Virus record (IMG/VR): IMGVR_UViG_3300021373_001412 | Span: 1-34,521 of that record | Source of the DNA: a virus | DNA: 34,521 bases | Strand: one strand, 5' to 3' | Part shown: positions 1 to 34,521 of the stretch, piece by piece | Position numbering within the stretch: the stretch's first letter is position 1 | Layout of the letters: every line of letters begins with the position of its first letter | Made by a program: the position numbers and the translations under genes | The notes under the pieces: model-generated | What the model saw: the letters and a program-made list of their open reading frames with translations, nothing else | Database searches by the model: none | Told to the model about the DNA's origin: nothing

Positions 1-403
1 TAGCCCAGCGTGAATCTAGCATCTGCTTAGCCGCCTCTTTGAAGTCTCTGGCATCCACAGCCGCCTTCATCATCTTGAATTTAGAGAGCCGAGGTCTGCC
101 GAGTTGAAAGCACATATTGGCTATGATGTGCTGTGCCTCTTCTTGTAGCTCGTAGAAGTCTGGGTATAGTATTTCACAGTCTTTTAGAACTACAGATATA
201 TCAGCCTCAAACGCCTCTCTCACCCTTGTCTCAGACACTTTAATGCCAACAAAGCTATCTAAGCATAATGATTTATATTCGGGGTCTGACTGCACAATGA
301 GATGACCTATGCCGAATGTTGGATGTCCCTCAGAGCATAAGTATATCTCATCTACCCTGCCCTCATCAGCCGTGATTTCAGCTTGTAATTTATCCAAGTT
401 CAT
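1..403 (-). CDS. T4-type endolysin (GH24 lysozyme), N-terminal part, cut by the window start
   Basis: Translating the minus strand from the ATG at 403 gives MNLDKLQAEITADEGRVDEI and continues to ...LDSRWA at base 1. The N-terminus has the phage lysozyme signature: E14 in DEGR, then GHPTFGIGHL at 26-35, matching T4 lysozyme E11 and T26 with identical spacing (E-x8-C-x5-T). The residue aligned with catalytic Asp20 of T4 is Cys23. The enzyme would cleave cell-wall peptidoglycan at the end of infection. No signal peptide is seen, so export would need a holin. The ATG overlaps the end of the TSCPD-like gene by 14 bases. The missing C-terminus is found at the right end of the window (34470-34521). 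Family assignment is strong; activity with Cys23 is inferred. Confidence 0.93.
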   Translation of the reverse strand, partial: MNLDKLQAEITADEGRVDEIYLCSEGHPTFGIGHLIVQSDPEYKSLCLDSFVGIKVSETRVREAFEADISVVLKDCEILYPDFYELQEEAQHIIANMCFQLGRPRLSKFKMMKAAVDARDFKEAAKQMLDSRWA

Positions 404-608
404 CTAAACCCTCTCCTTGCATCAGTTTTGAGGCAGTAACGCCTAACTTATACATGGCATCGTCCAGCTCTGATTCGCCAGCCTTGTTGCCTCGCTTGGT
501 CATAAATACTTCTACAGCCTCATTGGTTTGCGGATGAAAAGAGACAGTTACGGCTAGATTTGAGCCAATATCAGTGGTTATACATGGTCTACGATTAGGG
601 ATATTCAT
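390..608 (-). CDS. TSCPD-domain-like small protein
   Basis: This 72-residue protein is nearly all one small domain. The core (residues about 18-65: LAVTVSFHP, then EVFMTKRGNKAGESELDDAM and LGVTASKLMQ) resembles the TSCPD domain found at the C-terminus of B12-dependent ribonucleotide reductases and as free-standing phage ORFs. No CxxC pair is visible, so metal binding or redox function is not supported. It starts inside the end of the upstream nuclease gene (14-base overlap) and its end overlaps the lysozyme start, so it lies within the co-transcribed minus-strand unit. No ribonucleotide reductase is encoded here, so its role is unknown; the resemblance is from memory of the family pattern. 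Confidence 0.72.
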   Translation of the reverse strand: MNIPNRRPCITTDIGSNLAVTVSFHPQTNEAVEVFMTKRGNKAGESELDDAMYKLGVTASKLMQGEGLDELG

Positions 609-1050
609 TTAGTACCTCTATGGTTTTTCGCCAGCTATCTGATTCGATTTCTGTATTATCAAAGAAGCTGGGTTGCTTAGTTATTTTTATCTGATTGATA
701 CCAACGACAGGCATAAAAAAACAGGTGCGCTGTTCAGTGGCAACAAGGGCTAATATATCAAAATCATTTCTGGTTGGCATCCGTTTTCTTCTAATGCCAT
801 TCACGTCTTTTTTATTGCCCAAACCCATCTGAAAATATAGGCGGTTCTTATGCTGTCTTGATTCCTGACAGCTTCTCACTTGCACTAAATAGCTATCACC
901 GTTCTCAATGTTCCAGCATACCAAGTCCACAGAATCCTGCTGTGCCATCGCACAACCCCAGCCTCTCTGTAGTATTGCCGCCATAGCTATGCACTCGCCT
1001 ACAAGTCCGTAACTTGAATGGCTCAATCTTTCAGCTAGGAATCTATTCAT
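595..1050 (-). CDS. PDDEXK_11-like small nuclease / resolvase-fold protein
   Basis: This 151-residue protein has the layout of small PD-(D/E)XK proteins: YGLVGECIAMAAILQRGW with E19 (motif I), D42 in SVDLV, then VQVRS with Q57 and R59. The usual form of the last motif is QxK or ExK; here the lysine is replaced by arginine, which may weaken or alter metal-dependent cleavage. Similar proteins are annotated as group I intron endonuclease-like (PDDEXK_11) or resolvase-like. It follows the HTH gene with a short overlap and precedes the TSCPD-like gene, within the recombination/replication operon. A role in DNA processing is inferred from fold and context. Confidence 0.7.
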   Translation of the reverse strand: MNRFLAERLSHSSYGLVGECIAMAAILQRGWGCAMAQQDSVDLVCWNIENGDSYLVQVRSCQESRQHKNRLYFQMGLGNKKDVNGIRRKRMPTRNDFDILALVATEQRTCFFMPVVGINQIKITKQPSFFDNTEIESDSWRKTIEVLNEYP

Positions 1051-1306
1051 GTTTTATTGGTCGCACTACGATTTCGTAGCCAAGAACATTAAGAGCAAAA
1101 TCTAAGTCATTTACTCTTGGGTTTACTCTGGTTCGCCAACCTCGAAGTGTGCTGTTATTTATTCCTGTCCGCTCGCAGAAATCAGCCTCTGGGCATTTCT
1201 GTCGGTGCAATTCATCAAACAAGAACCTGACGCACTTGTTGTTATTGATAATCCGATTCTTTCTGCGGTAAATTCGCACCCAGTTGCGCCCTTTCCAGAA
1301 GCTCAA
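1043..1306 (-). CDS. Helix-turn-helix DNA-binding protein
   Basis: The product is up to 87 residues. From about residue 25 it reads CVRFLFDELHRQKCPEADFC followed by ERTGINNSTLRGWRTRVNPR, a compact HTH in which GINNSTLRGWR is the recognition-helix region, then an LDFALNVLGYEI tail seen in small phage and prophage regulators. The ATG at 1306 overlaps the upstream gene by 65 bases; an internal GTG at 1279 preceded by a GGAAAGGG stretch would shorten the overlap and still keep the whole domain, so the start is uncertain. It lies between the DnaA domain IV-like gene and the nuclease gene. A regulator or origin-binding role is inferred. Confidence 0.72.
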   Translation of the reverse strand: MSFWKGRNWVRIYRRKNRIINNNKCVRFLFDELHRQKCPEADFCERTGINNSTLRGWRTRVNPRVNDLDFALNVLGYEIVVRPIKHE

Positions 1307-1808
1307 TAGCTAGCCCTATCATCTGCTGGCTGTTCATTTCGTGAAATATACTCTCACCATCGATGGTAATCAACATACCATCGTCATACATTCCTAACAA
1401 AACCATTGATTTATCATGTTTATTTCGGCTCATTGTTATTTTGCCCACATTATTGTTTTTATATTCTTTTACAGAATCCATTAATAAATCTAGGGCTACA
1501 ATATCACATTGTAATAATTCTTGCGTAACTTTTTCCACCATATAAATAACAGAAGTTCTATCTAAATCCATAAAATCGCCTATTTTTGTCCGAGAAACTT
1601 CCAAGGTTTTGTCAGACAAATAAGCCAACATACGCCTAGCTTGAGCTATTTTGGGTTGGCGATTAATACCCATAATTTCATTGATAGATACACCAGATGC
1701 TTTTGAAACAGCCACTATTAGATTTTTAAAGTTCGTCAAAGCTCTGTGGTTTGCTGTGCCTTTTGTCATCAAAGCACTTATCTCCGCAGAAAATGTCTCC
1801 GTTACCAT
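1242..1808 (-). CDS. DnaA domain IV-like DNA-binding protein
   Basis: Of two in-frame starts (1847 and 1808) I chose 1808 because AGGGGG lies at ribosome-binding distance upstream; the product is 188 residues. Residues about 27-95 resemble DnaA domain IV: VSKASGVSINEIMGINRQPK, AQARRMLAYL, then IGDFMDLDRTSVIYMVEKV, which lines up with the DnaA signature 'ARqiAMYL...IG..FGgRDHtTV' (DnaA's RDHTTV is DRTSVI here). There is no AAA+ ATPase domain, so it cannot be a full initiator. The C-terminal half is unrecognised. It sits next to an SSB-like protein and annealing/nuclease genes, which suggests origin binding or recruitment of host replication proteins. Confidence 0.75.
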   Translation of the reverse strand: MVTETFSAEISALMTKGTANHRALTNFKNLIVAVSKASGVSINEIMGINRQPKIAQARRMLAYLSDKTLEVSRTKIGDFMDLDRTSVIYMVEKVTQELLQCDIVALDLLMDSVKEYKNNNVGKITMSRNKHDKSMVLLGMYDDGMLITIDGESIFHEMNSQQMIGLAIELLERAQLGANLPQKESDYQ

Positions 1809-1920
1809 TAACCAATCCCCCTGTTTGCCAATCAAAAGTACCGCCACACCAACTACAAGTATCTAATCTTGAGGCTGGTATAGCGGCTAGTTTTTGTTCT
1901 TTCTTAGAACGGTATTTCAT
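1726..1920 (-). CDS. Zinc-ribbon-like mini-protein
   Basis: This 64-residue protein starts MKYRSKKEQKLAAIPASRLD. I preferred the ATG at 1920 over an upstream ATG at 1983, since the longer form would only add an Asn/Ser stretch that is the out-of-frame shadow of the SSB poly-Gln linker. It contains CSWC (CxxC) and, 17 residues after the second Cys, CGDKC (CxxxC), a plausible four-cysteine zinc site. It overlaps the end of the SSB-like gene by 17 bases and the DnaA-like gene on the other side. Function unknown; small zinc ribbons in phage replication operons often act in DNA or protein binding, which here is only inference. Confidence 0.7.
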   Translation of the reverse strand: MKYRSKKEQKLAAIPASRLDTCSWCGGTFDWQTGGLVNGNGDIFCGDKCFDDKRHSKPQSFDEL

Positions 1921-2161
1921 CAACGAGCGATTGCTGTGCTGGTTGTTGCTGTTGTTGTTGCTGTTGAGGCTGACGCTCGACATACTCAGATACCTTAATT
2001 GAAATATAAGGCTTCCCAGTATTCTTGGCGGTGGTGTTCCAAGCGGATAGCGAATACTTTACGCCACCGATTGTTATATCGCCGCGATGGTCAGGTCGTT
2101 TTGGGTTATCTCCCTTATCATTTTGGAACATAGCCCCACTCATATCATTATCATATGCCAT
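1904..2161 (-). CDS. Minimal SSB-like protein with Gln-rich linker and DEIPF tail
   Basis: The 85-residue product begins MAYDNDMSGAMFQNDKGDNP and has a short beta-rich region (about 28-60: DITIGGVKYSLSAWNTTAK..., GKPYISIKVSE) like the small phage proteins annotated as DUF736/SSB-like. It then has a linker containing eight consecutive Gln and ends VDEIPF. A Gln-rich linker with an acidic ...D-D/E-I-P-F tip is the hallmark of bacterial SSB C-termini, which dock DNA-repair and replication partners. It directly follows the annealing-protein gene (TAATG stop/start overlap), as SSBs often do in phage recombination modules. The domain is shorter than a normal OB fold, so it may bind ssDNA weakly or act mainly as a recruiter. 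Confidence 0.72.
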   Translation of the reverse strand: MAYDNDMSGAMFQNDKGDNPKRPDHRGDITIGGVKYSLSAWNTTAKNTGKPYISIKVSEYVERQPQQQQQQQQPAQQSLVDEIPF

Positions 2162-2775
2162 TACATTAGCTCCTTTTTTCTGGCTGAAAATAATCCTGTT
2201 TGTTCTTTAGTCCAATCCAATCTGGAGTTATACAACTCCTTCAAGGCTGTTAAATCGGCACAGTTTTGTAGCTGTGCTTCAAGAGATACAAGCGTACTCG
2301 TATCTAATTTCTTTACTGGCTGAGGTGCTAGCGGTGCTTCTGTAGCCATTGTAGCCATTGTAGCCAACCCACTTGTTTGCTGAGGCATATCCTCACCAGC
2401 ATACAAATGTATGCCCAATCCTGTTGCCATTGAAATAGCCTTAGCCATACATCTTTGTAAGCTAGCATTTACAGCAAAGCTATCAGGGTTCTGCACTGGG
2501 CGGTTAGCATGGTTCAGCACTGGCATGACTTCAACGCAAGTGTAGTCCTCGATAATCACGGTGACTTGCACATAAGCATAGCCCTGCTCATCTACCATAT
2601 ACGGTAGCCGTCTGCCGTCAGGCATAGCAAATACTGATTTTACTATTTCAGCTTCTGGGCAATATTGCCTGAGCAATCTGTAAGCGTGCGCCCAGCTTAA
2701 ATACGTAAAGCCGTTTTTACGCTCAGTCATTTTGGATATGTCAATCTGTGACATGGTTGCGAATAGTTTACTCAT
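2161..2775 (-). CDS. Single-strand annealing protein, Sak/DUF1071 (Rad52-like) type
   Basis: The 204-residue product carries the pattern of DUF1071/Sak annealing proteins: FTYLSWAHAYRLLRQYCPEA near residues 23-42, a beta strand stretch YAYVQVTVIIEDYTCVEVMP, and SFAVNASLQRCMAKAISMATGLGIHLYAGED (about 98-128). Such proteins coat ssDNA and anneal complementary strands in phage recombination. Its start overlaps the stop of the RecB-like nuclease gene as ATGA, giving a two-component exonuclease/annealase pair analogous in role to Red or RecET. An ATMATMAT run about two-thirds along comes from a 9-bp direct repeat. The C-terminal 50 residues are unassigned. Confidence 0.85.
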   Translation of the reverse strand: MSKLFATMSQIDISKMTERKNGFTYLSWAHAYRLLRQYCPEAEIVKSVFAMPDGRRLPYMVDEQGYAYVQVTVIIEDYTCVEVMPVLNHANRPVQNPDSFAVNASLQRCMAKAISMATGLGIHLYAGEDMPQQTSGLATMATMATEAPLAPQPVKKLDTSTLVSLEAQLQNCADLTALKELYNSRLDWTKEQTGLFSARKKELM

Positions 2776-3608
2776 ACTTTGAATATCTCCTTTGCATATT
2801 CTATGTTGTCTGGGTCATCCCAGTAGAATGGGTGGCTAAAATCGGCTTCTAATATACCGCCAAGCACCATTGGGTCATTGGAGTACGCTATTAGGTTCTG
2901 ACGCTTCAGAGCCTTCTGACGCACTCGCTCAATGGCTTTGTCGATGTTATCAGCCCGAAGTGCCTGACAGTTAAACGGGTCAAACCTCACTGCCCTGTCA
3001 TGGCTTACATAAGCTATGGATGGGATAGCACCAGTAGCCTTGCTATAAATAGCTACCTGTTCAACGTGAGCTTGCTGAGGCTCATCTGGAATCTGAGCCT
3101 TGCCCAGTGACCTTGTACCGTCTTTTTTGGGCTGGTTCATTCTGCCTATTTTGGTTTTAAATTCGCACAGCACATTATCTTTGATGAAATCTACATATCC
3201 GATTATTGGAAGAACTACATCTGGCAACTCTAAGCTAACGTGCCTCTCTGATTCTGCGTTCTCGAAAGTATCTCCGAGGGCTTCAATGCCCTGCTCGATT
3301 GCTGGCTGTATCTTATCCCGATAGGCTGTGTTGCGCTCATCATCAGTGTCTTTGACTTGCTGTAAGTCGTAGCTTGTCAGAGCCATTTCGACAGCATCCT
3401 CTAGCACCAGACCATCACAGAGATAGTGCTGAGTGCCGTTGTGAACTGCCGTGCCATAAATAGCAGGATAGCCGACTTTGATTTGCCGCCTATCCTCTTT
3501 GGTCAAAGCCACATACTGAAACATCCATACAGCTAGCGGTTTATTGAGCTGAGAGGGGCTAAAATGGTCTAGCCCCAACTCTGCAAAGTTTGTTAATGCT
3601 TGGCTCAT
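2772..3608 (-). CDS. RecB/Cas4-family PD-(D/E)XK exonuclease
   Basis: The 278-residue protein has all the motifs of the PD-(D/E)XK RecB-like family: GTAVH with H56, GYVDF with D140, CEFKTK with E149 and K151, and QVAIY with Q184 and Y188. The N-terminal HFSPSQLN is the usual 'S.S.l' opening of this family. The likely reaction is processive dsDNA end resection, making the ssDNA that the adjoining annealing protein uses. It overlaps the ParB-like gene upstream (ATGA) and the annealase gene downstream (ATGA), so all three are probably translationally coupled. Length is normal for phage members. Confidence 0.9.
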   Translation of the reverse strand: MSQALTNFAELGLDHFSPSQLNKPLAVWMFQYVALTKEDRRQIKVGYPAIYGTAVHNGTQHYLCDGLVLEDAVEMALTSYDLQQVKDTDDERNTAYRDKIQPAIEQGIEALGDTFENAESERHVSLELPDVVLPIIGYVDFIKDNVLCEFKTKIGRMNQPKKDGTRSLGKAQIPDEPQQAHVEQVAIYSKATGAIPSIAYVSHDRAVRFDPFNCQALRADNIDKAIERVRQKALKRQNLIAYSNDPMVLGGILEADFSHPFYWDDPDNIEYAKEIFKV

Positions 3609-4507
3609 ATTTCTCCTAGCTTATCCTCGCGTCTCATTATGAAGTCTGCTTTTTTAGAATTGACATTGTTTTTGTAGTTTCTCCAACTTCTTGCAATTAA
3701 GAGCGCATTATCGTGCCTATTCATTGTGTAAGTCTGGTCATTTTTCCACTTATTAAAAGTAGTCAGCAAATAAATGACAGGAGAGCGTGAACTTTTACCG
3801 TAGCCCTTTTTAATATCCTCAAAAAATTCATGTACCTTAACTTGGTGACCATTTTTAGAGGCAATGTAATACAAGGCTGTTAAATAATTTCTTTGCAACT
3901 TTACAATTTTGAAAACACTGTTAGCAGTTTTTATTGATAATTGTAATAAATCTTTATCAATTTTATTCTCATAAAATTCCTTTGATATTTCATTATCTAT
4001 AAAAACCCTACTATGAGTTTTACCTTGCATCCACGGCATGATTGCTTTTAGTGCGCTAGCAACGTGTTTGGAATTAGGCACACCCATGATATGAAAAATA
4101 TCAGTTGCATCTCTAACAGCACCAACATCCATTTGATGAAATGTCTCAGGTTTAACCCCGAAAACGACATGACTTTTAAATGAGCAACCTGACTTAAAGC
4201 AAGCCATGAGCCTGTTTTGTCCGTCCTTCAATAGCCCATCCAATCCAAACTTGATTGTCTCACCTGTCAATCCCCAGTTGTTGTTTGCCATGTCTCTTGC
4301 ATAACGTACAAGATGGGCTGGCTTAACAGGTCTATTGTTTTTGTTTAGCTCATTAATGACGTAATGAGCCATGTTTGGTGTTATTTGCATAACTAAGCTA
4401 GTTTCTGGTGGGTTCTCAATTAGGCTTTTCAATTTGTAGATGTCTTTTTTAACTGATGTGTTTCTTACAAAATCTGCATTTAAAACTTTTGTATTAAATC
4501 TTGGCAT
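3605..4507 (-). CDS. ParB/Srx-fold-like protein
   Basis: The 300-residue product is the first gene of the minus-strand unit. AGGAG lies six bases before its ATG. Residues about 55-115 read NRPVKPAHLVRYARDMANNN, then LLKDGQNRLMACFKSG and SHVVFGV. This 'hxxlxxyaxxMxxgxW...lxDGQnRL' pattern is that of phage ParB N-terminal-like (ParB/sulfiredoxin fold) proteins, in which DGQ-R-L lies at the nucleotide-binding site. The C-terminal 170 residues are helical and Lys-rich with no recognised domain. The gene is visibly more AT-rich than its neighbours. No ParA partner or parS-like array is seen, so a partition role is not supported; a nuclease or NTPase role is possible. Confidence 0.7.
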   Translation of the reverse strand: MPRFNTKVLNADFVRNTSVKKDIYKLKSLIENPPETSLVMQITPNMAHYVINELNKNNRPVKPAHLVRYARDMANNNWGLTGETIKFGLDGLLKDGQNRLMACFKSGCSFKSHVVFGVKPETFHQMDVGAVRDATDIFHIMGVPNSKHVASALKAIMPWMQGKTHSRVFIDNEISKEFYENKIDKDLLQLSIKTANSVFKIVKLQRNYLTALYYIASKNGHQVKVHEFFEDIKKGYGKSSRSPVIYLLTTFNKWKNDQTYTMNRHDNALLIARSWRNYKNNVNSKKADFIMRREDKLGEI

Positions 4508-4553
4508 AACATTCTCCTTTTGTTTGTTATAAATTACAGTTAATCTATTTTAT

Positions 4554-4582
4554 TTGACTTTGCAACTAAAAAATAATATCTA
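4554..4582 (+). promoter_or_regulatory. Candidate sigma70-type promoter for the Cro-like gene
   Basis: TTGACT at 4554-4559 is followed, after a 17-base spacer, by TATCTA at 4577-4582. The -35 box is good and the -10 box is weak. The region between is A-rich. Position just before the operator palindrome supports it; no experimental evidence. Confidence 0.45.
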
Positions 4583-4583
4583 C

Positions 4584-4599
4584 TTAATTATAGAATTAA
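4584..4599. promoter_or_regulatory. Operator candidate, perfect inverted repeat
   Basis: TTAATT-ATAG-AATTAA is a perfect 6+4+6 palindrome lying just downstream of the putative -10 box and 21 bases before the start codon of the Cro-like gene. Its position is right for autorepression by a dimeric HTH protein. AT-rich palindromes can arise by chance. Confidence 0.45.
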
Positions 4600-4620
4600 T
4601 TTAGAGTTATTGGAGAAATT

Positions 4621-4830
4621 ATGAAACTGGCAGAATACCTTGTAAAGAAGGGGATTAGCCAAGCAGAAGCGTCGCGGCAACTCGATGTAACTCAGGTTGC
4701 TATCCATCAATATATATATCGGAAGTCGCTACCGTCAGGTCAAATGATGATTAACATCTATAAATGGAGTGGTGGTCAAGTCAATCTAATTGATTGGGTC
4801 AGGGAGTTCGATAATGCCAAATCGCAGTAA
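4621..4830 (+). CDS. Cro-like HTH regulator
   Basis: The 69-residue product is almost entirely one HTH: MKLAEYLVKKGISQAEASRQ followed by LDVTQVAIHQYIYRKSLPSG. ISQAEASRQLDVTQVAIHQY is the helix-turn-helix, and the end (GGQVNLIDWV) matches the usual C-terminus of Cro/YdaS-type phage repressors. GGAG precedes the ATG. As first gene of the plus-strand arm beside a divergent region with a palindrome, it likely represses one or both arms. No CI-type partner or integrase is seen, so it need not imply lysogeny. Confidence 0.82.
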   Translation: MKLAEYLVKKGISQAEASRQLDVTQVAIHQYIYRKSLPSGQMMINIYKWSGGQVNLIDWVREFDNAKSQ

Positions 4831-5122
4831 GGAAAAGGGCAGTAGGTTTGAGCGTGAGATTGTTGATAAGGCTCGACAGCGTGAGCTTGAAGCTAACAGA
4901 GTGCCTCTGAGTGGTTCTGCGGCTGGCTTTAAGGGCGATGTGCATATCAAGAAGGGCAGGGAAACTTGGGTGATTGAGGCTAAGAAGCGAAAGTCAGGGT
5001 TCAAGTTTCTGTATGAAAATCTGTTAGGTGCTGATGTGCTTGTGGTAGCCGAGGATAGGAACAGGGCTTTAGCCGTGTTAGACTTAGAGGACTTCTTGGA
5101 TATGATGGCTGGGAGATTGTAA
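4814..5122 (+). CDS. Holliday junction resolvase-like PD-(D/E)XK protein
   Basis: I chose the ATG at 4814 (AGGGAG seven bases upstream) over 4790; the product is 102 residues. GSRFEREIVDKA gives E13, VPLSGSAAGFKGDV gives D42, and WVIEAKKRK gives E55 and K57: the complete E-D-ExK set in the order and size of archaeal Hjc-like and phage resolvases. It would resolve branched DNA before packaging or during recombination. It overlaps the Cro-like gene by 17 bases and its stop overlaps the next start (TAATG). Confidence 0.82.
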   Translation: MPNRSKEKGSRFEREIVDKARQRELEANRVPLSGSAAGFKGDVHIKKGRETWVIEAKKRKSGFKFLYENLLGADVLVVAEDRNRALAVLDLEDFLDMMAGRL

Positions 5123-5316
5123 TGTTTTATATCGCTTTGATGGTTTGCTTTAGTGTCAATGATTGCACTTATGCAGAGAGTTTACAGCGATATAACAGTA
5201 GGCAAATTTGCGAGATATCTTTACTTTTTGAGGTAGAGACTGTCAGGATTTTATTTCAGCAGGACGGATTAGAGCCGAGTGTAGCTGGCATTTGCTTAGA
5301 GGCAGAGAGTGTCTAA
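5122..5316 (+). CDS. Small Cys-containing protein, unknown
   Basis: This 64-residue protein starts MFYIALMVCFSVNDCTYAES. It has a short hydrophobic N-terminus and four cysteines (9, 15, 30, 58), compatible with disulphides in a small exported protein, but the hydrophobic stretch is short and I see no clear cleavage site. Both ends overlap neighbours as TAATG, which supports a real coupled gene. Function unknown. Confidence 0.65.
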   Translation: MFYIALMVCFSVNDCTYAESLQRYNSRQICEISLLFEVETVRILFQQDGLEPSVAGICLEAESV

Positions 5317-5663
5317 TGGATTATAACAGCGATTTTGCATATGACTTAGCTATTGGGCAGGGCGAAGAGGTCTGGCTAGGTGATTTACTGCGCGGTGCTA
5401 AGATTGAGGTAAAGCGAGACTTCAAGAGCAGTAAGACAGGTAATATTTTCGTTGAGTATGAGTGCAGGGGAAAGCCTAGCGGTATAGCTACTACTGAGGC
5501 TGATTACTGGGCTTTTATTTTGAACGGTGAGAGGGTTGTAATATTGCCGACAGAGTTCTTAAAGGATTTGTGTAGGCATTATTTTGAGGATGGTAAAATT
5601 ACCAAGGGCGGTGATAAGGACATGAGTGTGGGCGTTTTACTGCCAACATCGAGGATATTGTGA
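5316..5663 (+). CDS. Small PD-(D/E)XK-like nuclease
   Basis: The start at 5316 shares TAATG with the preceding stop; the 5292 alternative is less likely. The 115-residue product reads DLAIGQGEEVWLGDLLRGAK, then IEVKRD and FVEYECRGKPSGIATTEADY. E17, E31-V-K33 and the G-KPSGI-TT-AD-W block fit a restriction-endonuclease-like fold in which ExK is catalytic and the last block forms a core helix. It sits between a resolvase-like protein and an adenine methyltransferase. Specificity cannot be read; structural rather than structure-specific endonuclease function is equally open. Confidence 0.65.
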   Translation: MDYNSDFAYDLAIGQGEEVWLGDLLRGAKIEVKRDFKSSKTGNIFVEYECRGKPSGIATTEADYWAFILNGERVVILPTEFLKDLCRHYFEDGKITKGGDKDMSVGVLLPTSRIL

Positions 5664-6169
5664 GAGAGAAGGACGATTTTTACAGCACTCCAGAGCCTAT
5701 GACAGAGGCATTGCTACAGCGTGAGTTCAAACAACCTTCGATAGTACATGAGCCAGCTTGCGGCACTGGTAGGCTCAGTAAGGTGCTGGGTAGCCATAAT
5801 CATAGGGTTATTTCTGAGGATTTGGTAGATAGGGGTTTCGGCAAAGTAAATCAGGATTTTCTGATGCGGTGGGAGCGTCCGTGCGATTATCTCATAACAA
5901 ATCCACCGTTTAAGCTAGCAGAGGATTTTATTTCAAAGGCTATAGAGCTTGGATATACTAGACACGCTTGGTTACTCAGGCTTGCTTTTCTGGAAGGTCA
6001 GGGAAGGTATGAGAGGCTGTTTAGTAAGCATCCGTTTGATGTGTGCTACGTTTTTAGCAAGCGTCAGACGATGTGGATAGGTGAGGGCAAGCCAACCAGT
6101 AGCGGTACTACTGCTTACGCTTGGTTTGTGTGGGGAATTGAATCTAGGAGAAGGATTGAGTGGATATGA
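5660..6169 (+). CDS. N6-adenine DNA methyltransferase (orphan)
   Basis: The 169-residue product starts with GTG, overlapping the previous stop as GTGA. EPACGTGRL (31-39) is the SAM-binding motif I and DYLITNPPF (76-84) carries the NPPF catalytic motif IV of amino-methyltransferases. FYSTPEPMTEALL at the N-terminus is typical of compact phage Dam-like enzymes. The enzyme is short and has no obvious separate target-recognition domain. No companion restriction enzyme of matching type is identifiable, although small nuclease genes lie immediately upstream. Its likely job is protecting phage DNA or regulating it. The target sequence cannot be predicted. Confidence 0.85.
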   Translation: MREKDDFYSTPEPMTEALLQREFKQPSIVHEPACGTGRLSKVLGSHNHRVISEDLVDRGFGKVNQDFLMRWERPCDYLITNPPFKLAEDFISKAIELGYTRHAWLLRLAFLEGQGRYERLFSKHPFDVCYVFSKRQTMWIGEGKPTSSGTTAYAWFVWGIESRRRIEWI

Positions 6170-6348
6170 CAATAGATGAATTTAAGGAAGAGCTTAGGCT
6201 TTTAAGAGATAGGGTAATCAATTTTAGGGATTACGAGATTAGGGTCGGTAGGCAGATACAGAGGTATGGCGTGAAGCAGAAGGTAGAGCCAGTGCCTTCT
6301 ATGCTTAGTTATCACAAGAAGAGGCTAAGGAGAATGAGTGGTGAGTGA
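6166..6348 (+). CDS. Small charged helical protein, unknown
   Basis: A 60-residue, Arg/Lys/Glu-rich protein. The ATG at 6166 overlaps the methyltransferase stop as ATGA, preferred over an in-frame GTG at 6160. The sequence (TIDEFKEELRLLRDRVINFR and later KKRLRRMSGE) predicts two amphipathic helices. No domain recognised; perhaps a DNA- or protein-binding accessory. Confidence 0.6.
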   Translation: MTIDEFKEELRLLRDRVINFRDYEIRVGRQIQRYGVKQKVEPVPSMLSYHKKRLRRMSGE

Positions 6349-6427
6349 AAATAAATTAGAGAGATTAATCGAAACGATGGAAAGCCAGATGCGGTACAAG
6401 ATGGTGGCAGATAAAAATGAGCGATAA
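6341..6427 (+). CDS. 28-residue micro-ORF, possible
   Basis: A GTG-initiated frame reads VSENKLERLIETMESQMRYK then MVADKNER-stop, filling the space between two genes. AAGGAG at 6327-6332 lies at good distance, and an in-frame GTG at 6338 is an alternative start. It overlaps the previous stop and the next start. It predicts one amphipathic helix. It is this short, so it may simply be a translational bridge. Confidence 0.35.
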   Translation: MSENKLERLIETMESQMRYKMVADKNER

Positions 6428-7244
6428 ATCATACAAAATGCCAGAAGGTAATGTTCTTATTAGCTTATCAGGTGGTAGAACATCTGCATATATGTTGCAT
6501 CAAATCCTAGTGGCTAACGATGGATTGCGTGATGATGTGGTTGTTGCCTTTGCTAATACTGGCAGAGAGATGCCTGAGACATTAGATTTTGTTAATGAAA
6601 TAAGCTCTCGTTGGAATGTTGCTATAACTTGGTTGGAATATACTGACCAAAAGCCATTGTTTGAAGTGGTAAATCATAATTCAGCTAGTAAGTTTGGAGA
6701 GCCTTTTGAGAAATTAATAAGAAAAAATAAATATATTCCAAACACTTTGAGAAGAAAATGCACACAAGAGTTAAAGGTTTTAACTATTAAAAGGTATTTA
6801 TCAAGTATCGGATGGGAAAAGTGGACTAATACTATTGGCATAAGGTCTGATGAATTTAGAAGAGTTAAGGAATCAAAGGATAACAGGTGGATTAATTGGT
6901 TCCCATTGGTTGATGACAACAAAACTAAATTTGATGTTGCTGATTTTTGGCTAAAACAATCTCAAGCATTTGACTTACAATTACCGATTATAAATGGGGT
7001 TACAGTTCACTCTAATTGCGATGGTTGTTTTTTAAAAAGCGAATTGAAGTTAGCGGAAATGTGGCGCGACCATCCAGAAAAGATGGAATGGTGGTCAGGT
7101 TTGGAGCAAGAGTTTGGTCATACATTTAGATATGACGGAGTTTCTTATCAAGACATAAAAAATAATTTAGAAAAGCAAGGTGATTTTGTTTTTGATATTG
7201 AGGGTTTCTTTTGCCAAGCAGATGATGGGGAGTGTACGGGGTGA
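6417..7244 (+). CDS. PAPS reductase-family (adenylyl-transfer P-loop) protein
   Basis: The 275-residue protein has the PP-loop SGGRTSA (18-24), then FANTGREMPETLDFVNEI, RRKCTQELKV with C115, GIRSDEFRRV, and SNCDGCFLK with C201 and C204; two more cysteines (C266, C273) lie near the end. This is the PAPS reductase / DndC-like superfamily pattern, whose members activate a substrate by adenylation and often move sulfur. The Cys set could hold an Fe-S or zinc site. Phage members are of unresolved function; nucleic-acid modification (thiolation or base modification) is a reasonable guess next to a methyltransferase. AT content is visibly higher than in neighbours, suggesting separate acquisition. 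Confidence 0.82.
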   Translation: MSDKSYKMPEGNVLISLSGGRTSAYMLHQILVANDGLRDDVVVAFANTGREMPETLDFVNEISSRWNVAITWLEYTDQKPLFEVVNHNSASKFGEPFEKLIRKNKYIPNTLRRKCTQELKVLTIKRYLSSIGWEKWTNTIGIRSDEFRRVKESKDNRWINWFPLVDDNKTKFDVADFWLKQSQAFDLQLPIINGVTVHSNCDGCFLKSELKLAEMWRDHPEKMEWWSGLEQEFGHTFRYDGVSYQDIKNNLEKQGDFVFDIEGFFCQADDGECTG

Positions 7245-8023
7245 GTGATAGTTTAATTATCAAGAGTGAGTTGAAGGAGAAGTTCTCAACGCTTCCCAAT
7301 GCGCTGATTAATGATGGACGGCTAGCGGCTGAACATCTGGGGTTGATTGTGTACTTACTCAGTAAGCCAAATGATTGGGTTGTCAGGGTCACAGAACTAC
7401 GTAAGCGGTTCGATTATGGCAGGGATAAGGTGTATCGGATTCTGGCTCAGTTAGAGCAGTATGGTTATATCTCGAAGGAGCAGATAAAGGTGGATGGTAA
7501 ATTCGCTGAAACTCGTTACACAGTCTCAGATTTACCGTGTCCTGAAAAACCGTATGCGGAAAAACCGTATACGGAAAATCCGACACTTACTAAAGAAAGA
7601 TATATACTAAATAAAGATAATACTAATTTACCCAAAAAAAATAAGTCTGATAAAATGCTTTTGATTGATTACGTTCTGGATGATGCTGATAAGCAATATG
7701 CATCTGATAAGGGATTGGATTATGCAGAGATATTTGAGGATATCCGATTGTGGAATGAGAAGAACGGAAATAAGGCTTCGTATGTGTCTTGTAAGGCTTT
7801 CTGGCAACAATGGTGCAGAAGCGAAGCTAAGAAGCCTCAGAGGGCTTCTAAGGGCGAGCAGTGGGGTGATAAGAGCAAGGTGGTGAGTAGTAGGAAGATG
7901 CTATCTCTGGAAGAGTGGAAGGGATTGTCGGAGTTTATGCAGGAGCATTACAGGAAGCATAGACCAGATATTATGGCTGATTTAACTCAGCAGTTGAACG
8001 AGCAGAATAGTAAGGATATATAA
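7241..8023 (+). CDS. Winged-helix replication-type protein
   Basis: I place the start at GTG 7241, which overlaps the preceding stop as GTGA; the product is 260 residues. Residues about 10-90 form a winged helix (NALINDGRLAAEHLGLIVYL, VTELRKRFDYGRDKVYRILA, LEQYGYISKEQ). A linker with CPEKPYAEKPYTENP repeats follows, then a Lys-rich segment and a helical C-terminal domain (about 150-200: LDYAEIFEDIRLWNEKNGNK..., FWQQWCRSEAKK). The architecture resembles DnaD/lambda O-like phage replication proteins that bind an origin and load the host helicase. It is the last gene before packaging. Confidence 0.72.
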   Translation: MSDSLIIKSELKEKFSTLPNALINDGRLAAEHLGLIVYLLSKPNDWVVRVTELRKRFDYGRDKVYRILAQLEQYGYISKEQIKVDGKFAETRYTVSDLPCPEKPYAEKPYTENPTLTKERYILNKDNTNLPKKNKSDKMLLIDYVLDDADKQYASDKGLDYAEIFEDIRLWNEKNGNKASYVSCKAFWQQWCRSEAKKPQRASKGEQWGDKSKVVSSRKMLSLEEWKGLSEFMQEHYRKHRPDIMADLTQQLNEQNSKDI

Positions 8024-8027
8024 GGGT

Positions 8028-8468
8028 ATGAAGTTTACACCAGCACTCGTAGATGAGTTTCTTAGACGTATAGCAATCGATGGCAGAAGTGCCAGAAGCG
8101 TTGGCAGGGATGATGATATGCCAAGCTATGAGGCTTTCTACAATCTTATGAACAAGGATGAGGTAGTCAGGAATAAGTATTTCTTGGCACAGGAAAGCAG
8201 AGCTACGGCTATCGATGACCATATCGATGGGGTCATTCAAGATATGAAGGATAAGAAAACAGATTGGCAATCTGCTAGGCTGGAGATAGATACGGCTAAG
8301 TGGCGCATGGCTAAGTTCTTTCCGAGGTTGTATGGTGAGCAGACACAGCGCATCGAGGTGGAACATAAAGCTAGCTTTATAGATGAGTTGAAGAAGGTAC
8401 AGCAAGCGGTGGAAGAGCGAAAGCGTCTGGAAGCTAGGACTATCGAGGGTTCTGTGAATGAAGTATAG
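8028..8468 (+). CDS. terS: Terminase small subunit (Sf6/TerS-like)
   Basis: The 146-residue product matches TerS proteins of the Sf6-type: a putative DNA-binding HTH at the N-terminus (FLRRIAIDGRSARSVGRDDD followed by MPSYEAFYNLMNKDEVVRNK), a central helix (IDDHIDGVIQDMKDKKTDWQ) and RLEIDTAKWRMAKFFPRLYG, the common '..id..KW...k..P..YG' ending of the core, then a coiled-coil tail. It recognises the packaging site and regulates TerL. AAGGG precedes the ATG. One small gene and a 143-base gap lie between it and TerL. Confidence 0.87.
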   Translation: MKFTPALVDEFLRRIAIDGRSARSVGRDDDMPSYEAFYNLMNKDEVVRNKYFLAQESRATAIDDHIDGVIQDMKDKKTDWQSARLEIDTAKWRMAKFFPRLYGEQTQRIEVEHKASFIDELKKVQQAVEERKRLEARTIEGSVNEV

Positions 8469-8658
8469 CGAGTGGGATAGGCTGTGGAGTGAGTGGGTAG
8501 GTGAGAAGCCGATGGAAGATTTTGTGAGAAAATCTATTAACCGTTTCACACACGCGCACGAGGATTTCACACCGATTTTGAAGCCCGATTTCAAGGGTTT
8601 TACAACCAATGGTACACACACTCATAGGTTATCTAATAAAAACAAGGACTTAGACTGA
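8458..8658 (+). CDS. Small protein between terS and terL, unknown
   Basis: A 66-residue product (MKYSEWDRLWSEWVGEKPME...) overlapping the terS end by 11 bases. It is Trp- and His-rich (HAHEDF, THTHRL). No domain recognised. The overlap supports it being translated with terS, but its C-terminal third looks low in information and it could be spurious. Confidence 0.5.
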   Translation: MKYSEWDRLWSEWVGEKPMEDFVRKSINRFTHAHEDFTPILKPDFKGFTTNGTHTHRLSNKNKDLD

Positions 8659-8801
8659 TGGGTATGCTGTATATATCTTCCATAATGAACATTATGCGAC
8701 AAAATATCGTAAAAGTTGAAAATACCCCCCCTTTTTCGCACGCGACACCGCCAATAAAAAAATATACCATCACACCCACCCCCCTTTAATCTGAGGCACA
8801 C
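8659..8801. promoter_or_regulatory. Non-coding gap before terL with inverted repeat and C-tracts
   Basis: The gap holds a perfect palindrome CATAATG-AA-CATTATG at 8681-8696, an A-rich stretch, and two pyrimidine tracts: seven C then five T at 8725-8736, and six C then three T at 8779-8787. The only ORF across it is antisense and low-complexity. Location between terS and terL suits a packaging (pac) site or a late promoter/operator; which of these cannot be decided by eye. GAGG precedes the terL ATG. Confidence 0.5.
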
Positions 8802-10211
8802 ATGACACCCCAGCCAAAAAAATCCCAAAATACAGATTTGCTTATAGCCCTTCACGATGACCCTGTTCTGTTTGTGGAGCAGATTATCGGTGCGAAGCCG
8901 TATGATTGGCAGAAGGAAGCTCTCAGGGCTATTGCATCTAATGACCGCGTTAGCATTGCTTCTGGGCATGGGGTTGGCAAAACGGCTTTTCTTTCATGGT
9001 TGGCGTTATGGTGGCTGTGTACCCATTATCCGTGTAAGGCGGCTATTACTGCGAACACGGCTCACCAGTTATCGGACGTTTTATGGACTGAGATTGACAA
9101 GTGGGCTAGGGGCTTACCAGAGGGGTTCAAGGAGCTTCTGGAGTTCAAGAGCGACAAGATTAGCTTGAAGGGTGCTACGGACAGTTTTGCGGTGGCTAGG
9201 ACAAGCAGGAGAGAGAACCCAGAGGCTTTGCAGGGCTTCCACAGCGAGAATATGCTGTTTATTTGCGAAGAGGCTAGCGGTATTCCTGATATTGTTTTCC
9301 AAGTTGGAGAGGGTGCGATGTCTACGGAAGGAGCTAAGACTGTGATGTGTGGAAACCCCACTAGGTCTGAGGGGTTTTTCTATGAGAGCCATCATAGCCA
9401 GAGGCATAGGTGGTTTACTATGACGGTGAGTTGTTTGGACAGTCCGAGTGTATCTGAGCAGTTTCTGGAGAACATGGCTGAGAAGTATGGGATTGAGAGC
9501 AATGTTTATCGGGTGAGGGTGTTGGGGCAGTTCCCCACGCAGTCTGATGATGTGTTATTGCCTTTGTACCTCATAGAAGAGGCTGTGAAGAGGGATATTG
9601 AGGCTTCACCTACCACGCCTACTGTTTGGGGTGTTGATGTAGCTCGTTTTGGCGGTGATAGGAGCGCGATAGCGAAGAGGCAGGGCAATGTGTTGCTAGA
9701 GCCTATAAAGACGTATCAGGGGCGCGATTTGATGGAAATGGCTGGTATTGTTATGGCTGAGTATGAGGCTTGTCCGTATATGCTTAGACCGACAGCGATA
9801 TATATTGATGCTATTGGCATTGGGGCTGGGCTAGCTGATAGGTTGAGGGAGTTAGATATGCCAGCTATAGCTATTTCTGTGAGTGAATCGCCTAGCTTGA
9901 AGGATAGGTTTAATCGTCTGAGGGATGAGTTATTCTGGAACGCGAGGGAGTGGTTTGAGGGAAGGGATGTTAAAATGCCTGACGATAGCACTTTGATGCA
10001 GGAGCTTAGTGGAATACGGTATAAGTATTTGAGCAGTGGAAAGTTGAAGGTTGAGGGCAAGGACGAGATGAAGAAGAGGGGGCAGAGAAGCCCTGACGTA
10101 GCGGACGCTTTTGTGCTAACTTTTGCTGAGGCTGGTGCGATAGCTGGTGGGTATTCGAGGAGTTATAATTCCAGTAGGAAGTTAAACACAAACAGAGGAT
10201 GGATTGTATGA
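8802..10211 (+). CDS. terL: Terminase large subunit
   Basis: The 469-residue protein has every landmark of TerL. The ATPase half shows YDWQKEAL (Q motif), Walker A SGHGVGKT at 54-61, Walker B MLFICEE with E156/E157, and the coupling motif CGNPT. The nuclease half shows D279 in VWGVDVARFGGD, D336 in IYIDAIGIG, and D432/D435 in SPDVADAF. It drives DNA into the prohead and cuts it. Length is typical. The stop overlaps the next start as ATGA. Confidence 0.97.
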   Translation: MTPQPKKSQNTDLLIALHDDPVLFVEQIIGAKPYDWQKEALRAIASNDRVSIASGHGVGKTAFLSWLALWWLCTHYPCKAAITANTAHQLSDVLWTEIDKWARGLPEGFKELLEFKSDKISLKGATDSFAVARTSRRENPEALQGFHSENMLFICEEASGIPDIVFQVGEGAMSTEGAKTVMCGNPTRSEGFFYESHHSQRHRWFTMTVSCLDSPSVSEQFLENMAEKYGIESNVYRVRVLGQFPTQSDDVLLPLYLIEEAVKRDIEASPTTPTVWGVDVARFGGDRSAIAKRQGNVLLEPIKTYQGRDLMEMAGIVMAEYEACPYMLRPTAIYIDAIGIGAGLADRLRELDMPAIAISVSESPSLKDRFNRLRDELFWNAREWFEGRDVKMPDDSTLMQELSGIRYKYLSSGKLKVEGKDEMKKRGQRSPDVADAFVLTFAEAGAIAGGYSRSYNSSRKLNTNRGWIV

Positions 10212-10498
10212 CCAATGATAATGTGATTCAGTTTCCTACTAGGGAAGAGCTAGGGGAGATGGATGAATTTGAGCAGGGTTGGTATGAGCATCAGAAGTTG
10301 GTAGATGCTGTTGGCACTATGCTGGACGTTCACGCTCAGGGGATTGTTAATAGTTCCGAGGATGTGGATTGGGGTCATATGATGGATGCTATGTTACATT
10401 TGACTTATGTTTGTGGTATAAGGTCTGGTATGAGTGAAAGCACTGTTTCGGAGCTTATACAGACTTCCAAGATGATTGAGGTTGAGTTCGATGAGTAA
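10208..10498 (+). CDS. Small acidic protein after terL, unknown
   Basis: The start at 10208 shares ATGA with the terL stop (an in-frame ATG lies at 10199); the product is 96 residues. It opens MTNDNVIQFPTREELGEMDE, is acidic, and has a helical middle (WGHMMDAMLHLTYVCGIRSG). 'NVI-FP' openings are common in small phage proteins but do not indicate a function. Confidence 0.75.
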   Translation: MTNDNVIQFPTREELGEMDEFEQGWYEHQKLVDAVGTMLDVHAQGIVNSSEDVDWGHMMDAMLHLTYVCGIRSGMSESTVSELIQTSKMIEVEFDE

Positions 10499-10775
10499 AG
10501 ACCCCCGACTTGAGCGAGTTGGCGTTAGCGGTTATAATAAGCCGAAGAGAACGCCTAATCATCCTACTAAGAGCCATGTTGTTGTAGCGAAATCAGGTGA
10601 TGAGGTAAAAACCATTCGCTTTGGACAGCAAGGTGCTAAGACTGCTGGCGCACCTAAGAAGGGTGAGAGCGAGGCGATGAAGAAGAAGCGTAAATCGTTC
10701 AAGGATAGACACGCCAAGAACATTGCGAAGGGCAAGATGTCTGCGGCTTTTTGGGCAGATAAGGTAAAGTGGTAG
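10491..10775 (+). CDS. Conserved Lys-rich virion-region protein (DUF6321-like)
   Basis: The 94-residue product starts at 10491, overlapping the preceding gene. It reads VGVSGYNKPKRTPNHPTKSH, VVVAKSGDEVKTIRFGQQGA, then KSFKDRHAKNIAKGKMSAAF and WADKVKW. This is a highly recognisable small phage protein, found near packaging and portal genes in marine podoviruses and cyanophages and, as I recall, covered by DUF6321. It is strongly basic and histone-like in composition, so DNA contact inside or during filling of the capsid is possible. Function not established. Confidence 0.82.
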   Translation: MSKDPRLERVGVSGYNKPKRTPNHPTKSHVVVAKSGDEVKTIRFGQQGAKTAGAPKKGESEAMKKKRKSFKDRHAKNIAKGKMSAAFWADKVKW

Positions 10776-10787
10776 AAAGGAAAAATC

Positions 10788-10856
10788 ATGGCATACGGAA
10801 TGAAGAAAAAAGGCAAGAAGTCTAAAGACCGCACAAAGACAGGTAAATACTGCTAA
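10788..10856 (+). CDS. 22-residue Lys-rich mini-protein
   Basis: AGAAAGG then ATG at 10788 gives MAYGMKKKGKKSKDRTKTGK followed by YC-stop. Nine of 22 residues are Lys. A good ribosome-binding site and TAATG coupling to the next gene support translation. Such K-rich mini-proteins occur at this place in related marine phages. Role unknown. Confidence 0.6.
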   Translation: MAYGMKKKGKKSKDRTKTGKYC

Positions 10857-11020
10857 TGGCGGCTAAGAAGGGGCTGTATGCTAATATTCAAGCTAAGAGA
10901 AAGCGGATAAAGGCTGGCTCTGGAGAGACTATGCGGAAGGTTGGCACTAAGGGTGCGCCTACCGCTAAGGCGTTTAAGAAGGCGGCAAAGACAGCAAAGA
11001 AAAATAAGAAGAATGGCTGA
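10856..11020 (+). CDS. Small basic 'MAAKKGLYANI' protein
   Basis: The 54-residue product reads MAAKKGLYANIQAKRKRIKA, GSGETMRKVGTKGAPTAKAF, then a Lys tail. 'KKGLYANI.AKrkRI.aGSGE.MRk.G.kGAPtAkaF' is a pattern I recognise from many phage genomes between terminase and portal. It overlaps the mini-gene before it (TAATG) and the next gene by eight bases. Strongly basic; function not known, DNA or RNA binding plausible. Confidence 0.8.
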   Translation: MAAKKGLYANIQAKRKRIKAGSGETMRKVGTKGAPTAKAFKKAAKTAKKNKKNG

Positions 11021-12428
11021 AGGATTGCTACAAATGCGTTCAACGCCCTACTTTGCTGAGCTATCCCCAGAGGGTCAAGCTCAGAGAAGGCAGGATGTAT
11101 ATTCTGGTTTACTCAGTAGCCCTAAATATGGCGCGATGATGTTACCAGCATCAGGCGTTACTGAAATGATGGGATTAATGGCTGACCCAGAGGGCGAGGG
11201 GTACTTGCCTTCAACAATGGATTTGCTGAGAGAGGGCAGATTTGGTGATGTGGGTTATCAGCTATTAGGCGGTTTAGGCGATGCTTTATATGCTGGTGCG
11301 GCTGTTGTACCACCATTAGCCATACCAGCGGCAGGAGCTAAGGCGGCTAGGGTTGGTAGGTTAGCAAAACCCAAAAAACCAAAACCGCTACTAAAAGAAG
11401 AAAAAGACCCTTTAGGCTATGGAAATATAGCATTTCCTGATTATGCTTCTAATACACAGTTTGAAACTGTTACAGATTACGACTTAGCCCCTCAAAACTT
11501 TTTATCCATCGAAGATTTGCAAGGCTCTTTGTTGTTTCCTTTAATGGGTGACCAAAGTGCGACAGCAAAAAAGTTGTTAAGTATTGATGATGTAAATTTT
11601 GATACGCCTATAGAATTAGGTGGCGGTTACAATTTTATGAGAAGTAAAGCGGCTCAATCTAAGGATAGTGCTGTTTGGGCATCTGGGCAAGGTGTTATAT
11701 CAGATGTAAAAAACAGGGTTCAGCAAGCGTCTGAAGAATTAGGTCTGCCAGTAAATATGATTTACACGGCAATGGGCAAGGATTCTGTTGATTTTGCAAC
11801 ATTCCCAGCAGAAGCGTTAGCGGCTCAAATCCCATATTCAAAAATTCCAATTAAAAATAGATTAGAATTTGATAAAATTATGAAAGAGGGTGGTGTTGTT
11901 AGGGGCTTTGACAAAAAGAAGCCTTACACTGGTGACCCTGATTGGGTAGGGCTTGATAGCCCCAATTTACAAGAATATCTAGGAAGGCAATCGACACCTT
12001 CAAAAGTCAGAAAAGCATTTGTTCGACTTATGGACAGCCAAAAAGCTCAAAGGGCTGGTTTCCCTCACGTTGGCAAAACTCGTTATGCTGTAACGGATTC
12101 TGAACTTAGGAATGCTTTGGCAGGAGAAACTGGCAGAAGCATTGCCAGAATGGATTTAGAAAACCCGATTGTAGAAAACCCTTTATACCCTCACTCAACT
12201 TACGACACTCAACTGAGGGGTCAATATGTCGGTGGTTTATTAGAGCCACAACCAAAAGAAATTGTTTTTAGAGATTTTTATAAATCATTAGAGGGTGCTA
12301 AAACTACATCAGGAGAATTGCAAACACCAAGCATGAAAGATTATAAGTTTAGGTTAGACCTTCCCATGCAATATGTAGACCAAGAGCTTGTAGACACAAT
12401 TATGTCACGCTCTCTTTTATCGGAGTAA
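11013..12428 (+). CDS. Unknown protein with polyvalent-like C-terminal domains
   Basis: I start at ATG 11013 (AGAAG upstream), because the longer in-frame form from 10941 only reads through the preceding gene in another frame; this gives 471 residues. The N-terminus (MAEGLLQMRSTPYFAELSPE..., a Gly/Ala-rich hydrophobic stretch about 85-115) looks like a capsid-region or internal protein. The C-terminal two-thirds (PIELGGGYNFMRS..., SEELGLPVNMIYTAMGKDSV, RQSTPSKVRKAFVRLMDSQK, then STYDTQLRGQYVGG and FRDFYKSLEG) resembles segments found in large phage polyvalent proteins. No catalytic motif is certain. It lies between TerL and portal, a position used for internal or co-injected proteins. Function unknown. 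Confidence 0.75.
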   Translation: MAEGLLQMRSTPYFAELSPEGQAQRRQDVYSGLLSSPKYGAMMLPASGVTEMMGLMADPEGEGYLPSTMDLLREGRFGDVGYQLLGGLGDALYAGAAVVPPLAIPAAGAKAARVGRLAKPKKPKPLLKEEKDPLGYGNIAFPDYASNTQFETVTDYDLAPQNFLSIEDLQGSLLFPLMGDQSATAKKLLSIDDVNFDTPIELGGGYNFMRSKAAQSKDSAVWASGQGVISDVKNRVQQASEELGLPVNMIYTAMGKDSVDFATFPAEALAAQIPYSKIPIKNRLEFDKIMKEGGVVRGFDKKKPYTGDPDWVGLDSPNLQEYLGRQSTPSKVRKAFVRLMDSQKAQRAGFPHVGKTRYAVTDSELRNALAGETGRSIARMDLENPIVENPLYPHSTYDTQLRGQYVGGLLEPQPKEIVFRDFYKSLEGAKTTSGELQTPSMKDYKFRLDLPMQYVDQELVDTIMSRSLLSE

Positions 12429-12431
12429 AAA

Positions 12432-12620
12432 ATGACCCCATGTGAAAACTGCCCCTATCCTACCAAGTGTTTGAATCAGGACAGGTGTATCGTGTATAAG
12501 ATAGGTGCGGTAGCTCCTGAGTTACCACAACCAAAGCCAGTGCCTGTTAAGACAACTTACGGTATTGGCACTACTGGCAAGACAGGCACAGCTAAAAAAA
12601 GAAAGGCTAGCAAGAAATGA
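12432..12620 (+). CDS. Cys-rich, Lys-tailed mini-protein
   Basis: A 62-residue protein beginning MTPCENCPYPTKCLNQDRCI: cysteines at 4, 7, 13 and 19, a compact four-Cys knuckle that could bind one zinc, followed by a Pro/Lys/Thr tail ending KKRKASKK. Its stop overlaps the next start (ATGA). Function unknown; likely structural or nucleic-acid binding. Confidence 0.75.
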   Translation: MTPCENCPYPTKCLNQDRCIVYKIGAVAPELPQPKPVPVKTTYGIGTTGKTGTAKKRKASKK

Positions 12621-12817
12621 ATTACAAAGGTAAATCCCCTAAATCAAGCCCCCTACCAACCGTATTTCCTACGCCAAGACCCACTTCTGGTGGCATGAAT
12701 GAAAGTATGGGCAGAATGATTAAGACAGGTAAAACTGTTCGTGCGACAACAGGCGCGGCTAGCACTAAAAAAGAAAAGAAAGTAATGAACCAGATATTAG
12801 GAAATTATTCAGAGTAA
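12617..12817 (+). CDS. Small basic protein, unknown
   Basis: A 66-residue, Lys/Ser/Thr/Pro-rich protein (MNYKGKSPKSSPLPTVFPTP..., ending KEKKVMNQILGNYSE). ATGA overlap with the preceding gene. Disordered in appearance; no domain. Confidence 0.65.
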   Translation: MNYKGKSPKSSPLPTVFPTPRPTSGGMNESMGRMIKTGKTVRATTGAASTKKEKKVMNQILGNYSE

Positions 12818-12818
12818 C

Positions 12819-13001
12819 ATGGTAACAGTAATGATGCGTCCGAGAGTGCCGAGGGTTTTAGAGCCAGTGGCAGTCGAAGAGCCAGTAAAGAAGTTTAGTA
12901 ACTGTGGCAGATGCGTGACGCGGAAAATGTGCCAAGATGAGTGCAAGTGCATCCACGGTGCAAAGGCAAAAAGGAAAAAGTCAAATGGCAGAAATGGATG
13001 A
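12819..13001 (+). CDS. Second Cys-rich mini-protein
   Basis: A 60-residue protein with CGRCVTRKMCQDECKCIHG: five closely spaced cysteines and a His, another putative zinc knuckle, then a basic tail KAKRKKSNGRNG. It resembles the protein at 12432 in design (Cys cluster plus Lys tail) though with the order of parts changed. It overlaps the start of portal by 17 bases. Function unknown. Confidence 0.7.
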   Translation: MVTVMMRPRVPRVLEPVAVEEPVKKFSNCGRCVTRKMCQDECKCIHGAKAKRKKSNGRNG

Positions 13002-15018
13002 ATACAAAATAAAAAGCATTGTATCCTCTGAGATTACAGATGCGCTGAACCATTTCGATAGCCAGTATTCTGAAGACAGGCTACAAGCTCAGGATTATTA
13101 CATGGGCGAGGAGCTTGGCAATGAAGTCGAGGGTCGCTCATCCGTTGTATCTACCGAGTTTGCGGATACAGTGGAATCCATTATGCCGTCACTTATGCGA
13201 GTGTTTACAGCAAATGATAAGTATGTTCGGTTCAATGCCAGAACAGAAGAAGATGTTGAGAAGGCTGACCAGATATCCGATTATGTGAACTACATTATCA
13301 ATCACGATAATGAGGGCTACCGTATTCTGCATGATTGGTTTAAAGATGCGCTCATGTTTAGACTTGGTGTAGTCAAGTTCTACTATGAGGAAGAGGAAAA
13401 GGTAAATCAGGAAGAGTATTACGGCTTAACAGAGCCTGAGCTAATCCTATTACTGCAAAACCCAGATGTTGAGATTGTCTCTCAGGAAGAAATAGTCACA
13501 GAAACATATATGGATGAAGCTGGCGAACTTATGCCACTTAATAGCACCTATGACCTTGTTGTTAGGATTACTGAGCGCGAGGGCAAGATTAAGATAGCCA
13601 ACATACCGCCAGAGGAGTTTCTGGTAAATCGCAGGGCTACTAGCTTGGAAGATGCGTATTTCGTATGTCACAGAACATCAATGACCGTATCCGATTTGGT
13701 GGCTATGGGCTATGACCGAGAAGAGGTAGAGGCACACGCTGGCGAATCTGATTTAGATGTTGACGAGGAGAGAACCAATCGCTTCGGAGACATTGAGGCT
13801 ACAACAGGCATTGATGCGGCTGACCCGACACTGCGTGAGGTTATGTACTATGAGTGCATAATGAACATTGATGTGGACGGTGACGGCATTGCAGAGCGCA
13901 GACGTATTTGCGCTATTGGTGCAGATGGAAATCATATCTTACATAATGAGCCATTTGACCATGTGCCGTTCGCTGTTGTTAGCCCGATACTTATGCAACA
14001 CCGATTAATCGGGCGGTCTATCTACGATATGACCAAGGACTTGCAAGTTATTAAATCCACTCTTTTACGCCAATACTTAGATAGCGTTTACACTAGCACC
14101 CTGCCTCGCATGGAAGTTGTCGAGGGCATGGCTAATATCGATGACGTACTAGATGGGACTGCTGGCGGAATCATAAGGGTTCGTCAGTCTGGTGCTGTTC
14201 GTCCGATTACTGGTACACCTGTTGGTGGTGAGGTTAGACCGCTAATGGATTATGTGGATGAGATTAAGGAGCAGAGAACTGGCATGAGCAAAGCCTCGAT
14301 GGGCTTAGATGCTAATGCACTTCAATCCACCACCGCTAGCGCGATTTCAGCTACTGTGAGAGGCGCACAAGTCAAGTTGGAGAGTTATGCTCGTAATATG
14401 GCAGAAACAGGCGTGAAGAGCTTATTTAAGGGCTTACTGCACCTAGTCACCAAATATGATAACAAGCCTCGCATTGTCAGGCTCAGAAATAGCTTTGTAC
14501 CGATTGACCCTAGAGAGTGGACATCTGAGTTTGATGTTGTTGTTCAAGTTGGATTGGGGACTGCTGACGATGAGCAGAAGATTGCTTTCTTGACGCAGAT
14601 TGCGGCAAAGCAGGAGCAGATACTTATGCAGATGGGGGCTAATAATCCTTTGGTTAGCATGGGGCAATACGTCAACACCTTGAGAAGTATTGCTGAAGTC
14701 GGTGGGTTCAAGGATGCGGATATGTTCTTTAACAATCCTCAGCAAATGGCAATGGCAGAGGCACAGGCGGCTCAACAACCACCACAGCCTGACCCAGCCC
14801 AGATGCAAGCTCAAGCTGAGATGCAGTTAAAGCAACAGCAAGCAGAGGCAGAGTTGGCACTGAAGCGTGAGAAGATGTTAGCTGATATAGAGCTAGCCCG
14901 TGAGAAGATGCAGATGGAAATGCAACTTCGCCAGCAAGAGTTACAGATGGAATCAGAGCTAAGGGTTGCAAAGGCGGTCACTGATTCACAAATAAGCACT
15001 AACTTACCGAGGGTTTGA
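12985..15018 (+). CDS. Portal protein (P22-type)
   Basis: The true start is ATG 12985 (AAGGA upstream) rather than 12937; the product is 677 residues. YSEDRLQAQDYYMGEELGNE, then EGRSSVVSTEFADTVESIMP and DWFKDALMFRLGVVKFYYEE are classic P22/podovirus portal features, followed by VMYYECIMNIDVDGDGIAER (clip/stem region) and EIKEQRTGMSKASMGLDANA (crown-proximal). The last about 90 residues form a Gln/Ala/Glu-rich coiled coil, like the P22 barrel. It forms the dodecameric ring at the capsid vertex through which DNA passes. Confidence 0.95.
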   Translation: MAEMDEYKIKSIVSSEITDALNHFDSQYSEDRLQAQDYYMGEELGNEVEGRSSVVSTEFADTVESIMPSLMRVFTANDKYVRFNARTEEDVEKADQISDYVNYIINHDNEGYRILHDWFKDALMFRLGVVKFYYEEEEKVNQEEYYGLTEPELILLLQNPDVEIVSQEEIVTETYMDEAGELMPLNSTYDLVVRITEREGKIKIANIPPEEFLVNRRATSLEDAYFVCHRTSMTVSDLVAMGYDREEVEAHAGESDLDVDEERTNRFGDIEATTGIDAADPTLREVMYYECIMNIDVDGDGIAERRRICAIGADGNHILHNEPFDHVPFAVVSPILMQHRLIGRSIYDMTKDLQVIKSTLLRQYLDSVYTSTLPRMEVVEGMANIDDVLDGTAGGIIRVRQSGAVRPITGTPVGGEVRPLMDYVDEIKEQRTGMSKASMGLDANALQSTTASAISATVRGAQVKLESYARNMAETGVKSLFKGLLHLVTKYDNKPRIVRLRNSFVPIDPREWTSEFDVVVQVGLGTADDEQKIAFLTQIAAKQEQILMQMGANNPLVSMGQYVNTLRSIAEVGGFKDADMFFNNPQQMAMAEAQAAQQPPQPDPAQMQAQAEMQLKQQQAEAELALKREKMLADIELAREKMQMEMQLRQQELQMESELRVAKAVTDSQISTNLPRV

Positions 15019-15019
15019 T

Positions 15020-15772
15020 ATGGCTATAGATGACCAATACAAAAGAAGTAAAGAAGCCCAGAGAGATGCTTTTGAAAAATATTTTGGCAAAAAGCCAGAA
15101 GAACAAAAAAGAGTAATAGAATCTCTAACAAAGCAAAGAGAGCGCAGAGGCACAGAAAAAGCTGACCCTAGAATGGATATTGCTGAGGCGGCAAGTATAA
15201 CCAGATTAAAAGATATTGATGCGGCAAGGGCAAAAGCATCTCAACCATCTGGGTTGCCTAATTTCTCTGAAATGTCTGCAAAAGACATTATCCAACAAGG
15301 TTTATTATCAGCGTTTAAAGTCCCGAATTTGAATTTTCTTCAAGGCGTTGCTTCTCCAATTATGGGAAGAAAATTTTTAAATATTTTAGAAAGTGACCCT
15401 TACGCTTTCGGTCTTTATGATTCAGCGGGAAATTTAACAGGCGTTAGAGATGAGTATGGTAGGCTTACTGGGCGCGATGTTGAAGCCCAAAGACAAGCTA
15501 TGATGGACAGTATGGATAGAGACAGACCAGAGCAAGAGGCTGTACCGCCAAACCCTGTTACTGGTCAGTGTCCTGCTGGTTACACCTATGATGCTAACGC
15601 TCAGGCTTGTATGCCAGTATTTACTAGCCAAGTACCAACAGCATTTAATTATGAAACATATACACCAGCACCAACATTATTAGACCAACCGTCAGGATTG
15701 CTAGATGTAGCCCCGATGTTTGGACAGCCAATGGACTTTAACTACGGTATGCCGAGAGTGAGACTTATATGA
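15020..15772 (+). CDS. Virion-region protein, unknown
   Basis: A 250-residue protein with a charged N-terminus (YKRSKEAQRDAFEKYFGKKP), a hydrophobic middle (about 95-125) and a Pro-rich tail with NPVTGQCPAGYTYDANAQAC, a two-Cys 'CP.Gy.yd...qaC' motif that recurs in structural proteins of marine phages. It lies between portal and scaffold. Likely structural or internal; no specific function assigned. Confidence 0.7.
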   Translation: MAIDDQYKRSKEAQRDAFEKYFGKKPEEQKRVIESLTKQRERRGTEKADPRMDIAEAASITRLKDIDAARAKASQPSGLPNFSEMSAKDIIQQGLLSAFKVPNLNFLQGVASPIMGRKFLNILESDPYAFGLYDSAGNLTGVRDEYGRLTGRDVEAQRQAMMDSMDRDRPEQEAVPPNPVTGQCPAGYTYDANAQACMPVFTSQVPTAFNYETYTPAPTLLDQPSGLLDVAPMFGQPMDFNYGMPRVRLI

Positions 15773-16044
15773 ATGAGGGTAAAGCTCGTGAGAAGATTGA
15801 TAGAGGAGCTAAAGCGGAGACACTGCTCCGCAATGAATTATTACAAGAAGCATTTGATTATCTGGAGAGTGAATTTACAAGTGCATGGAAACAGAGTGCC
15901 GTGGAAGATTCGCAAGCTCGCGAGAGATTGTATTTATTGTGCCAGAACCTTTCAGCCGTCAAGAATTATCTCAAAAGTGCGATTGAAGATGGCAAACTGG
16001 CTCAATCAGCCCTAGAGGGGTTGAAAACTAACCGTAAATTTTGA
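15769..16044 (+). CDS. Small helical protein upstream of scaffold
   Basis: The 91-residue, all-helical product (RGAKAETLLRNELLQEAFDY, TSAWKQSAVEDSQARERLYL, AVKNYLKSAIEDGKLAQSAL) matches a small phage family commonly found between portal and scaffold. ATGA overlap with the previous gene. Role in head assembly inferred from place only. Confidence 0.78.
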   Translation: MNEGKAREKIDRGAKAETLLRNELLQEAFDYLESEFTSAWKQSAVEDSQARERLYLLCQNLSAVKNYLKSAIEDGKLAQSALEGLKTNRKF

Positions 16045-16062
16045 TAAAAGGAAAATATAAAA

Positions 16063-17064
16063 ATGTCCAACAACTCAAATGAGAATGGATTTTCAATAAA
16101 CGATGCAGTTAATAGCCTTCTAAGCCCCCAGACGGATACGGCACAAGAAGAGCGACAAGAGCCAGAAATGGCTCAACCAGTGGAGACTGAAGCGGAAGCT
16201 GAAATCGAGGATAACTCGCAAGAGCCTGAGATTGATGAAGAAGAGGAAGTTTATGAAGCTGAAGATGCTGAAGAGGAGTATGACGAGGAAGAAGTTGAAG
16301 AAGAGCAACCCCAGCTATACACCGTCAAAGTAGATGGTGAGGAACTTGAGGTCACGCTTGACGAACTTCAGAATGGTTATTCTAGGACATCAGTATTTAC
16401 AAAGCGTCAGCAGGAACTAGCCGAGCAACGCAAAGCACTGGAAGCAGAGGCAGAGCAAGCAAGGCAATATAGGGATGCTTACGCACAGCAACTAGAGTTG
16501 ATGAAGAACCAAATCCAGCAGACAACTCAAGCAGAGCCTGACTGGAGAGCATTAGCAGAACAGGGTTATTCCGAGAAGGAATTATTCCTAGCGAAAGCCG
16601 AGTACGACAAGAACCAGCAGGAAGTTGTCCGTATTCAGCAGGAGCAACAGAGAATAGCTCAGGAGCAAGCCGTTGAGAACCAGCAAAAGATGCGTGAGCA
16701 TCTGGAAGCGCAAAGGCAGGATATGCTAAATCGCATACCCCAGTGGCAAGATGATGAGAGGCGTAATAGTGAGCGAATTGAGGTAATTAAGTTCGCAAAC
16801 AGAATGGGTTTCTCAGAAGAGGAAGTAGCAAATGCGTCAGACGCAAGAGCAATACATTTACTCCACATGGCGTGGCAAATGGACAAGCTGAAGCAAAAAG
16901 CCCCAGATGCGAAAAAACGCACAAAGAAAGCTCCGAAGATGGCTAAGGCAGGAACTCCAAAGACTAAGCAACAGGTTGCAAGTCGTTCACGGCAACAGGC
17001 AATGCAGAGGCTCAATAAAGAGCGAAGCATTGATTCTGCTGTCGATTTCTTAATGAGCCGATAA
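16063..17064 (+). CDS. Scaffold-like capsid assembly protein
   Basis: The 333-residue product has a very acidic segment (about 30-85, with long Glu/Asp runs), a Gln/Glu/Ala-rich coiled coil (about 105-215) and a basic C-terminus (KKRTKKAPKMAKAGTPKTKQ). Acidic and helical design with a positively charged end, directly upstream of the coat gene, is typical of podovirus scaffolds, where the basic end contacts the coat. No protease domain is present. AAAGG precedes the ATG. Confidence 0.85.
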   Translation: MSNNSNENGFSINDAVNSLLSPQTDTAQEERQEPEMAQPVETEAEAEIEDNSQEPEIDEEEEVYEAEDAEEEYDEEEVEEEQPQLYTVKVDGEELEVTLDELQNGYSRTSVFTKRQQELAEQRKALEAEAEQARQYRDAYAQQLELMKNQIQQTTQAEPDWRALAEQGYSEKELFLAKAEYDKNQQEVVRIQQEQQRIAQEQAVENQQKMREHLEAQRQDMLNRIPQWQDDERRNSERIEVIKFANRMGFSEEEVANASDARAIHLLHMAWQMDKLKQKAPDAKKRTKKAPKMAKAGTPKTKQQVASRSRQQAMQRLNKERSIDSAVDFLMSR

Positions 17065-17081
17065 AACTATAGGAGGTTTAA

Positions 17082-18029
17082 ATGGCTACCCATACTACAA
17101 CAACTTCTGTTGGCGAACGCGAACAGCTAGCGGATGTTATCTATCGTATTGACCCGACAGAAACACCCCTTTTCTCTAACCTAAAAAAAGAAACTTCAAA
17201 CGGTATTTTTACCGAGTGGCAAGTTCAAGAATTAGCGACTGCGGCAACTAACTACGCCACAGAGGGTGCTGATTCTAGCTTTGGAACACCTACAGCAACT
17301 ACAAGACTTGGTAACTATCACGGCATCTCTGAGAAGTCTGTAGCAGTTTCAAAGACCCTTGACGCAGTAGAAAAAGCTGGTCGTGACCGTGAGGTTCAGT
17401 ACCAGAAGGTTCTAAAGGGTTTAGAGCTTCGCAGAGACATCGAGAAGATGATTGGTGACACAGATGTTGCTCGTTCAGCTTCTGAGCCTCGTAAATCAGC
17501 ATCACTTACTTGCTGGATTACAAACGGTTCTGTTGGCGCAACTGCTGGTGCATTTTCATCAGGTGACGGCACAGACACAGTAACTGGTGGTGATGACCGT
17601 GCATTAACATTGGCACTAATTGACGATGCAATGCAGGATGCTTGGACAGATGGTGGAAACCCTTCACTTATGGTGATGAGTGCTACTAATCGTGCAAACT
17701 TCTCAGACCTAACAGTGTCAAACAACTTGGTGCAAAATCAGGTAAATATGACTGCGGCTAAGGAAACAACATATGTTGGTTCTACCTCAGTTTATCTAAC
17801 TGATTTCGGTACTTTGGAAGCCACTCCATCAAGATTTATGGGCAATGACCGTACATTCTTGATTGACCCTGACTTCGCTTCTCTTTCAACGCTAAACGGA
17901 CGTAACTTCGCAGAGAACGAAATCGCTCCAACTGGTGATGCAGAGAAGTTCCAAATTGTTTGTGAGTGGGCGTTAAAAGTAACTGCTCCAAAAGCACACG
18001 CAATGGTACTAGACCTATCAGGTTCTTAA
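17082..18029 (+). CDS. Major capsid protein (SU10/DUF5309-like HK97 fold)
   Basis: A consensus AGGAGG lies eight bases before the ATG, the best ribosome-binding site in the window, fitting the most abundant virion protein. The 315-residue product begins with EREQLADVIYRIDPTETPLF and continues SEKSVAVSKTLDAVEKAGRD, GLELRRDIEKMIGDTDVARS, then DDAMQDAWTDGGNPSLMVMS and TFLIDPDFASLSTLNGRNFA. This is the pattern of SU10-type coat proteins (DUF5309). Codon choice here is visibly more uniform than in accessory genes, as expected for high expression. It forms the icosahedral shell. Confidence 0.93.
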   Translation: MATHTTTTSVGEREQLADVIYRIDPTETPLFSNLKKETSNGIFTEWQVQELATAATNYATEGADSSFGTPTATTRLGNYHGISEKSVAVSKTLDAVEKAGRDREVQYQKVLKGLELRRDIEKMIGDTDVARSASEPRKSASLTCWITNGSVGATAGAFSSGDGTDTVTGGDDRALTLALIDDAMQDAWTDGGNPSLMVMSATNRANFSDLTVSNNLVQNQVNMTAAKETTYVGSTSVYLTDFGTLEATPSRFMGNDRTFLIDPDFASLSTLNGRNFAENEIAPTGDAEKFQIVCEWALKVTAPKAHAMVLDLSGS

Positions 18030-18037
18030 TCTAACTT

Positions 18038-18061
18038 GGGAGAGGGCAGAAGCTCTCTCCC
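18038..18061 (+). terminator. Hairpin after the coat gene (attenuator or processing site)
   Basis: GGGAGAGGGC pairs with GCTCTCTCCC around an AGAA loop: a 10-bp stem with one G-T wobble, eight bases after the coat stop codon. It is not followed by a T-tract, so it is more likely to be a partial terminator, a processing site or a 3'-end stabiliser that keeps coat mRNA levels above those of downstream genes. Confidence 0.6.
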
Positions 18062-18079
18062 TAACTCTTATGGTGAAAT

Positions 18080-18394
18080 ATGAAGCGCACTATTAAAAAT
18101 GAGGCTGGCAAGGCGGTAGATTTAGTCACAGATACTGATGGCTCACAGCGTATTGTGCAGACGCAAAGTTTTGACCCCCTTATAAAGCTAAATAAGCACA
18201 TGGCTGATGATTGGCAAAAGGGGCAGATGATAGGTACTCAGAAGCACATGGCTCATGTGGCAGAAATACCAAATATCATATATAATGAGTTACTGAATAA
18301 ATTTGGTAGACCCAAGGATAATCCGAAGGCTTGGAAGCAGTGGCTAAACGATAGCGAAAACAGGGCATTTAGAACAGGTGGCGGCATAGTATGA
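18080..18394 (+). CDS. Conserved protein after coat, unknown
   Basis: The 104-residue product ends with NKFGRPKDNPKAWKQWLNDS then ENRAFRTGGGIV, a motif I recognise from proteins located just after the coat gene in many podoviruses (LxxFGxP..NP..WkxWLNd...FRtggG). ATG at 18080 is 18 bases after the hairpin; GGTG is the only weak ribosome-binding site. Possibly a head completion or decoration factor; unproven. Overlaps the next gene by four bases. Confidence 0.75.
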   Translation: MKRTIKNEAGKAVDLVTDTDGSQRIVQTQSFDPLIKLNKHMADDWQKGQMIGTQKHMAHVAEIPNIIYNELLNKFGRPKDNPKAWKQWLNDSENRAFRTGGGIV

Positions 18395-19032
18395 GCATTA
18401 GCACTTACGCAGAGTTAAAGACGGCTATAGCCAACTTTCTGGCTCGTGATGATTTAACAGACCAAATACCGAATTTTATTCAGCTTGCTGAGAGCAGAAT
18501 GAACCGCGAACTGGAAACACGCGAACAGCAGAAGAGAGTTACAGCTACTCTAACAAGTGGTGATGAGTATATTGCTTTACCGACAGATATGCGTGAGATA
18601 CGCGAAGTGAAATTAAACACAAGCCCGATAAATGTTTTAACTTATTATAGCCCTGTTGGTTTAGACCAATCTTATGGCACTACATCAACAGGCAAACCAT
18701 CTGGTTACAGCGTGGTAGGCAAGGAGCTTAAACTAAGACCAGTTCCTGATTCTAGTTACACAGCAGAGATAATATATATAGGTGATTTGAATAGCCTATC
18801 AGATTCTGCTACAACTACACTATTCTTGAGGTCTCCTGACTTATATTTGTATGGCGCATTAACAGAGGCGTACACATATTTACTAGATGAGCAGAGGGCT
18901 TCGGTATATGATTCTAAGTTCACAAGAGCTTTAGAAGAGGTCAAAGTTGATGAGCAACGGTCACAGTACGGAAGCGGCTCTTTGCAAATCAAGTCTGATT
19001 ATTTACGTCAACAATATGCGGCAAGGAGTTAA
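18391..19032 (+). CDS. Head-tail adaptor protein
   Basis: The 213-residue protein opens with SISTYAELKTAIANFLARDD and continues IPNFIQLAESRMNRELETRE, SGDEYIALPTDMREIREVKL, then LKLRPVPDSSYTAEIIYIGD and YLYGALTEAYTYLLDEQRAS. This is the recognisable signature of phage adaptor proteins that bind beneath the portal ring (functional counterparts of P22 gp4 or T7 gp11). Length fits. It is coupled to the preceding gene by ATGA. Confidence 0.87.
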   Translation: MSISTYAELKTAIANFLARDDLTDQIPNFIQLAESRMNRELETREQQKRVTATLTSGDEYIALPTDMREIREVKLNTSPINVLTYYSPVGLDQSYGTTSTGKPSGYSVVGKELKLRPVPDSSYTAEIIYIGDLNSLSDSATTTLFLRSPDLYLYGALTEAYTYLLDEQRASVYDSKFTRALEEVKVDEQRSQYGSGSLQIKSDYLRQQYAARS

Positions 19033-19035
19033 GAT

Positions 19036-19422
19036 ATGTCTGCAATGTCCAATTATCTCGAAAACGAGATTTTAGACCACATTCTTGGAACAGGTGCTTT
19101 TACTCACCCTTCTACTGTATATGTTGGTCTAGCAACAGCAACTTTTGGTGAAGGTAACACTGGCACAGAATTATCTGGTAGTGGTTATGCTAGACAGTCA
19201 GCTACATTTAGCGCGGCTTCTAATGGAACTACTTCAAATTCTGCGGCTATTGAATTTCCTGCCGCCACAGGTTCATGGGGTACAGTCAGCCACTTTGGTA
19301 TTTTTGATGCTTCATCAGGCGGCAATCTTTTAATACATGGTGCTTTTAGTGCTTCAAAATCTATTGCATCTGGCGATATTCTAAAAATCGATACTGGTGA
19401 TTTAGACGTAACAGCCGCTTAA
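19036..19422 (+). CDS. Small tail-fibre-like protein
   Basis: The 128-residue product has SNYLENEILDHILGTGAFTH, PSTVYVGLATATFGEGNTGT, then FPAATGSWGTVSHFGIFDAS and GGNLLIHGAFSASKSIASGD. This matches a small family annotated as phage tail fibre protein (Gp80-like), rich in beta strands. It is followed at 13 bases by the long repeat fibre, so it may be a connector or cap of that fibre. Confidence 0.8.
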   Translation: MSAMSNYLENEILDHILGTGAFTHPSTVYVGLATATFGEGNTGTELSGSGYARQSATFSAASNGTTSNSAAIEFPAATGSWGTVSHFGIFDASSGGNLLIHGAFSASKSIASGDILKIDTGDLDVTAA

Positions 19423-19434
19423 ATGGAGTAACCG

Positions 19435-21786
19435 ATGGGTTATCGCGTACCTTTAGATAATCTGTCGGGTACGCTCGACAGTCTAACTACCCCATTTGAT
19501 ACGTTAGACACAAACGCTATTGAGTGGAGCGCGACTACATTAGATTCGATGAATCAGTGGGGTGCGCTCGACACATGGAACTTTGGCACTCTTGATAGCA
19601 TTACGTCTTTTGACGTTTTGCTTGCCAAAACCCCACCACCAGAAACAGGTCTAACTTTAGACTTTTCATACGCTGAAGGTCAACTTGCAAATAGTGGCGG
19701 TTTTTCTGGTACAAATCGTTCCAATAATATTGTTATGTCTGGCGAACTTGTTTTGCCTTCTTCTTTTTCTCAAACCGAATGTATTTGGGAGTTTGGTGGG
19801 ACTGGAATAGGTTCTTGGCTAGGCGTAAGTAAGATAAACAATATTTATCATTTGCGTTTTCGTGCTGGAGAAGGCGCGGCAAGTGTAAATTTGCTATCTG
19901 ATGATACAGATGTAGCTATTGCAAATGTACCTATTTCAAATATACCTGAGTTTGATGATGGCATACATACACTTACTTGGGAAATTAAACCTAGTGCGGC
20001 TGGTAGAATTAGGTTATGGATTGATAATAGGCTTGTAATATACCAAGAAACTTCTGGGGGTGCGTCTTTAGAAAATGGTAGTTTTGCTGGCGGTGATGCA
20101 GGGGGTTGGGGCGCTGGTTACAGTAGTATAGCTGGTGGAACTTCATCTACTTCTAACACTCATTATCAATCTGCGACTGCTTTTAGTGGCGATATAAAAT
20201 CTAATTTAAGGGTTTATAATAATGAATTAGTAAGCCGCGTAATTAGATTATCTTTAGATATAGCAAGCACAGCCTCATTAGTTAAAAAAACTTCTGCTTC
20301 CGTGTCCACTGCAATTACGCAGTCTACATTATCTACAAGAATTAGAACTGCCTTATCTAATGTTTCTACGGCTGTAACGGTCACTAACACGCCTACCGTT
20401 ATTAGGCTTATGTCTGCTAGTGTTGTAGGTGCGGCATCTGTTAGTGCTTCTGCTGGAAAGACAAGGCTGTTCTCAGCCAGCGTTAATATTGCGTCAACAG
20501 TATCATCATCATTAACAAAAACGACATTTACTGATTCTTCTGTGGCAACAGCGATAACTGTATCTGCTGTTCCGTTTAGCGTATTAGCGTTTGATGCGAC
20601 AGCAAACACAGCAATAACACAATCAACACAAGCCACACGCATTAGAACAGTCAGCGATTCAGTAAACATATCGGCTACAGTTACGTCAACGCCTGAGAAG
20701 ATTACTTTTGCTACAGCTTCAGAAAACATATCCGCAACAGTTACAGCAACTGCGATTGTATTTAGAAATGCTGTTTTTGCAGATGCCTCTGTAAATATAT
20801 CGGCTACTGTTGCTGGTGCTTATAATGTTGTTAAAGAGGTTGCTTCATCTCAATCTATAGCAATCACAGAAAACGCAGTATCTAAACTTATTGCTTCTGC
20901 TGTTTCTTCTGTAGATTTAGCTTCCACCGTGTTGTCATCTGCAACACGGATTAGAACAACATCTTCACAAGTAGACATAGCGGTAACTGAGCAAGCTGTT
21001 CAAACTATAACAAGAACTGTTTTAGCTTCAGAAGATATAGCAATTACAGAATCTGGCGAATCTATAAGAATAAGAACTATGTCAGCATCTGTGTTGGGTG
21101 CTACAAATGTTAGCGCAAGTTCTAAGGCTACTTTAGCTGGGGTTACATCTGTTGATATATCTATTGAGACAACAGGTGTAGCTAACGTCACTGCTTCTGC
21201 TGTAGCTAGCGAAAATATAGCCATTACTAATCAAGCTATACCGACTATATTACGCACTGTTTCATCTCAGCCAGATATATCTGTAAATGTTACTGGCGAA
21301 CAGCAAAGAATTAAATCGGTATCTGCTTCTGTTGATTTATCCGTTACAGAATCAACCGAAGTAAAAAGAATAGTTTTCGATTCTTCTGCGGTAGATATAA
21401 GTATTACAGAGAGTGCTGTAGCTACTAAACTCAGGACAGCATCTGCATCAGAAAGCATAGCTATTACTGAAAGTGGTGAAGCAACAAGAGTTAGAACAGA
21501 TAGTGCCAGCGTAGATATAGCGGCAACAGTTACATCAACAGCAAAAACGGTATCACTGGTTTCAGCATCTGAATCTATTGCGATAGAAACAGAGGCAATA
21601 GCAGGGATAGAATTTTCTTTCTTTGGAACTTCTGCTATATCTATAGAAGGAACTATGATAGCCAAAATACTTGGCGAAGATTGGATTCTGGTTGATTCGG
21701 ATGATGAGACATGGACAGATATAGCAATAGGTTCTGAAATATGGACGCAAGTTCCAACAGGCAGTGAGGTTTGGTTAAGACAATGA
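19435..21786 (+). CDS. Long repeat tail fibre with LamG-like head
   Basis: The 783-residue protein has three parts. Residues 7-60 hold repeated LD(S/T) units (DNLSGTLDSLTTPFDTLDTN and later TLDSM, ALDTW, TLDSI). Residues about 65-270 form a LamG/concanavalin-like sandwich (HTLTWEIKPSAAGRIRLWID, FSGDIKSNLRVYNNEL). Residues about 272-745 are roughly 23 diverged 20-residue repeats. A short end follows (EDWILVDSDDETWTDIAIGS, EIWTQVP, EVWLRQ), with three Trp-containing units. It is presumably a surface fibre or stalk in contact with the host. No catalytic site seen. Stop overlaps the nozzle start as ATGA. Confidence 0.82.
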   Translation: MGYRVPLDNLSGTLDSLTTPFDTLDTNAIEWSATTLDSMNQWGALDTWNFGTLDSITSFDVLLAKTPPPETGLTLDFSYAEGQLANSGGFSGTNRSNNIVMSGELVLPSSFSQTECIWEFGGTGIGSWLGVSKINNIYHLRFRAGEGAASVNLLSDDTDVAIANVPISNIPEFDDGIHTLTWEIKPSAAGRIRLWIDNRLVIYQETSGGASLENGSFAGGDAGGWGAGYSSIAGGTSSTSNTHYQSATAFSGDIKSNLRVYNNELVSRVIRLSLDIASTASLVKKTSASVSTAITQSTLSTRIRTALSNVSTAVTVTNTPTVIRLMSASVVGAASVSASAGKTRLFSASVNIASTVSSSLTKTTFTDSSVATAITVSAVPFSVLAFDATANTAITQSTQATRIRTVSDSVNISATVTSTPEKITFATASENISATVTATAIVFRNAVFADASVNISATVAGAYNVVKEVASSQSIAITENAVSKLIASAVSSVDLASTVLSSATRIRTTSSQVDIAVTEQAVQTITRTVLASEDIAITESGESIRIRTMSASVLGATNVSASSKATLAGVTSVDISIETTGVANVTASAVASENIAITNQAIPTILRTVSSQPDISVNVTGEQQRIKSVSASVDLSVTESTEVKRIVFDSSAVDISITESAVATKLRTASASESIAITESGEATRVRTDSASVDIAATVTSTAKTVSLVSASESIAIETEAIAGIEFSFFGTSAISIEGTMIAKILGEDWILVDSDDETWTDIAIGSEIWTQVPTGSEVWLRQ
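20250..21660 (+). repeat. About 23 tandem 20-codon repeats within the fibre gene
   Basis: The translated repeat is about 20 residues with consensus SASVDIAITESGEATRIRT-S; examples are SEDIAITESGESIRIRTMS, SENIAITNQAIPTILRTVS and ASESIAITESGEATRVRTDS. At DNA level copies are well diverged, so recent slippage is not evident. The alternating hydrophobic pattern suggests a beta-solenoid or stacked beta-sandwich shaft. Confidence 0.8.
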
Positions 21787-23246
21787 TTACATTCGGTGAG
21801 TGGCTACCTGACCAGCCAGAGCATTTAAACCAAGGTATTATAACAGCAGAGAACGTGCTTCCTGCGGCTGTTGGTTATCGTTCCTTTCCACAATTCGTGG
21901 AATATTCAAGCGCAACAACAGATGCTAAGATACGAGGCATTTTTGCGGCAAAAGATAATGCTGGCAATGTAAAGCTATTTGCTGGTGATGCGGCAAAACT
22001 ATATGAGTTTAATGCTTCCACCTCTGCGCTAGATGACGTTAGTAAGGCTGGTAGCCCAGCGTATGACTTAATCAATGATGAGCGTTGGCGTTTTGTGCAG
22101 TTTGGTGAATACGTTATAGCGGCTGGCGGTACTGGTGAAGAGCTACAGAAATGGCAGTTAGGCACAGATACTGCATTTTCTAATTTAGGTGGCTCACCAC
22201 CGAAGGCTGACTTCATTGCTGTGGTGCGTGATTTTATCTGGACAGGAAATATAGATGAGGGTTCTGGTAGAGTTCCATACCGCGTAAGGTGGTCAGGATT
22301 TAATGCAATAGATAGCTGGACTTCTGGGACTGACCAGTCAGACTTTCAAGACTTACCTGATTCTGGTGAGGTTATGGGGTTAGTTGGCGGTGAATACTGC
22401 ACAATACTTACGGAGAGGGCTATATTCAGAGCCACTTACTCTGGACTTCCACTGGTGTTTCAGTTTGACAAAGTTGAGAGCCAGCGTGGTTGTAGCATAA
22501 AGGGTTCTATCTGCAATGTTGGCAGTAATGTATTCTTCTATTCAAATGATGGATTTTACCTTTTCAATGGGCAGAGTTCCACACCTATTGGTGCAGAAAA
22601 AGTAAACAAGTTTTTTGCTAAAGATTTTAATCTAGGTTTTAAACAGAACGTATCAGCATCTGTAGACCCACTAAATCAAATAGCAATATGGAGCTATCCA
22701 TCTATTGCGAGTGGTGATGGTACGCCAGATACATTATTGATTTATAACTATGTGCTAGGGCGGTGGTCGCTTGTTAAAACCAGAGCAGATTATTTAGCCC
22801 CCTTCTTTAGTGCTGGCTATACGCTAGACCAGTTAGATAACTTATCATCTACCCTCGATGGATTAACAACTGTGCTTGATAGTCCACTATACAAGGGCGG
22901 TGAGTTCTTCTTTGGCGGTGCTGTAAATGACCAAATATTTAGCTTCACTGGTGACCCCATGTCTGCAACTATTGAGACAGGCGAGATAGGGGTGTCTAAC
23001 GGAAAGCATAGCATTGTTACTAGAATGTACCCATATTATGAGGGCGGTGCTGTGACGGCTCAGATAGGCACAAGAAACAGTATTGCGGATGATGTTGTTT
23101 ATGGCAGTAGCACAAGCCTTAATACAGACGGCTTCTACCCATTTAGGTCTGCGGCTAGATTTCATAGGGCAAAGATGTCTCTGTCTGGCTTATGGACGAA
23201 TATACAAGGTATTGACATTGAAGCTAGAGAGATAGGTAGGCGTTAA
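21783..23246 (+). CDS. Tail nozzle / P22 gp10-like stabilisation protein
   Basis: The start is ATG 21783 overlapping the fibre stop (ATGA), rather than TTG at 21771; the product is 487 residues. It begins MITFGEWLPDQPEHLNQGII and TAENVLPAAVGYRSFPQFVE, the usual opening of podovirus nozzle/DNA-stabilisation proteins, followed by beta-propeller-like blades (RWRFVQFGEYVIAAGGTGEE, FIWTGNIDEGSGRVPYRVRW, YCTILTERAIFRATYSGLPL, NVFFYSNDGFYLFNGQSSTP). A late insertion contains DNLSSTLDGLTTVLDSP, which matches a segment of the fibre N-terminus. It closes the tail tube and holds fibres. Confidence 0.87.
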   Translation: MITFGEWLPDQPEHLNQGIITAENVLPAAVGYRSFPQFVEYSSATTDAKIRGIFAAKDNAGNVKLFAGDAAKLYEFNASTSALDDVSKAGSPAYDLINDERWRFVQFGEYVIAAGGTGEELQKWQLGTDTAFSNLGGSPPKADFIAVVRDFIWTGNIDEGSGRVPYRVRWSGFNAIDSWTSGTDQSDFQDLPDSGEVMGLVGGEYCTILTERAIFRATYSGLPLVFQFDKVESQRGCSIKGSICNVGSNVFFYSNDGFYLFNGQSSTPIGAEKVNKFFAKDFNLGFKQNVSASVDPLNQIAIWSYPSIASGDGTPDTLLIYNYVLGRWSLVKTRADYLAPFFSAGYTLDQLDNLSSTLDGLTTVLDSPLYKGGEFFFGGAVNDQIFSFTGDPMSATIETGEIGVSNGKHSIVTRMYPYYEGGAVTAQIGTRNSIADDVVYGSSTSLNTDGFYPFRSAARFHRAKMSLSGLWTNIQGIDIEAREIGRR

Positions 23247-23569
23247 TGGCTATTGAGCAAAGACAAACCAACTTTAGGACTTTAAACCCTGTGACAGCTA
23301 CAACACGCGAAATAGCAGAGGTTTTAAACCGCACGATTGACGGTGGATTAAATAGCGTTGGATATGTTACTTTTCCAGCAAATTCAACACAGACAACAGT
23401 TTCTGAGCCAAGATATAATGTTCAAAGTTTGGTGTTTTTTACAGGACTTGACCATGACCCTTGGCATCATAATCCTTATATTGACGGCAGTAGTACAAAT
23501 GGAACAATGGTGATTAACCATGACAATCAAGGACACGATGCGCCCTTTGCATATTTCATCGTGGGATAA
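23246..23569 (+). CDS. Small tail-region protein
   Basis: The 107-residue product starts within the preceding stop (TAATG). It has TLNPVTATTREIAEVLNRTI DG near the N-terminus and a His/Asp-rich end (DHDPWHHNPYIDGSS, NHDNQGHDAPFAYFIVG) that could bind metal. Context suggests a minor tail or fibre-base protein. Confidence 0.7.
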   Translation: MAIEQRQTNFRTLNPVTATTREIAEVLNRTIDGGLNSVGYVTFPANSTQTTVSEPRYNVQSLVFFTGLDHDPWHHNPYIDGSSTNGTMVINHDNQGHDAPFAYFIVG

Positions 23570-23915
23570 AACGTGGGAGCGTTGCGCTCCGTATATAGAG
23601 GCGGCACTTGGATATGCACATGATAGTCATAGCTTGGCAGATGTACGCCAGTCCGTTGAGGAAGGCACAGCCCAGTTTTTTCCGTTCGAGAAATCTGCTA
23701 TAGTGACGGAAATAGTAGATTATCCGAACAGGTCTGTTTGTCGAATATGGTTAGCTGGTGGTGATATGGATGAACTTCTTGAGGGTGAGAAGATAGTATC
23801 GGATTGGGCTAAGAGCTTAGGCTGTCATGGCATGGAGATTATAGGCAGAAAAGGTTGGCAAAAAGTGTTAAAAGAATATGAGCCGACTTCAATAGTTTTA
23901 GTGAAGGAATTATAA
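23538..23915 (+). CDS. GNAT-like conserved phage protein
   Basis: I prefer ATG 23538 (AAGGA five bases upstream) over 23520; the product is 125 residues. It reads HISSWDKTWERCAPYIEAAL, SLADVRQSVEEGTAQFFPFE, KSAIVTEIVDYPNRSVCRIW, LAGGDMDELLEGEKIV, then GCHGMEIIGRKGWQKVLKEY. This resembles a GNAT-fold family common among phage structural operons; the acetyl-CoA loop (Q/RxxGxG/A) is not present, so enzymatic acetylation is doubtful. It overlaps the preceding gene by 32 bases. Possibly a tail assembly factor. Confidence 0.75.
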   Translation: MRPLHISSWDKTWERCAPYIEAALGYAHDSHSLADVRQSVEEGTAQFFPFEKSAIVTEIVDYPNRSVCRIWLAGGDMDELLEGEKIVSDWAKSLGCHGMEIIGRKGWQKVLKEYEPTSIVLVKEL

Positions 23916-23916
23916 A

Positions 23917-24690
23917 ATGAGTAAAGGTGGCGGTGGTTCAACAAGAACCATAACTTCGACAACAGGCGCAACACCGTTTGCCCAGCCGTTTTTGAAGTTT
24001 GGAGTTGAGGAAGCTAAGAGGCTTTACGAAAGCCCTACTCCGCAATATTACCCTGAGAGTACGGTTGTTGGTTTTAGCCCCGAATCTGAAATGGCTCTGA
24101 GTGCTACAAGAGATTATGCAATGCAACCTAATCCGTTGGTGCAGGGCGTACAGCAAGCTGTGATGCAGAACTTGATGGGTACTAACCCTCTTCAATCTGC
24201 GGCTTTTAGACCAGCCCTTGAACAAGTCGAGGGTGCGTTAGGTAAGGCAGGGCGTTACGGCTCTCAGTATGGTGCTCAAGCAATGGCTCAGGCATTAGCA
24301 CCTCTGGCACTGCAAGCACAGCAACAGGCGATAGCGCAAGCTCCTAGTGCTTACCAGTTTGGTTTAGCCCCAGCGCAGATGTTAGCTGGTGTTGGTGCGG
24401 CTAGAGAGGCTCAGGAACAGGCAGAACTAGCGGCAGATATAGAACGCTTTACTTATCAGCAAAACTTACCGCTACAGAAGCTAGCTGATTATATGACGTT
24501 GGTGCAGGGTGGTTCTGGCTCATTAGGTCAACAGCAAGCTACCCCGATGTATGCCTCTCCTGCGGCTGGTTTCTTGGGTGGTGCGCTAGGTGCTGGTAGA
24601 TTGGCATCAATGGCTCAGGGTGAAGGTTCTGGAATGGCTAGTGTATTGCCTTACGCACTTGGCGGTGGACTACTAGGGGGTATGGCTTAA
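23917..24690 (+). CDS. Probable internal/ejection protein 1
   Basis: The 257-residue protein starts MSKGGGGSTRTITSTTGATP, has FAQPFLKFGVEEAKRLYESP, then an Ala/Gln-rich helical middle (about 100-190) and a Gly/Ala-rich hydrophobic end (AAGFLGGALGAGRLA..., GGGLLGGMA). This design and its place as first of three such genes after the nozzle fit podovirus DNA-ejection proteins (counterparts of P22 gp7/gp20/gp16), which are expelled into the host envelope. Stop overlaps the next ATG as TAATG. Confidence 0.75.
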   Translation: MSKGGGGSTRTITSTTGATPFAQPFLKFGVEEAKRLYESPTPQYYPESTVVGFSPESEMALSATRDYAMQPNPLVQGVQQAVMQNLMGTNPLQSAAFRPALEQVEGALGKAGRYGSQYGAQAMAQALAPLALQAQQQAIAQAPSAYQFGLAPAQMLAGVGAAREAQEQAELAADIERFTYQQNLPLQKLADYMTLVQGGSGSLGQQQATPMYASPAAGFLGGALGAGRLASMAQGEGSGMASVLPYALGGGLLGGMA

Positions 24691-25877
24691 TGGCGAGATT
24701 ACCTTTAAATATAGGCTTAAATCCTTACGCCCAACAGAGAAGGCAGATATTGGGTGAGAGATTGTTAGGGGCAAATTCTGGTGTAGACCCAAGTGCTAGG
24801 TCTTATGTAGAGCCTAGAGTTGGTATTACAGCAACTAGCCAAGGGTTAGCAGGGGCTGAAGCTGGAACTGAAACCTATGGTGATATACCATTTCGAGTGC
24901 CTTATGCGAAACAGACAGCCCCCACAGTACCAATGGGCTTAGGCGGCATCCAAGGGCTAAGGCAACGTCAAGAACAGCCAACACCACCTCAAACACCGCA
25001 ATCATCAATGCTAGCCAAGATTCGCTCTGGCTTGGGTGCATCACCTACTAGCCCTATGGGTATGGCACTTGATAGTGCGGCTCAGAGCTTGCTACAGCAG
25101 TCTGGGTACTCACCTGTGCCTAGAACTACTGGCGAAATATTCGGACAGGCTCTGGGCGCGGCTAGAGAGGGTTACATGGGTGGCAAGGCTCTTGAGCAAC
25201 AAGCTGAACAAATGGCATATGAGAGAGAAAAAGCAGAGAGAGAGTTTGAATATAAAAAACAACAAGACCAACTAAACCTGTTTATGGAAGAATTAAAAAT
25301 AAATAAACAAATGCAAGAGGCTATGAGGGCAAGAAAAATTGCAGAGTTTGGGAATGAAAAAGATTTAAGGAAAGAATTTGATTCACAATCAAAAGATTTT
25401 GTTGAGGCTAGAATTGGTTTAGAAAAAGTCTTGACTGCTGGATTAGACCCTAACCCAACTGGTGCTAGTGATGTTGCATTGGTTTTTGGTTATATGAAAG
25501 TTTTAGACCCTAATTCCGTTGTTCGAGAGGGTGAATTTGCTACAGCCGAAAATACTGCTGGCGTATCAGGTAAGTTAAGAACTATTTATAATAGAGCCTT
25601 AACAGGTACACGATTAACTCAACCGCAAAGAGAAAATTTTGTAAATGTTTCTAAAAGTCTTTTTGAGGGGCAGTTAAATATGCAAGAGGAAAAAGAGCAA
25701 AATTTTATTAATTTAACAAATTCTTACGGATTAACACCTTCACAAGTTGTTATATCAAAACTTCCAAAATTAGGTTCTATTATTAATCCTCACGAAATTA
25801 AGGACAAGTCAGAGGCTGACGATTTACCGAAGGGTTCTTACATTAGCTTAAATGGTAGATTAGGTATTGTAAAATGA
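24690..25877 (+). CDS. Probable internal/ejection protein 2
   Basis: The 395-residue protein opens MARLPLNIGLNPYAQQRRQI and carries a Pro/Gln-rich segment, a Gly/Ala segment and a strongly charged coiled coil (about 165-225: LEQQAEQMAYEREKAEREFE, YKKQQDQLNLFMEELKINKQ). The C-terminal third (about 230-390) looks globular (LDPNPTGASDVALVFGYMKV, LDPNSVVREGEFATAENTAG), a pattern I have seen in P22 gp20-like and other internal virion proteins. ATGA overlap with the next gene. Confidence 0.72.
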   Translation: MARLPLNIGLNPYAQQRRQILGERLLGANSGVDPSARSYVEPRVGITATSQGLAGAEAGTETYGDIPFRVPYAKQTAPTVPMGLGGIQGLRQRQEQPTPPQTPQSSMLAKIRSGLGASPTSPMGMALDSAAQSLLQQSGYSPVPRTTGEIFGQALGAAREGYMGGKALEQQAEQMAYEREKAEREFEYKKQQDQLNLFMEELKINKQMQEAMRARKIAEFGNEKDLRKEFDSQSKDFVEARIGLEKVLTAGLDPNPTGASDVALVFGYMKVLDPNSVVREGEFATAENTAGVSGKLRTIYNRALTGTRLTQPQRENFVNVSKSLFEGQLNMQEEKEQNFINLTNSYGLTPSQVVISKLPKLGSIINPHEIKDKSEADDLPKGSYISLNGRLGIVK

Positions 25878-27442
25878 GCATTGAATTTTTAACAGGTTCT
25901 CCTGATAGTGTTGAAGAAGATAACGATAGAGGCACTGTTTTGCCCACTAAAGATGAGACAATATCTTTTCTGACTGGGTTCGCTAACGCTGTTTCTCAAG
26001 GACTTACATTTGGTACGGCTGATGAACTAATTGGGTTTGGAGCGCAATTTTTTGGCGGAGATAAAGATAAAACAATAAAAGCGGTTAGGGATAACTTACA
26101 GCAGTTTAGAGAAGATAGCCCATTTATTGCTTACGGCACAGAAATAGCCGCCTCAATACCTTCTGCCGCTGTTGGGGGCGCGGCTTTAACAGCCGCAAGA
26201 CTAGCAAGCCCTGTTCTTAAAGCTGGCATAATGGGTGCTGGTTATGGTGCTGGTGCGGCTGAGGGTTCTTTGCCTGAGAGATTACCAGAGGCAGTAGCTG
26301 GTGGTGTATTAGGTGCTGGTTTGCAGAGAGTATCTCCTGCAATTAGCGACAGAGCAAAACAACTTATGGGCAAGGGTGTGCCAGTAACTATAGGTCAGGC
26401 TATGGGTGGTGGTTACAAAACTTTTGAAGAAGCTATATCTGGTATCCCAATCGCTGGTGGTGTTGTTAAATCTGCTCAACAAAAGGCTGTAGAAACATTC
26501 AACCCTGTTGTTATGAACGAAGCATTAAAGCCAATAGGTAAACAAATACCTCTTACCGTTACTGGCAGTGAAGCGTTTAAAAGAGCTATAGATGCTATTG
26601 GAGATTCTTATAAAGAAGCATTGGGTGGTGTTGGAGTTACATTTACTAAAACTACGGACGAATTGGTTGCTAAATATGGCTCAGAATTAAACCCCCCAGA
26701 GCTAAAAAAATTAAAAAATTTAATTGATAAACAGTTAATGCCAAGAATTGAAAATGGTAAATTAACAGGAGAAAAATTCAAACAGGCGCAAAGTGCTTTG
26801 AGAGATGAAGCGTATAAAGCCTCTACGTCTAGTGAATATTATGTTCAAGATTTAGGCTCTGCGTTGAACGGTGTAGTTTTTGATATAACCTCTGAGCTTG
26901 CCAAACAAAAGCCAGTAGCGGCTCAAAAGTTAGCACAAGCAGATGAGGCATATAGCAAAATTGTCCCAGTAAGGCGAGCCGTTACAAAAGCAGAAGCAAC
27001 TGAAGGCGTATTTAGCCCAGCGCAACTAGGTACTGCCGTTACTCAAGAGGGGAAAAGGCAAGCAACTAGAATGGCTAGAGGTGAGTTAGCCATGCAACCT
27101 ATCGCCAGAACAGGTAGGCAAATATTAGGTAAAGACCTTCCTGATAGCGGTACAGCAACCAGAAATGTTGCGGCTAATATGACATTAGGATTAGCTGGTG
27201 GGACAGGTTTTGGGATGCCGTTAGAAGGAGCGTTGTTAGGTGCAGGATTATCTAGTATTTACACTCCTTTAGGGCAACAAGCTATGCGTAATATTGCTAT
27301 ACCTTATGGTGGGGCTACTATGCGCTCTCCTGCTGTAGCTGGTTTATTAGCTCAAAGCGATATGATACCATCTGCTCAAGCTAGCGATATGCCACTCAGA
27401 ATAACAATAAGACCCCAAGATAAATATCTATTAAACGAATAG
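25874..27442 (+). CDS. Probable internal/ejection protein 3
   Basis: The 522-residue protein has a glycine/alanine-rich, membrane-seeking region (about 30-155: FANAVSQGLTFGTADELIGF, AAVGGAALTAARLASPVLKA, GIMGAGYGAGAAEGSLPERL), a helical charged middle (ELVAKYGSELNPPELKKLKN, KFKQAQSALRDEAYKASTSS) and a second hydrophobic segment near the end. Similar proteins are annotated as internal virion or DNA-transfer proteins. It may help DNA cross the inner membrane. No lytic transglycosylase motif (E...GLMQ) is visible. Confidence 0.72.
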   Translation: MSIEFLTGSPDSVEEDNDRGTVLPTKDETISFLTGFANAVSQGLTFGTADELIGFGAQFFGGDKDKTIKAVRDNLQQFREDSPFIAYGTEIAASIPSAAVGGAALTAARLASPVLKAGIMGAGYGAGAAEGSLPERLPEAVAGGVLGAGLQRVSPAISDRAKQLMGKGVPVTIGQAMGGGYKTFEEAISGIPIAGGVVKSAQQKAVETFNPVVMNEALKPIGKQIPLTVTGSEAFKRAIDAIGDSYKEALGGVGVTFTKTTDELVAKYGSELNPPELKKLKNLIDKQLMPRIENGKLTGEKFKQAQSALRDEAYKASTSSEYYVQDLGSALNGVVFDITSELAKQKPVAAQKLAQADEAYSKIVPVRRAVTKAEATEGVFSPAQLGTAVTQEGKRQATRMARGELAMQPIARTGRQILGKDLPDSGTATRNVAANMTLGLAGGTGFGMPLEGALLGAGLSSIYTPLGQQAMRNIAIPYGGATMRSPAVAGLLAQSDMIPSAQASDMPLRITIRPQDKYLLNE

Positions 27443-27451
27443 GATTGTAAA

Positions 27452-28090
27452 ATGGCAAAGGCAAAGATTAACGAATACAGCGAAACCGCCTCGTCTAATA
27501 CAGAGGTAAATGGCATAGACTTGGGCGAAGGGACAATGACCCCCAGTGATGTCAATAATGCGTTGAGGGAAATCATGTCTGACCTAGCGGCTATGAACGC
27601 TGGCACAGATGTTATAGACGATACATTTACCCTCGCTGACCCCACAGACAACACCAAAGAATTTCGCTTTGACGGTGTTGGCATTACAACAGGCAACACT
27701 CGCGTTTTAACCGTTCCTGACAGCAATATAACAATAGCTGGCACTGAGTTAGCCCAAGAGTTCACAGCAACCCAGAACTTCAACGCAACCACGCTAACAG
27801 ATGCGGCTACAATCTCATGGGATACATCTGCTAATCAGGTGACTAGCGTTACGCTTGGTGGCAACCGTACCTTTGGCGCACCGACTAATCAGAAGGATGG
27901 TGGCGTATATGTGCTGATAGTGGTACAAGATGGCACTGGTTCACGGACAATAACTTGGAACAGCGTATTCAAATGGGTGGGTGCAACAGCCCCGACATTA
28001 TCTACTGCGGCTAGTTCGCGTGACCAGTTTGTATTTGTCTCCAATGGAACAAACCTTTACGAAATAGGTCGGGCGATAGGGGTTGCTTAA
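27452..28090 (+). CDS. Tail fibre/receptor-binding protein with attachment-type N-terminus
   Basis: The 212-residue product starts MAKAKINEYSETASSNTEVN then GIDLGEGTMTPSDVNNALRE, the widespread phage fibre N-terminal signature (Y..t.s.NT.I.gi.i.Eg..Ps.VN.aiRe). It continues with beta-rich blocks (FTATQNFNATTLTDAATISW, SVTLGGNRTFGAPTNQKDGG). Stop and next start overlap as TAATG. Confidence 0.82.
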   Translation: MAKAKINEYSETASSNTEVNGIDLGEGTMTPSDVNNALREIMSDLAAMNAGTDVIDDTFTLADPTDNTKEFRFDGVGITTGNTRVLTVPDSNITIAGTELAQEFTATQNFNATTLTDAATISWDTSANQVTSVTLGGNRTFGAPTNQKDGGVYVLIVVQDGTGSRTITWNSVFKWVGATAPTLSTAASSRDQFVFVSNGTNLYEIGRAIGVA

Positions 28091-30552
28091 TGAGTAGCTT
28101 ATTCAATATAGCGGCTGGTGGTCAGGCTGGTTTTTATGGCTATCAGATAAACGACTCTTTGCGGTTTGAAGATGGTAGTAGTTCTTACTTAAATAGGACA
28201 CCAGCGAGTAATGGTGACAGACAAACTTGGACTTGGAGTGGGTGGGTAAAGCGAGGCAATATAAGTACCACCCAAGACTTTTTTAGTTCTGGTATCGGTA
28301 CTAATCCTTATAACTATTTCCGATTTAGTTTTATATCAGGCAATTCCTTGCAAGTAATTGGATATGACAACTCTGTGGCATACCAACTTTATTTGAAAAC
28401 TAGCCAAGTTTTTCGTGACGTATCAGCTTGGTATCATATAGTTCTTGCTTTAGATACCACAGAAAGCACATCTTCAGACCGCGCAAAACTTTATGTAAAT
28501 GGAACTCAAATTACTTCATTTATAACAGGTGATACATCTACAACTTATCCGTCTTTAAACGCAAATCTGTGGGTAAATTCAAATTCTTACCCAGCAAATA
28601 TTGGGCGTTTTATAATTGCAAACAATTACTTTGACGGCTACCTAGCCGATGTCAATTTAATAGACGGACAAGCCCTAGACCCAACATCGTTTGGCGAAAC
28701 CAAATCAGGCGTATGGATACCAAAGGACACCAGCGGTTTAACATTCGGCACTAACGGATTTAGACTTGAGTTTGGTGATAGTTCAGCTATCGGTGATGAC
28801 ACTAGCGGTAATGGCAATGATTATACTGCGAACAACCTATCAGCGCATGACGTTGTGCCAGATAGTCCTACGTTGAATTATTCTACCTTTAATCCATTAG
28901 TGAATGTTGCTGGTGGCAGTTTTTCTGAAGGCAATCTTAAAGTAACTACTGGTTCTTCACAGTATGGTGCTGTTGTATCTAGCTTTGCTGTATCTTCTGG
29001 CAAATGGTATTGCGAATTTCTTACTACCGCATCTTCTGGTGACCAAAGAATTGGTGGCGTAAGAGTGGGAACAAATCTTACAACGACTTATGACTTGGGT
29101 AATTCTGGCAGTTTTGCTTACAGGCAAAATGACGGTCAAAAGAAAGTGGACGGCACACAATCGGCTTATGGGGCAACATGGGCGGTCAACGATATTATCG
29201 GTATGGCGTTAAACCTTGACGATGATGAAGTTACGTTCTACAAAAACGGGTCATCACAAGGCACATTCAGCATAACCACAGGTGAATATTTTTTAGCGAC
29301 AAGCGATGGTGACAGCGGTGCTGGTATGGGGGCTTTTACCAACTTCGGACAAGACAGCACCTTCGCTGGTGCTACTACGGCTGGTGGTAACTCAGATGCT
29401 AACGGCTACGGTGATTTCAAGTATGCAGTACCGTCTGGCTACCTTGCGTTAAACTCAGCCAACCTACCCGAACCTGACATCACACCGCTAGACGATGATG
29501 TGCCAGAGGACTATTTTAATACGGTGCTTTATGATGGCAATAATGATACAGGTTCTCAAGCTATTACTGGGGTTGGTTTTCAACCAGACTTCTTATGGCT
29601 TAAATGCAGAAATGTAGCAAATAATCATTTTTTAGTTGATTCAGTTAGAGGCGAAGGCACTAATATGATGGGTGCTTTGTTTTCTAATTTAACAACAGCA
29701 GAAGAAACTACAACAAGTTCAACCAATTCTACTTTTGGTATTATATCTAGCTTAGATTCAGACGGTTTTACAGTAGATGCTGGTGCTACAAATTCTGGTG
29801 GTACAAACTTTACTGGCAGAAATTACGTAGCTTGGAACTGGTTAGCTGGTGGTACAGCAGTTAGCAACACAGACGGTTCAATCACATCGTCCGTATCGGC
29901 TAATACAGAGGCAGGGTTTAGTATAGCTACTTATACAGAACCATCTGGTTCTTTTAGCTTTGGACATGGACTAGGCGTAACACCAGATATGTTTATTTTT
30001 AAACGTAGAGATGGTGCTGAAAATTGGATTGTTTGGCATAAACATTTTGGTTCTCCAACAACAAATGGCTTGTACTTAGATTCTACACTTGGGAAGTTTA
30101 CAGCTGGTGCAAATTGGCTAACAGCTATAGATAGTGACACTATAACAATAACTTCTGGACAAGTAAGTGGTGCTGGTACAAAAGTTTGTTATGCTTTTAA
30201 AAGTATTGAAGGCTATTCCAAGATTGACACTTACACAGGCAACGGAACTATAAACAACGCGTTTGTCTACACAGGTTTCAGACCCGCTTTTATTTTAGCC
30301 AGAAGAGTCAATGCGACTGTAAATTGGTTTATTCACGATAATAAACGAGATATAGATAATTATACAATTCATCGTATAAACCCAGATGTAAATGTTGCAG
30401 AAAATTCAAGCGAACTTGAATCAACTTACGGAATAGATTTTTTGTCAAATGGATTTAAAATAAGAGCAAGTCATACAAGTACAGGTGCAAGTGATACCTA
30501 CATCTACATGGCATTTGCTGAGATGCCATTCAAATATGCAAATGCAAGATAG
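28090..30552 (+). CDS. Large receptor-binding fibre: LamG, SPRY and DUF7483-like domains
   Basis: The 820-residue protein has a LamG/concanavalin domain at about 20-230 (LRFEDGSSSYLNRTPASNGD, TWTWSGWVKRGN, GYLADVNLIDGQALDPTSFG), a SPRY-like domain at about 275-420 (SGKWYCEFLTTASSGDQRIG, NDIIGMALNLDDDEVTFYKN, GSSQGTFSI), and a C-terminal region (about 480-820) with GFQPDFLWLKCRNVANNHFL, FGHGLGVTPDMFIFKRRDGA and the ending YMAFAEMPFKYANAR. The last is the DUF7483-like end common in marine phage fibres. It probably binds surface glycans and sets host range. Confidence 0.88.
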   Translation: MSSLFNIAAGGQAGFYGYQINDSLRFEDGSSSYLNRTPASNGDRQTWTWSGWVKRGNISTTQDFFSSGIGTNPYNYFRFSFISGNSLQVIGYDNSVAYQLYLKTSQVFRDVSAWYHIVLALDTTESTSSDRAKLYVNGTQITSFITGDTSTTYPSLNANLWVNSNSYPANIGRFIIANNYFDGYLADVNLIDGQALDPTSFGETKSGVWIPKDTSGLTFGTNGFRLEFGDSSAIGDDTSGNGNDYTANNLSAHDVVPDSPTLNYSTFNPLVNVAGGSFSEGNLKVTTGSSQYGAVVSSFAVSSGKWYCEFLTTASSGDQRIGGVRVGTNLTTTYDLGNSGSFAYRQNDGQKKVDGTQSAYGATWAVNDIIGMALNLDDDEVTFYKNGSSQGTFSITTGEYFLATSDGDSGAGMGAFTNFGQDSTFAGATTAGGNSDANGYGDFKYAVPSGYLALNSANLPEPDITPLDDDVPEDYFNTVLYDGNNDTGSQAITGVGFQPDFLWLKCRNVANNHFLVDSVRGEGTNMMGALFSNLTTAEETTTSSTNSTFGIISSLDSDGFTVDAGATNSGGTNFTGRNYVAWNWLAGGTAVSNTDGSITSSVSANTEAGFSIATYTEPSGSFSFGHGLGVTPDMFIFKRRDGAENWIVWHKHFGSPTTNGLYLDSTLGKFTAGANWLTAIDSDTITITSGQVSGAGTKVCYAFKSIEGYSKIDTYTGNGTINNAFVYTGFRPAFILARRVNATVNWFIHDNKRDIDNYTIHRINPDVNVAENSSELESTYGIDFLSNGFKIRASHTSTGASDTYIYMAFAEMPFKYANAR

Positions 30553-30562
30553 GAGTAAATAA

Positions 30563-31111
30563 ATGTGGAAATATAATGGTAAGGCTATTCGCGCTGGAAG
30601 GGGTTGGACAGATTCTGACGGCAATCAGTACCCAAGCAACTGGCTAGGGCTAACAACCGATGCTGAAAAGACTTCGGCAGGGCTAGTCTGGGAAGATGAC
30701 CCAGCACCTTTTGACAACAGGTTCTACTGGTCGGCTGGTGTTGCAAGGGCGTTGGATGATGTAAACGAAGTAGATGCAGACGGCAATGCTGTCCTAGATG
30801 AAAACGGTAATCAGGTGGTTACAGTGGGTCTAAAAAGCCAATGGAAAAAACAAACCAAAGCAACAGCAGGGTCAATGCTACAATCTACCGATTGGAAGAT
30901 TGTGAAGGCTTCTGAGGTGTCTAGCTACACTGTAGACCAAGCTACCCTCGACTATCGTGCGAGTGTTCGCACTGCCAGCAACACAATTGAGGCGGCTATA
31001 GATGCGGTTGCAGACCTTACAGCATTTATGGCATTGTTCGACACACCAGTGGATAGTGACGGCAACCCAACTGGCAAAGCACCTATAAACAACTTCCCAG
31101 ACGAGATTTAA
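30563..31111 (+). CDS. Fibre-associated protein (assembly or tip), unknown
   Basis: The 182-residue product starts MWKYNGKAIRAGRGWTDSDG and NQYPSNWLGLTTDAEK, a pattern of proteins that follow marine phage fibre genes, and has a helical C-terminal half (TASNTIEAAIDAVADLTAFM). This two-part design resembles DUF4376-type and tail-fibre assembly proteins. GGAG precedes the ATG. Chaperone or tip role is inferred from position. Confidence 0.7.
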   Translation: MWKYNGKAIRAGRGWTDSDGNQYPSNWLGLTTDAEKTSAGLVWEDDPAPFDNRFYWSAGVARALDDVNEVDADGNAVLDENGNQVVTVGLKSQWKKQTKATAGSMLQSTDWKIVKASEVSSYTVDQATLDYRASVRTASNTIEAAIDAVADLTAFMALFDTPVDSDGNPTGKAPINNFPDEI

Positions 31112-31112
31112 C

Positions 31113-31331
31113 ATGGACATGGCTAGCCTCTTTGATATTTTAATCGGTATTGTTTTGGCTGGCGGTTCATGGTTTCTGCACTCTCAGTCGCAAGAAATAA
31201 AACGCATACAAATTCTTCTCAACAAGACCAGAGAGGAATATGTCAGCAAGATAGACAGCAAGTCTGAGATGGATAGAATTTATTCAGCACTTGACCGAAT
31301 AGAGGCAAAGCTAGACAACATAACGAGGTAG
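31113..31331 (+). CDS. Small membrane-anchored coiled-coil protein
   Basis: A 72-residue protein with an N-terminal membrane segment (about 5-22: LFDILIGIVLAGGSWFL) and a charged coiled coil (about 25-72). It is followed at three bases by another membrane protein. The shape (N-in anchor plus coiled coil) would also suit an inner-membrane spanin subunit, but the lysis genes lie elsewhere, so function is open. An in-frame ATG also lies at 31119. Confidence 0.7.
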   Translation: MDMASLFDILIGIVLAGGSWFLHSQSQEIKRIQILLNKTREEYVSKIDSKSEMDRIYSALDRIEAKLDNITR

Positions 31332-31333
31332 CA

Positions 31334-31780
31334 ATGTTAGCAGAGTTGGCGGCTTGTAATGCGGCGGTTGGGGTAATAAAGCAAGCAGTCGCCAACGGAA
31401 AATCCATAGCTGACTGCGGAGAGTTTGTTGCCAATTTTGTCAATGGCAAAGCTGAACTAGAAAAGAAACTCCACAAGAAAAAGAACAGATTATTTGGCGG
31501 TAGTGCTGACCATGACCTTGAGGAGTTCATGGCTCTAGAAAAAATTAAGCAAAACGAACAAGAGCTAAAAGAATTTATGATGCTATACGGACGCTGGCAT
31601 CTGTGGGATGATTGGTTGCGTTTCCAAGCTGACCAGAGGAAAAAGCGTCAGGAAGAAGAGAAGAAGCGCAAGAAACGTGTTCACGATATTGTGGTAGGCA
31701 TACTGGTTACGGTGCTTATCATCTTAGGGCTGGTTGTTCTAGCTGGCGTACTAGCTCTCATTTATTACTCCAAAAATTAA
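31334..31780 (+). CDS. Membrane protein with helical cytoplasmic domain
   Basis: The 148-residue product has a helical domain (LAACNAAVGVIKQAVANGKS, DHDLEEFMALEKIKQNEQEL, MLYGRWHLWDDWLRFQADQR), a dense basic/acidic stretch (KKRQEEEKKRKKRVHD) and a C-terminal membrane segment (about 120-145: IVVGILVTVLIILGLVVLAG). I recognise this family from marine podoviruses and cyanophages, where it follows the fibre genes; its function is not established. Last gene of the late plus-strand unit. Confidence 0.75.
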   Translation: MLAELAACNAAVGVIKQAVANGKSIADCGEFVANFVNGKAELEKKLHKKKNRLFGGSADHDLEEFMALEKIKQNEQELKEFMMLYGRWHLWDDWLRFQADQRKKRQEEEKKRKKRVHDIVVGILVTVLIILGLVVLAGVLALIYYSKN

Positions 31781-31782
31781 AA

Positions 31783-31802
31783 GGGCAACCCGAAGATTGC
31801 CC
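31783..31802 (-). terminator. Intrinsic terminator between converging genes
   Basis: GGGCAA (31783-31788) pairs with TTGCCC (31797-31802). On the minus strand the stem is followed by TTTTAATTTTT, a strong intrinsic terminator for the gene at 31812-32120. On the plus strand only a weaker T-rich stretch follows, but the stem may also stop late transcription. Confidence 0.75.
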
Positions 31803-31811
31803 CTATTGTTA

Positions 31812-32120
31812 TTATTCATTTACAGATTTTATTGTTTTTCCTTTGAAAACAAATTCACGTCCAACTTCTTCAAAACTATCTTTCGATAAAACAATTCTAA
31901 AATCCTGTTTATCTCCAAACAATTTTTTATGCACTTCTAAAGAATCTCTGGCTCTCAGCAAGCCTAAGTCAAAGCATTGATTTTCTCCTAAAGAAAGACT
32001 TTGACCATTACACTCATCAATCCATATTGATGCGTATGATTTTACTAGCCCCCATTCGTTTTTGTCTTTTAATGAGCTTTCGATATTATAGCTAGTGCAA
32101 AAGTTTTTGTTTTCTGTCAT
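31812..32120 (-). CDS. Lone minus-strand accessory gene, unknown
   Basis: The 102-residue protein (MTENKNFCTSYNIESSLKDK...) contains YASIWIDECNGQSLSLGENQ, LLRARDSLEVHKKLFGDKQD and FRIVLSKDSFEEVGREFVFK. I do not recognise it. It looks globular, soluble and mildly charged, with three cysteines. It has its own promoter (TTGACA/TAAACT, 32203-32231) and terminator (31783-31802), is AT-rich, and stands against the direction of both neighbours: the design of a 'moron', an independently expressed accessory gene. A 9-bp inverted repeat flanks the unit. Confidence 0.75.
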   Translation of the reverse strand: MTENKNFCTSYNIESSLKDKNEWGLVKSYASIWIDECNGQSLSLGENQCFDLGLLRARDSLEVHKKLFGDKQDFRIVLSKDSFEEVGREFVFKGKTIKSVNE

Positions 32121-32202
32121 TACAAACTCTCCATTTTTATTTACGATTTCAAACAGCTAGGGCGGTTGCCCTCTCCCAAGAAAGATAAACTTCCTTAAAT
32201 AC

Positions 32203-32231
32203 AGTTTAACACATTACGAGAAAGATGTCAA
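32203..32231 (-). promoter_or_regulatory. Sigma70-type promoter for the lone minus-strand gene
   Basis: Read on the minus strand: TTGACA (32231-32226), 17-base spacer, TAAACT (32208-32203). The -35 box is a perfect consensus and the spacing ideal. A 5-bp stem AGGGC/GCCCT lies in the leader (32159-32172), between promoter and start codon. Confidence 0.75.
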
Positions 32232-32265
32232 GTAAAAAAAATAAGTATAATTTAACATTTAGTGC

Positions 32266-32294
32266 TTGACCGCCTATTGTATTAAGTGTACTTT
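32266..32294 (+). promoter_or_regulatory. Candidate promoter for the small-gene block
   Basis: TTGACC (32266-32271), 17-base spacer, TACTTT (32289-32294). The -10 box is weak. A TATAAT also occurs at 32246-32251 without a matched -35. A short palindrome GTAGG-GATGTT-CCTAC (32301-32316) follows directly and could be an operator. It is divergent from the promoter at 32203-32231. Confidence 0.5.
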
Positions 32295-32334
32295 AATAAA
32301 GTAGGGATGTTCCTACACAATTATGGAGAGTGAA

Positions 32335-32586
32335 ATGACAACTTTTGTAACAAATAAACAGATAGCTGATGTTGCTGAAGAAATCCTAACTGAATTTGAG
32401 ATAGGTAACCTTCATAGCAATTCATCTATTAAATCTATAGTGCCATTTGCACAAGAGGCTTTGACAGAAGCAAACCTTCCAACACGTTTTAGTTTGGCGT
32501 GTGTTGTAGCAAAAACCGCATTAGCGGCATGGCAAGAAACAATCTTTCAAACAAAAAAACAAATTAAACAAGGGGGCGCGGCATAA
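32335..32586 (+). CDS. Small helical protein, unknown
   Basis: I choose ATG 32335 (leader GGAGAGTGAA) over 32323, giving 83 residues: MTTFVTNKQIADVAEEILTE, then FAQEALTEANLPTRFSLACV and VAKTALAAWQETIFQTKKQI. All-helical, one Cys. First gene of the block after the divergent promoter, so likely expressed early. No family recognised. Confidence 0.7.
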   Translation: MTTFVTNKQIADVAEEILTEFEIGNLHSNSSIKSIVPFAQEALTEANLPTRFSLACVVAKTALAAWQETIFQTKKQIKQGGAA

Positions 32587-32594
32587 GCCGCCCC
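32573..32594 (+). other. GC-rich hairpin across the stop codon
   Basis: GGGGCG (32573-32578) pairs with CGCCCC (32589-32594); an inner GC/GC pair closes an ATAA loop, with CG bulged. It spans the stop codon of the 32335 gene and has no T-tract after it. In an AT-rich block it stands out, and may stabilise or process the mRNA between cistrons. Confidence 0.55.
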
Positions 32595-32608
32595 GAAGGG
32601 AGAGTGAA

Positions 32609-32884
32609 ATGAGTAATTCAACTTATAAAATGAATTTTACTACAAAAGTTGACCCCTATTGGGAAGTTTTTCTCAAAGGTAAAAAAATTGGATTAATATA
32701 CCAAACAACAAAAGATGGGGAATGGGCATGGGGTTGGAGATTAGAATATCCAGAATGGTCGCTACCGCAGTTTATGGTTTCCCAAAAAAAAGGTCATGCC
32801 TCTACAAGACAAAAAGCATTTGAAGAGATTGTGCATAGCAATGAACAATTTATAAAAGAGGGAGAAGCACATGAGATGGTATGA
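32609..32884 (+). CDS. Small Trp-rich protein, unknown
   Basis: The 91-residue product (MSNSTYKMNFTTKVDPYWEV...) holds WEVFLKGKKIGLIYQTTKDG, EWAWGWRLEYPEWSLPQFMV and KGHASTRQKAFEEIVHSNEQ: beta-rich start, helical end, as in small proteins that present a 'strand-strand-helix' fold. The leader GGAGAGTGAAATGA is identical to that of the gene before it. Function unknown. Confidence 0.7.
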   Translation: MSNSTYKMNFTTKVDPYWEVFLKGKKIGLIYQTTKDGEWAWGWRLEYPEWSLPQFMVSQKKGHASTRQKAFEEIVHSNEQFIKEGEAHEMV

Positions 32885-32963
32885 GATTTTCGCTGAGTTT
32901 ATAGTTACAGCTATGCTGTTTGTAACTGTTTACTTGGTAATGGTTTTTGTTTTTATTTTATAG
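32871..32963 (+). CDS. 30-residue membrane micro-protein
   Basis: ATG at 32871 gives MRWYEIFAEFIVTAMLFVTV then YLVMVFVFIL-stop. After a charged six-residue start it is one continuous hydrophobic helix. GGGAG lies seven bases upstream, it overlaps the previous gene by 14 bases, and its TAG stop is built into the next ribosome-binding site (TAGGAGAGG). These three points support real translation. It resembles other phage micro-proteins that act on host membrane complexes; that role is speculative. Confidence 0.62.
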   Translation: MRWYEIFAEFIVTAMLFVTVYLVMVFVFIL

Positions 32964-32972
32964 GAGAGGCTG

Positions 32973-33218
32973 ATGGTAGTTAGAAACGGAATACCCATCA
33001 TGTTCAAAGATACAAGCACAATGAACTACGCTATGCGTACTACGAACTATGGTGATTTGTATGAGACAGATGATGTAAAGCAATACAGATATCTGTGTAA
33101 GCGGCTAGCCTTCGATAGATTTTATTATGTCAAGAAAAGATACCCTAATAATAAACTGTTCAAAGTGAAGGTATTGCCAGAAAATATATTTGATTACAAT
33201 TTTAGCAAGGAGAGATAA
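32973..33218 (+). CDS. Small basic Tyr-rich protein, unknown
   Basis: The 81-residue product (MVVRNGIPIMFKDTSTMNYA, then YRYLCKRLAFDRFYYVKKRY) is rich in Tyr, Lys and Arg. GGAGAGG precedes the ATG. No domain recognised. The next ATG follows its TAA directly. Confidence 0.7.
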   Translation: MVVRNGIPIMFKDTSTMNYAMRTTNYGDLYETDDVKQYRYLCKRLAFDRFYYVKKRYPNNKLFKVKVLPENIFDYNFSKER

Positions 33219-33386
33219 ATGCTAGAGAGAAGAGAAGAAAGCTATACAGTTACGATTTATCAGACATACAAAGTAAACGTATCAGCTTTTAGTGATGATA
33301 GCGCGGCTGAGTTGGCTAGCGTTCAAGTGGGAGCTAACCCAGAGCTATATATAATTAGCACAGATTGTGAAGTGGAGAGAGATTGA
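33219..33386 (+). CDS. 55-residue protein, unknown
   Basis: ATG 33219 gives MLERREESYTVTIYQTYKVN, VSAFSDDSAAELASVQVGAN, then PELYIISTDCEVERD-stop. The pattern (two strands, a helix with SDDSAAELA, a final strand) recalls the small phage 'DpnD/PcfM-like' fold, but this is a weak resemblance. AAGGAGAG precedes the ATG and the stop overlaps the next start (TGATG). Confidence 0.65.
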   Translation: MLERREESYTVTIYQTYKVNVSAFSDDSAAELASVQVGANPELYIISTDCEVERD

Positions 33387-33565
33387 TGGAAAAAATAACA
33401 GAGATGAAAATTAATAAAGATGGTTCAGCAACAGTATATGTGCCTAAAGACCAAGTTGAGGCTTTCAAGTGGATTCTAACTGAAGGTGAAGCTGGAATCT
33501 GGGTTGATGATGCTAATGACGAAGACGTAGAAGGTTGGCGCGGTTGGGAATGGGGTGCAAGATGA
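33386..33565 (+). CDS. 59-residue acidic protein, unknown
   Basis: Starts at ATG 33386 inside the preceding stop. It reads MEKITEMKINKDGSATVYVP, KDQVEAFKWILTEGEAGIWV, then an acidic Trp-rich end (DDANDEDVEGWRGWEWGAR). Net negative charge and small size are common in phage proteins that bind host enzymes or mimic DNA, but no family is recognised. Confidence 0.65.
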   Translation: MEKITEMKINKDGSATVYVPKDQVEAFKWILTEGEAGIWVDDANDEDVEGWRGWEWGAR

Positions 33566-33735
33566 TAAAATTAACAGCAAAGGAAATCGTTGAGGTCACA
33601 GATGCTATCAACGTGTATCTACAATATAAAGATGTGGTGAGCGAGGGGGCTAGGAAAGACCTTCTGAGTGCCTATGATAAATTATACAGAAGTAGGCTAC
33701 AAACCCCTTTACAAAAGGAGCGTGAAGCCTCATAA
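33562..33735 (+). CDS. 57-residue helical protein, unknown
   Basis: ATG 33562 overlaps the previous stop (ATGA) and is preferred over 33535. Product: MIKLTAKEIVEVTDAINVYL, QYKDVVSEGARKDLLSAYDK, then a basic tail. Two helices predicted. Last gene before the terminator. Confidence 0.65.
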   Translation: MIKLTAKEIVEVTDAINVYLQYKDVVSEGARKDLLSAYDKLYRSRLQTPLQKEREAS

Positions 33736-33755
33736 ATAATCAACACTCTCCTGTT

Positions 33756-33791
33756 AAGCCCTCAGCGTTTCCTCCCTAGTGCTGGGGGCTT
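33756..33791 (+). terminator. Strong intrinsic terminator between converging units
   Basis: AAGCCCTCAGC (33756-33766) pairs with GCTGGGGGCTT (33781-33791): 11 bp with one T-G wobble and a 14-base loop, followed on the plus strand by TTCATTTTG. It ends the small-gene block and, by symmetry, may also stop the lysis operon, whose last stop codon is at 33793-33795. Confidence 0.8.
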
Positions 33792-33792
33792 T

Positions 33793-34167
33793 TCATTTTG
33801 TATCTGTTTTCTTACCCTTGTCGTAGCTTCTCATACCAGCTAGACCCAGCATCCCAAACAATAGCGGCATCATAACCGACATATCAGCTTGCGGTATTGT
33901 GATTCCAAAGCCAGCACATATCGGGCTAACCATGTAGTTGATGCCCAGAGATAAACCGCATATCCAGCCTATAAGGGGTCGCCAGCTAGCTTGAAACCAA
34001 TTTCCCTTAGCATCAGCCTTCAGCACCTCTATCTGCTGTAGTGCAAGCTCCTGAGCGTGATTATCAGCCATTGTAGCTAGCTCATGTGCTAACTGGTTCT
34101 TTTGGTCTTTATCCTCGATAAACTTATCCAGCAACTTAGTTGCAGGAGCAATTAGAGCTTGTATCAT
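33793..34167 (-). CDS. Holin of the 3TM superfamily
   Basis: The 124-residue product begins MIQALIAPATKLLDKFIEDK, DQKNQLAHELATMADNHAQE, then LKADAKGNWFQASWRPLIGW, ICGLSLGINYMVSPICAGF and MMPLLFGMLGLAGMRSYDK. This matches the GTA/phage '3TM holin' family (helical N-terminus, WRPL-GW start of the first membrane helix, LLGMLGLAGMRS-ek end). AAGGAG precedes the ATG. It would open the inner membrane so that lysozyme reaches the cell wall. Last gene of the minus-strand unit. Confidence 0.87.
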   Translation of the reverse strand: MIQALIAPATKLLDKFIEDKDQKNQLAHELATMADNHAQELALQQIEVLKADAKGNWFQASWRPLIGWICGLSLGINYMVSPICAGFGITIPQADMSVMMPLLFGMLGLAGMRSYDKGKKTDTK

Positions 34168-34264
34168 TTCTTCTCCTTATTACATCTTCACGCCAACGAT
34201 ATAGATTAATGCCTGTGTTAAGCCCTATAAGCCCCAACAGGAGTGCTTCCCACCATTCTGGCAT
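34136..34264 (-). CDS. 42-residue membrane peptide in the lysis cassette
   Basis: ATG at 34264 (inside the preceding TAA, as TAATG) gives MPEWWEALLLGLIGLNTGIN, LYRWREDVIRRRNDTSSNCS, CN-stop. One membrane helix (about 7-22) is followed by a basic segment; its 3' end overlaps the 3TM holin gene by 32 bases in another frame. Size and place suit an antiholin, a pinholin or a spanin-like peptide, but there is no lipobox. The double overlap supports translation. Confidence 0.6.
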   Translation of the reverse strand: MPEWWEALLLGLIGLNTGINLYRWREDVIRRRNDTSSNCSCN

Positions 34265-34473
34265 TAGTGCTTCTCCGAGTTCAACCAGACCGCCAGTGAG
34301 CCTGTCATAGCCCCTGTGACCACACTTATTAGACTAGCTTGCTGTGTTGATAAATCTGGTTGTGATAATGCCCATTCGATACAACGAATGTAAACACCTG
34401 TCATGCACAGCATCATAAAACGCGGTAATATTTTAAGCTCTAATAACTTACGAGCTACTTCTTCTGCACTCAT
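34264..34473 (-). CDS. Small two-helix membrane protein, holin candidate
   Basis: The 69-residue protein has a charged start (MSAEEVARKLLELKILPR), a membrane helix (about 18-37: FMMLCMTGVYIRCIEWAL), a polar turn (SQPDLSTQQ) and a second helix (about 46-63: LISVVTGAMTGSLAVWL). This is the class II holin shape. Its ATG overlaps the lysozyme stop (ATGA), so it is part of the lysis operon. With a 3TM holin-like gene downstream, one of the two may be an antiholin. Confidence 0.72.
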   Translation of the reverse strand: MSAEEVARKLLELKILPRFMMLCMTGVYIRCIEWALSQPDLSTQQASLISVVTGAMTGSLAVWLNSEKH

Positions 34474-34521
34474 AATTTTTCCATCCTCTTTGCTAATCTA
34501 TTGGCTCTATTAGGGGTTTGT
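34470..34521 (-). CDS. T4-type endolysin, C-terminal part, cut by the window end
   Basis: The minus strand read inward from base 34521 (after one base) gives QTPNRANRLAKRMEKL-stop. QTPNRA is the conserved block that follows SRW-x-x in T4-type lysozymes, and SRWA is exactly where the fragment at bases 1-403 stops. With one extra base the join would read SRWA-x-QTPNRA, with x encoded by A?A (AGA, Arg, would be typical). The stop TGA overlaps the ATG of the next minus-strand gene as ATGA, so the two lysis genes are translationally coupled. This is a fragment of one gene, not a separate gene. Confidence 0.88.
   Translation of the reverse strand, partial: QTPNRANRLAKRMEKL

Follow-up and report, generated by a model that had tools for sequence, protein, structure and literature searches.

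The stretch of DNA analysed here, referred to as the window, comprises 34,521 nucleotides and covers the IMG/VR virus record IMGVR_UViG_3300021373_001412 from position 1 to its end. A predicted lysozyme gene is found in two pieces, one at each end of the window. These pieces, the neighbouring lysis genes and the packaging and head genes are arranged as follows:

1..1, minus strand: single base left over from the split codon (end reading)
2..403, minus strand: first 134 codons of a T4-type lysozyme (Phage_lysozyme PF00959), a frame that runs off the left end of the window
8028..8468, plus strand: terminase small subunit (Sf6_terminase), at a great distance from the cut
8802..10211, plus strand: terminase large subunit (annotation and comparison)
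12937..15018, plus strand: portal protein, SU10_portal (profile match)
17082..18029, plus strand: major capsid protein, SU10_MCP (profile match)
33793..34167, minus strand: holin (GTA_holin_3TM, PF11351; profile match), third in the lysis block
34136..34264, minus strand: 42-residue ORF, placed after the 69-residue gene and before the holin; the four closest relatives have one like it
34264..34473, minus strand: 69-residue gene, phrog_10198, second in the lysis block; also present in phage C72C1 and replaced in the four closest relatives
34470..34520, minus strand: last 16 codons and stop of the lysozyme (end reading and C-terminal profile)
34521..34521, minus strand: another base of the split codon, of which one base is absent from the record (end reading and relatives)

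On the minus strand of the left end an open frame runs from 403 to 2, comprises 134 codons and closes with ...MLDSRWA plus one leftover base. At the right end one leftover base precedes a minus strand frame starting at 34520, which reads QTPNRANRLAKRMEKL-stop (34520-34470). The split codon is represented by 1 + 1 bases and one base is missing. The lysozyme stop overlaps the start codon of the 69-residue gene in the sequence ATGA (34473-34470). The left piece alone scores 27.5 bits with the Pfam family Phage_lysozyme (PF00959, GH24 type), which is above the cut-off of 22.3, and in a sequence search it also matches solved T4-type lysozyme structures. Scored with a profile of the lysozyme C-terminus built from 20 relatives, the right-end stretch reached +48.9 bits, and the runner-up among 68,960 six-frame window positions reached +2.6; a chance match at the right end is not compatible with this gap. 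Since the left piece matches lysozymes and the right-end stretch tops the C-terminus profile, both pieces belong to one gene. The comparison of sequences thus confirmed that the window ends carry the two halves of a single predicted lysozyme gene. A preliminary description had proposed exactly this, with ...DSRWA at the left end and a lysozyme C-terminus continuing on the same strand at the right end, and both frames and profile bear it out. The coordinates given there, 1-403, hold for the left half, and the right half is located at 34470-34521.

T4 lysozyme carries the C-terminal motif SRW..QTPNRA. A C-terminus of this type is common to the window lysozyme, T4 lysozyme (endolysin e) and the lysozyme domain of T4 gp5, all of the Phage_lysozyme family. 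The active-site spacing is likewise present (E14-8-C23-5-T29) and fits E-8aa-(D/C)-5aa-T. In contrast to T4 lysozyme, the window lysozyme is shorter (about 150 residues) and has C in place of D in this motif. It is predicted to be a T4-type endolysin of the ordinary cell-wall-cutting kind, most likely whole in the phage.

How many bases are missing at the junction can be derived from the relatives. In 20/20 related lysozymes SRW or SKW is separated from Q[TV]P.RA by two residues, and the joined window ends provide one full residue plus two bases of the next codon in this interval, so that one base is missing. In the four closest relatives (L002-L005) the lysozyme shows 96-99% protein identity over the left piece. 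Aligned as DNA, the gene runs uncut through the position of the cut in each of the four and exceeds the joined window ends by exactly one base. Lysozyme copies were intact in all relatives seen. The two-residue spacing that the preliminary description had counted from T4, and with it the shortage of one base, is thus well founded. It had attributed the loss either to the cut or to the window coordinates. The stored source record has 34,521 bases as well, without an additional base or a terminal overlap, which rules out a shift of coordinates unless the record was altered before storage, and places the loss in the stored record itself. The full length of 34,522 bases suggested as probable would be correct only for a junction gap of a single base, as opposed to 4, 7 etc. 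Given the relatives, a single missing base would be by far the simplest account.

Beyond the lysozyme, the window holin is identical to the annotated holin of C72C1 at 108/124 residues (87%). The position of the 69-residue gene between lysozyme and holin suggests a role in lysis. In the four closest relatives its slot is occupied by a 106-residue gene of membrane type with hydrophobic segments and an EF-hand-like stretch (DLDGDGIISDEEL). Relatives of the 69-residue protein are found in nearly 600 viral stretches, and the upstream genes differ among those read out. In the subset of these contigs checked for an upstream lysozyme, other genes lay upstream and no further intact lysozyme was seen.

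C72C1 (OQ984150.1) is the closest annotated phage found; a literature search returned no paper on it. Its genome of 34,944 bp is recorded as circular and complete. The large terminase is 76% and the portal 77% identical to that of the window, and the gene order is alike. On the minus strand of C72C1 the 69-residue gene and then the holin come directly after an intact lysozyme, the very order that results from joining the window ends. C72C1 differs in that its lysozyme is intact and lies away from the start of the record, its sequence has clearly diverged and its numbering begins at another point.

A full-length relative, G004 (IMGVR_UViG_3300021371_000059, locus L005), has 33,704 bases, spans the whole circle of the window and continues unbroken through the cut. 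DNA identity is about 89-97% over most of the map, and the large terminase is about 100% identical. G004 differs from the window in its own cut, at about 11.4 kb of the window, and in the different gene that replaces the 69-residue gene. Its ends meet at about 11392-11401 of the window, inside another gene, and the join is one base longer than the window sequence there. The ends are therefore off by -1 base in the window and by +1 base in G004, and neither record has an end repeat. Three further relatives (G008, G009, G011) are cut at other places, and none of the relatives compared spans their joins to give the offset. Two contigs (G005, G006) were set aside, having the lysozyme as the sole part in common with the window. 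A further record, G007 (IMGVR_UViG_3300030331_001708, L116/L117; 37,070 bases), is cut in the tail region; its ends have 6 bases in common (TTCAAT), and an open frame crosses the join, which none of the relatives compared spans either. It may be a whole circle too.

The gene content of the window includes small and large terminase, portal, capsid and adaptor of SU10 type, ejection and tail genes, replication genes and the lysis block. The SU10-type head set was found with E-values of 3e-206 for the portal (PF23899), 1e-74 for the major capsid protein (PF17236) and 5e-36 for the adaptor (PF24175). SU10 itself has a podovirus tail and a prolate head. Known here from its genes, the window would represent a C72C1-like phage with SU10-type head genes, and this phage group is already known from C72C1 and many marine contigs. 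No nucleotide match to the first 8 kb of the window was found in the phage collection.

We conclude, with a probability of about 95%, that the window represents a phage map, circular or circularly permuted, taken once around and linearised inside the lysozyme with the loss of one base. Its ends run into each other in four uncut relatives, with the join one base short, and G004, a full-length relative with abutting ends, is cut elsewhere. Together with the order lysozyme, 69-residue gene and holin in circular C72C1, this supports the full genome cut inside the lysozyme that had been proposed beforehand. A larger contig continuing differently past either end had been named as evidence to the contrary; the contigs of the relatives instead span the cut, and the gene order matches again beyond the lysis cassette. 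The window is a near-complete marine phage with SU10-type head genes and ordinary biology, and the split of its lysozyme is an assembly artefact and not biology.

The ends themselves speak in part against the circular map. In the output of the usual short-read assemblers the two ends overlap by one k-mer (PMC8116208, PMC10914622), and the lack of such an overlap counts against a circular map. Neither direct nor inverted terminal repeats of note were detected at the ends of the record, and the CheckV rule, which asks for a direct terminal repeat of 20 bases or more, finds none in the window. Other records in the same collection retain end repeats of 123, 123, 101, 100 and 81 bases, from which it follows that the collection does not trim such repeats. 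Linearised circular phage contigs as treated by CheckV (PMC8116208) and COBRA (PMC10914622) are, like the window, full-length maps with matching ends. Such contigs normally stand out through a terminal repeat one k-mer long, in contrast to the window with no repeat and one base missing. In three records, G015, G018 and G019 (L210/L211, L216/L217, L218/L219), the end repeats measure 100, 81 and 101 bases and each contains one mismatch, so that a search for exact repeats could overlook them.

The position of the cut in the lysozyme coincides with a mosaic boundary between the shared lysozyme body and a swapped gene cassette. Identity to the four relatives is 94-98% (47-49/50) in the 50 bases just left of the cut, drops to 34-36/50 (about 70%) in the first 50 bases right of it and then to 16-17/50, which is near random. 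Short-read assemblies break at points of the graph with several paths (PMC10914622), and a record ending at a mosaic boundary makes it likely that strain variation stopped the assembly. In the phage, the lysozyme would be a whole gene at the head of a lysis block consisting of lysozyme, 69-residue gene, small ORF and holin. Most likely, reads from related strains would branch at the boundary of lysozyme and cassette, the assembly would stop there, and the circular map would be written as a line from an arbitrary point inside the lysozyme. The missing base may have been dropped as ambiguous.

The same boundary would also fit a chimera, in which the left lysozyme body and the right cassette derive from two strains and the exact join exists in no single phage. 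Among the public viral contigs, from which near-identical records may have been withheld, none has both exact flanks of the window at a distance of 30 bases or less; this also counts against the circular map. Against such an origin, the lysozyme reads on in frame into the right flank apart from one base, the gene order beyond the cassette is again that of the relatives, and C72C1 has the same order including the 69-residue gene. We consider a chimera unlikely; if true, the lysozyme would still be the place where a single circular map was cut open. A real one-base deletion in an otherwise exact circle would require no lost base at all, since the literal join reads ...SRWANKPLIEPID, a frame-shifted and slightly shorter lysozyme of 143 residues with a changed C-terminus. 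The mutation would then have to coincide exactly with the cut of the record, and the frame after the cut still encodes the conserved lysozyme end, with a stop overlapping the ATG of the next gene. With 20/20 relatives intact, we regard this deletion as very improbable.

A linear record without end repeats might also represent the physical termini of a linear virion DNA, with cohesive ends or fixed repeats that fall within the lysozyme by chance. Contigs of relatives cross the cut, though, and full-length G004 has its ends in a different gene, 11.4 kb from the cut. A single missing base is moreover unlike a usual cohesive end. The terminase genes lie 8-10 kb from the cut, and the small subunit is Sf6-like. 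Sf6 packages by headful, leaving no fixed ends. By analogy, the Sf6-type small subunit suggests headful packaging without fixed ends for the phage of the window, and physical termini at the cut are hardly conceivable.

For the circular map cut inside the lysozyme, the consequences are limited to annotation and record keeping. In the linear record the lysozyme would be annotated as truncated. The preliminary description had expected two broken genes, which is too strong: with just 16 codons the right piece would usually escape gene calling, and a single truncated lysozyme is to be expected. This full-length genome would not pass as complete in a test that relies on end repeats (at least 20 bp, PMC8116208). 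As the case of G004 demonstrates, a record with abutting ends is not a single accident, and comparing ends with uncut relatives can reveal such records.

Two further regions of the window were noted. Between adaptor and a structural gene, a 783-residue frame (19435-21786, plus strand) contains many ASVDIAITESAVATRIRT-type repeats in its second half. A gene with a PAPS-reductase domain (PF01507; 6417-7244, plus strand) adjoins a small DNA-methyltransferase-like frame (5660-6169). Both PAPS-reductase and DNA-methyltransferase genes are annotated in C72C1, in the same order as in the window.

Follow-up and report, generated by a model that had tools for sequence, protein, structure and literature searches.

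Why does a phage lysozyme carry a cysteine where the lysozyme of T4 has Asp20, and does this residue mark an unusual, a redox-controlled or a decaying enzyme? The question is raised by an open reading frame at the left end of a viral record of 34,521 nucleotides, the whole of which was analysed and is called the window throughout. Our reading, to which we assign a probability of roughly 0.9, is that the gene encodes a soluble endolysin of an ordinary sort, the Cys form of a T4-type GH24 muramidase. Its family, the spacing of its triad, its fold (by model), the selection acting on it and the adjacent holin gene are established.

A T4-type lysozyme with cysteine at the Asp20 position

The features on which the analysis draws are the following.

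2..403, minus strand: first 134 codons of a T4-type (GH24) phage lysozyme or endolysin (PF00959 above cutoff, phrog_7, fold of the relative P0003)
362..364, minus strand: GAG, Glu14, the predicted general acid (T4 Glu11), invariant in alignments A1 and A2
335..337, minus strand: TGC, Cys23, at the position of T4 Asp20 and P1 Lyz Cys51, Cys in 5/5 of its own clade
317..319, minus strand: ACA, Thr29, the predicted water-positioning residue (T4 Thr26), invariant in A1 and A2
34470..34520, minus strand: C-terminal codons of the same lysozyme (QTPNRANRLAKRMEKL and a stop), among them the Arg at the T4 Arg145 position, fitting QTPNRA of the relatives
34264..34473, minus strand: ORF for a small protein of 69 aa with hydrophobic stretches beside the lysozyme (phrog_10198, unknown function, E=6.1e-06)
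33793..34167, minus strand: holin, GTA_holin_3TM (PF11351, E=3.3e-17, above cutoff; phrog_3427 holin, E=1.5e-30)

The translation of the minus-strand ORF 403..2 starts MNLDKLQAEITADEGRVDEIYLCSEGHPTFGIGHL. Over the 134-aa piece, its match to the Pfam family PF00959 (Phage_lysozyme) scores 27.5 bits (E=4.3e-06), above the cutoff of 22.3, and P0003, a 162-aa relative with 99% identity to the window piece, reaches 32.1 bits (cutoff 22.3). Endolysin and tail-lysozyme families are among its PHROG matches, including the 'endolysin' phrog_7 (E=2.3e-10), and among PDB sequences the T4 gp5 lysozyme domain and T4 lysozyme match it best. The AlphaFold model of P0003 (mean pLDDT 93.4) adopts the T4 lysozyme fold, as judged from Z-scores of 16.5-17.6 over 132-154 aligned residues against T4L-containing chains. 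Structures of P1 Lyz were absent from the best 50 matches of this fold comparison, which has no bearing on kinship.

The earlier note on this DNA had placed Cys23 at the Asp20 position of T4 lysozyme, and the alignment of the triads confirms this. Cys23 is encoded by TGC at 337..335 of ORF 403..2, and the spacing E14-x8-C23-x5-T29 equals both E11-x8-D20-x5-T26 of the translated T4 gene e and E42-x8-C51-x5-T57 of the P1 Lyz sequence. The window lysozyme satisfies the motif Glu-x8-(Asp/Cys)-x5-Thr in the form given in PMC8228626. Judging from these sequence comparisons, the gene encodes the Cys variant of a T4-type GH24 muramidase. With T4 lysozyme (gene e) and the gp5 lysozyme domain it shares the fold (Z about 17) and the spacing of the triad, whereas T4 lysozyme has Asp20 instead of the cysteine and is 26% identical to P0003. 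P1 Lyz (PDB 1XJT, 1XJU), at 18% identity to P0003, has the same E-x8-C-x5-T triad. Moreover, R140 of P0003 is invariant in A1 and A2 and in the window forms part of QTPNRA at the right end; it aligns with T4 Arg145, by the numbering read off alignment A1. In T4-type lysozymes this arginine holds the catalytic Glu (PMC6024848, PMC8228626).

Cysteine and aspartate at the second catalytic position

The idea that the cysteine is unusual is not supported. The motif of the family is printed as Glu(X)8(Asp/Cys)(X)5Thr (PMC8228626, PMC5674055, PMC9572377), PMC8228626 lists P1 Lyz with Cys51, and a 2012 paper described gp104 of the Caulobacter phage phiCbK as a lysozyme that is soluble, depends on a holin and has Cys in its triad (PMC3556154). 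Since the printed motif allows Asp or Cys, and P1 Lyz and phiCbK gp104 are known, the replacement is already described, and the window case is not new; it is also common among phage lysozymes. The same two enzymes had put into print what the earlier note considered plausible, a natural Cys enzyme, and the retained activity of T4 Asp20Cys, on which that argument was built, is indeed stated in PMC8228626, citing Hardy and Poteete 1991. Further background is contained in PMC9025707, PMC9239132, PMC8541568, PMC8879335, PMC5567305 and PMC2976769.

Like the window lysozyme, phiCbK gp104 is of the T4-lysozyme type, with a triad Cys and, as described in PMC3556154, no SAR domain; unlike it, gp104 reportedly has an inserted loop that sets Glu and Cys further apart, whereas the window has the standard spacing of 8. 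The Asp-type relatives from IMG/VR (L006-L014; 54-61% identity of the best segment) differ from the window in having Asp, not Cys, at the position, and L006-L009 and L012 have a Cys two residues after the catalytic Glu (Glu+2). In four of these relatives (L010, L011, L013 and L014) the catalytic Glu and Asp are separated by an insert (EGVKLNSEGDHIIYLD), which recalls the longer spacing reported for phiCbK (PMC3556154).

A survey of phage lysozymes for Cys at this position, as the earlier note had suggested, bears out how widespread it is. We searched IMG/VR with the degenerate pattern E-G-x7-C-x5-T-x-G-[I/V]-G-H and with its Asp version; each gave at least 120 matches, and no stop codon lay inside the motif among the matches listed. 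With the residue left free, 80 listed rows of the viral sample (IMG/VR) comprised 20 Cys and 60 Asp, 14 further new loci were all Asp, and the remaining 26 of 120 fell in loci already found by the Cys or Asp scans, where no other residue occurred with the motif. All viral pattern matches had Tyr at Glu+7. In genome contigs of GTDB, the 66 of 120 listed matches with this Tyr were 44 Asp and 22 Cys and nothing else; the other 54, set aside by a Tyr rule that was picked after the rows had been seen, were spread over 17 residue types, 3 D and 1 C among them, as chance matches would be. Among the 22 Cys rows of the genome sample, 20 start EGC, the P1 type. Cys is frequent at this position, at a quarter (20/80 listed viral rows) to a third (22/66 lysozyme-like genome-contig matches) of the two pattern samples. 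All 52 rows of A2 likewise have Asp or Cys only (30 D and 22 C), these rows having been chosen partly by Asp/Cys patterns.

The pattern, in which E, G, T and GxGH are fixed, misses lysozymes of other spacing. The restriction to Asp or Cys describes these samples and not all of GH24, since a Glu is reported at the second catalytic position in Caulobacter phage Colossus (PMC3556154) and, as reported, the second catalytic residue of the phage endolysin Lys68 was not recognised. GH24 enzymes outside the search pattern are more varied, as PMC4188523 describes an endolysin whose second catalytic residue could not be found.

An exchange between Asp and Cys requires two base substitutions (GAY to TGY). 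We followed it in two trees, both of which rest on short alignments and contain many unresolved forks. The first, built with FastTree, comprises 315 rows, 140 of them C and 175 D, from which the catalytic and the next two residues had been removed; duplicated and short rows were dropped, the window's own (window_C, identical to L005) being one of them. This tree requires at least 19 D/C changes, compared with 92 in the lowest of 50 shuffles. The second, an IQ-TREE of the neighbourhood with 81 rows and 146 columns, has 5 D/C changes, 2 of them forced by well-supported (starred) branches. Here, the Cys row L080 lies inside a supported Asp group, and the window's clade falls in a part where Cys and Asp rows are mixed and the branching is unresolved. 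Asp/Cys switching is recurrent in the family, a statement that covers the family and not its direction in the window's own lineage.

The single case is of small weight, adding one more Cys-type phage lysozyme. The survey is modestly useful, with Asp and Cys alone at the position in two pattern samples and repeated swaps between them, and natural Asp/Cys pairs are available to probe the function of the second catalytic residue in GH24.

Caged and uncaged cysteine enzymes

The residue numbers used here for P1 Lyz were checked on its sequence (E42, C44, C51, T57 and C13). To our knowledge, redox control is confined to the P1 disulfide cage, which requires a Cys at Glu+2 and a Cys in the N-terminal SAR segment. 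Disulfide caging of the catalytic Cys of P1 Lyz is described in PMC3556154 and PMC8228626; for phiCbK gp104, its authors judged disulfide control unlikely (PMC3556154). P1 Lyz differs from the window lysozyme in being a SAR endolysin with Cys44 (Glu+2) and with Cys13 in the SAR segment, neither of which the window protein has. Only 13 residues (MNLDKLQAEITAD) precede Glu14 in the window lysozyme, with no hydrophobic SAR segment among them; residue 16, at Glu+2, is Arg, and there is no Cys before residue 23. With neither a Cys at Glu+2 nor a SAR-like N-terminus, the protein cannot form a P1-type cage, which we rejected on sequence grounds.

The wider set in which we looked at this arrangement consists of 329 motif matches with Tyr at Glu+7, the window locus included; its 147 C and 182 D, drawn largely from residue-selected scans, do not give a frequency. 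An N-terminus was counted as SAR-like by a threshold of our own, a Kyte-Doolittle mean >1.5 over 16 residues. By this measure, the N-terminus is SAR-like in 39 of the 41 Cys enzymes that carry another Cys at Glu+2 and in 2 of the 106 that lack it, so that the disulfide cage and export go together. The corresponding counts for the Asp enzymes are 0/35 with Cys at Glu+2 and 11/147 for the others. The Cys enzymes are predicted to be of two kinds. One is P1-like, having both the Glu+2 Cys and a SAR-like N-terminus; the other, to which the window lysozyme belongs, is uncaged and soluble. The separation of the two is clean in the survey. Relatives of one gene in the set, that of L054, are annotated as SAR endolysin in 2/5 matched phage records. 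An uncaged Cys-type protein used as query is matched by many phage records, on similarity alone and irrespective of the catalytic residues. We also observed a Cys at the P1 caging position Glu+2 in 35/182 Asp-type matches (e.g. L006-L009), which have neither a catalytic Cys to cage nor a SAR-like segment.

Could the thiol of the soluble, uncaged Cys group do more than replace the Asp? We consider it unlikely that these enzymes are redox-gated endolysins or use an altered chemistry with a thiolate nucleophile; if true, this would account for the restriction of the position to two residues that are repeatedly swapped although the exchange takes two base changes. Distinctly unlikely, in our judgement, is a redox switch at Cys23 of the window lysozyme itself, in which oxidation or a disulfide with C47, C76 or C98 would keep the enzyme inactive until a trigger. 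P1 Lyz provides a precedent for a caged catalytic Cys (PMC3556154), but in the motif set cage and export travel together and the window protein, with Arg16 at Glu+2 and an N-terminus that is not SAR-like, has neither. As for the candidate partners, Cys at columns 76 and 98 is common to Asp-type relatives, whereas C47 is confined to the window's clade (4/52 rows of A2, each of them from this clade). Little favours redox gating in the uncaged soluble subgroup, C47 being the one loose end as a disulfide partner.

Selection, the divided gene and the lysis cassette

Decay of the lysozyme, with the change from Asp to Cys as a loss of function, is highly improbable. The commoner residue in both samples is Asp, and the ORF at the window's left end lacks its C-terminus. 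However, C23 is kept in four IMG/VR contigs (L002-L005, whose best segments are 96-99% identical to the window lysozyme), all with the same TGC codon, the triad is intact in all five sequences, and dN/dS is 0.03-0.08 (dN 0.006-0.019 and dS 0.10-0.50 over the 10 pairs of the five sequences). The gene is the record's one PF00959 match and thus its sole GH24 match, its truncation is accounted for by the contig ends, and the activity retained by T4 Asp20Cys (PMC8228626) also speaks against decay. The window lysozyme gene is under purifying selection, which agrees with the earlier note, where the conserved neighbours of the Cys had been taken to mean selection and not decay; these neighbours are intact. 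A sequencing or assembly error at the Cys23 codon, which that note had thought resequencing might reveal as an Asp, was rejected as very unlikely, to the point of being negligible, because four other contigs read the same TGC (Cys), and a change from Asp to Cys takes two base changes.

The lysozyme ORF leaves the window at the left end after 134 codons. At the right end, QTPNRANRLAKRMEKL and a stop (minus strand, 34520..34470) match the relatives' ending ...SRWAKQTPNRA..., and in L002-L005 (4/4) the DNA beyond window position 1 completes the lysozyme gene and then leads into the lysis genes of the window's right end, from 34272 downwards. Therefore the record, which is classed as linear, represents a circular or circularly permuted map that was cut open within the lysozyme gene (window 1..403 and 34470..34521). 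The full window lysozyme could not be read in one piece because the ORF is divided between the contig ends and the junction lacks at least one base; its two ends were translated apart and not joined. The gene is whole in nature, the ORF being cut by the contig end alone. Both decay and a naturally truncated gene were rejected on the basis of dN/dS, the intact triad, the continuity in L002-L005 and the right-end codons.

The holin is linked to the lysozyme in 4/4 relatives (L002-L005). Because the cassette around the gene has this GTA_holin_3TM holin, the window lysozyme is most likely the phage's endolysin. The lysis cassette also includes a 42-aa ORF alongside the 69-aa ORF and the holin; for the 69-aa protein (34264..34473) we infer a role there. 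As an ordinary soluble endolysin, the lysozyme would fold in the cytoplasm and pass through the inner membrane once the holin opens it. It would then cut the MurNAc-GlcNAc bond with Glu14 as the general acid, and Cys23, with Thr29, would play the role of T4 Asp20. Homology and the T4 Asp20Cys mutant suggest this catalytic role of Cys for the uncaged soluble group.

A small protein encoded at window 595..1050 (minus strand) gives a weak match, below cutoff, to the PD-(D/E)XK nuclease family PF11645 (E=6.4e-04). In L005, the place between lysozyme and holin is occupied by a 106-aa ORF (L005:3470-3790, plus strand) with the stretch DLDGDGIISDEE followed by hydrophobic segments; in the window this place is taken by the unlike 69-aa ORF (34473..34264), and the stretch can be read in L002 DNA as well. 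We take DLDGDGIISDEE to be EF-hand-like from its motif. If this is true, the L005 ORF would encode a calcium-binding membrane protein inside a lysis cassette, which would be worth attention.
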